Assembly: GCF_019112545.1 (NCBI RefSeq)
Contig: NW_025064889.1
Span: 1,409,893-1,473,892, forward strand
DNA length: 64,000 bases
Reading direction: 5' to 3'
DNA from: Guyanagaster necrorhizus
Lineage: Eukaryota; Basidiomycota; Agaricomycetes; Agaricales; Physalacriaceae
Below, one piece after another: positions 1 through 64,000 of this stretch (position 1 is its first letter; the number at the start of each line of letters is the position of its first letter). The position numbers and the translations under genes are program-made. The notes beneath the pieces are model-generated. The model was not told the DNA's origin. It saw only the letters and a list, made by a program, of their open reading frames with translations, and did not search any database.

Positions 1-1686
1 AAATACTAGCTCTGTAGGAGCTGTAGAATAAGGAGTTCATTCTTTCTGGCCTTACCAGCCTGGAGTCTACCCTGTGCATCACCGAGAATTTCCAACAGTA
101 TGGTGAGCTTGGGAATCTGAAAGTAGGTTGGTAGAAGAAAGGATGTAGTATGACATGGTTTTTGTTTTTGGATGCCAATTTGTGATGTTGAGGGCAGGCC
201 TATTTTTGTAAATATTGGGATTTTCTGAACTGGCTTTTTCCCAAACCAACACTTTGGTGATTTGCACATATACTCAAGCTTTCTGCTGAGGTGGCTGGTA
301 TTTGAGTCTGTGGTTTGCATGAATGATTGGACTTAATGGTGGTGAGATGTTAAGGTCACTGCTGATGTAACAATGGAAACTGTCTGAGCTTGTTTCTTTG
401 GATAAGATGGTGAGTAATTCTTGACTATCTCTATATAAACCTCATTTTTGCATCATTCTAGAGAGATATTGAAGTCATAGTTCAAATGACCTTGAACAGT
501 GATATGCATACAGTGGACAATCCCCATGATGTGAGATGAAGAATTTACTCAGAGTCCAAATATAATATCTCCTTGATATTGTATCTATATCATGCAGTCA
601 GTTTTTGTACAAGTATCAGAGTCATGTTTCTTGATACATGATCCACTAGTTATATGAAGCTCTGCACTGTCTGCTGGTCAGTGCTATTGAACATATTCTT
701 AGTGACAATGTGAATGGATATAGATAAGGAAACCCAAGCTACAAATGTGCAACTTCAGTAGGTGGTTATTTGTCATTTCTTATATCATTCCACATCTTAT
801 CACAGATGCTACTCTATCTGGTCAATGCATTGTGCAACCAAAGGAGACAGAAATGAAGACTTCAGGACCACTCATGTCACTCAGATAGTCCCAGCTACAG
901 CCTTCACTGTCCAATCTCATCATGTCTTTGCCAATCCTGTCTTTCACCAATATACATGTTTTCCTATTAACTGTCTGTTCAGATGAATGCTTCAGTCTGT
1001 ATGAGGATAACAATACCTTCTGAGGTGCTATTGATGATCATGAAGCTGGTGAAGGAGTATACTCCAGAGGAATGCAGAAAGCATTTGGCACATTCCTCTA
1101 TGGTGATGAAATCAGTGATGGGTTTGTATCTTGCTGGTGCTCCCTCCTATTGTACTAGATCTTCTTATTAAGCTATCACCTTGCTGTTGTGTGTTATATC
1201 CCCTTTGGATCAGAGGTTCATCTTTTTCACCTTAATCAAGGCTGACTAACCATGATAGTACTGTAGAATCTCATTATGATGCTTTTGGATATATCTGACT
1301 TTAATTTTATGGATTCCATGGATATTCTCTGAGTATGGCAGTGTATTTGCAACCTGTGAGATATTGCTTGGGATTTCATTGAGCTGAACAAGACCACACA
1401 TAATAAAGTCAAAAATATATTTTCTCTGTAAGTTTTTCATACTGGAAGGCAGAGTCAGGTCATGAAACTTTCAGCAGTTAAAAAAAAGGCCTCAATAATG
1501 TCTCAATCCATGACAAAGAGTAGCTTTGACCACCTCAGTCATGAGAATCTACAAGTATATGACTTGCTCTGTCTTGATAGGCTGATCAATTTCTCTTCTG
1601 AACTGGATTGAATGTCATTGATAGTGAGCATACAATGGATGGCCTGTTTCTTCTCCAGTATTCAAGATACCTTTGGATCTGAATTC
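1..1686. other. AT-rich, CpG-poor sequence with no assignable gene
   Basis: I see no gene I can name here. Short open stretches exist on both strands, the longest about 104 codons at 6-320 on the minus strand, but none carries a motif I trust. The base composition and near absence of CpG match the decayed retroelements further right, so this is most likely older transposon debris. A minus-strand stretch around 820-1130 has a Cys-x2-Cys followed by a Ser-Asp-x-Ser-Gly-Pro motif that faintly recalls a copia integrase start, but the match is too weak to annotate. Confidence 0.5.
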
Positions 1687-1927
1687 TGTTGGGAAACAAG
1701 CTAATGACTTGGTCACAGATATGATCTGAATCTTTTAGTTATTGGTATCTCAACATATACTTATGTGTCTGTTCTTGTAGTTTCTCTTTTCTCTTCTTAT
1801 GAACTATTTTAGTTTACTCTTTGAATGCACTAAAAGACTTGGAGAGATATAAAAGCCTCAAAGTTATACTAGATTTTATATAGAATATTCACTTTACTTC
1901 TACTCTTACAATTATAAGCTGCTAACA
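1687..1927 (+). repeat. Probable 5' LTR of Copia-2
   Basis: This 241-bp stretch starts TGTTGGG and ends CTAACA, as copia LTRs do, and contains a TATA-like GATATAAAAG near 1845. It is followed directly by a primer-binding-like sequence (GTTATGGGCC) of the same kind as follows the proven LTR of Copia-1. No second copy was found, so the LTR call rests on termini, TATA box and position before a copia gag. Confidence 0.6.
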
Positions 1928-1928
1928 A

Positions 1929-1949
1929 GTTATGGGCCTTGGCTATAAC
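1929..1949 (+). promoter_or_regulatory. Copia-2 primer binding site in a hairpin
   Basis: GTTATGGGCC resembles the complement of the anticodon stem-loop of initiator methionine tRNA, the half-tRNA priming site known for copia elements. The segment also forms an inverted repeat: GTTATGG at 1929-1935 against CTATAAC at 1943-1949, with one G-T pair. Confidence 0.5.
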
Positions 1950-2012
1950 TGAACTACCATCCAAATACTTGGACTCACAGTTGCACTAACATCTCTATAA
2001 CCTCTCCCAACA

Positions 2013-4025
2013 ATGTCCACAAACATCCACTCATCTACTACCAAAATTGATGAATACTTTGCCAAGCTTTCTGCATGCAAGGCTGATGGCACAAACTGGA
2101 TCTTCTTTAGAGACCAGTTTCTCTACACATCTGATAGCACTGGTCTTGCAGACTATTATGAGAATGTACCCCTTAGTACTGTAACCATGCCAATAGCACC
2201 ACCAGTAGTGTGTTGGCACACATACAATGTAAGTATGCCACTAAAAACTGTATTATTGGAATTTTACTATTGTTTTTATTTCATCATGCTTATTCTAGAT
2301 GACAATGTAATAATGCCATCCAGTTTGCTACAGTGTATAAGTAGTGTACTCTCTACCCAGCTACCTCAGTCCTTCTACAACTTACTCTAAAGACTGACAT
2401 ATGCAATTCTCTTCATTTTACACCATATCTATTATACTTATATCATCTGTAGAACATCTTTCTACAGACTGCATACCTATAAAGAGGTCAGATTCTAATA
2501 GGTTATAGGTTTGCTGCCATCTCACATCAATTAGATGAGACATTAGAACCTGAGCTTAACTGCTAATTTTTTCTGTCATATGATGACAGCCAAAATATTC
2601 TCAAAACCATCTGTCCCTCTCATCTGCATTCAGACTGCTCTTTTCACTGGCAATATTCTGGATAAGGAGAAAAATAATTGGTGCTCATAAAGCTAAGATA
2701 TTCTTGACCTTCTTGCTCTATCTAGTGGCCTTGACTGCCATCTCTTTGGCATCTAAGAACCCTTCAATCCTGACAAGAAACCTATCACAGCTTAGAACTG
2801 GTCAACAAATGATCATGCAGTCATTAGTTTCATCTGAATGAAATGCCACTCTGATAAAAATGAATACATATCTATCCTGAACTCTATACTGGCTAAAGAA
2901 GTCTGAAAATCACTGTCTAATCACTATAAGTAGAAAGACCCTATAGTCTAAATAAATCTGATCCAGAAAGCTCTTGCCATCTGATACATGCATCAAGAAT
3001 ATCTTGCCACTATGACTGCTTGCCTATCTGAACTGAACACCAGAATTTGAAATATAAGCCAGCCTATGACTGACCTGTTTCTTTGTATCCTGATGCTGAA
3101 TGCTATGTTCAGAGATCTGCTATCTGTATGAATGTCAATAGCACAGACTATTAACAGGTCTATAAAGGAGGATCCTGTCAAATCTTCTGACATTCACCAA
3201 GACTTTAACACTCAGCAGCAATTGTTTGATATGGATGATAAAGTCACTAAGAATGTAGCTTTGGCAGCTACCTTATGCAATGCTTTTTATACACCTCTGA
3301 GTTGCATCAACCTCTCTTGCCTATCACCAAAGGGCCACACCATCTCTTATTGTATTGCTGATAGAGGTGGGATAGCTGAAAAGATGATTGAGAGATCCAA
3401 AGCTGTCAAGCAACAGAATCATAAAACCAAGAGGAAAGAAGAGAGCAAACCAGCTGAAAAGAAAGGTCACCTCACAATTCTTAAAGACCCTATCTATGGC
3501 ACTGCTTAGCTTCTTAATTCCACTACTGGTAACATCACATCTTTGGTTCTCTACAATAGCTTTGATACATTAAAATTTTCTGAATTATTGTCTGATGCTA
3601 TCATCACTTTCTTTCTGTCTCTGATAGACTACCCCTTCTTTCTTGACACTGGCATCATAGTACATATCACTCTGGACTATGGAGATTTCCTTATGTTGAA
3701 ACCTATTTCACTCTGTTTTGTCCAAGGCATTGGCAGTTCAACTATCACAATCTTTGGGATTGGAACAGTTAAACTTCATATCAATAAGTGCATCATAATA
3801 ACCTTGCAGAATGAACTATACATACTTAATACCACTATATGGCTGATATCTGTCTCCACCCTCACTCCAGACTCCAGATTATCTACTCACTTTAATGACA
3901 AATTATGCTGGCTAACCAGTCTGAATGATGCTACTATCATAAAAGAGACTCTAAGCTCTATCAGACAACTGTACAGTCTCATCACCTATGAAGATAATGC
4001 TGATAATGAATCAGATATTGTTTGA
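2013..4025 (+). pseudogene. Copia-2 gag-protease (decayed, pol missing)
   Basis: The reading frame starts with an ATG about 85 bases after the proposed LTR and stays in one frame for 2 kb apart from many stops between about 2390 and 3130. The N-terminal part resembles copia Gag. Around 3310-3380 there is a Cys/His knuckle-like motif (C-L-S-P-K-G-H-T-I-S-Y-C followed by a Gly-rich run), then a Lys/Glu-rich linker. From about 3640 comes an aspartic protease-like domain with FLDTG in the catalytic DSG/DTG position, followed by the usual downstream strand and the connector ending in a NLYSL-like motif (QLYSLI). No integrase, RT or RNase H follows; the frame stays fairly open to about 4190 with unrecognised sequence. 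This is either a truncated or a gag-protease-only copia element. A GTAAGT...TTCTAG stretch at 2229-2298 was considered as an intron and rejected. Confidence 0.6.
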
Positions 4026-4635
4026 TCAAACTCTCTGTAGGCAGAAAACACAAAATCTATTTCAGTAAATGAAACTAAAGCACAGAATCTAAAGGCTGAT
4101 CCAAGCAAGTCTAGTTGTATACCTCCATATGGTGACTAATCTCCAAAGAAGTGTAGTAAAGGGGTAGCTACAGGAGTATAAGACTCTGAGTTATTTACAG
4201 TGATTTACAGTATATATGCAAATTTTTCTATAATAAGAATCTCACATAAGGATCTGGATACTAGATAGTGCAATCTATATGCAGTGTGAACTTTTAATAT
4301 TAAAATCCTATATGTGGTCCTGGTGAGATCTAGAGAAATTGTTAATGTTATCTAGTTACCTTTCAAGTTCTTTTGTTAGATCTAGAAAGTGTGAGAATGA
4401 CATACAAGGGCAGCAGATCCCTTTCATGTTTTTGAGAATGAAGCAAGACAAGTCAATACTTTATGAATTAATAAGTTTGCTAGTATTATATGCAAGCCTC
4501 CAGATAGAGTGTAAGATTGTCAAGATGCTATGACACTCTCAGTCAAAGAGTATTGACCTATATGCAGTCTGTGTAACTGGTTCTATTGGAGGGGATTGTA
4601 CTGGTATACAGTTTAGTATGAGTGTTGAGTAGTCT
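4026..4635. other. Unassigned sequence between Copia-2 and gypsy A1
   Basis: The first 150 bases may continue the Copia-2 frame. The rest shows no coding motif, repeat or LTR terminus. The five bases before the A1 LTR (AGTCT, 4631-4635) would be the target duplication of A1, but the partner end is not present to confirm it. Confidence 0.4.
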
Positions 4636-4844
4636 TATTATATGCATGCTGCTAGCCTCTGCATCATTTCAACCAACCACAAATTTAATCACCAAGTTCC
4701 ATTGGACTCTGCTTATTTTTTATTAACTATTAATTTCATTTTACTATTATCATTTCACATCCATATTTCACATTGTAGTATCTAGACTCTGAAAATGGTA
4801 GTGAACAATTGACATCAGAATCCAATAGACTCCAACTCAAAATT
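4636..4844 (+). repeat. A1 5' LTR, left part
   Basis: This aligns with the first 40% of the A2 LTR read on the minus strand (59210 downward). It starts TATTATATGCATG, where A2 has TGTTATATGCATG, so the terminal TG has become TA. It is cut by Copia-1 after AAATT. With the right part it makes a 500-bp LTR, against 499 bp in A2. Confidence 0.85.
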
Positions 4845-5052
4845 TGTTGGAATAGCAATCCTGAGTGAGTATGAGAATATACTCGAAGATATAATGCCAG
4901 TCAGTGGCAGCTGACTTGGATCATGATCTAGACTTATTTAGTATCTCGTAGAAAGATCTCAAAGTAATACAAAATGTATTTAAGTAGAACATCTCTCTCT
5001 TGAGAGGCTAATTATAATTCTCTGTACTTTACTCTGCTCTCTACTTACAACA
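4845..5052 (+). repeat. Copia-1 5' LTR
   Basis: Starts TGTTGGAATAGC and ends TTACAACA. It carries a TATA-like TGTATTTAAG about 60-70 bp before its end, which could drive transcription. It matches the 3' copy over its full length. Confidence 0.95.
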
Positions 5053-5074
5053 GGTTATGGGCTCTGGCCATAAC
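5053..5074 (+). promoter_or_regulatory. Copia-1 primer binding site with hairpin
   Basis: Directly after the LTR, GGTTATGGGC matches the complement of the initiator tRNA-Met anticodon stem-loop, the priming style known for copia. GTTATGG (5054-5060) and CCATAAC (5068-5074) are perfect inverted repeats, so the site sits in a 7-bp stem. Copia-2 has the same arrangement. Confidence 0.6.
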
Positions 5075-5135
5075 TGAACTTATATTGCTACTCACTTCAC
5101 ACACTTTCATACTTTATGTACACACATAGAACTGC

Positions 5136-8100
5136 ATGGATAGCCAGTCTATGTATAGAATTGACCCCCTTAAGGGCCTGGAAAATTATCTAACATGAAA
5201 AATCAAGATGATCAATATTCTAACTGATTTAGGACTAATTGATTATGCAGATAGAAGCATTCCAGCCCTGGCAGACATGACACTGGTGGCAGATTGGAAG
5301 AAGAGCAATAGGAAGGCTCTTTCAACAATAAGATTGCAGGTTTCTGATGGTCCACTGGTATATATTGCTGGTTCAAAGACTTTGGCAGAAGCCTGGAAAG
5401 CTCTGGAAGATATGTATGAGTCCAGAGGACCCATGGGAATTATCCTTGTCAGAAGAAAATTCTTCAGAGCTCAGTGTGAAGAAGGAGAAAACATAGAGGA
5501 GCATATTAGGACTTTGAGATTCTATCAGGAGAAGCTGGCATCTCTTAAGCAGAAAGTTGAGGAGGAGGACTTCTCTATCACACTGCTTACATCACTTCTG
5601 GAATTATGGAATTCATTTATCTCATCAGTGGATACTGCTGACTTGAAAGATTCTTACAAGTTGATTTCTTGAATTCTTCAAGAGGACATCCAATTAAAGG
5701 AAAAGACTTCTGATCAGACTATGATACTTGCAGCACATGGCAAGAAGTCCAATTCAAAAGTCACATGTTACAGTTGTGGAGAAACTGGTCACATCAGAAC
5801 AAATTGCCTAAATGAGAAGAAGAATTCTAGAAAGTCATAGAAAGGAAAGGAAAAGGGCCAGACTCAGACATATATTGCCAAATCAGACTTAGAAGAAGAT
5901 GACTATGTATTCTGTGCAACAAACATCACACTTACCTCACTCTCAGGAGTATCATGGCTAGAGGACTTTGGCACCACCAGACATATAGTTAAAAATAGAT
6001 TATATTTTTCTGACTATGTTGAAACCCCAGGACATGAAGTCATTGGTGTAGGCAAATCCAAAGGCTTGGAAAGGAGAACTGTCAAGATTAAAATGGTTGA
6101 AGGAGAAAAGATCACTCCAGTCACACTAAAGGAGTGTATCCACTGCCCTGATGCACCATTCAATCTTATGTTGATAGGGTGCATTACAGGTGCTGGATTT
6201 GAACTCAGATTCAAAGAGTCCAGAATAGATATTATCTCACCACATAGTAAGATAATTGGCCATGGAGATAAAATATCAAATCTATACAGTCTTGACATCA
6301 TTGTTCCAGAAATAACTCAGGCCCATGCTATGAAATCAGCCTGATCATGGCAAAAGTGGCACAAAACATTAGATCACTTAAATATGGGATCAGTAAAGAG
6401 ACTATTTAAGAAGAAAATGGTCAAGGGGATGGATATAGATGAGTCAGCCAAGCCTCAGACAGATTGCATAGCTTGCATAAAAGCCAAACATTATATCAAG
6501 CTATTTCCACAGGAAGCTGAAAGAGACTATACTGAAATAGGAGAAATGACATTTTCAGATCTATGGGGGCCAGCCCAAACTCAGAGTATCTATGGTGAAA
6601 GGTATTACATAAGCTTTACAGATAGAAAATCCCAAAGGACAATATTGTATTTTTTGAAGTTAAAGCAAGATATGGAAATTCAAAAGAAAATCCAGCAGTA
6701 TCAAAAATACATCAAAGTCCACAAAGAGAAGGATCTGAAGTTTATGAGGATTGACAATGAAAAGGAATATGTCAATAAAGAGGTAAAGGAATACCTTTAG
6801 AACAATGGCATACAGTTGGAATTGACTGCAGCATACTCCCCATCTCAAAACGGAGTTGCTGAGAGAATAAATCAGACTCTTGTGAAGCATGCATGCACTA
6901 TGCTAGAAGAACATCACTTACCAAAGTTTCTATGGCCTGAGGCAGTGGCATATGCCACATATTTGAAGAACCAATCACTAATCAGGGCTATCAAGAATGA
7001 TTTAACCTCAGAAGAAGTGTTTTAAGGCATAAAACCAGATATTTCAGCACTCCAGGAATTCGGAGTAAAGTGCTGGGTGTTGCAACAAGATAACAAGAGG
7101 TCAAAACTAGACCTAAAGTCAAGGAAATTTATTTTCACAGGTCTTACAGATGAATCCAGGGCCTGGAGATATTATAACCCTCAAACCAGGCAGATTCAGA
7201 CCTTAAAAAATGTTATATTTCCTGAAAACAACACTACAGAGCCTATAGACACTAACTATATAGTCTCCCACTCTTCGTTGCTCAAGGAGGAGTCAGAGAG
7301 CAAAGTCAAGCAGACTCTGAATGAAAATGATGGCATTTCAGATGATTCTGTGAATGCCAGAAATGCTGAACCAAAAGGGGAAACAGCTCCTGATATGTCA
7401 TCAATCAAATCAAAGTTCTCAATATAGCATGGAAAAATGATTAAGCCATATGACAAATTGGCCTGGATCGCATCAAAGACTCAACTGAGTTACTGGACAC
7501 TTTATAATCTAAGTGCACAAGCTGTGAAAACATCAGAACAACAGCATACTTCAGAAGAATCATCTTTGAAAGTCATAAATGTTGCAATAGACTATGCATG
7601 CATTGGGGAAACTGCAGACAACCTCAGTGATGAGCCATTAAGCCTTGAAGAAGCTAAGACAAGGCCAGACTGGCATCATTGAAAGAAAGCAATGGATGAA
7701 GAATACAATCTACTGACTTCTCTAGGCATATGGCAGCTGGAAGAATTACCCAAAGACAGATTGCTTGTGGATTGCAAGTAGACTTACAGATTGAAAAGAG
7801 ATGGTGATGGGAAAATCACCAGGTACAAGGACAGACTTGTTGCAAAAGGATTTTCACAGGTACCTGGCATTGATTTCTTTGAGACATATGCACCTGTTGT
7901 CAGGCTGGACACATTCTGCCTACTCATGGCAATTGCCATCTGAAGAAATCTAATCATTCATAGAATGGATGTTGTTGGAGCTTACTTAAATGGTAAACTC
8001 AATGAATCCATTTACATGACACAGCCACCTGAATATTCAGATGAGAATGAAAAAGTGGCACACCTCAAATTAATGTTGTATGGACTCAAGCAATCTGGTC

Positions 8101-9182
8101 GAGTTTGGAATGACAAATTAAATGCTACATTTTTGGGACTTGGATATATCAGATTGATCAGTGATCAATGTGTGTACATCAGACAAATGGGTTCTGGTCC
8201 CATAATTGTAGCTGTACATATCAATGATATGATATTGCTTGCCCCAGATGATGAAACCATGTCTAAAATAAAAGAAGAGCTTAAGAAGAAGCTAAATGTC
8301 ACAGACATAGGGGAGATTCAATATATATTGGGCATGAAGATAGACAGGAATTGGGACAAAAGCACTATCACTCTATCCTAGAAGGCATATATTCTCAAAG
8401 TACTTGAGCAAATAGGCATGAATGACTGCAAACCAGTCAAAATGCCTATGAACCTGAATGTACAGCTAGAGAAAATTCTGACAGAAGACCCACGAGGTGT
8501 TGATATAGCCATCAGGTAATATTATCATACTGGTGTTGGATCACTAATGTATATGGCCAATAGATTCCAGCCTGACATTGCATATGCTGTCACCAAATTA
8601 AGCAAGTACATGCAGAATCTGACTGCTGAGCATGTCACAGCCTTGAAGCGAGTTTTCCACTATCTGAAGGGAACTCTAGACTTTGGAATCACATATAAAG
8701 AGACTATGAATAAGCTGATACTTTATTTAGACTCAGACTGGGGAGAAGACAGAACAGATAGAAGATCAATATCTGATTATGTCTGTACCTATGCAGAGGG
8801 AGCTGTTACTTGGAGTTCAAAGAAACAGCCCACCATAGCCTTATCCACTATGAAAGCAGAATATATGGCTCTTGCACACACAACCCAGGAAGTAATTTGG
8901 CTATGAGCACTCTTAACTGAATTAGGATTGCCACCTTATGAAGTGATGACTATTTTCATTGACAATCAATCAGCAATCAAATTTGCTGAGAACTCTATAT
9001 TCCATGCATGATTAAAGCATATAGACATATGGCACCACTTTATTCATAAGTGCATGACTTCAAATGAAGTCAAAGTTCAGCACTGTGCATCAGAAGAAAA
9101 CTTAGCAGATATATTCACCAAAGAGCTACCAAGACTATTACATGAGTATTTATCCACAGGTATTCTAGGAACTTGGAATTGA
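5136..9182 (+). pseudogene. Copia-1 gag-pol polyprotein (stops only, no net frameshift)
   Basis: One frame of 1,349 codons runs from ATG 5136 to a TGA just before the 3' LTR. Domains in order: Gag (start reads MDSQSMYRIDPLKGLENY), a CCHC knuckle C-Y-S-C-G-E-T-G-H-I-R-T-N-C near 5768-5809, protease with E-D-F-G at 5961-5972 where D-S-G is expected, pre-integrase HxH/CxxC, integrase with DLWGP and the SPSQNGVAER motif near 6838-6867, RT from about 7740, and RNase H near 8715-9000. The RT active site reads H-I-N-D (8217-8228) instead of Y-V-D-D. Roughly 16 in-frame stops fall where Trp, Gln or Arg is expected (for example C-K-stop-T-Y for C-K-W-T-Y), consistent with C-to-T/G-to-A decay. It would make virus-like particles and copy the element's RNA if intact; this copy cannot. 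Confidence 0.93.
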
Positions 9183-9189
9183 GAGAGTG

Positions 9190-9397
9190 TGTTGGGATAG
9201 CAATCCTAAGTGAGTATGAGAATATACTCGAAGATACAATGCCAGTCAGTGGCAGCTGACTTGAATCATGATCCAGACTTATTTAGTATCTTGTAGAAAG
9301 ATCTTAAAGTAATACAAAATGTATTTAAGTAGAACATCTCTCTCTTGAGAGACTAATCATAATCCTCTGTACATTACTCTGCTCTCTACTTACAACA
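9190..9397 (+). repeat. Copia-1 3' LTR
   Basis: Same length and termini as the 5' copy. It is preceded by a short purine-rich run (GGAATTGAGAGAG, 9176-9188), the probable polypurine tract. It is followed by the AAATT target duplication and then the rest of the A1 LTR. Confidence 0.95.
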
Positions 9398-9402
9398 AAA
9401 TT

Positions 9403-9693
9403 AACTACCAATAGTATATAAACCATGTACAATTATTGTAATTACTCAGTTTAAATATCAACTTGAATAACCATCTACACTTTGTGCGCATTTCAGCTCC
9501 TCTCTATCTCATCTGTTGGATTCCACTTCAAAGAATATCCCTCTTCACATTTCCAACAGAACTCTGTTCTGTCAATCCAGATTTTTGAGCTTCAACTCAA
9601 GAGTGATATTGCTAATAGCTTTATTGATGCTCATGCACTCCACCAATCTCCATGTGTACACTCAAGCTCAAATTGATTGATATGTTCTTAACA
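9403..9693 (+). repeat. A1 5' LTR, right part
   Basis: This continues the LTR after Copia-1 and aligns with A2 LTR sequence to the end TTCTTAACA. A TATATAAA box at 9415-9422 is the likely promoter core. The sequence after the LTR (GTATATTC) has no TGG that would mark a standard tRNA primer site. Confidence 0.85.
9415..9422 (+). promoter_or_regulatory. TATA box in A1 LTR
   Basis: TATATAAA, also present at the matching place in the A2 LTR on the minus strand (near 58981-58990). Confidence 0.5.
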
Positions 9694-9800
9694 GTATATT
9701 CAAATTCAAACCCTTGAATCAAAAATTTTTTATTATATCTACTACATTCACTCAACTTACAGAAGCTGACTCTGCTCAAACCCAGCTCAGCCACTCTAAC

Positions 9801-11115
9801 ATGTTTTTCATGGAAGACATCCTGGCCTCTGTCTCAAAGAAACAACCAGGCCTCTTCAGATTGACCTCCAGCAGAGAATAACTCTTCTATAGGAAAATCT
9901 ACACTCATTCTAGTTTTACTGCCTACCAACCCAACTACAATAATTTTTCTAATCCTTTTAATACTACCAGCATCCCAACCAATAGAGCCTAACAGACTAG
10001 CACAATGTACAGCATCTGAAGTGATCCTGTGATAGACCTCTTATCTCTAAGCAACACACATGAGAATTCAGACAGCTCAGACTTGGAGAGCTAAGATGAA
10101 GAAACTCCTATCTATATTCCTATCTGTTGGAGACCAGGTGGTAATCCATCAAATCCCTTTCCAGATGGACCAAGAGGTTCAGATAGTCCTAATGACCCTG
10201 GCAGCTCTGACAGCCCTGCAGGAAGCAATAACCTAAACTAGCAGGACATGTTCTTAGAATTAATGAACCTGTTATGAGGGGTCTCTGCTTCTCTCAATAA
10301 CTCTAATCCAGCCACTATCCACAGCAAGATCAAGAAACCAGAATTCTTTGATAGTTCTGACTCTCACAAACTAAAAGCCTTTATCATCTCTCTTCAGTTG
10401 AACTTCAATGACAGACCTACTGCATTTATAACAGATGTCTCCATCCTGGCCAGCACTGTGTTCAACTGGTTTAAGCCAGACATCTTTAACTCTAATCTAC
10501 AGAATCTATCAGTCTGGAAATTCTCTTATATAACCTTCTTGGATGAGCTTTATAGCAACTTCAGATATATAATAGAGATCAGATTATAAAGTATATAGTC
10601 TAATTCAATCAGTATGCCTCACAAATCAGGTACAGAGACAACTCCCTCCACTATGCCTTTTATCATGGTCTCTGTAGTTGCATCAAGGATGATATAGCCC
10701 ACTATGGAAAGTCTAACAACCTCTGTAACATGTGCTTCCTTGCCCAAGAACTTGATGCTTGCTACTAGACTCAGAAGACTGAAATTGTCTATGAAAACCA
10801 GGATAATAAGGCCTCTAACAAATCCTCCAACACCAAATCTAAGGAGTCCAACTCTCTTTCCTTAGACTTCAGCTCCACACTAAAATCCATCACTCCTAAA
10901 TTTTATACTGACAAGCTAGACAAAGATAGCTATCTTACTCAGGAAGAAAAAGACTGCTAGCACCAGAACAATCTCTGCATGTTCTGTGAGGTCAAATACA
11001 AGACTGAGGATTGCAACAAATAGAAGATAGTGATCTCCATCAAGAATCATGCAGCTGAAGTAGATACTGCTCCTAAGGAACTGGCTCCAATAGAGTTGAA
11101 AAACTAGAAAGCAAC
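9801..11115 (+). pseudogene. A1 gag (Ty3/gypsy capsid, decayed)
   Basis: This is the Gag of a family A gypsy. A Ser/Asn/Pro-rich N-terminus is followed near 10320-10580 by the retrotransposon Gag core (a K-x-x-x-P-E-F-F-D-G/S-S-D start, then N-W-F-K-P and an F-x-x-E-L-x-x-N-F motif). Near 10965-11025 there is a zinc knuckle of the form N-N-L-C-M-F-C...C, in which the His is replaced by Tyr. The frame changes at least once around 10590 and several stops are present. The start chosen is the first Met of the open stretch and is uncertain. The length matches typical gypsy Gag proteins. Confidence 0.7.
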
Positions 11116-11501
11116 TTTGTTTCCTTTATGTGAGTTCAGAATTGCATTGACTCTATTTATACACCAGAGGTCATTACTCTCAATGCAATATCTCTTTTCA
11201 ACTATTCCTTCCATCTTCCACTTTCAGCAGAATTACTATCTAGTATAGAGCTTAGCAGGTCTTCAGCCTCTATCATTCTGCATTTTTTTACACTTATTAA
11301 TTCTGATTTTAGCCACTACTTTGTTGGCACTAAGTATATAGCTGCCAATGATATTTTTATTAAAACCATCTCTAGTATGCAACTCTGATTATTCAATGGC
11401 TTTGTCAGAAACTGAATATCTTAAATCACAATCATTCTTATTTGTTTCCCTTCTAGAGATATTTTCTCTATTGACTTTTATATCACTTATCTAGATTCAT
11501 C
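11116..11501 (+). pseudogene. A1 pol, protease start, cut by C1 insertion
   Basis: From about 11285 the protein reads L-I-N-S-D-F-S-H in place of the expected L-I-D-S-G-S-S-H of the gypsy aspartic protease, followed by a recognisable stretch to Y-L-D-S-S. It stops exactly at the C1 target duplication TCATC (11497-11501) and resumes at 30463 with C-N-L-V-L-R-Y-N-W, which rejoins the frame. Confidence 0.75.
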
Positions 11502-11961
11502 TGTTATGATTTTTTCCTTTTATCATCTAAATCCCCTATTTATGCTTAGTCAGAGCACTAGAAGCAGATGCTTAGGACCATGGGACAAGGCTTATATCAT
11601 CACAAACAACTGAGTCCATCATTGTTTTCCGATGCAATGATGTTGCCCAATGACATACAATCAACCTTTTATGTATGATAGTGATGCCCTAGGACAAAGA
11701 GCATAATAGACCAGTAACACATAATTAGAATATAGTATTATTAGAAAGACCTTGTACAGTATTTAAATGGCTTGCTCTCACTGATAATCTCCAGCTTTAA
11801 GCTGAAGTTTACTCTATACTATTTCTACTCGAGCCTACCTCTACAATCTTGTCACTGCAAAAACTATAACTCACATTCAGTGAGCTCTGTCATTCCACTT
11901 GAAGTGTGAAATGATGATAGTTCATCACATATTTATAGTCACAAGTAACTTGGGTCTAACA
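11502..11961 (+). repeat. C1 5' LTR
   Basis: 460 bp, starting TGTTATGATT and ending GGGTCTAACA. It carries GTATTTAAATGG as a TATA-like element near 11758. The matching C3 LTR (43241-43697) confirms the family. Confidence 0.93.
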
Positions 11962-12018
11962 ATTAGCTCAAAGCTTCTCCTTCCCTTTTCTCATACCCAT
12001 CAGTGCAGAGAAAACCAA

Positions 12019-12402
12019 ATGCTCTCTATCAACTCATCAGACCTGAATTTTGACTATGAGTTCTTCAAACTCCTCACCTCTATCATCAGAATATTGTTAG
12101 GATTATTGGTGATCATCCAGCTGTGCTAAGGACACTATTCCATTACCATCTGGGCCATCAGATATTATAATGAGTTCTAACATATCTGAGACATCCTACA
12201 CAATGTAACCTCTGACCTCTCCCTATATGACATCTCTGAATCCTGATGAACATCCTATCAGCCTCTGGCAGACCCTCTGCCTGAGGCTGAGCCTAGCAGC
12301 TTGCATCAAGGGGATATTCAAGAAGAAGAAAGACACCGATACTCTCTTTGATGATTCAGCAGAGACTACAACACTCATGTCACAGGATTCAGAAACCCAT
12401 GA
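12019..12402 (+). pseudogene. C1 ORF0: small membrane-protein ORF (stops)
   Basis: This is the family C version of a small ORF found after the 5' LTR in B1, B2, C1 and C3. From the ATG it runs 128 codons, with internal stops at 12127 and later. The segment reading L-L-T-S-I-I-R-I-L-L-G-L-L-V-I-I is a strong single transmembrane helix, followed by a basic-aromatic stretch and an acidic, Glu-rich tail. The TM part lies before the gag start, so overlap with gag does not explain its conservation. Function unknown. Confidence 0.65.
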
Positions 12403-12884
12403 GTTCCAGAACTCTCATCTGACCACAAAGACAAGAAGATTCTGAGAGACTTCTTTCAGCAGTCTCTCTTATCTGACCCTTCCTCAGCCTTTCAAACTGG
12501 AGGAGTTGCTGACTGTGCCAGAGATTCCCTTGATTCTGCTCAGCTGGCTGCAAGACCCTAATCTGCAACTCCTCAAGATCAGTCTTACAGTATCACCTCT
12601 TCTGCCCACTGCTTAGTCAGGACCAGTGGTGGACTAGAGAGAGCACCCTTAGACCGGCTCAATGATGAGTGATAAAACTGAGAAGCCTGAGATGAAGTCA
12701 TTCACCAGTACTTCCCTATCTGAAACACCAATATCCCCTTCAATTATGATGAGGCCCTTCAAAAGAAGAGCAGTAATAGAGAACTATATCATAGCCAGTT
12801 TGCAGTGAGCTTGAGGAGTGCTTCCTCGAGCAAGGCAGACAGAGACAAGAAGCCAAAGAGTATGACAGGCAGCATTAGGAAAAG
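12227..12884 (+). pseudogene. C1 gag, N-terminal part
   Basis: Gag of C1 from ATG 12227 (reads M-T-S-L-N-P) to the B1 insertion. The frame is interrupted by stops. The upstream ATG used in B elements (equivalent at 12203) is followed at once by TAA here and in C3, which suggests the second Met is the real start in family C. It continues at 21300. Confidence 0.7.
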
Positions 12885-13411
12885 TGTTACGATTTTTCCT
12901 ATTTTTTCCTATTTTCTTTTCTTTTTTCTCAGAAATGACTCCTATCTTGGCTTAGTCAGGGTGCTTAGGCCAGCACTTAGGACTGTGGAAATGCTTAGCT
13001 CAGCAACCCAATCGGTCACTCTCCTATCAAGCTGCTGTGTGCTGTGAAGAGAGAGACAATACCTCTTTTATCTCCAATTTGCAGTGCAACAACCACAGCA
13101 CAACAGCAAGACAACAGCTTTTGTGGAGAGCCTAGCAACAGCAGGGGAAACAGCTCTATGACAGACAATATCTTTTGTGAACATTTATTTATAGCGCGAT
13201 AACAGAACAGTATATAAGTAAAGTAGCTCTTGCTGTAACACCTCAGCTTCAAGCTAAAGTTTATTCTCTACCATCCTATCTCGAGTGACTTGCAATGTCT
13301 TGATCACACACCTCTGTTAACACATCAGTGAACTCAGTCAGACATACCCAAAGTGCGAGGTACCGAACTGTTTATCACGTGTTAATAGTCACATGGAGTT
13401 TGGGCTTAACA
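12885..13411 (+). repeat. B1 5' LTR
   Basis: 527 bp, starting TGTTACGATTTTTCC and ending TTGGGCTTAACA. TATATAAGT at 13211-13219 is the likely core promoter. Confidence 0.96.
13211..13219 (+). promoter_or_regulatory. TATA box in B1 5' LTR
   Basis: TATATAAGT about 200 bp before the LTR end; the same motif is in the 3' LTR near 21094. Confidence 0.5.
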
Positions 13412-13467
13412 ATTAGCTTGAAGCTTCTTGCTTCTCTTTCTCAGGCCCAACTGTGCTGAGAAACTGA

Positions 13468-13830
13468 ATGCCCCCTGCCTTAAATCCATCTGACCTGAAC
13501 TTTACTCATGAGTTCTTTGAACTCTTGGCTTCTATCATTGGAACCTTGATTGGTTTATTGGTGATCATACAGCTGTGCTGTGGATGCCAATCCATTACTG
13601 CCTGGGCTATTCGACACTACCAAGAATTCCAACATATCCACATAATCCTTCGAAATGTCACATCAGACCTCCCCCTCCATGACATCCCTCCCTCTGTCCA
13701 AAACTCTGTCTGACACCCTGAGAAAACAGAAGACGAACCTAGGGGCTCAACCGAAGAACATTCTAGGGAAGAGAAGGAGCAGCAGCAGCAACACAAATAT
13801 CCCCCAAGACCCCCATCAGCAATTGTCTGA
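13468..13830 (+). pseudogene. B1 ORF0: small membrane-protein ORF (one stop)
   Basis: This has 121 codons, exactly the length in B2, but with a TGA at 13711 where the B2 frame stays open. The predicted transmembrane segment is L-L-A-S-I-I-G-T-L-I-G-L-L-V-I-I, then a Cys-containing, Arg/His-rich stretch and a Glu/Gln/Pro-rich tail. It begins 56 bases after the LTR and overlaps gag (start 13655) in a different frame. The role is unknown; one guess is membrane targeting or a minor particle protein. Confidence 0.65.
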
Positions 13831-16492
13831 GACCTTGGAAACCCTTGGGCTACAGGGTTTTGATGACTCTGACCCGACACTCCTGTCCCCTCCCCCAAGT
13901 GCAGCATCACTGTGTCAAGGACAACCGTCGCCCAGTCTGGAATTGAGCACCAGGCTAGAGACTCCCTGGATGCCATTTGGATGGCTCCAGACACCAGAAA
14001 CGTTGACAAGCATCACTGACATGCCTCATCAACAAGAAGCAGTGGAAGGGGAACAAGGGTCAGTAGTCCCAACCTCTTCTTTGATAACACCAACAGAGAT
14101 GAGGTCCAATACTGGCAAGCAGCGTCAAGAGCGGCCAGCAGACTGGAATGAGGAGGAGCCACATGCCTATCAAGGTGTGGTCCAGTAGTACCAAACCCAA
14201 TATGGCTAACCCCTCAGTCCCTTGCTGACTTCCTCGAAACTCCCGACTTTCCATTCTGGGAACCAATCTCTCTCTCAAGTGAGCCCGACTCTTGGACTGG
14301 GCCAGCTACTGGAGTCGTCTAGGCCGATGACTACTATCATGGGGAGCCAGCATTCTTCGATGATGACTGCCTGTTATCATATAGGACTGACACTATTGCC
14401 GAAACTGATGATATCTCCATCCAGGGAGATGGGATACCATCAGACCAGAGAATAATTAGGGGCAACAATGAACATATTGACCCCACTGGGGATCTCAAAA
14501 GGGTCCTCGATGGGCCAATCACTGCCCTCTTTCTTTGTCCCTGGTTCTATAGAAACTTCCGCTAGTATCGCAGAGCAGTGGTGCTGCCAGCAGAAGGAGA
14601 GAAAGAGGAGCAGCCTGACTGGGAGCCTACTCCTCAACCTGGACCCAATGACGCTGAGTCAAGTGCTCAGCCCCGACCTACATGCCCCAAAAACCTTCGG
14701 CCAGCAAGGCAGTTCTCTCCTCGAGGGGACCACTGATAAGAGGGCCAAAGGGGACAATGAAGCCGAGAAGGAGGACCAAGGCCACTGAGCAGTGGACCCT
14801 ATTCTTGAATGGGGAAGTATTATCAGCATAACTATGCACCGAGAACAGGAGAAGAAACAACAGGAACAAGAGGCATAGGAGGAGGACTTCATTTGGCTAT
14901 ACCAAGAACAGGTAGCCGAATTATAGAGGGATGACCTCTGGCTATAGTCATCTCTGGGACGAAGGTATACAGCTGCTGATCCTGTCGAGCAGGAGGAGAT
15001 TTTACAGTATGCCATGACCGAGTGTGCCATTTTTAATTTCAATTAGCGATATTTACATTATCAGATGATGGTGATGCCACCATATCGACCAAGATTCGGC
15101 AAGTGGGAGGCACCAATGCCATAGATGCCAAGTGTGATGCCACCTAAGTCAGCTAACATGGCATCCTCAATTTGAATGGCAACATCAAGATATTCGCTCA
15201 CCACGTTGGCCATCCATAGCATGGCATCTCAGCTGACCTAATCCTATAGACAGCCAAGGATCTATCACCTCAATCCCTGGACTGGCACAGGAAGCCAGCT
15301 ATTAGGAGGACAGCTGCCACCCAACAAAGCTGAAAGGAGCAGATCGGTTCCAGCTAATAAGAAGAAGGATGACTCCGAAGCAATGGCGCAGGGGTGGACT
15401 ATTCTAGATGGATGGATCGTCCAAAAGAAGGGGCCGCTGACCCTAAGAAGCCTTGTTGCTGATGATGGGTCCCTACATTCCTTTCCAGGGCCCCCGACGG
15501 ATTAAGCTGGTCCTCCTAGAGGGGAGCCCCTGAATCCGATGTTGCCTCTTGATCTGAAGGCACATATATTAAACATCAGACTGACGCTAGAATGGGAGCC
15601 CCTTCCTTTTAAAGAGGCTTCAGATGACATTGACCACTTCCTCATGGACTGCAACTAATATTTCCAGGTCTTTGCCTCATATTTCCTGCATGACATATAC
15701 AAAGTCAACTATGCCACCACCTACTTTAAAGACAAGACCAAAGTATGGTGGGTACTGCTCGCCTCCAACTTCTGGTCGACCATCTGACAACATCACCGGT
15801 ATCCATCCTGGCCAGTACTGAAGCAGATGATCTGTGACAAGTTTATAGATCCTGCTGTACGAGAAGTTTACAGGTTGAAGATGAAGGAGTACAAGATGAG
15901 TGACAAGGCGGCACCAGACTACTTCGATGAGTTGGAACAGCTCAGAAAACTTGCCGGAATCCAGGATGATATAGCCAACTCGGGATGAATGGTCAAGTAC
16001 ATGAAGAGAGGACTGCTGCCTCATTACTTAAAGATGATTTTGGATCTCAGCCACAGTGTCCCTGTTGGCTATGATGATTGGAAGGCCTGAATTATCCTAA
16101 TGTAGCAGGAACAACAATGACAGAAGGCAGAAGCAGTGAACCTGTCAGAGCAGCACAGGTATCAGGGACAGGGCTCAAAGCCCTCCACCTTCCACACGAT
16201 CATGTCCACCAGGCCTGGTGGCCCAGCCCCAACTTCCCAGAATGATAGAAAGTAAACTGGTAAGGGTCCAAGTACCAGAACAGGCAAGCAGATCGACATG
16301 GACCACCTCAAGAAGGAGGGGAAGTGCTTCAATTGTAGCCAGCTGAGCCACATAGCACGAAACTGCCCAGAGAAGAAGAATAAATGCATGCGGGAGGAGA
16401 TTAGAGCACAGATTGCTGAATTAGCAAAGGAAGAACAGGATCTCAGAGATGAAGATAAACCCAAGGAGGTAAAAGACAGGGCTGAGCAGTGA
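13655..16492 (+). pseudogene. B1 gag (946 codons, stops)
   Basis: The same long Gag as in B2, in one frame from ATG 13655 to TGA 16490. A Ser/Pro/Thr-rich N-terminal region leads into a Glu-rich middle part, the capsid core (about 15600-16090, with the F-D-E-L-E-Q-L...A-G-I motif), and a zinc knuckle C-F-N-C-S-Q-L-S-H-I-A-R-N-C near 16327-16368. About a dozen in-frame stops are present, for example TAG at 14186 where B2 has TGG. Ty3/gypsy Gag proteins are usually 300-400 residues, so this one has a long N-terminal extension of unknown role. Confidence 0.85.
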
Positions 16493-19400
16493 GCGATTCC
16501 GCTGACTTGGCCAAGGGACTGATTAATAGGTCACAGACTGCTGGACAGACTGACATTTCATCTTCTTTAGTATTACCCCCTATGTCTAAATTATGTGTGC
16601 ATTCGAATATACCCGACCCTATTACTCAGAACTCAGAATCACCTAAGGAACTGACTTCGACAACTCAAGCACTAACAAAGGGCTGAAGAGGGGCAGAGAG
16701 CCCCAAAGGTATGTCACCATTAAAGATTTCTCATTCTAAAAAAATAAAACAGACTCAACTGCCTTCAGGCCAAACAGGGGAAGAGAATCCCACAGATTAG
16801 CTGAAACCATTTGACACCGAATGGACTTGGCAGGCCATTAGAGAGGCTAAAAATGAAGCAGCGGCAAAAGCTGTGCTCAAGAATTAGGTCCATAAAACCT
16901 GAGTCAAGGAGGTGATCGACAATATGATCATAGGGATGCAAGCTGGGGAATGATGTTGGGCTTTGGAATAGCTTGATAAATTACAGGGACCACAGAAGTT
17001 CATTCGACAAGCCAACTCTACAGGAAAGGACTTATTGACCAAAGCACAGATCGAGACGTTAACATCCCGATCGACTCATGCAGTCACTGCCCTGATCAAC
17101 AGCAGCTGCACAGGGAGTAGCATTAACTGAGCTTTCATCAACAAGCATCAATTGCCCACACAGGCAACAGCGGCACCAATCCCCATTTATAATGCAGATG
17201 GGATAAAAAACCAAGCTGAATCAATCACCAAATACATGGAGCTTAGGCTCACTATCGGCAATCATTTGGAATGAATCAATTTGGCAGTAACCGACCTAGG
17301 AACAAAAGAAATATTCCTTGGACATGACTGGCTGATCAGACATAATCTGCTGATCAATTGGAAAACTGGACGAATCATCTTCGCTCAATGTCACTGCTGG
17401 AAAATCCCATTCGAACTACTAGATGAAGACCCTGAAGACCGATGGGATGAAGAAATGGAAGACAGTGAGACCATTCTCACTGTCAACCTACAAAGGGCCA
17501 TCAACATGAGGGTGGTACACCATGCTAATAACCTAGCAGCAAAAGCTAATGCTGAAAAAGGGGAGAGGACATTCGAAGAAATGGTACCTGAATGAGCACA
17601 CGACTATCAGGATTTATTCAAAAAAGAAAGTTTCGATGAACTACCCGATGCAAAACCCTGGGACTATGCTATCGAATTAATTCCTAATGCTAATGCCAAT
17701 CTGGATTGCAAATGCTATCCACTGGGCAACAATGAACAACAAGAACTAGACAAGTTTCTCGAAGAAAACTTGTCCAGCAGAAGGATCTGACCATCGAAAT
17801 CACTGATGGCATCACCCTTCTTTTTCATCAAAAAGAAGAATGGGAAACTCTGACCAGTACAAGATTATCGGAAGTTTAATGAAATAATGATCAAGAACTG
17901 ATACCCACTTTTTTTGATCTCAGAGTTAATGGACAAACTCTGAGGCACAAAGTATTACACCAAACTGGATGTTCGGTGGGGATACAACAACGTGCATATC
18001 AAGGAAGGCGATGAGTGGAAGGCCGCTTTTCAAACCAACCAAGGTTTGTTTGAACCAACAGTTATGTTCTTCGGACTCACCAACTCACTGGCCACCTTCC
18101 AATGGATGATGAACGACATCTTCAAAGATCTTATTGCCACAGGGAAGGTCACAATCTATTTGGACGACATACTTATTATGTCTAAAACCAGGGAGGAACA
18201 TCAAAGGATAGTACGACAAGTGCTATCTTTGATGTGTAAACATCGACTCTTCCTCAAGGCTGAAAAGTGTGAATTTGAGGTGTTGGAAACAGAATACCTC
18301 AGAGTCATTATCAGCAAAGGAAGCATCAGAATGGACCTGATCAAGGTCGCAGGAGTAACTGAATGGCCGGAACTGATGAAGAAGAAGGAACTACAATCAT
18401 TTCTTGGATTCACCAACTTCTACTGACATTTTATCTGAGATTATAGCAAGATAGTCCAACCTATGAGGCAACTCACTGGAAATTCCCCATGGACTTGGGG
18501 AATTTCCCAACAGGCAGTGTTTGATGACCTTAAATGCTGACTAGCTGAAGACATCATCCTCACAGTTCCTAGCCAGGATGGAAGGTTCCAAGTGGAAGCT
18601 GACTCCAGCGAAGGTGCAATTAAAGCCATACTTTCACAGGAACAGGACAACAAATGGCGACCAGTCACCTTTATGTCAAAGGCACTCACTGTAATGGAGC
18701 ACAACTACAAAATCTATGACAAGGAACTCCTTGCTATAATGCTGGTCCTCACTGAATGGTGGCATTACCTCATTGGAGCCAATCACATATTCGAGATCTA
18801 GACAGATCATCAGAATCTCTGATATTTCCGACAACCCCAAAAGTTAAACCACAGACAAGCCAGATGGGTCACCGAACTATTGCAGTATGAATATACACTC
18901 TATCATAAAGCTGGAGTGGCAAACAAGAAAGCCGACTTCCTCAGCCACCAGGCGGATCATAACCAAGGAGGAGACAACAATAAAGAGGTTATATTGCTGC
19001 AGCCTAAGCACTTCTAGGTAATGATTATGCCGACAGAAGAAGAGATGCATGAATGCATCAAAAGTGCCATGTGAGACCCCCATAAGTGGGATCAAAGAAT
19101 TGCCCTATCACTCAACCACGAACGCGGTCTAAAGAAAGAAGAGGGATTGATTCACTATGATGAGCAAATCTATATTCCAAGAGATCAAAAACTTCGAGGT
19201 GATATCATTGCCACCTGCCATGACCACACAACTGCTGGACATCCCGAGATCGCAAAGACCAAAGAGTTAGTCTTAAGGGAATACTGGTGGCCAAAAATGG
19301 ACTATGATATCACTCAATATGTCAAGGCCTGCAAGATTTGCCAGCGAGGCAAAACTTTAACACAATCAAGAGCAGCTCCACTACATCCAAATGAGGTCCC

Positions 19401-20730
19401 TTCATCACCATAGACCCACATTTTGGTGGATATGATAACCAGACTTCCCAAAAGTGATGGCTATGATGCCATCATCATTATAGTTGATGGCTTCTCGAAG
19501 GTGATCATTCTGATTGCCTGCTTGACAGAATTAACATCTTAAGGATGGGCAAAGATACTATGGGACAAAGTTTATGCAAAGTACGGTATGCCTCAGGTAG
19601 TAATTTCAGATAGAGGACCACAATTCGTCTCCAAATTCTTGAACGACTTATATCGACTTCTCAATATCAAACGAAATGCTTCGACAGCATATCACCTACA
19701 AACTGATGGCCAAACAGAACGGGCCAACCAAGAAATTGAAAAGTACCTAAGACTTTTCATCAGCTATCGACAGGATGACTGGATGGAATGGCTAGCATTG
19801 GCAGCATTCCAACACAACAACAGAATTCACTCTGCAATGGGTAAAACACCATTCTTTGTGAACTACAGACAAAACCCACCAGTTGCACAAGTGGGACGGC
19901 AGCACACTACAACACCTGCATCAGCAGACTTCACAACAACAATGACAAAAATCCATAAGGACACCAAGAATGCTCTTGAGAAGGCTGCATTAACAATGAA
20001 GAAAAACTATGACAAATACCGATGTTTGTCCCATGAATATTCAGTCAATGATAAAGTTTGGCTGGATACAACAAATCTCCATCTCCCCAGGCCAAAACAG
20101 AAACTAGCAGACAAAAGAACAGGACCATTCAAAGTCCTCTCTAAAATCAGCAAATCCGCATACAAGTTGCAATTACCGGCAACTTGGAAAGTTCATGGTG
20201 TTTTCAACGAAACATTGTTAACACTATATATCGCTCCTGCCTTTCCCAATCAAGAACATCCACCTCTGCTGCCAGCAGAACTCATCAATGATGAAGAACA
20301 CTATGAAATTGATGAGGTTCTAAACCATAAAACCCAAAAGGTTAAAGCACACGGTGGAGGCATGAAAACAACTGTTGACTATCTAGTCAGCTGGAAAGGC
20401 TATGGACTAGAATCAAACCAATGGGTCAACAAAAAATATATGAATGCAGATAATGCCATATGAGACTACAAACACAGAATCAATACATTGAATGCGGAGG
20501 GGGTCATGTTTAACATTATATCATGAACAACATCCTATGACAGGTCAAAGTCAGCAATCACAGAAAATGCTGTGGTGACAAGAGAAAGAGAGATGATATC
20601 TAGTCAGATATACATCAACCAACCTGCAGACAGCAGAGGACATGTACAAGAGGATGATGAAGATGGCAGTTCAATGGACGAGCTACAAATGGTGGAGCTG
20701 CCTCCTTCTGGCAAGCCACACTTACTCTAA
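16489..20730 (+). pseudogene. B1 pol: protease, RT, RNase H, integrase, chromodomain
   Basis: Single frame, -1 relative to gag, of about 1,414 codons. Protease reads I-N-S-S-C-T-G-S-S near 17095 (expected I-D-S-G-C-T-G-S-S), so its catalytic Asp is lost. RT has an intact Y-L-D-D at 18157-18168. RNase H follows with E-A-D-S-S near 18594. Integrase has the H-x3-H...C-x2-C zinc site near 19225-19340, then V-I-S-D-R-G-P-Q-F and D-G-Q-T-E-R-A-N near 19605-19730, so the last two catalytic acidic residues are present. The C-terminus has a chromodomain near 20300-20470 (Y-L-V-S-W-K-G-Y-G core), known to guide chromoviruses to chromatin. In-frame stops inactivate it. No ATG starts the frame, so it was probably expressed by -1 shifting from gag. 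Confidence 0.92.
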
Positions 20731-20734
20731 CTTA

Positions 20735-20767
20735 ACCATCAGGACGATGGTCTTAAGGAGGGGGTAA
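20735..20767 (+). promoter_or_regulatory. B1 hairpin and polypurine tract
   Basis: ACCATC (20735-20740) pairs with GATGGT (20746-20751), immediately followed by CTTAAGGAGGGGGTAA, the plus-strand primer of reverse transcription, then the 3' LTR. The same hairpin-tract arrangement is in B2 and C1. Confidence 0.6.
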
Positions 20768-21294
20768 TGTTACGATTTTTCCTATTTTTTCCTATTTTCT
20801 TTTCTTTTTTCTTGGAAATGACCCCTATCTTGGCTTAGTCAGAGTGCTTAGGCCAGCACTTAGGACCGTGGAAATGCTTAGCTCAGCAACCCAATTGGTC
20901 ACTCTTCTATCAAGCTGCTGTGTGCTGTGAAGAGAGAGACAATACCTCTTTTATCTCCAATTTGCAGTGCAACAATCACAGCACAACAGCAAGACAACAG
21001 CTTTTGTGGAGAGCCTGGCAACAGCAGGGGAAACAGCTCTACAACAGACAATATCTTTTGTGAACATTTATTTATAGCATGATAACAGAACAGTATATAA
21101 GTAGAGTAGCTCTTGCTGTAACACCCCAGCTTCAAGCTAAAGTTTATTCTCTACCATCCTATCTTGAGTGACTTGCAATGCCTTGATCACACACCTCTGT
21201 TAACACATCAGTGAACTCAGTCAGACATACCCAAAGTGCGAGATACTGAACTGTTTATCATGTGTTAATAGTCACATGGAGTTTGAGCTTAACA
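20768..21294 (+). repeat. B1 3' LTR
   Basis: 527 bp, full-length match to the 5' copy; ends TTGAGCTTAACA and is followed by the AAAAG duplication and C1 gag. Confidence 0.96.
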
Positions 21295-21299
21295 AAAAG

Positions 21300-23673
21300 C
21301 AGTGAGAAATTGAGAGGGCCTGACTGGAAAGGGCCAATATCTCAAACTGATATAGGCTCTGCCCTAAGGAAATATCAGTTCTGGCACCAGTCTGGGCTGA
21401 CCTCTCCCTCTCAACCTCAGTCTTCAGGAAACCAAGTACAGGATCCAGTAGGTAGAGTAAAAACTGCAGGAGAAATGAAACCCTCACAGCAGGAGAAACA
21501 ATCCCAGGAACCTCTCCATACTCTCCAACTCTGCAGTACCCCTCTCTCTGATGAACCTTCAGTGCTGACACTATGTTTGGTGATAATGAGTCTGTTCTCA
21601 GATACTATGAGCTATGAGTCTCTGGGACTGCTCACATCTCTGCTCACACTCTCTGAGAATTCCTTGGAAGCAGGGTGGTCAGACAATTACTCGATGATGG
21701 GTATAGGCAAAATGTTCAGCTCTATCGTGAGTGAGTGGAGGTAGCAAGAGCAATAGGGAGAAATCGGTGTGATGATTATATCAGAAGTCAGCTGACTTTC
21801 ATCTACCTTGATATCTCTGAGGTCCCAGGCCCAACTGCTGGCCTCAGCATCCAGCTAGGACAGCAGAATGACAGCCTGACCACTAGAGGATGAGAAGAGT
21901 TTCTACAACTCACCCACTGCTTTCCCCCTTGAGGAAGGGGAGGGCAACAAGGATGCAGAGGAAGAAGAAACTGAGAGCAGTGACCTGCCACATGCTGAGG
22001 GGAAACTCTTGTACCTAATGCAAGAAGACACAGATAACAAAGAATTAGAAAGAGTGATATAAGAAGCAAGGATGCAGGAGTACCAAGAGCTCTATCTGTG
22101 GGGAGTGAACTTTTTATGGCACAATGCTACATAGGTAACATCACCACTTGGATAATTATATTTACATTTCACCACTAATGAAAAGACAGAAATTCTGAGA
22201 CATGCAGCCACTGACTATGCCTTGGTACAGTACAATAAAAGGCATTCTGAAGATCTGGTCCAGAGGCCACCAGCATACAAAAATCTGGCAACAATACAAT
22301 CCATGCCATAGTCCCTATCAGTCACATCAAAATGAGCTGTATACATGGCCTCATCCATCTGCAGCACATTTTCATACTCTATCACTTCATTCTGAATAAT
22401 GGCAACTCAGCTGATGAGATCCTGACCTCAGCTGCAACAGCCACTGACCTCCTACTGTAACCCATAGACTGGCAAAGGAAGCTGAGTTTTAGGAGCATAG
22501 CCCTCCCCAGACAAAGCAACTGAGAATGACACTGGCAAGGAACCAGTATGAGATGACCTCAAGGTCATACAACTCAGATTTACTATCCATGACAGAGTAA
22601 TTGTCTGAAAAGAAGAACCATAAGAGAGTCCAGTCACCGATAACAACTCACTCCATTCATTCCTTGGACCATCACAGGAATGGCATCACCTGCTCTTCTC
22701 TGAATGGCCCAATCTGATGAATGCCTTACCCAATGATGCAGCAGTCCTGCAATGTCACTCTGATCTCCTTTGAAAACCATGATCATTCAAAAAAGCCTCT
22801 GATAACATTGACTGCTTTCTGGTCAACTGTAAACAGTACTTCAAGATATACATTGGGTATCTCAGAACAGATATAAACAAGATTGTGTTTGCCACCTTTT
22901 ATTTAGAAGAGAAGGCAAAAATATAGTGGATCCTGATCTCTCCAAACTTCCAATCATCAACTCGAGAGTATTATCAATACTCTTCCTGGCTGGTGTTTAA
23001 ACAAATGCTGCATGACAAATTCATTGATTCCATGATACAAGAAGTATATAAACAAAAGATCAAAGAATACAAAATGGGAGACAAAGCCATGATAGATTAC
23101 TTTGATGAGCTTGAATGCCTTGCTAAGCTTGCTGGAATCCAGAGTGATGTAGATAATCAGGGGCAAATGGTCAAGGCTCTCAAGCAAGGGATCCTCTTCT
23201 CCTACATTATGATGATCTCAGCAATTGGTGTTCATACCCTTATGCTGGTCAGCTACAATGAGTGGAAAGAACACATTATTGAAATGTACAAGGAGTGGCA
23301 AAGGCAGAAAGTGGAATCATCGATATTACAGGATTATCTAAAGAAGTTGACCCTGCCAACTCTGAACAAACCATCAGGGACAACTGCCAGAAAACCACAG
23401 GGATTCTCTATAGCCTCACCATCATACAGTGTGCAGAAAATGAGCACCAGAACAATATACACAGGAACAGAGAAGCTAATAGACATTGATTGGATGAAGA
23501 AGGAAGGAAAGTGTTTCAACTGTAGGCAAAAAAGCCACATGGCCAAGGATTGCCTAAAGAAGAAGCACACCAGGGAGGATATTCAGACACAAATTGCTAA
23601 GTTACAAAAAGAAGACGAGGAACTCAGATCTGAGACAAAGGTGGAGGAAGTAAAAGGGGAGGCCAGTCAGTGA
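21300..23673 (+). pseudogene. C1 gag, C-terminal part
   Basis: Resumes C1 Gag after B1; the junction sequence aligns with C3 gag near 53095-53140. The capsid core lies about 22800-23290 (M-F-K-Q-M-L-H-D-K-F...F-D-E-L-E-C-L). The zinc knuckle is C-F-N-C-R-Q-K-S-H-M-A-K-D-C near 23514-23555, with the family's Gly replaced by Ser. The last 226 codons are open to the TGA at 23671. Confidence 0.85.
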
Positions 23674-26600
23674 GCAGTTCCACTGAACTGACTAAAGGAC
23701 TTCACAGTATGTCACCAGTAGCTGCTAGTTGGACTAAAAGGGTCTCTGTAGTTACTCCTATGCACACTTTACATATGCATTTGAATATACTCTGATTTAT
23801 GACTACACACACCAAAGAACTGCAAGAATCCACTCAAGTGCCAATAGGCTGAACAGGGGCAGAGAGCTCCAATACTTGGCTCAAACTATTTGACACTGAA
23901 TAGATGTGGAGGGCCATCAAGAAAGCCAAATATGAAGCCATGGCAAAAGCCATACTCCAGAATTAAGTTTATAAGGTATGAACCAATGAGATAGTAGATG
24001 AAGTAATCAGAGGAATAACAGAAGCAGAATGGCACTGAGCCCTGAAGTGGCTGGATGAGCTTCATAGGCCTCAGAAATTTATCTGTTGAATCAAGACACT
24101 GGAATGGGACCTGATCACTAAAGCTCAAATTGAAATGCTCACATTCTAAACTATGCATGCTGTAATTGCTGTAATTGACAGTGGCTGTACTGGAAGTTCA
24201 ATCAACCAAACCTTCATTGACAGACACAGTCTTCCAACCCAGGCTATGGTAGCCCCTATCCCAGTCTATAATGTGGATGGGACCAAGAATCAAGCTGGAT
24301 CTATCACTGAGTTTGTTGAGCTCAGACTGACAATCAGAGACCATTCAGAAAGGATTGACCTGGCAGTAACTGATCTTAGGACTAAGGAAATTTTCCTTGG
24401 TCATGACTGGTTAATACATCACAATCTGCTGATTAACTGAAAAATAGGTAGAATCATGTTTGCTCAGTGTCACTGCTGAAAGATCCTATTTGAACTGCTA
24501 GATGAGGACCCAGAAGATTGGTGGGATGAGGAGATAGAGGATAGAGAGACGATCCTTGCTATTAACCTACAGTGTGAAATCCACATTTGGGCCATCCACC
24601 ATACCAATAATTTGGCCACCAGAGCAAATGAACATAAGGAGGAGAAGACATTTGAAGAGATGGTGCCTGAATAGGCATGAGATTTTCAGGACTTATTCAA
24701 AAAGGAAAGTTTTGACAAACTACCACAGCCAAAACTCTGGAACTATGCTTTTGAATTAATCCCAAATGCCAATGCCAATCTAGACTGCAAAACCTACTCT
24801 CTGGGTAACAATAAGCAGCAAGAGCTTGACAAGTTTTTGGACAAGAACCTGTCCAGTGGATGGATCTGGCTGTCCAAATCTCCTATGGCATCACCATTCT
24901 TCTTTGTAAAGAAGAAAGATGAGAAGCTTCAACCAGTTCAGGACTATCAAAAGCTTAATGAGATAACTATTAAAAATTCATACTCTCTGTCTTTAGTCTT
25001 GGAGCTAATGGACAAACTTCAAGGCACCAAGTATTACACTAAGCTTGATGTTCAATAAGAGTATAATAACATTAGGATCAAAGAAGGGGATGAATGGAAG
25101 GCAGCATTTAGGACTAATCGAGGATTATTTGAACCCACTATTATGTTCTTTGGGCTCACCAACTCCTTCATCACTTTTCAGTGGATGATGAATGATATCT
25201 TCAGAGACCTCATCACTATGGGAAAAGTCATGATCTACCTTGACAATATTCTAATCATATCAAAAACAAAAGAAAAGCACAGAAGACTGGTCTGACAGAT
25301 ACTAGCCCTCATGCAGAAGTGCAAACTATTTCTCAAAGCAGAGAAGTGTGAGTTCGAGGTACTCAAGACCAAATATCTCAGAGTCATTATCAGCAAGAGA
25401 AGTATCCATATGGATCCCATCAAAGTAGCAGGAGTGATAGAATGGCCTGAACCCACCAAGAAAAAGGAATTACAATCTTTTCTCAGATTCACCAACTTTT
25501 ACTGACAATTCATACAAGACTACAGCAAGGTAGTCTGTTCAATGACTCAGTTAACTGGCAATGCTTCTTGGACCTGAGGCCCCTCCCAATGAATTGTCTT
25601 TAACAACCTCAAATGACAGTTAGCAGAGAACATCATACTAGCCATCCCTACCCAAGAGAGAAAGTTCTGTATTGAGGCTGACTCCAGCAAGGGAGCCATT
25701 AGAGCTGTTCTTTCCTAAGAACAACAGGGAAAATGGCACCCAGTAGCATTTCTCTCTAAAGCTCTAACTGTCACAGAATGGAATTATAAAATCTATGACA
25801 AGGAGCTGCTCACTATTATGCTCGCCTTAGAAGAGTGACAACATTATCTGATTGGTGCTGCAGAGGTTTTTGAAATCTGGACTGACCATCAAAACCTCCA
25901 GTATTTCTGACAGCTACAAAAGTTGAACTATCACCAAGCTAAATGGGTCACAGAACTCAGCCAGTATCAATACACCCTTCACTATAAGGTCGGCATTGCC
26001 AACAAGAAAGCTGACCTTCTTAGCTGATGAGCAGATCATAACCAAGGGAGAACTGATAATGAAGGAGTTGTACTTCTTTGACCAGAACATTTCTGGGCTA
26101 TGATAATGCTAACAGAAGAGGAGATCCATGAGCATATCAAGAGCGCCACCAAGAACAGCTATAAATGGGATCAAAGGGTAGCTCTGTCTCTGAATTATAA
26201 GCAGAGCATGACAAAGGAGGGAGGACTAATCTATTATAATGGGCAAATCTATATCTCTCAGGATCAAGGATTGTGCAAAGAAATCATTACCACCTATCAT
26301 AACCATGTGATGGCTGGACACCCCAGTGTCATCAAAATGAAAGAACTCATGCTATAAGAATATTGATGGCTGAAGATGGGCAATGATATCACTATGTATA
26401 TCAAGGCATGTGAGGTCTGTCAATAGGGAAAGTCATTGACTCAGCCCCATGCTGCACTGTTGCATCCAAATGAGATTCCATCATCACCATAGACTCACAT
26501 CTCTGTTGATATGATCACTGAACTTCCAGATTGCAACAGCTATGATGCTATCATTATTGTTGTCAACCAATTCTCAAAAGCAATCATATCAATTGCATGT

Positions 26601-27517
26601 TCAATAGAACTCACTTCTGAAGGATGAGCAAAAATTCTTCATGATGAAGTTTATGCCAAATATAGCATGCCACAGATTATCATCTCTGATAGGAGACCCT
26701 GATTCATCTCCAAGTTCCTCAATGATCTATACCATTTATTAAACATCAAATGCAATACATTCACTGCATATCACCCTCAAACCAATGGCCAAACCAAACA
26801 TGCAAATCAAGAAATAAAAAAGTATCTTCATCTCTTTATCAATCACCACCAAGATGACTGGGTCGAATGGTTGGCTCTTGCCACCTTTCAACACAATAAT
26901 CCTATGCACTCTGCAACAGGAAAGACCCCCTTCTTTATTAATTATGGCCAACACTCACATATCATGCAGACACAATCTCATTATATGACAACACCTGCAT
27001 CTGGGGACTTCATGGCCACTATGACAAAAATACATATAGAAACAAAAACAGCACTCAAGCATGCTACTGCAATGATGAAGCAAAACTATGACAAGCATCA
27101 CAGGGCAGTGTATCACTACACACTAGCTGATAAGGTGTGGTTAGATATGACCAATCTTCACTTACTCCAACTAAAATGCAAGCTGGCCAATAAATGCATC
27201 AGGCCCTTTTCAATAATCTCAAAAGTAGGGGCTAGCACTTACAAACTCTGACTACCAGCTCTTTGGAAAATCCATGATGTCTTTAATGAGTTATTATTAA
27301 CCTCTTATATTGCACTCACCTTCTTTAATCAGGAATGCCCTCTCCTGCTGCCACCAGACCTAATCAATGATGAAAAACACTATGAAATCAACCAAGTCTT
27401 ACATCACAAGCTTCACAAGATTCTGGTGAAAGGCAGTGGTACAATGACAACTGTGGACTACCTCATCAGCTGAAAGGGGTATGGATCTGAATCCAATCAG
27501 TGGGTCAATGAGAAATA
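23671..27517 (+). pseudogene. C1 pol, interrupted by Pogo-1 in the chromodomain
   Basis: One frame, -1 to gag, with many stops. Protease is the best preserved here: V-I-D-S-G-C-T-G-S-S near 24172. RT active site reads Y-L-D-N at 25236-25247, so one catalytic Asp is lost. RNase H (E-A-D-S-S near 25675), integrase zinc site (about 26300-26420), V-N-Q and D-R-R-P motifs and N-G-Q-T-K-H show further losses, including the integrase Glu. The chromodomain starts near 27370 and is cut at N-E-K-Y by Pogo-1. The frame resumes at 29915 and stops at 29963 after H-D-Y-E-L-S-L-N, so the tail seen in B pol is missing. Confidence 0.9.
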
Positions 27518-27540
27518 CAGTTGACTATCTCACAATGCAT
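27518..27540 (+). repeat. Pogo-1 terminal inverted repeat, left
   Basis: Outer 23 bases are the exact reverse complement of the right end. Confidence 0.95.
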
Positions 27541-27642
27541 ATGGTCAGGAGACACCAAAACTGTATGCATTTATAGATTTATGCAGAACCAAAATAGCAT
27601 ATAATGTGATATGTGACTTTATATGACAATATCATCATTGTC

Positions 27643-29629
27643 TCAAAATGCTGTCAGTGGCTTTTGGGTCAGCTTTCCATGCATCTTCTTGAATAATGCC
27701 CCTCTCAACTTCCTCAGCTGTGGTACTAATCCACTCTAGTCACCTTGTGAAACACAAAATGCCTCCAGCTTTTGAATAAGCTCAAATCCTTCCCTTATAG
27801 TTATCAAGGTCTGTTCTTCCTCACTCTCCTCTTCCTCTTCTTCCTTCTCATCATCATCAATGACAGTTATTTCCCTATTTTCTACTGCAATATCATGCTT
27901 GACAGCAGCAACCATCTTCTCATCTGTTGGCATCACCTCAAGATCTTCAGTATACTCTTCTGCAATAGAGTTAACCATCTCTTCAATAGTTGGAATGGGA
28001 CCAGACATGCAATTTTGTTGTTTCAATTTGACAAGATGGTCCTTCAACATTATCTCTGCTGTCTGGAGCTGTTGAATGGAGGCAATTTGAGTGGGAGGTG
28101 TGTTCATTTTTGACTGTGATGAAGAAGTCAACTGATTGACTGCCTCCAGTGCTTTACCAACATCATTCTCTGCATTCATAACAGCCATAAGAGCAGAACA
28201 TCAGTCAGCATCAGCATATTGATTTTTAAGCAGATTCTGCAATGCCTGTTTGATCCCTGGAAGTGTGTATTTGTCTGTTGAGGCAAAGTCATGAACAAGG
28301 TTCCATGCAGACTTGAGGAGTGAGGCATCTTGGAAATCATTAGATGGTGTGGTAGACTGTGACTCAGATGCATTGTCAGGCATTATACCAGTGTGTTTCT
28401 AGCAGTTTGCTATCATTTCACTGCTGATATTTGCCCAAGCATCATGAGCGATAGTCATAGCTTTAAGAAGATCAAGCTTAAAGATCTCAGACTCTCCAAG
28501 ATCATTGAGATCAAGTGCATGAATACACATGGCATTCTGATAATGTGCCTTGAAGCAGCAGATAATATCAGCATCTAGTGGCTGAATATATGAAGTCATA
28601 TTGGGCTCAAAGAACTCCAGTTTTGTGTTATGGGGTGTATAAGTGATGAAATGCCCTCAAAAGTTGTCCAAGGTCAGCAGAACCTGCTGCATCTCCCTCT
28701 TCATCTTTAAATCAAACATCTTCACCCACTCCATAAATATTTTGCTCATCATCTAGGCCTTCTTGTTATTCTGATAATAGAATCTCATTGCTATTGGACT
28801 CTTTTTCTTGAAACACCATAGTTGCTTTGACTTGCCAATGAAAACAACTGGCATCCACTTACTCCCATCTGCATTCACAGCAAAACACATGATGATGCAG
28901 AACTTGTCCTGTTTTCATCCACTCATAGGATCAGATGCCAAGGTATAATCTGGGATGGCAAAGATGACAAGACCAGATTCATCAATATTCTATCTATTCT
29001 ACATTGCATATTTCACCATAATGCTGTGAAGACACACATGTTCTTTTTCCACTGTCATCATATTCACTAAGCCTGCTTCTCCATGCTGCTGAACCTCCTG
29101 AATCTTCCATGCCTTATAAAATGACCTCAACCATCCCTCTCCTTTCAAACACTGATCCTCTGGAATATTTATCAGATTTTCAATCTAATTTTGCTTCTCT
29201 ATCAGCATTGCACCAGTCACAGTCTCATCTCAGAGCTGCATGTTCTGATACTAGAATACAACAGCATGCTTCACATCAGGTTAGGTGACAATATGAGACT
29301 TTTTGGATGATAGTGCATTAGTTCTCATTTGCACACTGTTTGATTTTTGTATGAGATGCCAGTTTCCATGAAAGAGTTGATTGGGTAAAGAGCAGTGCAC
29401 CTTTCTTTCAGTTTGCAAAATGTGCCACAATATCAGCATGTCAATGGGAAGAATGGTTATCAACATGTTTGAATACTATAAGCCAGTTTCCTGTTGTGAG
29501 GTGTGGGTGGGAGATCTGCTTTGGAGGCTAAGCTGATGATGTGTACATTGGGACTTTCTCCTTCTGTTTTATATGCTCATATGGATTTTCAGATTTAGCA
29601 TGTGGTTTTCATATTGGTTCAGGAGACAT
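27643..29629 (-). pseudogene. Pogo-1 transposase (CENP-B-type HTH, DDE_1)
   Basis: Cut-and-paste transposase of the Tc1/mariner-pogo group. It starts at ATG 29629 (M-S-P-E-P-I). The N-terminal part has a psq-like segment and a Tc5/CENP-B helix-turn-helix (motifs ...Y-Q-N-M-Q-L..., ...I-P-E-D-Q-C-L-K...). The DDE_1 core follows: N-I-D-E-S-G near 28990, the F-K-K-K-S-P...F-Y-Y-Q-N-N-K-K-A block, L-D-N-F-x-G-H, and Q-P-L-D-A-D-I-I near 28590, so all three catalytic Asp are visible. The C-terminus is Gln-rich and ends in a highly acidic run near 27815-27850. Broken by several stops and by a 2-base deletion near 29330, judged against Pogo-2. Confidence 0.9.
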
Positions 29630-29889
29630 GTTTATAGAGATATAAGCTGTATCGCTTTACAATAATTTTTTTTATATTTGTCATAGTCTATACAAATAAA
29701 TTATGTTCTTTATTGTTTTAATATATGCATAATGTCATATCAGCTTACTATAATTTTTGATCTGACAATGTATATTCCTAACTAAAACTATATGCATTAT
29801 GCAATATATATTTCTAGCCCATTTTCCTGCTCTCCAACTGCATTCCAGCTCAATCCATATGCAAAGTCAGAATTATGCATTTTGACATC

Positions 29890-29912
29890 ATGCATTGTGA
29901 GATAGTCAACTG
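29890..29912 (-). repeat. Pogo-1 terminal inverted repeat, right
   Basis: Ends ...GATAGTCAACTG, then TA; mirror of the left end. Confidence 0.95.
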
Positions 29913-29963
29913 TATATGAATGCCAATGATGCAATCCATGACTATGAACTATCCCTGAATTAA

Positions 29964-29996
29964 ACTATCAGAACAATAGTCTTAAGGAGGGGGTAA
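29964..29996 (+). promoter_or_regulatory. C1 hairpin and polypurine tract
   Basis: ACTAT and ATAGT around CAGAACA form a stem at the same place as in B1 and B2, followed by CTTAAGGAGGGGGTAA and the 3' LTR. One C-G pair of B is a T-A pair here. Confidence 0.55.
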
Positions 29997-30457
29997 TGTT
30001 ATAATTTTTTTCCTTTTATCACCTAAATCCCCTATTTATGCTTAGTCAGAGCACTAGAAGCAAGCACTTAGGACTATGGGATAAGGCTTATATCATCACA
30101 AATGACTGAGTCCATCATTGTTTTTTGATGCAACAATATTGCCCAACAATGCACAATCAACCTTTTATGTATAATAGCAATGCCTTAGGATAAAGGGCAT
30201 AATGGATCAGTAACACACAATTAGGACATAGTATTATTAGAAAGACCTTGTACAGTATTTAAATGGCTTGCTCTCACTGGTAATCTCCAGCTTCAAGCTA
30301 AAGTTTATTCTATACCATTTCTACTTGAGCCTATCTCTATAGCCTTGTCACTGCAAAAACTATAACTCACATTCAGTGAGCTCTATTGTTCCACTCAAAG
30401 TGTGAAGTGATGACAGTTCATCATGTGTTTATAGTCATAAGCAACTTGGGTCTAACA
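29997..30457 (+). repeat. C1 3' LTR
   Basis: 461 bp, starting TGTTATAATT and ending GGGTCTAACA, aligned to the 5' copy over its length with roughly 10% differences, almost all transitions. Confidence 0.94.
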
Positions 30458-30462
30458 TCATC

Positions 30463-33271
30463 TTGCAATCTTGTCCTGAGATACAACTGGCTCTCCTTCT
30501 ATAATCCACTGATTGACTGGACTAAGAACAGTATCACTTTCCACTCAAGCTATTGGAATCTCACTCCAACCAATTCTGCATCCTCAACTGCATTTCTGAG
30601 ACTTTCATGCCTGCAGGACAACAGCCCACCCCTCTCTAAGCCTTTCAGCTCAATTCTAGGACTTCTATGCTCATTGGACCCTATCAGTCCAATCTCTGGA
30701 GCTCCACCCTGTTTCAAATCTTCTTTGGGTAATCAGTGAGCTCTGTTTCCATATAAACCTATTTATTCCTATTCTCTCTCAGAGTATTTTACTATAAAAG
30801 CACACCCAAAGATTTCCATCATATCTGCTACTGCATTTGTCTGAGCCAGTGCAGAGGAAAGTGCTCAGCAGTTCATGCTGCAGTTTTTCTTGCTTAATAT
30901 TGGAGCTAAAGCTGTATTCATGGAACTGGCAGATCTTTCATCAGTGCCAGTAAAATACTATGATTTTGCAGATATCTTCAGTGGTATTCTCTCTGAAAAG
31001 CTACTCAAACACAGACTATACAACTTCAAGATCAATCTTGAGGAAGGAACATTTCTACTGCTTGAGCCTATTTATTTCCTCTCAGAATCTAAACTCAAGG
31101 TCTTATAAGAATTTATTGATGATAATCTATGCAATGGGTTCATTACTCTGTCTCACTCTCCACATGAGACTCTGATCCTCTTTGTCAAGAAGCAGACTGG
31201 TGAACTCCAACTTTGCATCAACTACTGCAGCCTAAACAAAATCTCCAAGAAGAATCACTACTCTCTTCCCCTCATTTTAGATCTTCTCAACTCTATCTAC
31301 TCTGCATGCATCTACACCAAGCTCAATCTTCAATATATCTATTATCTTGTTCACATAGCAAAGGGTGATAAATGGAAAACAGCCTTCCAAATCTGCTACA
31401 GTTTTTTCAAATGGTGTGTCATGCTTTTTGGCCTCACAAATGTTCTGATGGCATTCCAATATTTTGTGAATAATATATTCTCTGATATGCTTAAAATATC
31501 AGTAGTAGTCTACCTTGACAACATTCTCATATATTCTGACAATCTAGAAGGTCATCAGAAACATGTTTGTGAGGTCCTATATAGACTTAGAGCTAATGGA
31601 CTCTACTACAGAGGCTCCAAATGTGAATTCAACCAGGACTCTGTGGAATACTTAAACTATATCCTATTATCTGAAGGACTTCACATATCTGAAAAAAAAG
31701 TTAAGACTATTGTTGACAGGCTGATATCACAAAAAGTCAAGGACATCCAATCTTTTCTTGGCTTTGCCAACTTCTACTGTCACTTCATATATGAATATAG
31801 TAATATTGTTATTCCTCTTACACAACTCACCTGCAAAGAAAGTCCATGGAAATTTAATGACAAATGCATGGCTGCCTTCAACAAGTTAAAAAAGACCTTC
31901 ACACATGCTCTCATCCTTATCCACTGGATCTCTGATTGATGAATAGTGGTGAAGACTAACACTTCTGACTATATAATTGCAGCTATCCTCTCTATCTATC
32001 TTAAATATAGCAAAATTCACCTCATTGCTTTCCACTCCTAGAGCCTTCACAATGCTGAACTCAACTATGATATCTATGACAAAGAACTTTTGATCATTTT
32101 TGAAGCTTTTAAACATTGGTGCCACTATCTTAAAGACTTCACAGACTCCATTGATATTATAACAGATCACAAGAATCTTGAATACTTTGCCACTACCAAG
32201 ATTCTGATCCACTGACAGATCTGCTGATCCAAATACCTATCTCAGTTTAACCTAATAATCTGGTTTTATCTGGGGAAACTTGATGGGAAACCAGATGCAC
32301 TCACTAAATGATGGAACATCTATCCTAAAGAGAGAGATAGCTAATACACTTAAGTCAATCCCCATAATTTCTGATCTGTCTTTATTCAAGAACAACTCTC
32401 TGTGTCACTTTATGCAATCTATCTTGAAGACCCTATCCTCTGAGCTAGTGCTATTATAGACATTGACAAGTCTCACATTGATATCAAAAAAGCACAATTC
32501 TCTGACCCTACATCCTCTGATGGCCTCCATCAGGCCAAAGCCACTTTTGAATCCTCTCTCTCTTAGTGGTCAATTGATGAATCTGATATTCTTCACTTTA
32601 AAAGCCACATCTATGTCTCAGACTCTGATTATCTCCATCTCTGTATACTCCAGAACAATCATAATCACATTCTAGCAGGCCACTTTAATCAAAACCAGAT
32701 ATTAGAGCTAGTCCAGCAGAATTACACCTGGCTAAAAATGTTTGAATATGTTTGATACTATATTAATTCCTGCACAGTTTGTGGATGCAACAAGATATCT
32801 AGACACTACTCATATGGATTGCTCAAACCTCTACTAGTTTCTAAATAGCTATGGGATTCCATTTCCATAGATTTCATTGAACAACTACCAGACTCCAATA
32901 GATTCACCACCATCCTAGTAATTGTTAACCAGGCTAGCAAGCAAGCTATCTTCATTCCCATCTATGACACCATCAACTCCACAAAACTCACCTAACTTTT
33001 TGTTATCCATATCTTCTCTAAGCATAAAGTATCTAGCTATATCACCTCTGATTGCAGCTCTGAATTTATTTTTCAGTTTACTTGTGCCCTAGCCATAGCC
33101 CTTGATATAGGACTCCACTTTACTTCTGGTTACCATCCAGAGGCTGACAGACAAACCAAATATGCAAACTAAACTCTGAAACAATACATCTACATCTACT
33201 GCTTCTACCAACAGGATAACTGAGACATTCTCTTACTCATTGCTGAGTTTGCCTACAACAATGCCTCTAAT
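30463..33271 (+). pseudogene. A1 pol, middle part: protease end, RT, RNase H, integrase
   Basis: Resumes at the base after the C1 duplication with the protease end (Y-N-W-L...Y-N-P-L-I-D-W). After a Pro/Ser-rich linker, RT begins near 31015. Its active site is Y-L-D-N at 31511-31522, where A2 has Y-L-D-D. RNase H (T-N-T-S-D near 31955; A2 T-D-A-S-D), the integrase zinc site (C-T-V-C near 32776), T-S-D-C-S-S-E-F near 33045 and D-R-Q-T-K-Y near 33148 follow. Thus the RT Asp, one RNase H residue and the integrase Glu are altered. It ends abruptly after A-E-F-A-Y-N-N-A at an unrelated insert. Confidence 0.9.
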
Positions 33272-35146
33272 GCTGAAAAGGTCTTGCATGCACACAAGGT
33301 GAAAATAGATACAGCAGAGTGTTATTCACTGATCACACTCATACTAACATACATACACAATACTCTTAGTTTGTGGGAGGATTATAATATGATAAAAGTA
33401 GTCACAGCAAATCTAATTGTCTTTTTCAATGAATCCACTGTGCACAAATAGCTATAGCATATATACAATAGCCCTAGGTCTCTCTAAGTCTCAAAGCTTT
33501 TTGTTTTATCAAAACAAGAGATGGCAACAAATATTGCTAGGCCTGAAGGCAAAGGTACTGCAGCTCAATACAATATATTGAAACACTTCCACAAAAACTC
33601 TCAAATAGTCTCAAGCATAGCTTAGATCAAATCAAAATCTCTGACACACACAATATATGACTCAAAGCTTAGCACTCTAAGCAGAAACCAATCAAACATA
33701 TCCACCAGCATCAACAAGCTCAGATCTTTGTATATAAGCTTTTAAACTGATCATAGACCTACAGGATTTAAACCTATGCAATCTAGAGACACAAAACACA
33801 ATAAAACATTATTCAACAGACCCAAAGAGTTTGAATCTCTGCTGATCTATGGAAATATCACAATTAACTCCATCCACAGGCCAAAGAGCTTGAACCTCTG
33901 CCACTTGTAGTGCTGTATATCATAAATACCTTAAAAACTCAAGATAATGCTCTTTAAATATCACTCTCTTATTCTCAGATTAGAGTGCAATCTAACACCT
34001 CTTATCAAGTCAAAATCAAGTCTCTCATGAGCTTCTGTGCCTTGTTCAGTTCTCAAATCTCTCTTAATGATATCAATAATAAATTTACTCTCTTGCCTGG
34101 AGTTACAAACACAAACTCAAATCCAAAGCTAGAGTGCAAGACTTTCTATACTCAATACACTGCAACTGTGGAGGGTCAGAAACTTTTATTCTACTCATAC
34201 AATGCAGTATTTAAATATTTTACTGTGGTACTTACTAATACAGCTCTATTATAGTATCTTCAAAGTGTGAGACTCTGTTTTGGATGCTGCAGATATTATT
34301 TGCATGCATATGGCAGTTGACATGCTTATTCTATTCTGGATCAGGACTATGCCTGCTGTTCCCTCACTAGCTGATATCAGCTAGCTGGCCTAATCAGATC
34401 TGCTTGCTTTGTTATTTCTCTGATAAAGCATTCTGACACTGAAGAACTGCTCTAGGCTTTTGAAGTTATCTCTCATATCTGAAGTCAGTCACAATGACTA
34501 TGTTCTCTTTTCCAGTGTTCAGACATTCTATCTGACTCATAATATGCATCACTTCTGATCTAGCATGCATCAATTAATCCACCCAATGATTATGTGTCAT
34601 ATCTCAGTATGATATGGGGTCTCTCACAGTCTTATATATGCTAAGGCACTATAAGTATATGTGCAAGTCTCTGAGTATTATGCATGCTATTCATTCTTTG
34701 GTAGTATTTCTCTATTTACTACTTATTGTTATTATTTCATTTCTCTATTCAACACTCAGTTATTCAGATACCTTTCTTTGAGTCTCAGTTTTCTGTTCTA
34801 AAGCATGTCTCATCAGTACATCAATAGCTGTGCATTCTTGATCAATGTGATCAGAATTGCCAATCATATTTCAATTGCACTCTCTTTATTTTCAGTATGT
34901 CTTCTTGTAATGATATGAGCATATTTAGGGCCAAGTGCTAGAACCTCACATCCAGCCTAACCTCTCTAGTATTAGTCTATCACTAGGCTATGCACTCTGC
35001 TTATTGTTACTTCCATTTAGTATCATAATGGCTATGTTTTTTTGTGCTCTAGCTCTATTTTCTGTTACATATTTAGTGGACTGGAATATAGTCTCTGTAT
35101 TCTTAATTTTTGCAAATTTACATGCTTGAACATGAAGAGGGTATGT
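33272..35146. other. Unidentified 1.9-kb insert or replacement in A1 pol
   Basis: Compared with A2, A1 pol loses about 250 bp here (integrase end to the region before F-K-V-G-D-K) and has 1.9 kb of unrelated AT-rich sequence instead. The longest open stretch is 89 codons at 33985-34254 (+), with no motif I recognise. I find no LTR pair, inverted repeat or clear target duplication. It could be another decayed element or a rearrangement filler. Confidence 0.5.
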
Positions 35147-35631
35147 CACTGGTGCCTCTATTCAAAGTGGGTGATAAGATTTATCTCAGTTCCAAACACA
35201 TCAAAACCACTTGTCCAATCAGAAAATTCTCTGAAAAATACCTTAGTCCTTTCAAAATCCTGACTCAATTTGGCTCCCACTCATTCATCCTTAAACTTCC
35301 ACTGGACCTCTGATCCATTCACTCAGTCTTCCACATCTCACAGCTGAAACTCATGGAAGAAAGTATCATCTCTAACCAAGCCTAACCTCCACTATCTCTG
35401 ATTGAAGTGGATGGAGAAAAACAGTATAAAATAGCTTAAATCTTTGACTTTAAGCTAGACCACCAATTTTACTGCCTGCTCTTATATAATATTCAGTGGT
35501 TAGACTATGAAGGTACCAATAAAGAATTTGTTTAGCTGCCAGCCTCCAAGTTCTCTGCCAATGAATTTATTAAGGACTTCCATCATCAATATCCAGACAA
35601 ACTAGAATCTTTATCCAAGATCATTTTTTGA
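35147..35631 (+). pseudogene. A1 pol C-terminus with chromodomain-like end
   Basis: Reads F-K-V-G-D-K-I-Y-L, then the conserved gypsy motif V-F-H-I-S-Q-L near 35323, then a chromodomain-like segment (I-Q-W-L-D-Y-E-G-T-N-K-E, near 35490-35530) ending F-H-H-Q-Y-P. It aligns with the A2 pol end at 60728-61200 on the minus strand. Stops at 35373-35635 break it. Confidence 0.85.
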
Positions 35632-35829
35632 ACACCTTCTTTTCAAGTTCCTAGTCCACTTGATGTTTTCTTAGCCTTATCAGTTTCCACTGTCTCTAAC
35701 TCTTTACCACTTGTATTTAAACTTAAAAACAGAAAAATAATTATATTTTATTTTTAGACTCTGCTGAACTCCAGCCATTCATCACACCAACTTATATAAA
35801 ATATAAAAAATAAGACAAATCATTCAGGA

Positions 35830-36117
35830 GAAAAGACCAACACCTAAAGAACTTACTACACCTCTGTCTTCATCAGAGTCTGCCTTCTTTTCCATCTCCC
35901 TCAACTCTGCCAGATTCTTATTCAAATGCTTTTTCATCACCTTTCTCAATTTTTCCACCTGTGACTCTCTCACATCCTGAAACTCCACATGAGCCACTTT
36001 TCAAGCCTTCAAGCTAGATAATATGAAATCCACTGGAGATCCTATATCTGATGTATAGTCATCCAGCAACCTCTCTACAGTCTCATGAATATCTGCCATC
36101 TTCTCCACTAACTTGTC
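35830..36117 (-). pseudogene. A1 antisense ORF, C-terminal remnant
   Basis: On the strand opposite A1 pol, a frame reading D-K-L-V-E-K-M-A-D-I-H...L-L-D-D-Y-T-S-D, then a Lys/Glu-rich helical tail (V-E-K-L-R-K-V-M-K-K-H-L) aligns with the C-terminal part of the antisense ORF of A2 (60241-60490). It has one internal stop. The rest is lost because the element breaks at 36118. The protein-level match between two diverged copies supports a real gene on this strand. Confidence 0.6.
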
Positions 36118-36341
36118 TGTTATGATTTTTGCCCCTAAATCATGATCTGCCAATGTTTAATCTGATGACACTATGACTATGCCTTATTCATCAATGCACA
36201 ATAAGATGATAAGAAACAATGTGGTAACTATCACCATCTCACATCTTGAATACAATAGAAACTGTGGCATATGGAAAACTCATAATAGCAATAGTATAGC
36301 AGAGCAACAATAATAAATAAAAGCAAGAGCACAGTCATTGT
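36118..36341. other. Orphan LTR-like fragment
   Basis: 224 bp starting TGTTATGATTTTTGCCCC, like the start of a family B/C LTR for the first 13 bases and then different. It cuts A1 on its left and meets the broken integrase of C2 on its right. It may be a piece of a further LTR family or a rearrangement scar. Confidence 0.3.
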
Positions 36342-36490
36342 TATCATTATTCTCTGCTCATAATTTAGTGATCAAGCCACTTGCTGATCTTATTTACTGA
36401 TGTTCTATATCACACTCTTGATCTGTTCATGAATCTCCTCTCCTATTGGCATTATCATTGCCTAGAAGTGTGCAGGCTCTAATAATATTA
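36342..36490 (-). pseudogene. C2 pol piece beyond Pogo-2
   Basis: Reads L-L-L-E-P-A-H-F...M-I-M-P-I-G-E-E-I-H-E-Q-I-K-S, the spacer between RNase H and integrase, continuous with the other side of Pogo-2 across its TA. The homology ends after N-Y-E-Q-R. Confidence 0.75.
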
Positions 36491-38818
36491 CAGTTGACTA
36501 TCTCACAATGGATGATGTTGAAATGCATAATTCTGACTTTGCATATAGATTGGACTAGAACACAGTTGAAGAGTAGGAAAATGGGCTAGAAATGCATATA
36601 GTTCTAGTTAGGAATATGCATTGTCAGATTGAAAATTGTAGTAAGCCAATATGACATTGTGCATATATTAAAACAATAAAGAATATAATTTATTTATATG
36701 GACTATGACAAACACAAAAAAAATTATTGTAAAGTGATGCAGCCTATATCTCTATAAACATACCTTCTGAACCAATATGAAAACCATGTGCTAAACCTGG
36801 AAATCCATATGAGCATACAAAACAGAAGGAGAAAGTCTCAATATACTCATCATCAGCTCAGCCTCCAAAGCAGATCTCCTGCCTACATCTCACAACAGGA
36901 GACTGGCTCATAGTATTCAAATATATTGATAACCATCCTTCCTATTGACATGCTGACATTGTAGCATATTTCACAAACTAAAAGAAAAGTGCACTGCTCT
37001 TTACCCAACCAAATTTTTCACAAAAACTGGCATCTCATATAAAAATTGAACAGCATGCAAACAAAAACCCTAATGCACTATCATCCAAAAAGTCTCATAT
37101 TGTCACCCAACCTGATGTGGAGCATGCTGTTGCATTCTAGTATCAGAACATGCAGCTCTGAGGTGAGACTGTGACTGGTGCAATGCTGATAGAGAAGCAA
37201 AATTAGATTAAAAATCTGATAAATATTCCAGAGGATCAGTGTTTGAAAGGAGAGGGATGGTTGAGGTCATTCTGCAAGGCATGGAAGATTCAAGAGATTC
37301 AGCAGCATGGAGAAGCAGGCTCAATGGATATTATGGCAGTAGAAAAAGAACATGTGCATCTTCACAGTATTATAGTGAAATATGCAATGTAGGACAGATG
37401 GAATATTGATAAATCTGGTCTTGTCATCTTTGCCATCTCAGATCATACTTTGGCATCTGGTCCTATGAGTGGACAAAAACAGGATAAGTTCCACATCACC
37501 ATGTGTTTTGCTGTGAATGCAGATGAGAGTGAGTGGATGTCAGTTGTTTTCATTAGAAAGTTAAAGCAATCACAGTGTTTCAAGAAAAAGAGTCCAATGG
37601 CAATGGAATTCTATTATCAGAATAACAAGAAGGCCTAGATGATGAGCAAAATATTTACAGAATGAGTGAAGATGTTTGATTTAAAGATGAAGAGAGAGAT
37701 ACAGCAGGTTCTGCTGACCTTGGACAACTTTTGAGAGCATTCTATTGCTAATACACCCCATAACATAAAGCTGGAATTCTTCAAGCTCAATATGACTCCA
37801 TATGTTCAGCCACTAGATGCTGGTATTATCCACTGCTTTAAGGCATATTATCAGAATGCCATGTGTATTCATACACTTGATCTTCTTGAAGCTATGACTA
37901 TTGCTCATGATGCTTGGGCAAATGTCAGCAGTGAAATGATAGCAAACTACTGGAAACACACTAGTATAATGTCTGACAATGCATCTGAGTCACAGTCTAT
38001 CACACCATCTAATGATTTCTAAGATATTTCACTCCTCAAGTCTGTATAAAACCTTGTTCATGACTTTGTCTCAATAGACAAATACACACTTCCAGGGATC
38101 AAACAGGCATTGCAGAATCTGCTTGGAAACTAATATGCTGATGCTGACTGGCATTCTGCTCTTATGGCTGTTATGAATGCAGAGAACAATGTTGGTAAAG
38201 CACTAGAGGCAGTTAATCAGCTGGCTTCTTTATCACAGTCAAAAATGAATATATCTTCCATCTAAATTGCCTCCATTCAACAGCTCCAGACAGCAGAGAT
38301 AATGTTGAAGAACCATCTTGTCAAATTGAAACAACAAAATTGCATGTTTGATCCCATTCCAACTATTGAAGAGATGGTTAACTCTATTGCAGAAGAGTAT
38401 ACTGAAGATCTTGAGGTGATGCCAACAGATGAGAAGATGGTTGCTGCTGTCAAGCATGATATTGCAGTAGAAAATAGGGAAATAACTGTCATTGATGATG
38501 ATGAGAAGGAAGAGGAGAAAGAGAAGAGTGAGGAAGAACAGACCTTGATAACTACAAGAGAAGGATTTGAGCTTATTTAAAAGCTGGAGGCATTTTGTGT
38601 TTCACAAGATGACTAGAGTGGATTAGATTGAGAGGGGCATTATTTAAGGAGATGCATGGAAAGCTGACTCAAAAGCCACTGACAGCATTTTGGGGCAATG
38701 ATGATGTTGTCACATAATGTCACATGTCACATCACATGCTATTTTGATTCTGCATAAATCTATAAATGCATATAGTTTTGGTGTCTCCCAATCATATGCA
38801 TTGCAAGATAGTCAACTG
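36491..38818 (+). mobile_element. Fot1/pogo DNA transposon Pogo-2
   Basis: 2,328 bp with ends matching Pogo-1 in opposite orientation, 23-bp terminal inverted repeats with a few mismatches, and TA at 36489-36490 and 38819-38820. It is inserted in C2 pol. Confidence 0.94.
36760..38667 (+). pseudogene. Pogo-2 transposase (CENP-B-type HTH, DDE_1)
   Basis: Same protein as in Pogo-1. The start codon equivalent is ATA at 36760. The frame is continuous for over 600 codons, with stops but no frameshift until the tail. CENP-B-type HTH near 37120-37320; the DDE_1 motifs are N-I-D-K-S-G near 37402, L-D-N-F near 37720 and Q-P-L-D-A-G-I-I near 37807, so three catalytic Asp remain. Compared with Pogo-1, 13 residues are missing near 37885 between two Leu-Asp-Leu repeats (in-frame deletion), and a short deletion near 38627 shifts the frame at the end. 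The acidic C-terminus is kept (38495-38545). Confidence 0.9.
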
Positions 38819-38820
38819 TA

Positions 38821-41223
38821 CTTCCTCATTGTCATCCTTTCTCTGATCATGATTGGCTCCTCAACTAAAGAGATCCTTCTTCTTGTTTATAGCTCCAGCC
38901 TTGTGATGGAGCATATAGTTATACTCAGCAAGTTCTATCATCCAGTGTGTCTGATAGTGATTGAGTTTCTGAGAAAGATAGAAGTATTAGAGGTTTTGAT
39001 GATCAGTTCAGATTTTGAAGATCTGGATCATACTGATCAGATAGTGTCACCATTCTATAAGAGCCAGCATGATTGCTAGAAGCTCTTTATCATAGATTTC
39101 ATAGTTGCATTTTGTGACAGTCAGCACCTTAGAGAGATAGGCCACTGATCACTATCTCTCATCCTGTTCCTGTGAGAATATCACACCTATTGCTTTTTCA
39201 CTTGAATCTGCTTCAATCTTGAATTTCCCTTCCTGCATTGAAATAGCAAAGACTATGTCTTTGACAAGTCACCTCTTGAGGTTGTTGAAAGCAGCTTGTT
39301 GAGAATGTCCTCAATTCCATGGGGCATTCCCTGTTAGCTAAATCATAGAGCAGACAACCTTACTGTAATCTTGGATAAACTGGCAATAAAAGTTCATGAA
39401 TTCTAAAAAAGACTGTAGCTCCTTCTTTTTTGTTGGCTCCAGCCACTCCATTATTCTAGTAATCTTTATCAGATCCATTCAAATGCTTTCTTCACTAATA
39501 ATTACTCTGAGATATTCTATTTTTAGGATCTCAAACTCATATTTTTCTGTCTTGAGAAAGAGCTTGTACTTTCTTATTAGCACAAGTATCTGCCAGACCA
39601 ATCATCAGGGTTCCTCATGATTTCATGACATGATGAGAATATCATCAAGATAGATCATGACCTTCCTAGTAGTGATGAGATCTTTGAATATATCATTCAT
39701 CATCTATTGGAATGTCACCAGAGAGTTGGTAAGCCCAAAAAACATGACTGTTGGCTTGAATAATCCTCAGTTGGTCCAGAAGGCTGCTTTCCACTTGTTG
39801 CCCTCCTTGATCCACACATTGTTATATTCTCATCTGACATCCAATTTAGTATAATATCAGGCACTATATAACTTGTCCATAAGTTCTGAAATAAGTGAAA
39901 GGAGATAACAGTTTTTAATCATCATTTCATTCAGCTTTCAGTAGTCCTGGACAGGTTGAAGCTTCCTGTTCTTTTTTTTAATGAAGAAGAAGAGGGAAGC
40001 CATAGAGGATTTGGAAACTCAGATCTATCTGCTGAAAAGATTTTCATCTAGAAACTTGTCAAGTTTCTGCTGCTCCAGGTTCCCAAGAGAGTATGTCTTG
40101 CAGTCCAGATTGGCATTTACATTCAGGATCAGTTTAATCACATGGTCTCACAGTTTTGGCTTTGGTAATTCATCAAAGCTTTTCTTGCTGAACAGATCCT
40201 GATAGTCTTAGGCCTATTCAGATACCATTTTCTTGAATGTCTTCTCCTCTCTTTCTATATTGGCCTTTGCAGCTAAGTTATTGGCATAGTGTGTAGTCTG
40301 AATGTGTAATACCTGTTGCATATCTACAGTGAGTATGATCTTATCATTTTTTATCTCTTTGTCCCATCTATACTTGGAGTCTTTATCTGGCAACTCAAAT
40401 GGGATCTTGTGGTATCTGCACTGAGCAAAGGTGATTTGACTGGTCTTCCAATTGATAAGTGGATTATGTTGGATGAGCCAATCATGATCAAGAAATACTT
40501 TCTTGGTTTCTAGATCAGTGATGGTCAAGTTGATCCACTCTGAGTGATTGCTGATGGTGAGTTTCCATTTGACAAACTCTGTGATTGAGCCAGCTTGATT
40601 CTTGATCCTATCAGCATTATATACCAGAATGGGAGTGGCTGTTACTTGAATGAGAAGTTTATGCTTGTTAATAAAAGCTTGGTTGATTGAGCTCTCTGTG
40701 TAACCACTGTCAATGAGAGCAATGGCCATATACATGGAGTGAGACATGAGTGTCTTGATTTGAGTCTTAATGGTTAAGTTTCATCCTGGAGCTTTTGTCA
40801 TTGGAGATATTTTCAGAATCCTCTGAGTTTGTTGAGCTATTCTAAGACTCAGCACTTCTCAGCCTTCCATATCTCTTCAATTATTTCATTGATCACCTCC
40901 TCAGTTCAGGTCTTATGTACCCAATTCTTGAGTACTGCTTTTGCTTCTTTCTCTGTCTTTGCATTCTTGATGGCATGCCAGGTCCATTCAGTATCAAAGG
41001 GCTTGAGCCATTCTGTGAGGGTTGCTCCTCTTATTTGGCCTACAGGCAGTTGAGTCTTTAGTTTAGGCAATTTTTTTGGTGATTTCATTATAGCAGAACA
41101 GGGTATATTCAAATGCACTAATAACTTAGGCATAGATATAACTACAGAGATACTATCAGTCTTTCTAGCAGCTGTTTATGACATACCACTAAGTCCTTTG
41201 GCTGATCCAGTAGAATCACTCAC
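38821..41223 (-). pseudogene. C2 pol: protease, RT, RNase H
   Basis: Minus-strand pol with stops. Protease L-I-D-S-G-Y-T-E-S-S near 40700-40720 keeps the DSG. An open stretch of 177 codons at 40214-40747 covers the protease domain. RT has an intact Y-L-D-D at 39641-39652. RNase H (I-E-A-D-S-S near 39205-39225) precedes the Pogo-2 site. Gag and pol meet at a TGA near 41220, as in B and C1. Confidence 0.85.
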
Positions 41224-43240
41224 TGGTCAGCTCCATCTTTTACTTCTTCAATCTTTATTTTCTTTCTTAGTTCTTTGTCTTTCTTCTGCAACTCAGTGAT
41301 CTGAGCTCAAATATCTTCACATGTCTGCTTCTTCTTTGGGCAATCCCATAATAGATGTCTCTTCTGGCTGCAGTTGAAGCACTTGCCCTCTTTCTTCAGC
41401 TAGTCTATATCCATTGGTTTGTCACTCCCAGTGTACATGATGCCAGTGTCTGTCTTCTGTGTTTCATATATGAAACTGCTAGAGGATGAGGTGCCAGTTT
41501 TAGCTGTACTGGTCTGATTGCTAGGCCTTGTATTCAGTTGATAGGGCTTATAATCACCCTGAAGGTTCACCTGTTTCATTTTCTGTCATTGTTGCTCTTT
41601 ATACATTTCAATAATTCTCTCTTTCTATGCATTATATCTCTTCAGGATGTTCATCCTGATATCTAAGATCATCTTGATATAGGAGAGAGGTGCCCTATGT
41701 TTCAGCATCTCAACCATCCTACTGTCATCAGTGATGTCATCTCAAATCCTAGCAAGCTTGCCAAGTCATTCTAATTCATTGAAGTACTTGCTGGCAGACT
41801 TGTCTCTCATCTTGTATTCTTTCATCTTGGTCTTGTGCATTTCCTGCACAGCTGGATCAGTGAACTTGTCATAGAGAAGTTGCTTGAACACTAGCCAGGA
41901 CAGCAGTCAATAGTGCTGCCTGGTCATCAAGTAGAGGATAGAGGAGAGCAAGGTCCATTAGACCTTGGCTTTTTTTTTGAGGTAGATCAAGGCAAAGGAG
42001 ACACAGTAGATATTAAAGGAGAAGTATACTGAGTATACCTTGAAGTACTGTTCACAATCAATAAGAAAGTAGTTGATGTCATCTGATGCTCCTTTAAAAG
42101 GGTGAGATTTGCAAAGTAAGTCAGATTAGCAATTGATGATGACAGCATCTTATGGCAGTGCCTCCATTGGATTTAGGTATTCATCAAATGGCAGCTGCTA
42201 CCATTCAGCTGGCAGGCCTGGGAATAAATAAAGTGAATGGTTGTCAGTGACTAGACTGTTCAGAGATTATGTCTCCTTTCATATGATAATCCTGTTTCAC
42301 ACAATAAATCTGAGTTTTACTGCTTCCAGATTATCTTTTCTGCTGGATCCTGCTTTATCTGGCTGGCAGTGGCTATCTACCAAGGAGTCAGCTTCCCCTT
42401 CTGATCCAAGGGTTTTAGAATCCAATGGCTCAACTAGTCAGCCAGAATCAGGATTGAGCAAGCTAGCTAATGAAGCTTTGAATTGAGAGTGTTGAGTATG
42501 TGTACCACATTCTGGTACTTTGAACAGATGATGCCATATAAACAGCTTATTTCAGTGCAACTGAGAGAGTCCATAGCATAGGTTCAACCTTGTACTTGGA
42601 CTTGTATGCTGGGAACTGCTCTAGTCGGTCTTTGGAGTGTGTCTTATTATAAATAATGATTGCTTATTCAGTCACAGCATATTGTAAAATGTCTCTTTTT
42701 TCAATATCATCTGCAGCAGTATACTCTCTTTCTAGGGATGACATTAACCAGCTAATGTCTCTCTATAGCACTACTGTTCCTTCTTGATAAAGCCTTAAAT
42801 ATTCTTTTTTTCATTCTCATTGTATCTTCTCCAGTGCTTTTTTATTGGTTTCTTCTCCAGTATATTCTATGAATTTTTCCTATTTAAGAGAAACATCCTG
42901 CTCCACCTTCTCATTTTCTCTCTCATTCTTATTGTCTGTCTCTTCCTTACTGTTCTCAGCAGAGAAGTTGTTAGGCTGATCATAAATAGACAGAGCACTG
43001 GGTTTGATAGTCATAGGAGAGCTGATTGTCATCTCTAGTGCTAGATTCAGTGTCATTGAGGCTGACCCTAGGAGGAGACTGCTCAAGAGGTCAGCCAGTG
43101 CAGATTTTGATGTTTTCTCAATGGCTGCCATATGCTCTTTGTTCTTCTAGTTCTCAGCAATACTGACAGAAGTTTTGATAAAAGCAAGAGTTGAAGAATA
43201 ATCCTGCAGTCCTTCCTCTAAGAAATTATTAGAGACTGTG
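41220..43240 (-). pseudogene. C2 gag, N-terminus cut by C3
   Basis: Minus-strand Gag. From the right: an acidic/Lys-rich region (E-E-T-D-N-K-N-E-R), the E-Y-T-A-A-D...I-L-Q-Y-A-V-T-E motif shared with B gag, capsid core about 42100-41650 (F-K-G-A-S-D-D-I-N-Y-F-L-I-D-C), and zinc knuckle C-F-N-C-S-Q-K-R-H-L-L-W-D-C near 41385-41345. Many stops. The missing N-terminus should lie to the right of C3, outside the window. Confidence 0.8.
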
Positions 43241-43697
43241 TGTTATGATTTTTCCTTCTTTTCTTTAATTTAACCCCTATTTATACTTAGTCAGAGTGCT
43301 AGAATGAGCACTTAAGACTATGGGACAAAGCTTAGTCACAAACTAGCCAAGTCTGTCATTGTCTTTCGATGCAACAATATTGTCTGATGATGTACAATCA
43401 ACCTTTTATATATAGTAGCAACACCCTAGGATAATGGGCACAATGGACTCAGAAACACACAATTAGCCATAGTATTATTAGCAGACCTTGTACAGTATTT
43501 AAGACCACTCACTCTCACTGGTGAACCCCAGCTTTGAGCTAAAGTTTATCTTTACACTATTCTATACTCAAGCTGATTCTTTCAGCCTTATGACACACTG
43601 ATCAGAATATGCATCAGTGAACTCAGCTAATCTCTCAAAGTGTGAAGGGACACATGTTTATCATGTGTATCTGTTCACATGACACTTGGGTCTAACA
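43241..43697 (+). repeat. C3 5' LTR
   Basis: 457 bp, TGTTATGATTTTTCC...GGGTCTAACA, aligned throughout with the C1 LTRs. Confidence 0.92.
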
Positions 43698-43754
43698 ATT
43701 AGCTCAAAGCTTCCTCTTTCCTTCTCTCATGCACTATAGCATAAAGAAAACTGA

Positions 43755-44132
43755 ATGCCCAACCTCACACCATCAGACTCAAACTTTGATTGAGAGTTCT
43801 TTGAACTTCTAGCTTCCATCATTGGAATACTTCTAGGCTTACTTGTGATTATCTAGCTGTGCTGGAGACATCACTTGATTATCATCTGAGCCATCTGATA
43901 CTATAATGAGTTCCAACATATTTGCCAAATCCTCTAAAATGTAACCTCAGATCTCTCCTTATATAACATTCCTGAATCCAGAAGAATAACCTACTAGCCT
44001 CTGAACAGCCCCATACTGCAAGCTGGGCCTAGTGGAACACATCAGGGGGATAGTCAAGAAAAAGAGAGAGGACAATACTCCTCTCAATCCAGAACAAACA
44101 GAGACCAGCACCCTCATGTCCCAGGAGACTGA
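43755..44132 (+). pseudogene. C3 ORF0: small membrane-protein ORF (stops)
   Basis: 126 codons from ATG 43755, with several stops. The hydrophobic run L-L-A-S-I-I-G-I-L-L-G-L-L-V-I-I is kept, followed by the same Tyr/His-rich stretch and Glu/Arg tail as in C1. It is the fourth copy of this ORF in the window; overlap with gag is as in B1. Confidence 0.6.
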
Positions 44133-44383
44133 GGAATACTTGTATCAGACTCTGTCTCAGATCACAAGGATGAAGATCTCTCAAGAGACTTCTTTTAGCA
44201 GTCTCCCTCATCTGACCCTTTCACTGCCCCTTGAACTCATGAGATTGGTGACTGTGCCTGAGACTCTCTCTATGCCACTTGGGTGGCTTGAGAATCCAGA
44301 CTGGCATCAATTAGAAGTCAGTCTCATAGCACTACACCCCTCCACTCTGTTGGTACCAGCAGTGAGCTGGGGCAGTCCTCCTC
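43963..44383 (+). pseudogene. C3 gag, N-terminal part
   Basis: The start codon equivalent is ATA at 43963. The frame is open from 44032 and homologous to C1 gag (S-Q-E-T-E..., then S-F-S-S-L-P-H-L-T-L). Cut by B2 after TCCTC. Confidence 0.75.
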
Positions 44384-44969
44384 TATTACGATTTTTCCTA
44401 TTTTTCTTCTATTTTCTTTCCTTTTCCTCAGAAATGACCCCTATCTCACTTAGTCAGGGCACTTAGACCGGCACTTAGAACCGTGGGAACGCTTAGATCA
44501 GCAACCCAAGTCGGTCACCCTCTTATCGCACTGCTGTGTGCTATGAAGAGAGAGACAATACTGCTTTTGTCACCCAACTGCAGCNNNNNNNNNNNNNNNN
44601 NNNNNNNNNNNNNNNNNNNNNNNNNNNNNNNNNNNNNNNNNNNNNNNNNNNNNNNNNNNNNNNNNNNNNNNNNNNNNNNNNNNNNNNNNNNNNNNNNNNN
44701 NNNNNNNNNNNNNNNNNNNNNNNNNNNNNNNNNNNNNNNNNNNNNNNNNNNNNNNNNNNNNNNNNNNNNNNNNNNNNNNNNNNNNNNNNNNNNNNNNNNN
44801 NNNNNNNNNNNNNNNNNNNNNNNNNNNNNNNNNNAGCTCCTACTACTTGCAATGCCTTGGCCACACAACTCTGTTATCACATCAGTGAACTCAGTCGGAC
44901 ATACCCAAAGTGCGAGGTACCAAACTGTTTCTCACATGGTAATAAGTCACGTAGAGTTTGGGCTTAACA
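44384..44969 (+). repeat. B2 5' LTR (contains N gap)
   Basis: Starts TATTACG (terminal TG become TA) and ends TTGGGCTTAACA. From the 3' LTR, about 199 bases are expected where 250 N are placed. Confidence 0.93.
44585..44834. other. Assembly gap, 250 N
   Basis: A run of N inside the B2 5' LTR. Any apparent open frame across it is meaningless. Confidence 1.
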
Positions 44970-45025
44970 ATTAGTTTGAGACTTCTCGCTTCCTTTTCTC
45001 AAGCCTATTTGTGCTGAGAAACCGA

Positions 45026-45388
45026 ATGCCCTCTGCTCTAAATCCATCTGATCCAAACTTTACACACGAGTTCTTCGAACTCTTAGCTTCTATCATTGGA
45101 ACCCTGATCGGTCTATTGGTGATCATACAGCTGTGCCGTGGACACCAATCTATTACTGTCTGGGCTATCAGACACTATCAAGAATTTCAGCACATCCATA
45201 CAATCCTCCGAAATGTCACACCAGACCTCCCCTTCCATGACATCCCTCCCTCTGTCCGAAACTCCATCCAACACCCTGCAGAAGCAGAAGACGAGCCTGG
45301 GAGCTCGACTCAAAGGCGTTCTAGGGAAGAGGAGGAGCAGCCGCAGCAACACGAATATCCCCCAAGACCCCCATCAGCAGTCATCTAA
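45026..45388 (+). CDS. B2 ORF0: small single-pass membrane protein, intact
   Basis: The only uninterrupted copy of the ORF0 family here: 120 residues starting M-P-S-A-L-N-P-S-D, 56 bases after the LTR. Residues about 18-38 form one strong hydrophobic helix (L-L-A-S-I-I-G-T-L-I-G-L-L-V-I-I), followed by Cys and Arg/His (likely cytosolic by the positive-inside rule) and a C-terminal Glu/Gln/Pro-rich tail. An in-frame ATG also lies 15 bases upstream (45011), but the matching start in B1 supports 45026. It overlaps the gag start (45213) by 176 bases in another frame; the hydrophobic part lies before gag. I do not recognise a family. It is too short for a classical Env protein. A role in particle assembly at membranes is only a guess. 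Confidence 0.7.
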   Translation: MPSALNPSDPNFTHEFFELLASIIGTLIGLLVIIQLCRGHQSITVWAIRHYQEFQHIHTILRNVTPDLPFHDIPPSVRNSIQHPAEAEDEPGSSTQRRSREEEEQPQQHEYPPRPPSAVI

Positions 45389-48044
45389 GACCCTGGAAAC
45401 CCTTGGGCTACAGGGTTTCGATGAACCCGACCCAACACCCCTGTCCCCTCCCCCGAGTGCAGCGTCACTGCATCAAGAACAACCATCGCCCAGTCTGGAA
45501 TTGGGCGCCGGGCTAGAGACTCCCTGGATGCCATTCAGATGGCTCCAAACCCCAGAACAACAGAATGTCGACATGCCTTGTCGACAAGAAGCAGTGGAAG
45601 AAGGACAAGGGTCAGAAGTCCCGACCCCTTCTTTGATGACACCAACAGGGACGAGGTCTGATACTGGCAAGAGGCATCAAGAGCAGCCAGTAGGATCGAA
45701 CAAGGAGGAACCCCATGCCTACCAAAGCGTGATCCAGTGGTACCAAACCCAATACAGCCAACCCCGCAGTCCCTCACCGACTTTCTTGATGCTCCTGACT
45801 TTCCATTCCGGGAACCAGCCTCTCCCCCCAGTGACTCCGACCCCTGGACAGAGTCACTCACAGGGACCACCCATTCCAATGACTACCACTGCCGGCAGTC
45901 ACCATTCCTTGACAACGACTGCCCACTACCATACGGGACAGACACCATTGCTGAAACTGATGATATCCCCATCTGGGGAAATAGGATACCATCAACCCTT
46001 GGATCTATCAGGGGTGACGACGAACATATTGACCCCACTGGGGACCTCAGGAGGGTTCTCGACGGGCCGATCGCTGCCCTCTTCCTTCGCCCCAGGTTCT
46101 ACTGAAACTTCTGCTGGTATTGCTGAGCAGTGGCGCCACCAGCAGAAGAAGAAGAAGAGGAGCAGCCCAACAGGGAGCCTACTCCTCGACCCAGACCTGA
46201 TGATGCTGAGTCAAGCACCCAGCCCCAGTCTGCCCGCCCTGGAAACCTTTGGCCAGCAAGGCAGTTCTCTCCTCGAGGGGACCACCGACAGGGGGGCCAA
46301 AGGGGATGACGAGGCCGAGGAGGAGGACCAAGGGGGCCAAGTCATAGACCCCATCCTTAAATGGGGAAGTATCGTCAGCATAACAATGCGCCAGGAACAG
46401 CAGAAGAAGCAACAAGAACGAGAGGTGCAGGAGGAGGATTTTATTCAGCTATATCAGGAACAAGTAGCCGAGTTATGGAGGGATGACTCCTGGTTACGGT
46501 CATCCCTAGGGCGAAGGTACATGGCCACTGATCCCATTGAGTGGGAAGAAATTTTACAGTATGCCGCTACTGAGCGGACCATTTTTAATTTCAACCAAAG
46601 ATACTTACACTATCAGATGATGGCGATGCCATCATATCGGCCAAGATTCTGCAAGCGGCAGGCACCAATGCCGTGGATGCTGAGCGTGATGCCACCTACA
46701 ACGGCAAGGACGGCATCATCAATCCGAACGGCGACATCCAGATACTCAGACACCACATCTGCCGTCTGCAGTACGGCATCTCGGCTAGCCCGATCCTATA
46801 GACAGCCGAGAGTTTATCACCCAAACCCCTGGACCGGCACAGGAAGCTGACTCCTGGCAGGGCAGCCCCCACCCGATGAAGCCAAGGGGAGTGGATCGGT
46901 TCCTATTGATCAGAAGAAGGATGACCCCAATGCCACTGCACAAGGATGGACTATCAAGGATGGCCGGATCATCTGAAAAGAAGGACCTCCGATGCCAAGA
47001 AGCCCTGTCGCCGATGATGGATCCCTGCATTCCTTTCCAGGGCCCCCGACAGACTGGGTTGGCCCTCCAGGTGGGGAACTCCCAAATCCGATGGCGTCTC
47101 TGGATCCGAAGGCGCATGTATTAAACGTCAAACCGACATTTGGGCGGGACCCCCTTCCCTTCAAAGGGGTCTCAGACGATATTGACCGTTTTCTTCTAGA
47201 TTGCGACCAATATTTCCAAGTCTTCGCATCCTATTTCCTACTCAACATATACAAAGTCAACTATGCGACTACATACTTCGAGGACAAAGCCAAGATATGG
47301 TGGGTACTGATGGCCCCCACCTTCTGGTCCATCATGTGCCAACATCATCGACTCTCCTCATGGCCGGTACTAAAACAGATGATCTGTAACAAGTTCATGG
47401 ATCCTGCTGTCTAGGAAGTCCACAAGGCCAAGATGAAGGAGTACAAGATGGGCGATAAAGCGGTGCTGGACTATTTCGACGAACTGGAGCAACTCGGAAA
47501 GTTGGCCAGAATCCGAGAAGACGTAGTGGACTCAGGATGGATGGTCGAATACATGAAGCTCAGAGTACTGCCACACTACCTAAAGACCATTTCGGACCTC
47601 GGACATAGCATGCCGATTGGTTATGATGAGTAGAAGTCGCGGATCACTCTAATGTGGCAGGAGTGACAATGACAGAAGGCCGAAGCGACAAACCTGTGGG
47701 GGCAACACAGGTACCAGAGACAGGGCTCAAAGCCCTCCACCTCCTACATGACCACACCCGCCAGGCCCAGCAGCTTAGCCCCAACTTCCCAAAATGACAG
47801 GAAGCAAACTGGTAAGGGCCCAAGTACCGGAAAGGGTAAGCAGATCGACATGGATCACCTCAAGAAGGAGGGGAAGTGTTTCAACTGCGGCCAGCCTGGC
47901 CACATGGCACGGAACTGCCCTGAGAAGAAGAACAAGTGCAGGCAGGAGGATATTAAGGTGCAGATTGCCGAATTGATGAAGGAGGATGAGGACCTTGGAC
48001 AGAACGACAAACCCAAGGAGGTAAAAGGCGAGGCTGAGCAGTAA
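45213..48044 (+). pseudogene. B2 gag (944 codons, few stops)
   Basis: From ATG 45213 (M-S-H-Q-T-S-P-S) the frame is open to 46850, then interrupted by TGA 46848, TGA 46974, TAG 47412 and a few more, and ends at TAA 48042. The N-terminal 400 residues are Ser/Pro/Thr-rich and probably disordered; an acidic and Gln/Arg-rich helix follows near 46320-46450. The capsid core (F-K-G-V-S-D-D-I-D-R-F-L-L-D-C, near 47160, to about 47640) and a zinc knuckle C-F-N-C-G-Q-P-G-H-M-A-R-N-C (47882-47923) complete it. Gag forms the particle and binds RNA. It is about twice the usual Ty3/gypsy Gag length. Confidence 0.88.
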
Positions 48045-51000
48045 GCGATTTGACTGCCTCAGCCAAGGACAGGAGTAATAGGTCACAGGCTGCAGGACAG
48101 ACTGACATTTTTCCCTCTTTAGTTTCTGCCAATATGTCTGAATTATGCATGCATTCGAATATACCCGACTCTATTACTCAGAAACCAGGATCGCCTAAGG
48201 AACTGACTTCTACAACTCAAGCACCAATGAAGGGCCGAAGAGGGGCAGAGAGCCCCAAAGGTACGTTTTCATTTAAAGTTCATCACACTAAAAATAAAAA
48301 ACAGACTCAAATGCCTTCGGGCCGAACAGGGGCAGAGAGCCCCACAGCATGGCTCAAACCATTCAACACCGAATGGACTTAGCGAGCCATCAAGGATGCC
48401 AAGGACAAAGCAACAGCAAAGGCCGTACTCAAGAATTAGGTTCATAAGACCCGGGTGGAGGAGGTAATCGATGACATGATTACAGGAATGTGGACTGCGG
48501 AACGATGTCAGGCCTTGGAATGGCTCGACGAGTTACATGGTCCGCGAAAATTCATTCGACGAACCAACTCCACAGGAAAGGATCTATTAGCAAAGGCACA
48601 GATCAAGACGTTAATGTCTCGATCTACCCATGCAGTCACCACCCTGATCGACAGCAGCTGCACAGGAAGCAGTATCAATCGAGCTTTTGTCAACAAGCAT
48701 CAGCTGCCCACTCGGGCAACAGTGGCATCTATTCCTATCTACAATGTGGATGGGACAAAAAACCAAGCCGGATTAATCACCGAATATGTCGAACTTAGAC
48801 TCACTATTGGCGATCATTTGGAACGAATCGACTTAGCAGTAACTGACCTCGGAACAAAAGAAATATTTCTCAGTCATGATTGGCTAATCAGACACAATCC
48901 ACTAATCAATTGGAAGACCAGACGCATCATTTTTGCTCGATGCCACTGCCGGAAAATTCCATTTGAATTACCAGATGAAGATCCCAAGGACCGATGGGAT
49001 GAGGAAATAGAAGACGGGGAGACTATTCTCGCTATCGATTTACAAAGGGCCATTAACATCAGGGCCATACACCACGCTAATGACCTAGTGGCAAAGGCTA
49101 ATGCCGAAAAAGGGGAAAGGACATTCAAAGAAATGGTACCCGAATGGGCATGTGACTATTGGGATTTATTCGAAAAAGAAAGTTTCGATGAACTACCCGA
49201 TGCGAAGCTCTGGGACCACGCTATCGAATTAATCCCCAACGCCAATGCCAATCTGGACTGCAAATGCTACCCACTTGGCAACAATGAACAACAGGAACTA
49301 GATAAGTTTCTTGAAGAAAACTTATCTAGTGGAAGAATCCGACCATCAAAATCACCGATGGCTTCGCCCTTCTTTTTCATCAAAAAGAAGGATGGGAAAC
49401 TCCGACCGGTACAAGATTATCGGAAGCTCAACGAGATGATGATTAAAAACCGTTATCCACTTCCTTTAATTTCAGAGTTAATGGACAAACTCCGAGGTGC
49501 CAAATATTACACCAAACTTGATGTTTGGTGGGGATACAACAATGTCCATATCAAAGAAGGCGACGAATGGAAGGCCGCTTTTCGAACCAATCGAGGATTG
49601 TTCGAACCGACAGTAATGTTCTTCGGACTCACAAATTCACCCGCCACCTTCCAATAGATGATGAATGATATCTTCAAGGATCTCATTGCCACAGGGAAGG
49701 TTACAATCTACTTGGACGATATACTTATCATGTCCAAAACCAAAGAGGAACACCAGAGGATAGTACGCCAAGTATTATCCTTAATGAGGAAGCATCGACT
49801 CTTCCTCAAGGCTGAAAAATGTGAGTTCGAGGTATTGGAAACGGAATACCTCAGAGTCATCATCAGCAAAGGAAATATTCGGATGGACCCTATTAAAGTT
49901 GCGGGAGTAACTGAATGGCCAGAATCAACCAAGAAGAAGGAGTTACAATCATTTCTGGGATTCACCAACTTCTACCAAAGGTTCATTCGGGACTACAGCA
50001 AAGTAGTGCGTCCGATGACGCAATTGACCAGAAATTCCCCATGGAGCTGGGGAATTTCCCAACAGACAGCATTTGATGACCTCAAATGGTGATTAGCCGA
50101 AGACGTCATCCTGGCTATTCCTAGCCAGGATGGAAGGTTCCGAGTGGAAGCCAACTCCAGCGAAGATGCAGTTGGAGCCGTCCTCTCCCAGGAACAGGAC
50201 AATAAGTGGCGACCAGTCGCCTTTATGTCAAAGGCACTCACAGTAACAGAGCGCAATTACAAGATCTATGATAAGGAGCTCCTCGCCATAATGCTCGCCC
50301 TAGCCGAATAGTGGCATTATCTCATTGGAGCCAATCAAACCTTCGAGATCTGGACAGATCATCAAAACCTTCGATACTTTCGACAACCCCAAAAGCTTAA
50401 TCGCAGACAAGCCAGATGGGTCATGGAACTATCACAATATGAGTACACACTACACCACAAGGCCGGGGTAGCAAACAAAAAGGCCGATCTCCTTAGCCGC
50501 AGGGCAGATCACAACGAGGGAGAAGACGACAACAAGGAGGTCGTATTATTATGACCAGAACACTTCCGAGCCATGATAATGCCAATGGAAGAAGAGATGC
50601 ACGAACACATCAAAAGTGCCACCCGGGATCCTCACAAATGGGATCAGAGAATTGCTCCATCACTCAATCACGAGCGTGGACTGAAAAAAGAAGGGGGACT
50701 GATCTGCTACGATGAACGGATCTACATCCCGAGGGATCAGAAACTACGTGGTGACATCATCACAACGTGCCATGATCATGTGACTGCCGGACATCCTGGA
50801 ATCGCAAAAACCAAGGAGTTGGTTTTAAGGGAATACTGGTGGCCAAAGATGGATTATGATATCACCTGATATGTCAAAGCCTGCGAGACTTGCCAATGTG
50901 GCAAGGCCTCAACACAAGCAAAAGCAGCTCCATTAAACCCAAATGAGGTCCCTTCATCATCATGGACCCACATTTTGGTAGATATGATAACCGGGCTTCC

Positions 51001-52312
51001 TGAAAGTGATGGCTATAATACTATTCTCGTTATAGTCGATCGCTTCTCGAAGGCGATCATTCCGATCGCTTGCTCAACAGAGCTGACATCCAAAGGATGG
51101 GCAAAAGTACTACGAGATGAGGTCTATGCAAAATATAGCATGCCTCAGGTGGTAATTTCTGACCGAGGACCACAATTCGTCTCAAAATTTTTGGACGATT
51201 TATACCGACTCCTCAACATCAAACGAAATGCCTCAATGGCATATCACCCACAAATGGATGGCCAAACAGAACGGGCCAACCAAGAAATTGAAAAGTATTT
51301 ATGACTTTTCATTAACTATCGACAAGACGATTGGACAGAATGGCTAGCCCTAGCAGCCTTTCAACACAACAATAGGATTCACTCTGCAATGGGTAAAACC
51401 CCGTTCTTTGTGAATTATGGATGAAATCCAGCAATTGCACAAGTGGGACGGCCGCACACTACGATACCAGCATCAACAAACTTTGCAACGACAATGTCAA
51501 AAATCCATGAGGACACAAAAAAGGCCCTCGAACAAGCTGCTTCCACAATGAAGAAGCAATACAACAAACATCGATGTCCACCACACGAATATTCAGTCAA
51601 TGACAAGGTTTGGCTGGATACGACAAACCTACATCTGCCTAGACCAAAGCAGAAATTGTTGGACAAACGAACAGGCCCCTTCAAAGTACTACACAAAATT
51701 GGAAATTCCGCATACAGGTTGCAAATACCAGCAACCTGGAAAATACATAATGTTTTTAACGAAACATTATTGACACCATACATCGCACCAGCCTTTCCAA
51801 ATCAAGAGAAACCACCGCCGCCTCCACCAGAACTCATCGACAATGAAGAACACTATGAAATCGATGAGGTTCTAAACCATAAAACCCGAAAGGTTAAAGC
51901 ACGAGGTGGAGGCATGAAAACAACTATTGACTACCTAGTCAGCTGGAAAGGCTATGGACCAGAATCAAATCAATGGGTTAACGAAAAATACATGGATGTG
52001 GAGGACGCCATACATGACTACGAATACAGAATCAATGCATTAGATGTGGAGGGGGTCATGTTCAACATTATGTCCAAAACATCATCTGACAAGGGGTCAA
52101 AGTCAGCAATCATGGATAGATCTACAGGCAGCCTTCGACCAGTTGAAAGTCATGACATAACAGAACCTACAGGAAACCCACCGCTCTCGCAGTTCGAGAT
52201 CCAGCGAACAGAAAGCGGAACAACAAACGGTCAATGTCTTTATGAATCTGCAAACCAACGGACGGGTCCAGCAGATCAGCCACCTCCTCCTGAGGGGGGG
52301 GGTCTACCCTAA
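48044..52312 (+). pseudogene. B2 pol: protease, RT, RNase H, integrase, chromodomain
   Basis: One frame of about 1,420 codons, -1 relative to gag, broken by around ten stops. Protease I-D-S-S-C-T-G-S-S near 48650 has Ser for the Gly of DSG. RT starts near 49330 (K-K-D-G-K-L-R-P-V) with Y-L-D-D intact at 49709-49720. RNase H E-A-N-S-S near 50150 (Asp to Asn) and W-T-D-H near 50350. Integrase: zinc site H-x3-H near 50777 with C-x2-C near 50880, V-D-M-I-T, I-S-D-R-G-P-Q-F near 51157 and D-G-Q-T-E-R near 51257. The C-terminus carries V-F-N-E-T-L-L and a chromodomain (Y-L-V-S-W-K-G-Y-G, 51930-51956), followed by an 80-residue tail ending at TAA 52310. Reverse transcribes and integrates the element when intact. 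Confidence 0.93.
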
Positions 52313-52316
52313 CTTA

Positions 52317-52349
52317 ACCATCGGGATGATGGTCTTAAGGAGAGGGTAA
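52317..52349 (+). promoter_or_regulatory. B2 hairpin and polypurine tract
   Basis: ACCATC (52317-52322) pairs with GATGGT (52328-52333), then CTTAAGGAGAGGGTAA up to the 3' LTR. The upstream run of G (52292-52302) is just before the pol stop. Confidence 0.6.
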
Positions 52350-52869
52350 TGTTATGATTTTTCCTATTTTTCTTCTATTTTCTTTCCTTTTCCTCAGAAA
52401 TGACCCCTATCTCACTTAGTCAGGGTGCTTAGACCAGCGCTTAGGACCATGGGAATGCTTAGATCAGCAATCCAAGTCGGTCACCCTCTTATCACACTGC
52501 TGTGTGCTATGAAGGGAGAGACAATACCGCTTTTGTCACCCAACTGCAGCACAGCAGTAACAGCACAACAGCAAGATAATAACTTTTGTGGAGAGCCTGG
52601 CAATGGAGGGGGGAACAGCTTCACAGCAGACAACAGCTCTTTGTGAACGTTTATTTATAGTAAGATAACAGAACAGTATTTAAGTAGCTTAGTTCTCACT
52701 GTAATACCCCAGTCTCGAACTAAAGTTTATTCTTTACCATTCTACCTCAAGCTCCTACTACTTGCAATGCCTTGGCCACACAACTCTGTTATCACATCAG
52801 TGAACTCAGTCAGACATACCCAAAGTGCAAGGTACCGAACTGTTTCTCACGTGGAGTTTGGGCTTAACA
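52350..52869 (+). repeat. B2 3' LTR
   Basis: 520 bp, TGTTATG...TTGGGCTTAACA. It lacks 15 bases present near the end of the 5' copy (around 44935-44950). Confidence 0.95.
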
Positions 52870-52874
52870 TCCTC

Positions 52875-55531
52875 AGACAGACTTGATGATGAGTGGAGAA
52901 TCAGAGAAAGTAGGAATGAAATTATTCACCACCTATTCCCAGCCTAGGACCTTAACATTCTATTCAACTATGATGAAGCTCTTCAACAAGAAGAGCAAAG
53001 ACAGTGGGATATTCTACAGCTCTCCCATAGTGAGTTTGAGGAGAACCTCATCCTTGAAGAGCAAGCATAATGTGTGGCTGAGTATGACTGCCAGCACAGA
53101 GAGCAGCAGCAGAATGAAGAAAGGGATCAGCTTATAAGGGCCAACATCTCCAACTGGTATGGGCTCTAACCTAAGGTCACCTCAGTCCTCACACTAGTCT
53201 GTGCCAACTATTTGCTCTCCACCCCCATCTTCTGGAAACCAAGCACCTTGGGATCTGACCCATGGGCCCCAGTAAGGTGGACAAATGCAGAAGCCCTCAC
53301 TGCTAATAAAGTCCAAGCCCAAGGCAACAATGTCTCTTCTCCAGCTCAGGACAATGTCTCAAGAGCCACCAGTCAGCCTCCAACTCCCCAATATCCCCCT
53401 TTCCAAAGAACCTCCAGCACTAATACAACATTTGATGATGATGAGTCCATTCTCAACCACTATGAACTACAAGTCTCTGAGAATGCCCATATCCCTGCTT
53501 GAGCTCTCCAAGAGTTTCTTGGGAGTCAGATGGTCAGGCAGCTCCTTGATGATAAGTACTGACAAAATGTCCACCTCTATCATGAGTGAGTGGAGGCAGC
53601 ATGAGCTTGGGGCAGAAACCAGTATGATTCTGACATTGGAAGTCAGCTCATCACCATTTACATCAATGCATCAGATATTTCAGGCCCCACTGATAGGCCC
53701 AACACCCAGCTAGAGTGATGGGTCAATGAAGATAATACAACCAGAGGCTGAGGAGGATCTTTATAACCTGCTCACTGCCTCCCTTCCTGAGAAGAGGGAT
53801 GATAAGAATGAGGATAGCGAGGAAACTGAGAGTAGTGACTCACTGCATGCCAGAGAGGCACTTGCATACAGCCTTCAAGAAGATACTGATGAAAAAGAAC
53901 TGGAGAAGGTGATTCATAAAGCCAGGATGCAAGAGTATCAGAAGTACTATCTGCAAGGGGTAAAATTCTTATAGTACAATGCCATCTGGACAGCATCACA
54001 AATGAGACAATTATATTTGACTTCCACACCTAATGAGCAAATAGAAATCTTGCAGCATGTGGCAACTGACTATGCCACTCAACAGTACAATAACCAGCAT
54101 CCTGAGGATCCAGTTAGCTGACCACCAGCATACCAATCAGCATCACCAATATGACCAATACTGCAATCACTCTCTATCACCCCAAAATGAGCTGTGTACT
54201 GGACTCTGTCAATCTGTAGTACATTTTCATACTCCACCCCCTCACTCTACTCTATGGCAATATGACTATCCCAATCCTGACCACAGCCAAAGGAACAGCT
54301 GAGTTCATACCAAAATCCATAGACCAGTAGAGAGAGCTGAATTCTAGAGGCTCAGCCTCTACCAGATGAGGTCATAGGGAGTGAAAAAGAAAAGGAGCTG
54401 ATACAAGATGATTTCAAAGCCATCTGGCTAGGATTCACTATCTAAAATAGTGTCATTGTCTAGAAGAAAGCAGTGCCTCAGGGAAGTCCAGTCACAGACA
54501 ACAACTCTCTTCATTCTTTCTCTGAACCTCTGCATGAGTGGAACTGACCTCTGTTCTCAGAGTGGCCCAACCCAATGGATGCCCTGCCAGACAATGCAGC
54601 TATTCTACAATGCTGACCTGACTTACTTTGAAAGCCCCACTCCTTCAAAGATGCATCAGATAACATTGACCGATTCCTGATCAATTGCAAACAATACTTT
54701 GAAGTCTACATCAGATATCTCAGCACTGACATGAACAAGATCATCTTTGCCACCTCCTACCTTGAAGAGAAGACAAAGACCTGGTGGATCTTGATCTCTC
54801 TGAACTTCCAATTGTTGACTTGAGAGCACTACTAGTACCTCTTGTGGCTGGTATTCAAACAAATATTATATGACAAGTTCATTGATCCAGCAGTACAGAA
54901 AGTATATAAACAGAAGATCAAGGAATACAAGATGAGAGACAAAGTGGCCATAGACTACTTTGATAAACTTGAATGGCTTGCAAAGCTTGCTAGCATTCAG
55001 AATGACACTGTGAATGATGGAAGGATGGTCAAGACCCTCAAACAAAGAGTCCCCTCCTCTTATATCACTATGATTTCTGCAATCAGCATTAAGGCATTGA
55101 TGCTGGTCAGCTACAATGAATGAAAAGAAAGAATCATGGAGATGTATAAGGAGTGACAAAGGCAGAAAGCAAAGCAGTTGACTTTGCAAGAATATATAAA
55201 GAAACCGACTCTGCCAACTCTGAACAAATCATCAGGGACAACTGCCAGAAAATCACAGGGATTCTCTATAGCCTTGCCATCATATGGCACACAAAAAATA
55301 GAGACTGGAATGACATATACTGAGGCAGAGAAGCCCATAGATATAGACTGGATGAAGAAGGAAGGCAAGTGCTTTAACTGTAGCCAAAAGGGCCACATGG
55401 CAAAGGACTGCCCAAAAAAAAAGCATACTCAAGAAGATATATAGGCACAGATCACCAAACTCTAAAGGGAAGAAGAAAGACTTGGTGCAGAAACCAAAGT
55501 GGAGGAAGTAAAAGATGAGGCTGACCAGTGA
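52875..55531 (+). pseudogene. C3 gag, C-terminal part
   Basis: Resumes after B2 in one frame to TGA 55529. It contains a Ser/Pro-rich region, a conserved helical part (E-K-E-L-E-K-V-I-H-K-A-R-M-Q-E-Y-Q near 53900), capsid core about 54640-55130 and zinc knuckle C-F-N-C-S-Q-K-G-H-M-A-K-D-C near 55373-55414. Around a dozen stops. Confidence 0.85.
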
Positions 55532-58500
55532 GCAATTCCACTAGATCAGCCAAAGACTTTCATGGTGTGCACACAACAGCCACTAGCTGGACTGATAAAG
55601 TTTCTGTAGTTACTCTTATGCCTACTGTACCAGCACATTCAAATATACCCCAGTTTTCAGCTCTGCACACCAAAGAATCACCACAAGAAAAAACTCAAGT
55701 GCCTTTGGGCTAAACTAGGGCAGAGAGCCCTACTACATGGCTCAAACCATTTGATATCAAATAGACTTGGAGAGCCATCAGAGATGCCAAGGACAAAGCC
55801 ATGGCAAAAGTCATGCTAAAGAATTGAGTCCACCAAACTTAAGCAGAGGAAGTGATTGATGAAATGATAGAAGAAATAAAGAAGGCTAAATAATGTTGAG
55901 CCTTAGAATGGCTTAATAAACTCCACAGACCATGAAAGTTCATTCAACAGTCCAAAATGCCTGGGTGAGACCTCCTCACTAAAGCTCAGATCAAGACCCT
56001 TATATCTTGTTCAGTCTATGCAGTGACTGCCTTAATTGACAGTGGTTGCACTGAAAGTTCGATCAATCATGCTTTTGTTAACAAGCACAAACTTCTAATG
56101 CAAGCTACAGCAGCTCCAATTTCAGTGTATAATGCTGATGGAACTAAAAACCAGGCTAGTTTGATTACTGAGTTTGTCAAGCTCTGACTCACAATCAGTG
56201 ATCATTCTGAATGAATTGACTTGGCCATCACAGACCTTGGAACCAAGGAGATCTTCCTTGGCTATGACTGGCTAATACATCATAATCCATTGATCAACTG
56301 GAAAACCAGAAGGATCACATTCGTGAGATGCTGATGTCAGAAGATTCCATTCAAATTGCCTGACAAAGACTCAGAAGATCAGTGAGATGAAGAAATGGAG
56401 GATGGAGAAACCATCCTCATCATTGATCTTCAGCATGAGATACATGTCTGCACCATTCATCATGCCAAGGCCAACAAATGGAAAGAGGAGAAGACATTCA
56501 AAGAAATGGTGCCTGAATGGGTATGAGACTTCAAGGATCTGTTTGAGAAGGAGAGTTTTGATGAGTTGCTGGGACTGAAACTATAGGATCATGCAATTAA
56601 ACTGATCCCAAATGCCAATGCTAATCTGAATTGCAAAATGTATCTACTTGGCAATAACAAGCAGCAAGAACTTGTCTAGTGAACACATTTGACTGTTGAA
56701 GTCTCCAATGGCTTTGCTATTCTTCTTCATCAAAAAGAAGGATGGCAAGCTCCAACCAGTCTAGGACTATCAAAAGCTCAATGAGATGATGATCAAAAAC
56801 CATTATCTCCTTCTGCTGATCTTGAAACTAATAGACAAGCTCTGAGGAGCAAAATATTACATCAAGCTTGATGTTTGGTGGGGTTACAATAATGTTCATA
56901 TCAAAGAAGGAGATAAATAGAAAGCCACATTCAGGACAAATCAGAGACTATTCAAGCCTACAGTCATGTTCTTTGGACCCACCAACTCCCCAGCAACTTT
57001 TCAGTGGATAATAAATAACATCTTCAAGAATCTCATCTCTACTGAGAAAGTCACCATCTATCTTGATGACATCCTAATCATGTCAAAAACAAAGGAGGAG
57101 CATAGGAAGCTAGTATGACAGGTACTGGCTCTCATGAGGAAGCACAAACTATTCCTTAAAGCAGAGAAATATGAGTTCAAGGTACTTGAAACTGAGTATC
57201 TCAGAGTCATCATCAGCAAAGGAAGCATCTGGATGGATCCCATCAAAATAGCCAGGGTAACAGAATAGCCAGAATCAGTCAGGAAAAAGAAGCTGCAATC
57301 CTTCCTCAGATTCACAAATTTCTATCAATGCTTCATCTGAGACTACAGCAAGATCATTCAGCCAATGATTCAGCTAACTGGCAATGCTCTTTGGACTTGG
57401 GGACCTTCTCAATAGATGGCTTTTAATGACCTCAAGTGATGGCTTGGTGAGGACTATGTCCTTGTCATTCTAACACAAGAGGGAAAATTCCAAGTCAAAG
57501 CTGACTCCAGTGAAGGTGCTATCAGAGCTGTACTTTCACAGAAACAGAATGGAAAGTGGCATCTAGTCACATTTCTCTCTAAAGCACTCACTGTCATGGG
57601 GTGAAACTATGAAATCTATGATAAGGAGCTACTAGCCATTATGCTTGCCCTGGAGGAATGGCAGCATTATCTGATTGGGACCACAGAAGTTTTTGAGATC
57701 TGAACAGATCATCAGAACCTCCAGTACTTTTGACAACCCCAAAAACTGAACTGCCAGCAAGCCAGATGGGTCACTGAACTCAGTCAACACTAATACACAC
57801 TCCATTACAAAGCAGACACAGCAAACAAGAAAGCCAACCTCCTTAGCTGGTGGATAGATCATGACCAGGGGGGAGCCAATAATGAGAGAGTCACATTATT
57901 ACAGCTTGAACATTTCAGGGCTATGATAATGCCAATGGAGGAAGAAATCCACAAGTGCATCAAGAGCATGACTCAAGACAACCATAAATGGGATCAGTGA
58001 GTGGTCCTATCTCTCAACTATGAGCAGGAAATGACAAAAGAAGGAGGACTAATTTACTATGACAGACAGATCTATATTTTCTGTGACTAAAGACTATATG
58101 AAAAAATCATTGCCACCTGCTATGACCATGTGACTGTCAGGCACTCCAGCATTGCCAAAACTAAAGAATTAGTACTACAAGAGTACTAGTGGCCTAAAAT
58201 AGGCAATGACATCACCACATATGTCAAAGCATGCAAAGTCTGTCAGAGAAGCAAATCATCTACATAGGCCTGAGCCACACTGCTTTATTTGAATGAGGTC
58301 TCATTATCATCATAGACTCACATCTCTGTTGACATGATCACCAGACTCCCAGACTGCAACAGCTATGATACTATCATCATCATAGTTGATCAATTCTCAA
58401 AAGTAATCATTCTGATCATCTGTTTGATGGAGTTAACTTCCAAAGGATGGGCCAAAATTCTATGTGACAAGGTATATGCCAAATATGATATGTCCCAAGT

Positions 58501-58711
58501 GGTCATCTCAGACAGAGGATCTCAATTCATCTCTAAATTCTTAGATAACCTCTATCATCTCCTAAACATCAAGAGGAATATATCCACCACATACTATCCT
58601 CAAACTGATGGACAAACAGAACATGCAAACCAAGAGGTGGAAAAGTACCTCCATCTATTTATTAATTATCAACAAAATGACTGAGTAGAATGGCTGGCTC
58701 TCACTACCTTC
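55528..58711 (+). pseudogene. C3 pol, interrupted in integrase by A2
   Basis: Frame -1 to gag. Protease L-I-D-S-G-C-T-E-S-S near 56035 is intact at DSG. A 23-base deletion near 56672 (within C-A-A-G-A-A-C-T-T) shifts the frame. After it come RT with Y-L-D-D at 57059-57070, RNase H K-A-D-S-S near 57500, the integrase zinc site near 58125-58245, and the V-D-Q, S-D-R-G-S-Q-F and D-G-Q-T-E-H motifs. It stops at L-A-L-T-T-F where A2 is inserted; Q-H-N-N should follow beyond A2. Many stops. Confidence 0.88.
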
Positions 58712-59210
58712 TGTTAGGAATATGCCAATCAGATGAGCTTGAGTGCATGCTTGGAGTCCAGCAGAGTGCATGAGTGTCAATGAAGCTATTGGCAATATCA
58801 CCCTTAAGTCAGAGCTTAAGGATCTGGATGGACCAAATAGAGTTCTGTTAGAGAAGCAAACCAGAATGTTCTTTAGAGCAGAATCTGAAGAATGAGGTAA
58901 GGAGGAGTTGAAGTGAGTGTGAAGTGTAGCTGGCTTATCCAAGTTGATATTTGAACTAAGTAGTTATGATGATATATATGGCTTTATATACTAATGATAG
59001 TTAATTCTGAGTTGGGTTCTATTGGGTTTCAGTGTTAGTATTTGCTATCGAGTTCGGGGTCTAGATTTTATAATGTGAAATATGGATATGAAATGATAAT
59101 GGTGAAATGAAATTAGTAGGTAATGGGAAGCAGCCAGAGTCTAGTGAGTAGCATGATTGGATTCATGGTTGGTTTGAGATGACATAGAGGCTGGCAGCAT
59201 GCATATAACA
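58712..59210 (-). repeat. A2 3' LTR
   Basis: 499 bp. Read on the minus strand it starts TGTTATATGCATG and ends TTCCTAACA, and aligns with both halves of the A1 LTR. Confidence 0.88.
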
Positions 59211-59226
59211 GTATCCCCCCCTTAGC
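59211..59226 (-). promoter_or_regulatory. A2 polypurine tract
   Basis: On the minus strand a run of eight G within AAGGGGGGGGATAC directly precedes the LTR, as a plus-strand primer should. Confidence 0.6.
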
Positions 59227-59360
59227 ATTCTTGCCCTTAAGAGCACTGATCTTGATGGCTGGTAGAGCCACATAGAAGATTGTTGGTGGCTGTGGGAGTT
59301 TTACAGCTTGATCTGAAACCACTATCTTCACTTATATTGTTGCTCACCACATATTATCGC

Positions 59361-60540
59361 TCATGCACTCCCAAACCTCTGGTGAAGGGATCCATCTCTG
59401 ATGGCCCTGAAGAGGTCAAGGAATTGTTTTGTCTGAAATGGTGAACCATGGAGGAAGAATATGCAAAGGCCATGAAGAGCCATTTGAAATAGCAAGAGAA
59501 GTAGGAGTGAGAGGAAAGGGCCTGGGAGTCATGGAAAAAGGAGCAGAAGGAGGAATTGGAGAGGAAGAGAAAGGAGGTTCGGCAGGCCATGGAGAGGCAG
59601 GCTAAGGAGGCTGAGAAGGCATTGAGAGAGGTGGCTCAGAGAGAGGCTGAGAAGAGAGAGGCCACAGAGACAGCAGCAAGAGCTGAGGCTGAGAAAGTAG
59701 AGCTAGAGGGGATGATTATGGAGGATGGGTTGCAAATGACCCCTGTGGAGGCTGTCGATTTCTGATTGTGTCAAGTGTTGGCAGAATGGTTTAGTCCTGG
59801 CCCTGGTCTTCACTTCAAGAAGGTGACTTGCCATGCATCTCCAGAGTCCAATGATGAGTAGTACAAGAGAACTGAGGGGGATGATGAGTCTAAAGAATCT
59901 GAGGGAACTCTGAAGAGGAGGAAGAAGGTGTAGGAGAGAAAGAGAAGGGCAGCAGGTCTGGCAGAGAATGAAGAATTGTTGGATGGTGAAAGTAAGTGTC
60001 TTGGTTTTCTTTTATGGCTTAACTTAGTTTTTGTTTTCAGGGAGTTGTGTGTGCTGTCATCAAGATGGCATATGGTGTTATGCATGACTGGTAACTGAAG
60101 GCACCAGTTGTGAGCAGACTTGCTCTCACTGCAAGATCAAGAAAACCACCTGTTTGTTCAATAAGGGTGTCACTGTGAGCAAGGTGATCAGCAGTATGGA
60201 GGTCTCCACTGGTCTCCACCAACTTTCAAAATTGATACACAAGTTGATGCATCATATGGATGAGTTGGCAGACAAGGTGGTGGATGTTCGGAGTACTGTG
60301 GCAGGTCTTCAAGATGACTATAGTTCTGATAATATGTCATCTCCTTTAAAGCTGTTTTCAGAGTCTGAGATGAAGACCTAAAAGAAGGCCTGACTGATTT
60401 TTAAGAATGAGAGGGATCAGAAGGTGGAGGATCTTCAGAAGGCAATGTTGAAGGGGCTGGATGAGGATATAGAGGAGTTGAAGAAGTGAGGGGAGAGTTC
60501 AGGTTTCAGTGTAGGCTCATCAGATTCTGCTTCTTTGTAA
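59361..60540 (+). pseudogene. Antisense gene in gypsy A2: coiled-coil and Cys-cluster protein, one intron
   Basis: Runs opposite to A2 pol, between the pol end and the 3' LTR. Exon 1 (to 59991) is one frame with several TGA/TAG: a start region G-P-E-E-V-K-E-L-F, then a long Lys/Glu/Ala-rich helix (59470-59720) typical of a coiled coil, an M-T-P-V-E-A-V-D-F motif, and a basic R-R-K-K patch. Intron 59992-60040 (49 bp) has GTAAGT, a CTTAAC branch-like site and TTTTCAG. Splicing joins G-E-R to S-C-V-C-C in frame. Exon 2 has a Cys cluster (C-x-C-C...C, then C-x3-C-x2-C-x6-C at about 60046-60154) and a second helical region, ending at TAA 60538. The C-x2-C-x6-C part recalls half of a fungal Zn2Cys6 cluster, so DNA binding is possible but unproved. 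The start is uncertain; ATG 59448 is one candidate. A1 holds a remnant. Confidence 0.65.
59992..60040 (+). other. Predicted spliceosomal intron in the A2 antisense gene
   Basis: 49 bp: 5' GTAAGT, branch-like GCTTAACT about 20 bases before the end, pyrimidine-rich stretch, 3' TTTTCAG. Both flanking exons are in matching frames only if it is removed. Confidence 0.7.
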
Positions 60541-60727
60541 AAATTTTTTGTATGAAATGTATATAGAAAAGAGTATCAGATATTGGTAGTGGATAAAGAT
60601 GTAAATGCAAAAAAAAAAATTTTTTTTTCACTTTGAAAGTATAGGAGAGATGATTGAATAGTGGTAATTAGTGGTTAGAATTGAAATGGTAAGGTGGAGC
60701 GCTGGTGGTGTCTAGAGTAGCATTGTA
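60541..60727. other. Short gap between the antisense gene and pol end
   Basis: Contains a poly-A/poly-T run at 60610-60629. The two convergent genes of A2 end on either side, so this may hold both termination regions. Confidence 0.4.
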
Positions 60728-63700
60728 TTAGGAATGGAATGTTTGAATGACTTTGGACAAGAGTCCTGGTTTGCCTGGATATCAGTGGTGGAATTCTTCA
60801 ATAAATTCATTGGCAGAGAACTCAGAGGCTGATAACCAAGCAAATTCTTTGTTGGTACTTTCATATCCTAGCCACTGGATTTTGTACAGCAGTGGGCAGC
60901 AGAACTGGTGGTCCAGTTTAGAGTCAAGAATTTGAGCTATTTCAAAATGTTCTTCTCTATCAACTTTGACTAGAGGCAGTGGTGGTTGGATTTGGTTAGG
61001 GATGGTGTTTTCTTCTATGAATTCCAATTGTGACACATGGAAGATGGGGTGGATGGACCAGAGATCCAGTGGAAGCCTCAGGATAAAGGAGTGGGTACCA
61101 GGTTAGGCTATGATTTTGAAAGAACTAAGGTATTTTTCTAAGAATTTTCTGGTTGGGCAGGTGATTTTGATATATTTGAAGCTGAGGTAGGCCTTGTCCC
61201 CCACTGTGAACAGGGGTGTTGGGATCCAATGCTTGTCTGCTTAGGTCTTGTAGCAAGACTGAGCTTTGGAAATTTCATCCTTCAGTAATTGATAAAGTTC
61301 ATCAAGGTTGACTGCGAAATCTTGGGCCTGAGCAGAGGCGATGTCCCTTTCAGAGTGAACAGTGATGTTAGAGTGGTAACTCTTGTCAGCAAAAAATGGG
61401 AAAATTCCAGTGGATGTGTTAAAGGCATTATTGTAAGCAAATTCAGCAATGGATAAGAGGGTGTTCCAGTTGTCCTGCTGGTAGGAGCAATAGATGCAGA
61501 TGTATTGTTTCAGAGTTTAGTTTGCTCATTCTATTTGTCCATCAGCCTCTGGATGATAACCAGAGATAAGGTGGAGTTCTATGTCAAGGGCCACAGCTAA
61601 GGCACAAGTAAATTGGAAGATAAATTCAGAGCCACAGTCAGATGTGATGTGACTGGGTACTCCATGTTTGGAGAATACATGGATAAGGAAAAGTTGGGCA
61701 AGCTCCATGGAGTTAATGGTGTCATGAGTGGGAATGAAGATGGCTTGCTTGCTAGCTCAGTCTATGACTACTAAGATGGTGGTAAATCCATTGGAGTCCA
61801 GTAGTTGTTCAATGAAGTCCATGGAAATAGAATCCCATGGCCATTCAGAAACTGACAGAGGTTTGAGTAACTCATAGGGGTGGTGTCTAGATGCCTTATT
61901 GTGCCCACAAACTGTGCAGGACTTAACATAGTGTTAGATGTATTCATGCATCTTTGGCCAGATATAGTTCCACTGGACTAGCTCTAATGTCTGATTTTGA
62001 CCAAAGTGGCTTGCCAAGATATGATCATGATTGTTCTGTAGTATATGGAGACAGAGATCTCCAGACTCCAGAACATAGATGTGGCCTTCAAAGCAGAGGA
62101 TGTCTGATTCATCAATGGACCACTGAGAGAGAGGATTCTGAAGTGGCCTTAGCTTAGTGGAGGCTGTTGGAGAACATAGGGTCAGAAGATTGTGCTTATT
62201 TTATATTGATGTGAAGCTTGTCAATGTCTATGATGGCACTGGCTTAGAGGGTAGGGCCTTCAAGGTGGGTTGCACAGAGTAATGCAGAAAGTTGTTCTTG
62301 GGTGAACACAAGTCAGAAATTATAGGGATTGACTTTGGCATATTGGCTATCCCCCTCTTTAGGGTAGACATCCCATTGTCTAGTGAGTGCATCTGGTTTT
62401 CCACCAAGTTTTCCAGGGTGAAAATGAATTACTAGGTTGAACTGAGATAGGTATTCAGACTAGTGGACTTGTTGGCAAATTAGAATCTTAATGGTGGCAA
62501 AGTATTCAAGATTCTTGTGGTCTGTTATGACATCAATAGAGTCTGTGGAGCCTTCAAGGTAGTGCTGCCAATGTTTAAAAGCTTCAAAAATGGCCAGGAG
62601 CTCCTTGTCATGAGTGTCATAGTTGAGTTTGGCATTGTGGAGGCTCTGGGAGTGAAATGCAATCAGGTGAATTTTGCTATCTTTGAGGTAGATAGAGAGG
62701 ATAGCTGTGATAGCATAATCAGAGGCATCAGTTTTCACCACTATCTTTTGATCGGGAACCCAGTGAGTAAAGATGAGAGTATGTGTAAAGGCCTATTTCA
62801 ATTCATTGAAGGCAGCTAAGCAATTGTCATCAAATTTTCATGAAGTTCTCTTGCAGGTGAGTCATATAAGAGGAATGATGATGTCAATATATCCATATAT
62901 GAAGCAATAGTAAAAGTTGGCAAAACCAAGGAAGGATTGAATGTCTTTGACTTTTCATGGCACCAGCCAGTCAACAATGGCCTTGACTTTTTCTTCAGAC
63001 ATGCAAAGTCCTTCAGGTGATAGGATGTAGCCTAGGTACTCTACAGAGTCCTGGTTGAATTGACATTTGGAACTCTTGCAGTAGAGTCCATTAGCTCTAA
63101 GCCTGCATAGAACCTCTTAAACATGTTTCTGGTGATCTTTCAGATTGTTGGAATATATGAGGATGTCATCAAGGTAGACTACTACTGATATATCAAGCAT
63201 GTCAGAGAATATATCATTCACAAATTGTTGGAATGCCACTGAAGCATTTGTGAGGCCAAAAGGCATGACATGCCATTCAAAGGAACCATAATAGGTCTGG
63301 AAGGCTGTTTTTCATTCATCTCCCTTAGCTATGCAAATGAGATGGTAGGCATGCCTAAGGTTAAGCTTGGTGTAGATGCACACAGAGTGGGCAGAGTCAA
63401 GGAGGTCAGAAATGAGGGGGAGAGAGTAGTGATCTTTTTTGGAGATTTTGTTTAGGCTATAGTAGTTGACACAAAGTTGGAGTTTACCAGTCTTTTTCTT
63501 GACAAATAGAACTGGAGTCTCATGTGGAGAGTGGGATGGAGTAATGAACTCATTATGCAGATTATCATCAATAAACTCTCATAGAGCCTTGAGTTCAGAT
63601 TTCAAGAGAGAATAAATAAGGCCAAGCAGTAGAGATGTTCCTTTTTCAAGGTCGATTTTGAGGTTGTATGGCCTGTGTTTGAGTAGCTTTTCAGAGAGGG

Positions 63701-64000
63701 TATCACTGAAGACATCTGCAAAATCATGATACTCTACTAGCACTGATGAAAGATCTGCTGGTTCTGCAAATGCAGCTTTGGCTCCAATATTAGGCAAGGA
63801 AGGCTGCAGTGTGAACTGCTGAGCACCTTCTTCTGCACTGGCTCAGACAAATGCAGCAGCAGATATGATGGAGATCTTTGGATGTGCTTTTGTAGTAAAA
63901 GATTCTGAGAGAGGATAGGAGTAGATGAGTTCATACAGGAATGGAGTCTGTCAGTTACCCAGAGTCGATTTGAAATAGAGTGAAGCTCTGGGAGTTGGAC
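60728..64000 (-). pseudogene. A2 pol: protease-linker, RT, RNase H, integrase, chromodomain
   Basis: Minus-strand pol entering from outside the window. RT reads L-S-S-V-L-V-E-Y-H-D-F-A-D-V-F-S near 63750, with Y-L-D-D intact at 63165-63176. RNase H keeps K-T-D-A-S-D near 62735 and D-K-E-L-L-A-I-F. Integrase has C-T-V-C near 61910-61920, V-I-D near 61765, T-S-D-C-G-S-E-F near 61640 and D-G-Q-I-E-R near 61530. The end has V-F/I-F-H-V-S-Q-L near 61030 and a chromodomain-like I-Q-W-L-G-Y-E segment near 60880, and stops at 60728. Near 62128 a 2-base loss in a CT repeat shifts the frame relative to A1; several stops add to this. Confidence 0.9.

Follow-up and report, generated by a model that had tools for sequence, protein, structure and literature searches.

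A candidate spliced accessory gene, antisense to gag-pol and encoding a six-cysteine protein, in a Ty3/gypsy retrotransposon family of Guyanagaster necrorhizus

The stretch of Guyanagaster necrorhizus DNA analyzed here (64,000 nucleotides, hereafter the window) contains a retrotransposon in which the strand opposite pol carries a long frame interrupted by stops, and the locus raises the question of whether this frame is a gene of the element. An earlier note, made from the letters alone, had described a gene on the antisense strand between pol and the 3' LTR, and its strand, position, and coding frame are borne out: a broken two-exon gene occupies 59334-60540 of the plus strand, with pol (minus strand) on one side and the 3' LTR on the other. 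Its end at 60540 stands as proposed, whereas alignment moved its start from 59361 to 59334. The features are as follows.

58712..59210 (about), minus strand (element sense): 3' LTR of the element, from self-comparison of copy L009 and the target duplication
59211..59222, minus strand: polypurine tract (a C-run on the plus strand) abutting the inner side of the 3' LTR, from the sequence
59334..59991, plus strand: exon 1, Lys/Glu-rich coiled coil and basic motifs, from the alignment of 47 copies
59992..60040, plus strand: intron of 49 nt, phase 1, GTAAGT...TTTTCAG, from splice sites across 47 copies
60041..60540, plus strand: exon 2, six-cysteine cluster (about 60046-60153), linker, and helices, with the TAA stop at 60538-60540
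60731..62375, minus strand: 3' part of pol with integrase and C-terminal domain, from tblastn of protein P0002 against the window and Pfam domains
62460..63311, minus strand: RNase H and reverse transcriptase pieces of pol, from Pfam
35845..36117, minus strand: what is left of the C-terminus of a divergent antisense-gene homologue, next to a second element, from tblastn (E 5e-11; 93 aa at 41% identity)

The host element is a Ty3/gypsy LTR retrotransposon, as seen from the order reverse transcriptase-RNase H-integrase and from LTRs with a target duplication. Pfam placed the pol domains of the window on the minus strand (reverse transcriptase at 63117-63311, RNase H at 62460-62792, H2C2 at 61934-62200, and rve at 61526-61756); the rve piece scored below the cut-off in the window copy and above it in copy L011. 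A chromodomain (PF00385) match in the window copy was below the cut-off (E 7.8e-4), and none was found in P0002 at E <= 0.01. Pol and the antisense gene are convergent, with a gap of about 190 bp. The partner LTR of the window element falls outside the window end and was found in L009, where self-comparison revealed LTRs at 851-1350 and 8198-8697 that are 87% identical and accompanied by a 5-bp target duplication (CCTTC). A C-run was present at the site equivalent to the polypurine tract in all 12 elements with paired LTRs. The primer-binding site of L009 (8173-8197, adjacent to the 5' LTR, and likewise in other copies) resembles a tRNA T-arm, as it contains TTCGAA, which we take to be the T-arm motif; primer-binding sites usually start with TGG, and priming may be unusual in these elements. 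A second, similar element lies on the plus strand at window 32312-36117, with pol at 32312-33274 and 35152-35625 and about 1.9 kb of other DNA between.

The antisense gene in the window is dead. It contains 11 in-frame stops (7 in exon 1 and 4 in exon 2), its start codon has been lost (ATA at the aligned position), and a 111-nt (37-codon) in-frame deletion in exon 1 near 59968 removed sequence that is present in the other 46 aligned copies, with L050 retaining 110 of the 111 nt. Comparison of 12 LTR pairs yielded 427 transitions versus 21 transversions, with 0.281 transitions per CpG site versus 0.050 per site elsewhere. The stops of the window copy match this transition- and CpG-driven decay, consistent with their earlier description as being of the transition type.

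Relatives of this copy are numerous. A DNA search of the same 53.3-Mb genome (best 40 of 264 candidates scored, 80 matching pieces read as 40 places, of which 39 were taken and one on contig C18 was left out) and a protein search (best 97 of 543 candidates scored, giving 140 matching pieces, 53-99% identical and mostly exon-wise) together identified at least 108 distinct loci within the scored subset, so the frame is present in other copies, the absence of which would have spoken against a gene. An alignment of 47 copies was assembled from 39 family-A copies (L009-L047) and 8 mostly more divergent ones (L048, L050, L056-L061). The 49-bp intron at 59992-60040 and its joining of two exons, as originally proposed, withstood this comparison: the donor GTAAGT is present in 47 of 47 copies and an acceptor CAG or TAG in 46 of 47, and the intron occurs in all eight divergent copies. 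Its length is 48-56 nt and, for 39 of the 47, cannot be divided by three; in the three most divergent copies (L057-L059) it is 48 nt, so that length alone would not force splicing there. L042 has lost the AG acceptor, and its intron happens to be an in-frame read-through. Protein matches running in a single stretch had suggested copies without an intron, and these were ruled out since the intron is present in their DNA. Across the whole genome, the donor pattern (up to 3 mismatches) gave 176 matches and the acceptor pattern 82, versus 0 for the reversed control in each case.

The reading frame itself has been retained to differing degrees. At the start codon, 31 of the 47 copies read ATG and 3 (including the window copy) ATA; in the other 13 this codon is cut off or has no alignment. 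Scored over those codons that align with copy L035, five copies are free of stops and 42 have at least one. Length differences relative to L035 were multiples of three in 55 of 72 cases for exon 1 and 7 of 9 for exon 2, versus 2 of 17 for the intron and 40 of 139 downstream (L023 and L045 were left out, and the tally was made per copy, with shared events counted repeatedly). Among 11 elements, stops accumulate with LTR divergence (Spearman -0.62 versus LTR identity, p 0.04).

Purifying selection on the antisense frame had been named in the earlier note as a check, and it was found for part of the material. Because decay is biased toward transitions and CpG sites, pN/pS is already low in neutral sequence (simulated mean of 0.56-0.60 over the full length), and dN/dS without correction for this bias would overstate selection; the null was therefore simulated with the LTR-pair spectrum, using 100 runs per pair. 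Seven pairs were chosen by the analyst, with copies shared among pairs. Four of them (L035/L057, L035/L058, L060/L058, and L060/L059), all between subfamilies, had observed pN/pS values of 0.39-0.43 that lay below all 100 neutral runs, whereas L035/L060, L035/L042, and L035/L056 fitted neutrality, with 17-22 of 100 simulated runs as low. When the exons were taken apart, exon 1 was below all neutral runs in four of the seven pairs and exon 2 in three. Over 35 pairs, the gene frame had the lowest pN/pS of the six frames (median 0.45, or 0.36 with CpG masked), the next-lowest frame giving 0.56 (0.49 masked). In exon 2, the first, second, and third codon positions had 0.0265, 0.0074, and 0.0519 transversions per site, position 2 thus being hit seven times more rarely than position 3; the corresponding values for exon 1 (0.0578, 0.0493, and 0.0737) revealed a much weaker bias. 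These comparisons show protein-coding constraint on the antisense gene between subfamilies, as judged from substitution patterns.

Contrasts within the tree were weak and partly negative. Parsimony N/S was 1.63 on deep branches versus 1.90 on decaying tips (p 0.019; CpG-masked p 0.16), with a deep-branch class that includes decayed copies, and stops were not rarer on deep branches (82 versus 1852 other changes) than at tips (118 versus 2306; p 0.34). For comparison with pol, 16 of the 19 remaining long loci were used (with L012, L013, and L027 set aside beforehand), and four gave no value (L017 and L018, with partial pol; L019 and L024, with no match). In the resulting 12 copy pairs, the pN/pS of the antisense gene was higher than that of integrase in eight, equal in one, and lower in three. 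The pol control for A1 gave pN/pS values of 0.31 and 0.27.

The association of the gene with the element was assessed from the integrase side, using the best 79 of 2588 candidates scored. For at least 47 of these 79 integrase matches, an antisense-gene match was scored on the opposite strand no more than 2.5 kb from the end of pol, and among the matches listed there were none on the same strand near integrase. For at least 21 of the remaining 32, again among the matches listed, the splice-site pattern was found on the opposite strand at that place; these 21 places were picked by eye from 100 of the 176 donor places and checked by script. The gene or its splice sites thus lie tail-to-tail with pol in at least 68 of the 79 matches, and none were seen for 11 among the matches listed. 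The gene has both properties that define an aORF-3R: it is situated between pol and the 3' LTR and antisense to gag-pol, with LTR pairs recovered in 12 elements, and it is carried by most copies, with conservation like that of other element genes (at least 108 loci).

Gene and pol appear not to share one history. A tree of the antisense gene from 13 long loci with the whole integrase stretch grouped L011, L014, L016, and L022 (support 100/99) as well as L020, L021, L023, and L026 (support 100/97). The integrase of the same 13 copies rejects both groups, with AU p values of 1.7e-41 for the L011 group and 0.01 for the L020 group that are not blind, as the tested groups were taken from the antisense tree after the integrase distances were known. 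On account of this strong disagreement, the gene and pol seem to have been reshuffled between elements, with modules apparently exchanged, and template switching may have been the route.

The predicted product agrees with the Lys/Glu-rich coiled coil plus cysteine cluster that had been read from the window copy. In the stop-free copy L035 it comprises 433 aa, counted from the start codon aligned to that of the homologue P0001, and runs from a Lys/Glu-rich helix through basic motifs, six cysteines, and a linker to two predicted helices. The cysteines of the window family form a Zn2Cys6-like array with the spacing C-x2-C-x6-C-x14-C-x2-C-x6-C. The usual Zn2Cys6 pattern we take to be C-x2-C-x6-C-x(5-12)-C-x2-C-x6-8-C; the central linker of 14 residues is shared with P0001, and P0017, P0019, and P0021 have 8, inside that range. 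Pfam did not recognize the cluster as Zn_clus (PF00172; E 3.9, 8.1 bits versus a cut-off of 21). When the 433-aa product was compared with Pfam at E <= 1, Exonuc_VII_L alone was returned (E 0.91), with no meaningful family and no TRP28 (PF04195) domain of the Retand type, and AlcR appeared in a PDB profile search at a nonsignificant E of 2.5. AlphaFold modeling of L014 exon 2 (12 rows, pLDDT 69) predicted helices at 51-93 and 107-152; a second model had a pLDDT of 62, and both models are weak. Over the cysteine cluster, block means were about 53-72, with a short helix and a hairpin, and Foldseek found no match to the exon-2 model at E <= 0.001. The proposal of a possible DNA-binding protein is made plausible by the six conserved cysteines and their spacing, and is not helped by the PF00172 score or by any convincing fold. 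From its sequence features, the product is a probable zinc-binding nuclear protein, and DNA binding is plausible.

A profile search with the translated product, which had also been suggested at the outset, located homologues in other fungi. An initial search, covering 5.8 billion proteins, returned a single one, P0001, which at 38% identity is colinear from the start codon through to the end and retains the six cysteines. A two-row profile raised the number to 22 including P0001 (7996 candidates scored), and a 12-row profile added no protein to these. Twelve of the 22 are named Armillaria (five ostoyae, three solidipes, two borealis, and two nabsnona), and four Armillaria homologues are named Zn(2)-C6 fungal-type in UniRef. 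Eleven rows are colinear and 37-69% identical to P0001; four of the six cysteines are invariant or nearly so, and the other two are missing in P0008 only. Sixteen extra residues at the intron site occur in P0001, P0003, and P0019 and are lacking in P0004-P0007, P0011, P0017, and P0021; as they look like the product of a read-through intron, they provide a second hint of the intron, from protein sequences alone. Several Armillaria proteins among P0004-P0021, some of them named Zn(2)-C6, have about 150 additional C-terminal residues that are absent from the window family. A. ostoyae is singled out, in the available portion of the source, as exceptional for candidate proteins that contain sequence derived from transposons (31.6%; PMC10799480), a figure that would fit a place behind a pol for the Armillaria genes as well.

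The copy-wide splice sites, the constant position and orientation, the selection between subfamilies, and the colinear homologues together support a conserved, spliced antisense gene belonging to the element. With moderate confidence, we interpret it as an accessory Ty3/gypsy gene opposite gag-pol whose spliced mRNA would encode a nuclear zinc- and DNA-binding regulator of about 430 aa. An antisense promoter in or beside the 3' LTR would drive the mRNA, which would be spliced and translated into the nuclear protein; this could dimerize via its coiled coils, coordinate zinc through the six cysteines, and associate with element DNA (LTR or leader) or chromatin, the outcome being that element expression is raised or timed or that silencing is countered. 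The intron would survive retrotransposition because the genomic RNA contains the complement of the gene and offers no intron to the spliceosome; an intron in the sense direction would be spliced from the replicating RNA.

An accessory protein of the particle or the pre-integration complex, acting as a chaperone or in nuclear import or target choice rather than in transcription, is unlikely in our estimation, and it has several points in its favor. Basic motifs and zinc-type cysteines would equally fit a protein that binds nucleic acid inside a particle, two relatives match Zn_ribbon_IS1595 weakly (E 0.54 and 0.32), and nuclear import of the pre-integration complex is among the options proposed for such genes in the available text of PMC7264820. 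Expression from the opposite strand would, however, be uncoupled from Gag-Pol, and Zn2Cys6-like spacing followed by a helix seems more like that of DNA-binding regulators. We give even less credence to the antisense RNA, as silencing trigger or regulator, being what matters instead of a protein: a regulatory role of antisense transcripts is discussed for other elements (PMC7264820, as available), yet the reading frame, the amino acids, and the splice sites are all conserved here, and an RNA role would need none of them.

The three neutral pairs, the stops in 42 of 47 copies, and the weak deep-versus-tip test would suit a gene fragment that was captured once and has since hitch-hiked without function. 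That history is very improbable given the four pairs below all neutral runs, the uneven spread of exon-2 transversions over codon positions, and the colinear homologues (11 rows) with their nearly invariant cysteines. The least credible account, to which we assign almost no weight, makes the frame a shadow of a sense-strand gene opposite exon 1, where the minus strand is open for 239-272 codons in several copies and frames start at position 1576 in five of the seven loci listed (L011, L012, L014, L019, and L024). The minus-strand frames have pN/pS values of 0.56, 0.70, and 0.99 versus 0.45 for the gene frame, Lys and Glu codons read in reverse are seldom stops, and homologues and splice sites follow the plus frame.

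Few components of LTR retrotransposons are as poorly understood as antisense accessory genes, their position and conservation being known and their function not. The present family offers a checkable mark of expression in its short antisense-strand intron, a domain with testable biochemistry (zinc and DNA), and, within a single genome, considerably more than a hundred naturally occurring copies. Mushroom proteins listed as transcription factors may belong to transposons.

Antisense extra ORFs in this position were said in the earlier note to exist in plant elements, and the accessible text of PMC7264820 and PMC11963269 confirms it. The plant aORFs share with the fungal gene their place, orientation, presence in most copies, and suspected nuclear or DNA-binding role (same sources, in part). 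The fungal gene differs in its host, its six-cysteine cluster, and its lack of any Pfam match including TRP28; it also has an intron, a term absent from the main texts of the two papers. Among fungi, brtn of Boty/BcGypsy1 from the ascomycete Botrytis cinerea is an additional antisense gene of a Ty3/gypsy element (Zhao 2011, as covered in the available parts of PMC7264820 and PMC8365987); its place is known in Botrytis and Sclerotinia according to the same excerpts, and PMC8365987, to the extent available, describes it as absent from the last B05.10 annotation. Brtn resembles the present gene, by description only, as an antisense extra gene of a fungal Ty3/gypsy element. Given the plant antisense genes at this place and Boty, the kind is already known, also in fungi. 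The novel features are an intron, a cysteine cluster, homologues in Armillaria, and the reshuffling between elements; our literature search, to which most subscription papers were external, returned no account of a fungal LTR element with a spliced antisense gene for a cysteine-cluster protein.

With the Zn2Cys6 regulators Gal4 and AlcR the product shares the arrangement C-x2-C-x6-C-xn-C-x2-C-x6-C, linker, and (as predicted) helix. It departs from them in scoring far below the PF00172 cut-off and in having the Lys-rich half of the cluster second; in Gal4 the order of the halves differs, the Lys-rich half not being second.

The best analogy, which is functional only and claims no sequence relation, is HBZ. 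HTLV-1 to -4 express the antisense genes HBZ/APH from the 3' LTR as spliced transcripts, and HBZ, a bZIP protein of the nucleus, reduces expression driven by the 5' LTR (PMC10186651, in its available text). It is conceivable, although we hold the idea only tentatively and consider it more doubtful than not, that basidiomycete Ty3/gypsy elements evolved an HBZ-like system, in which a dimeric zinc-cluster protein from a spliced antisense transcript of the 3' LTR would control the LTR or counter silencing, as a cassette exchanged between elements and Agaricales-wide in extent. If so, part of the annotated Armillaria "Zn(2)-C6" repertoire would be transposon regulators. The two systems would then have arrived at their antisense product with different domains, as HBZ has a bZIP (APH has none) and the fungal gene has a cysteine cluster.
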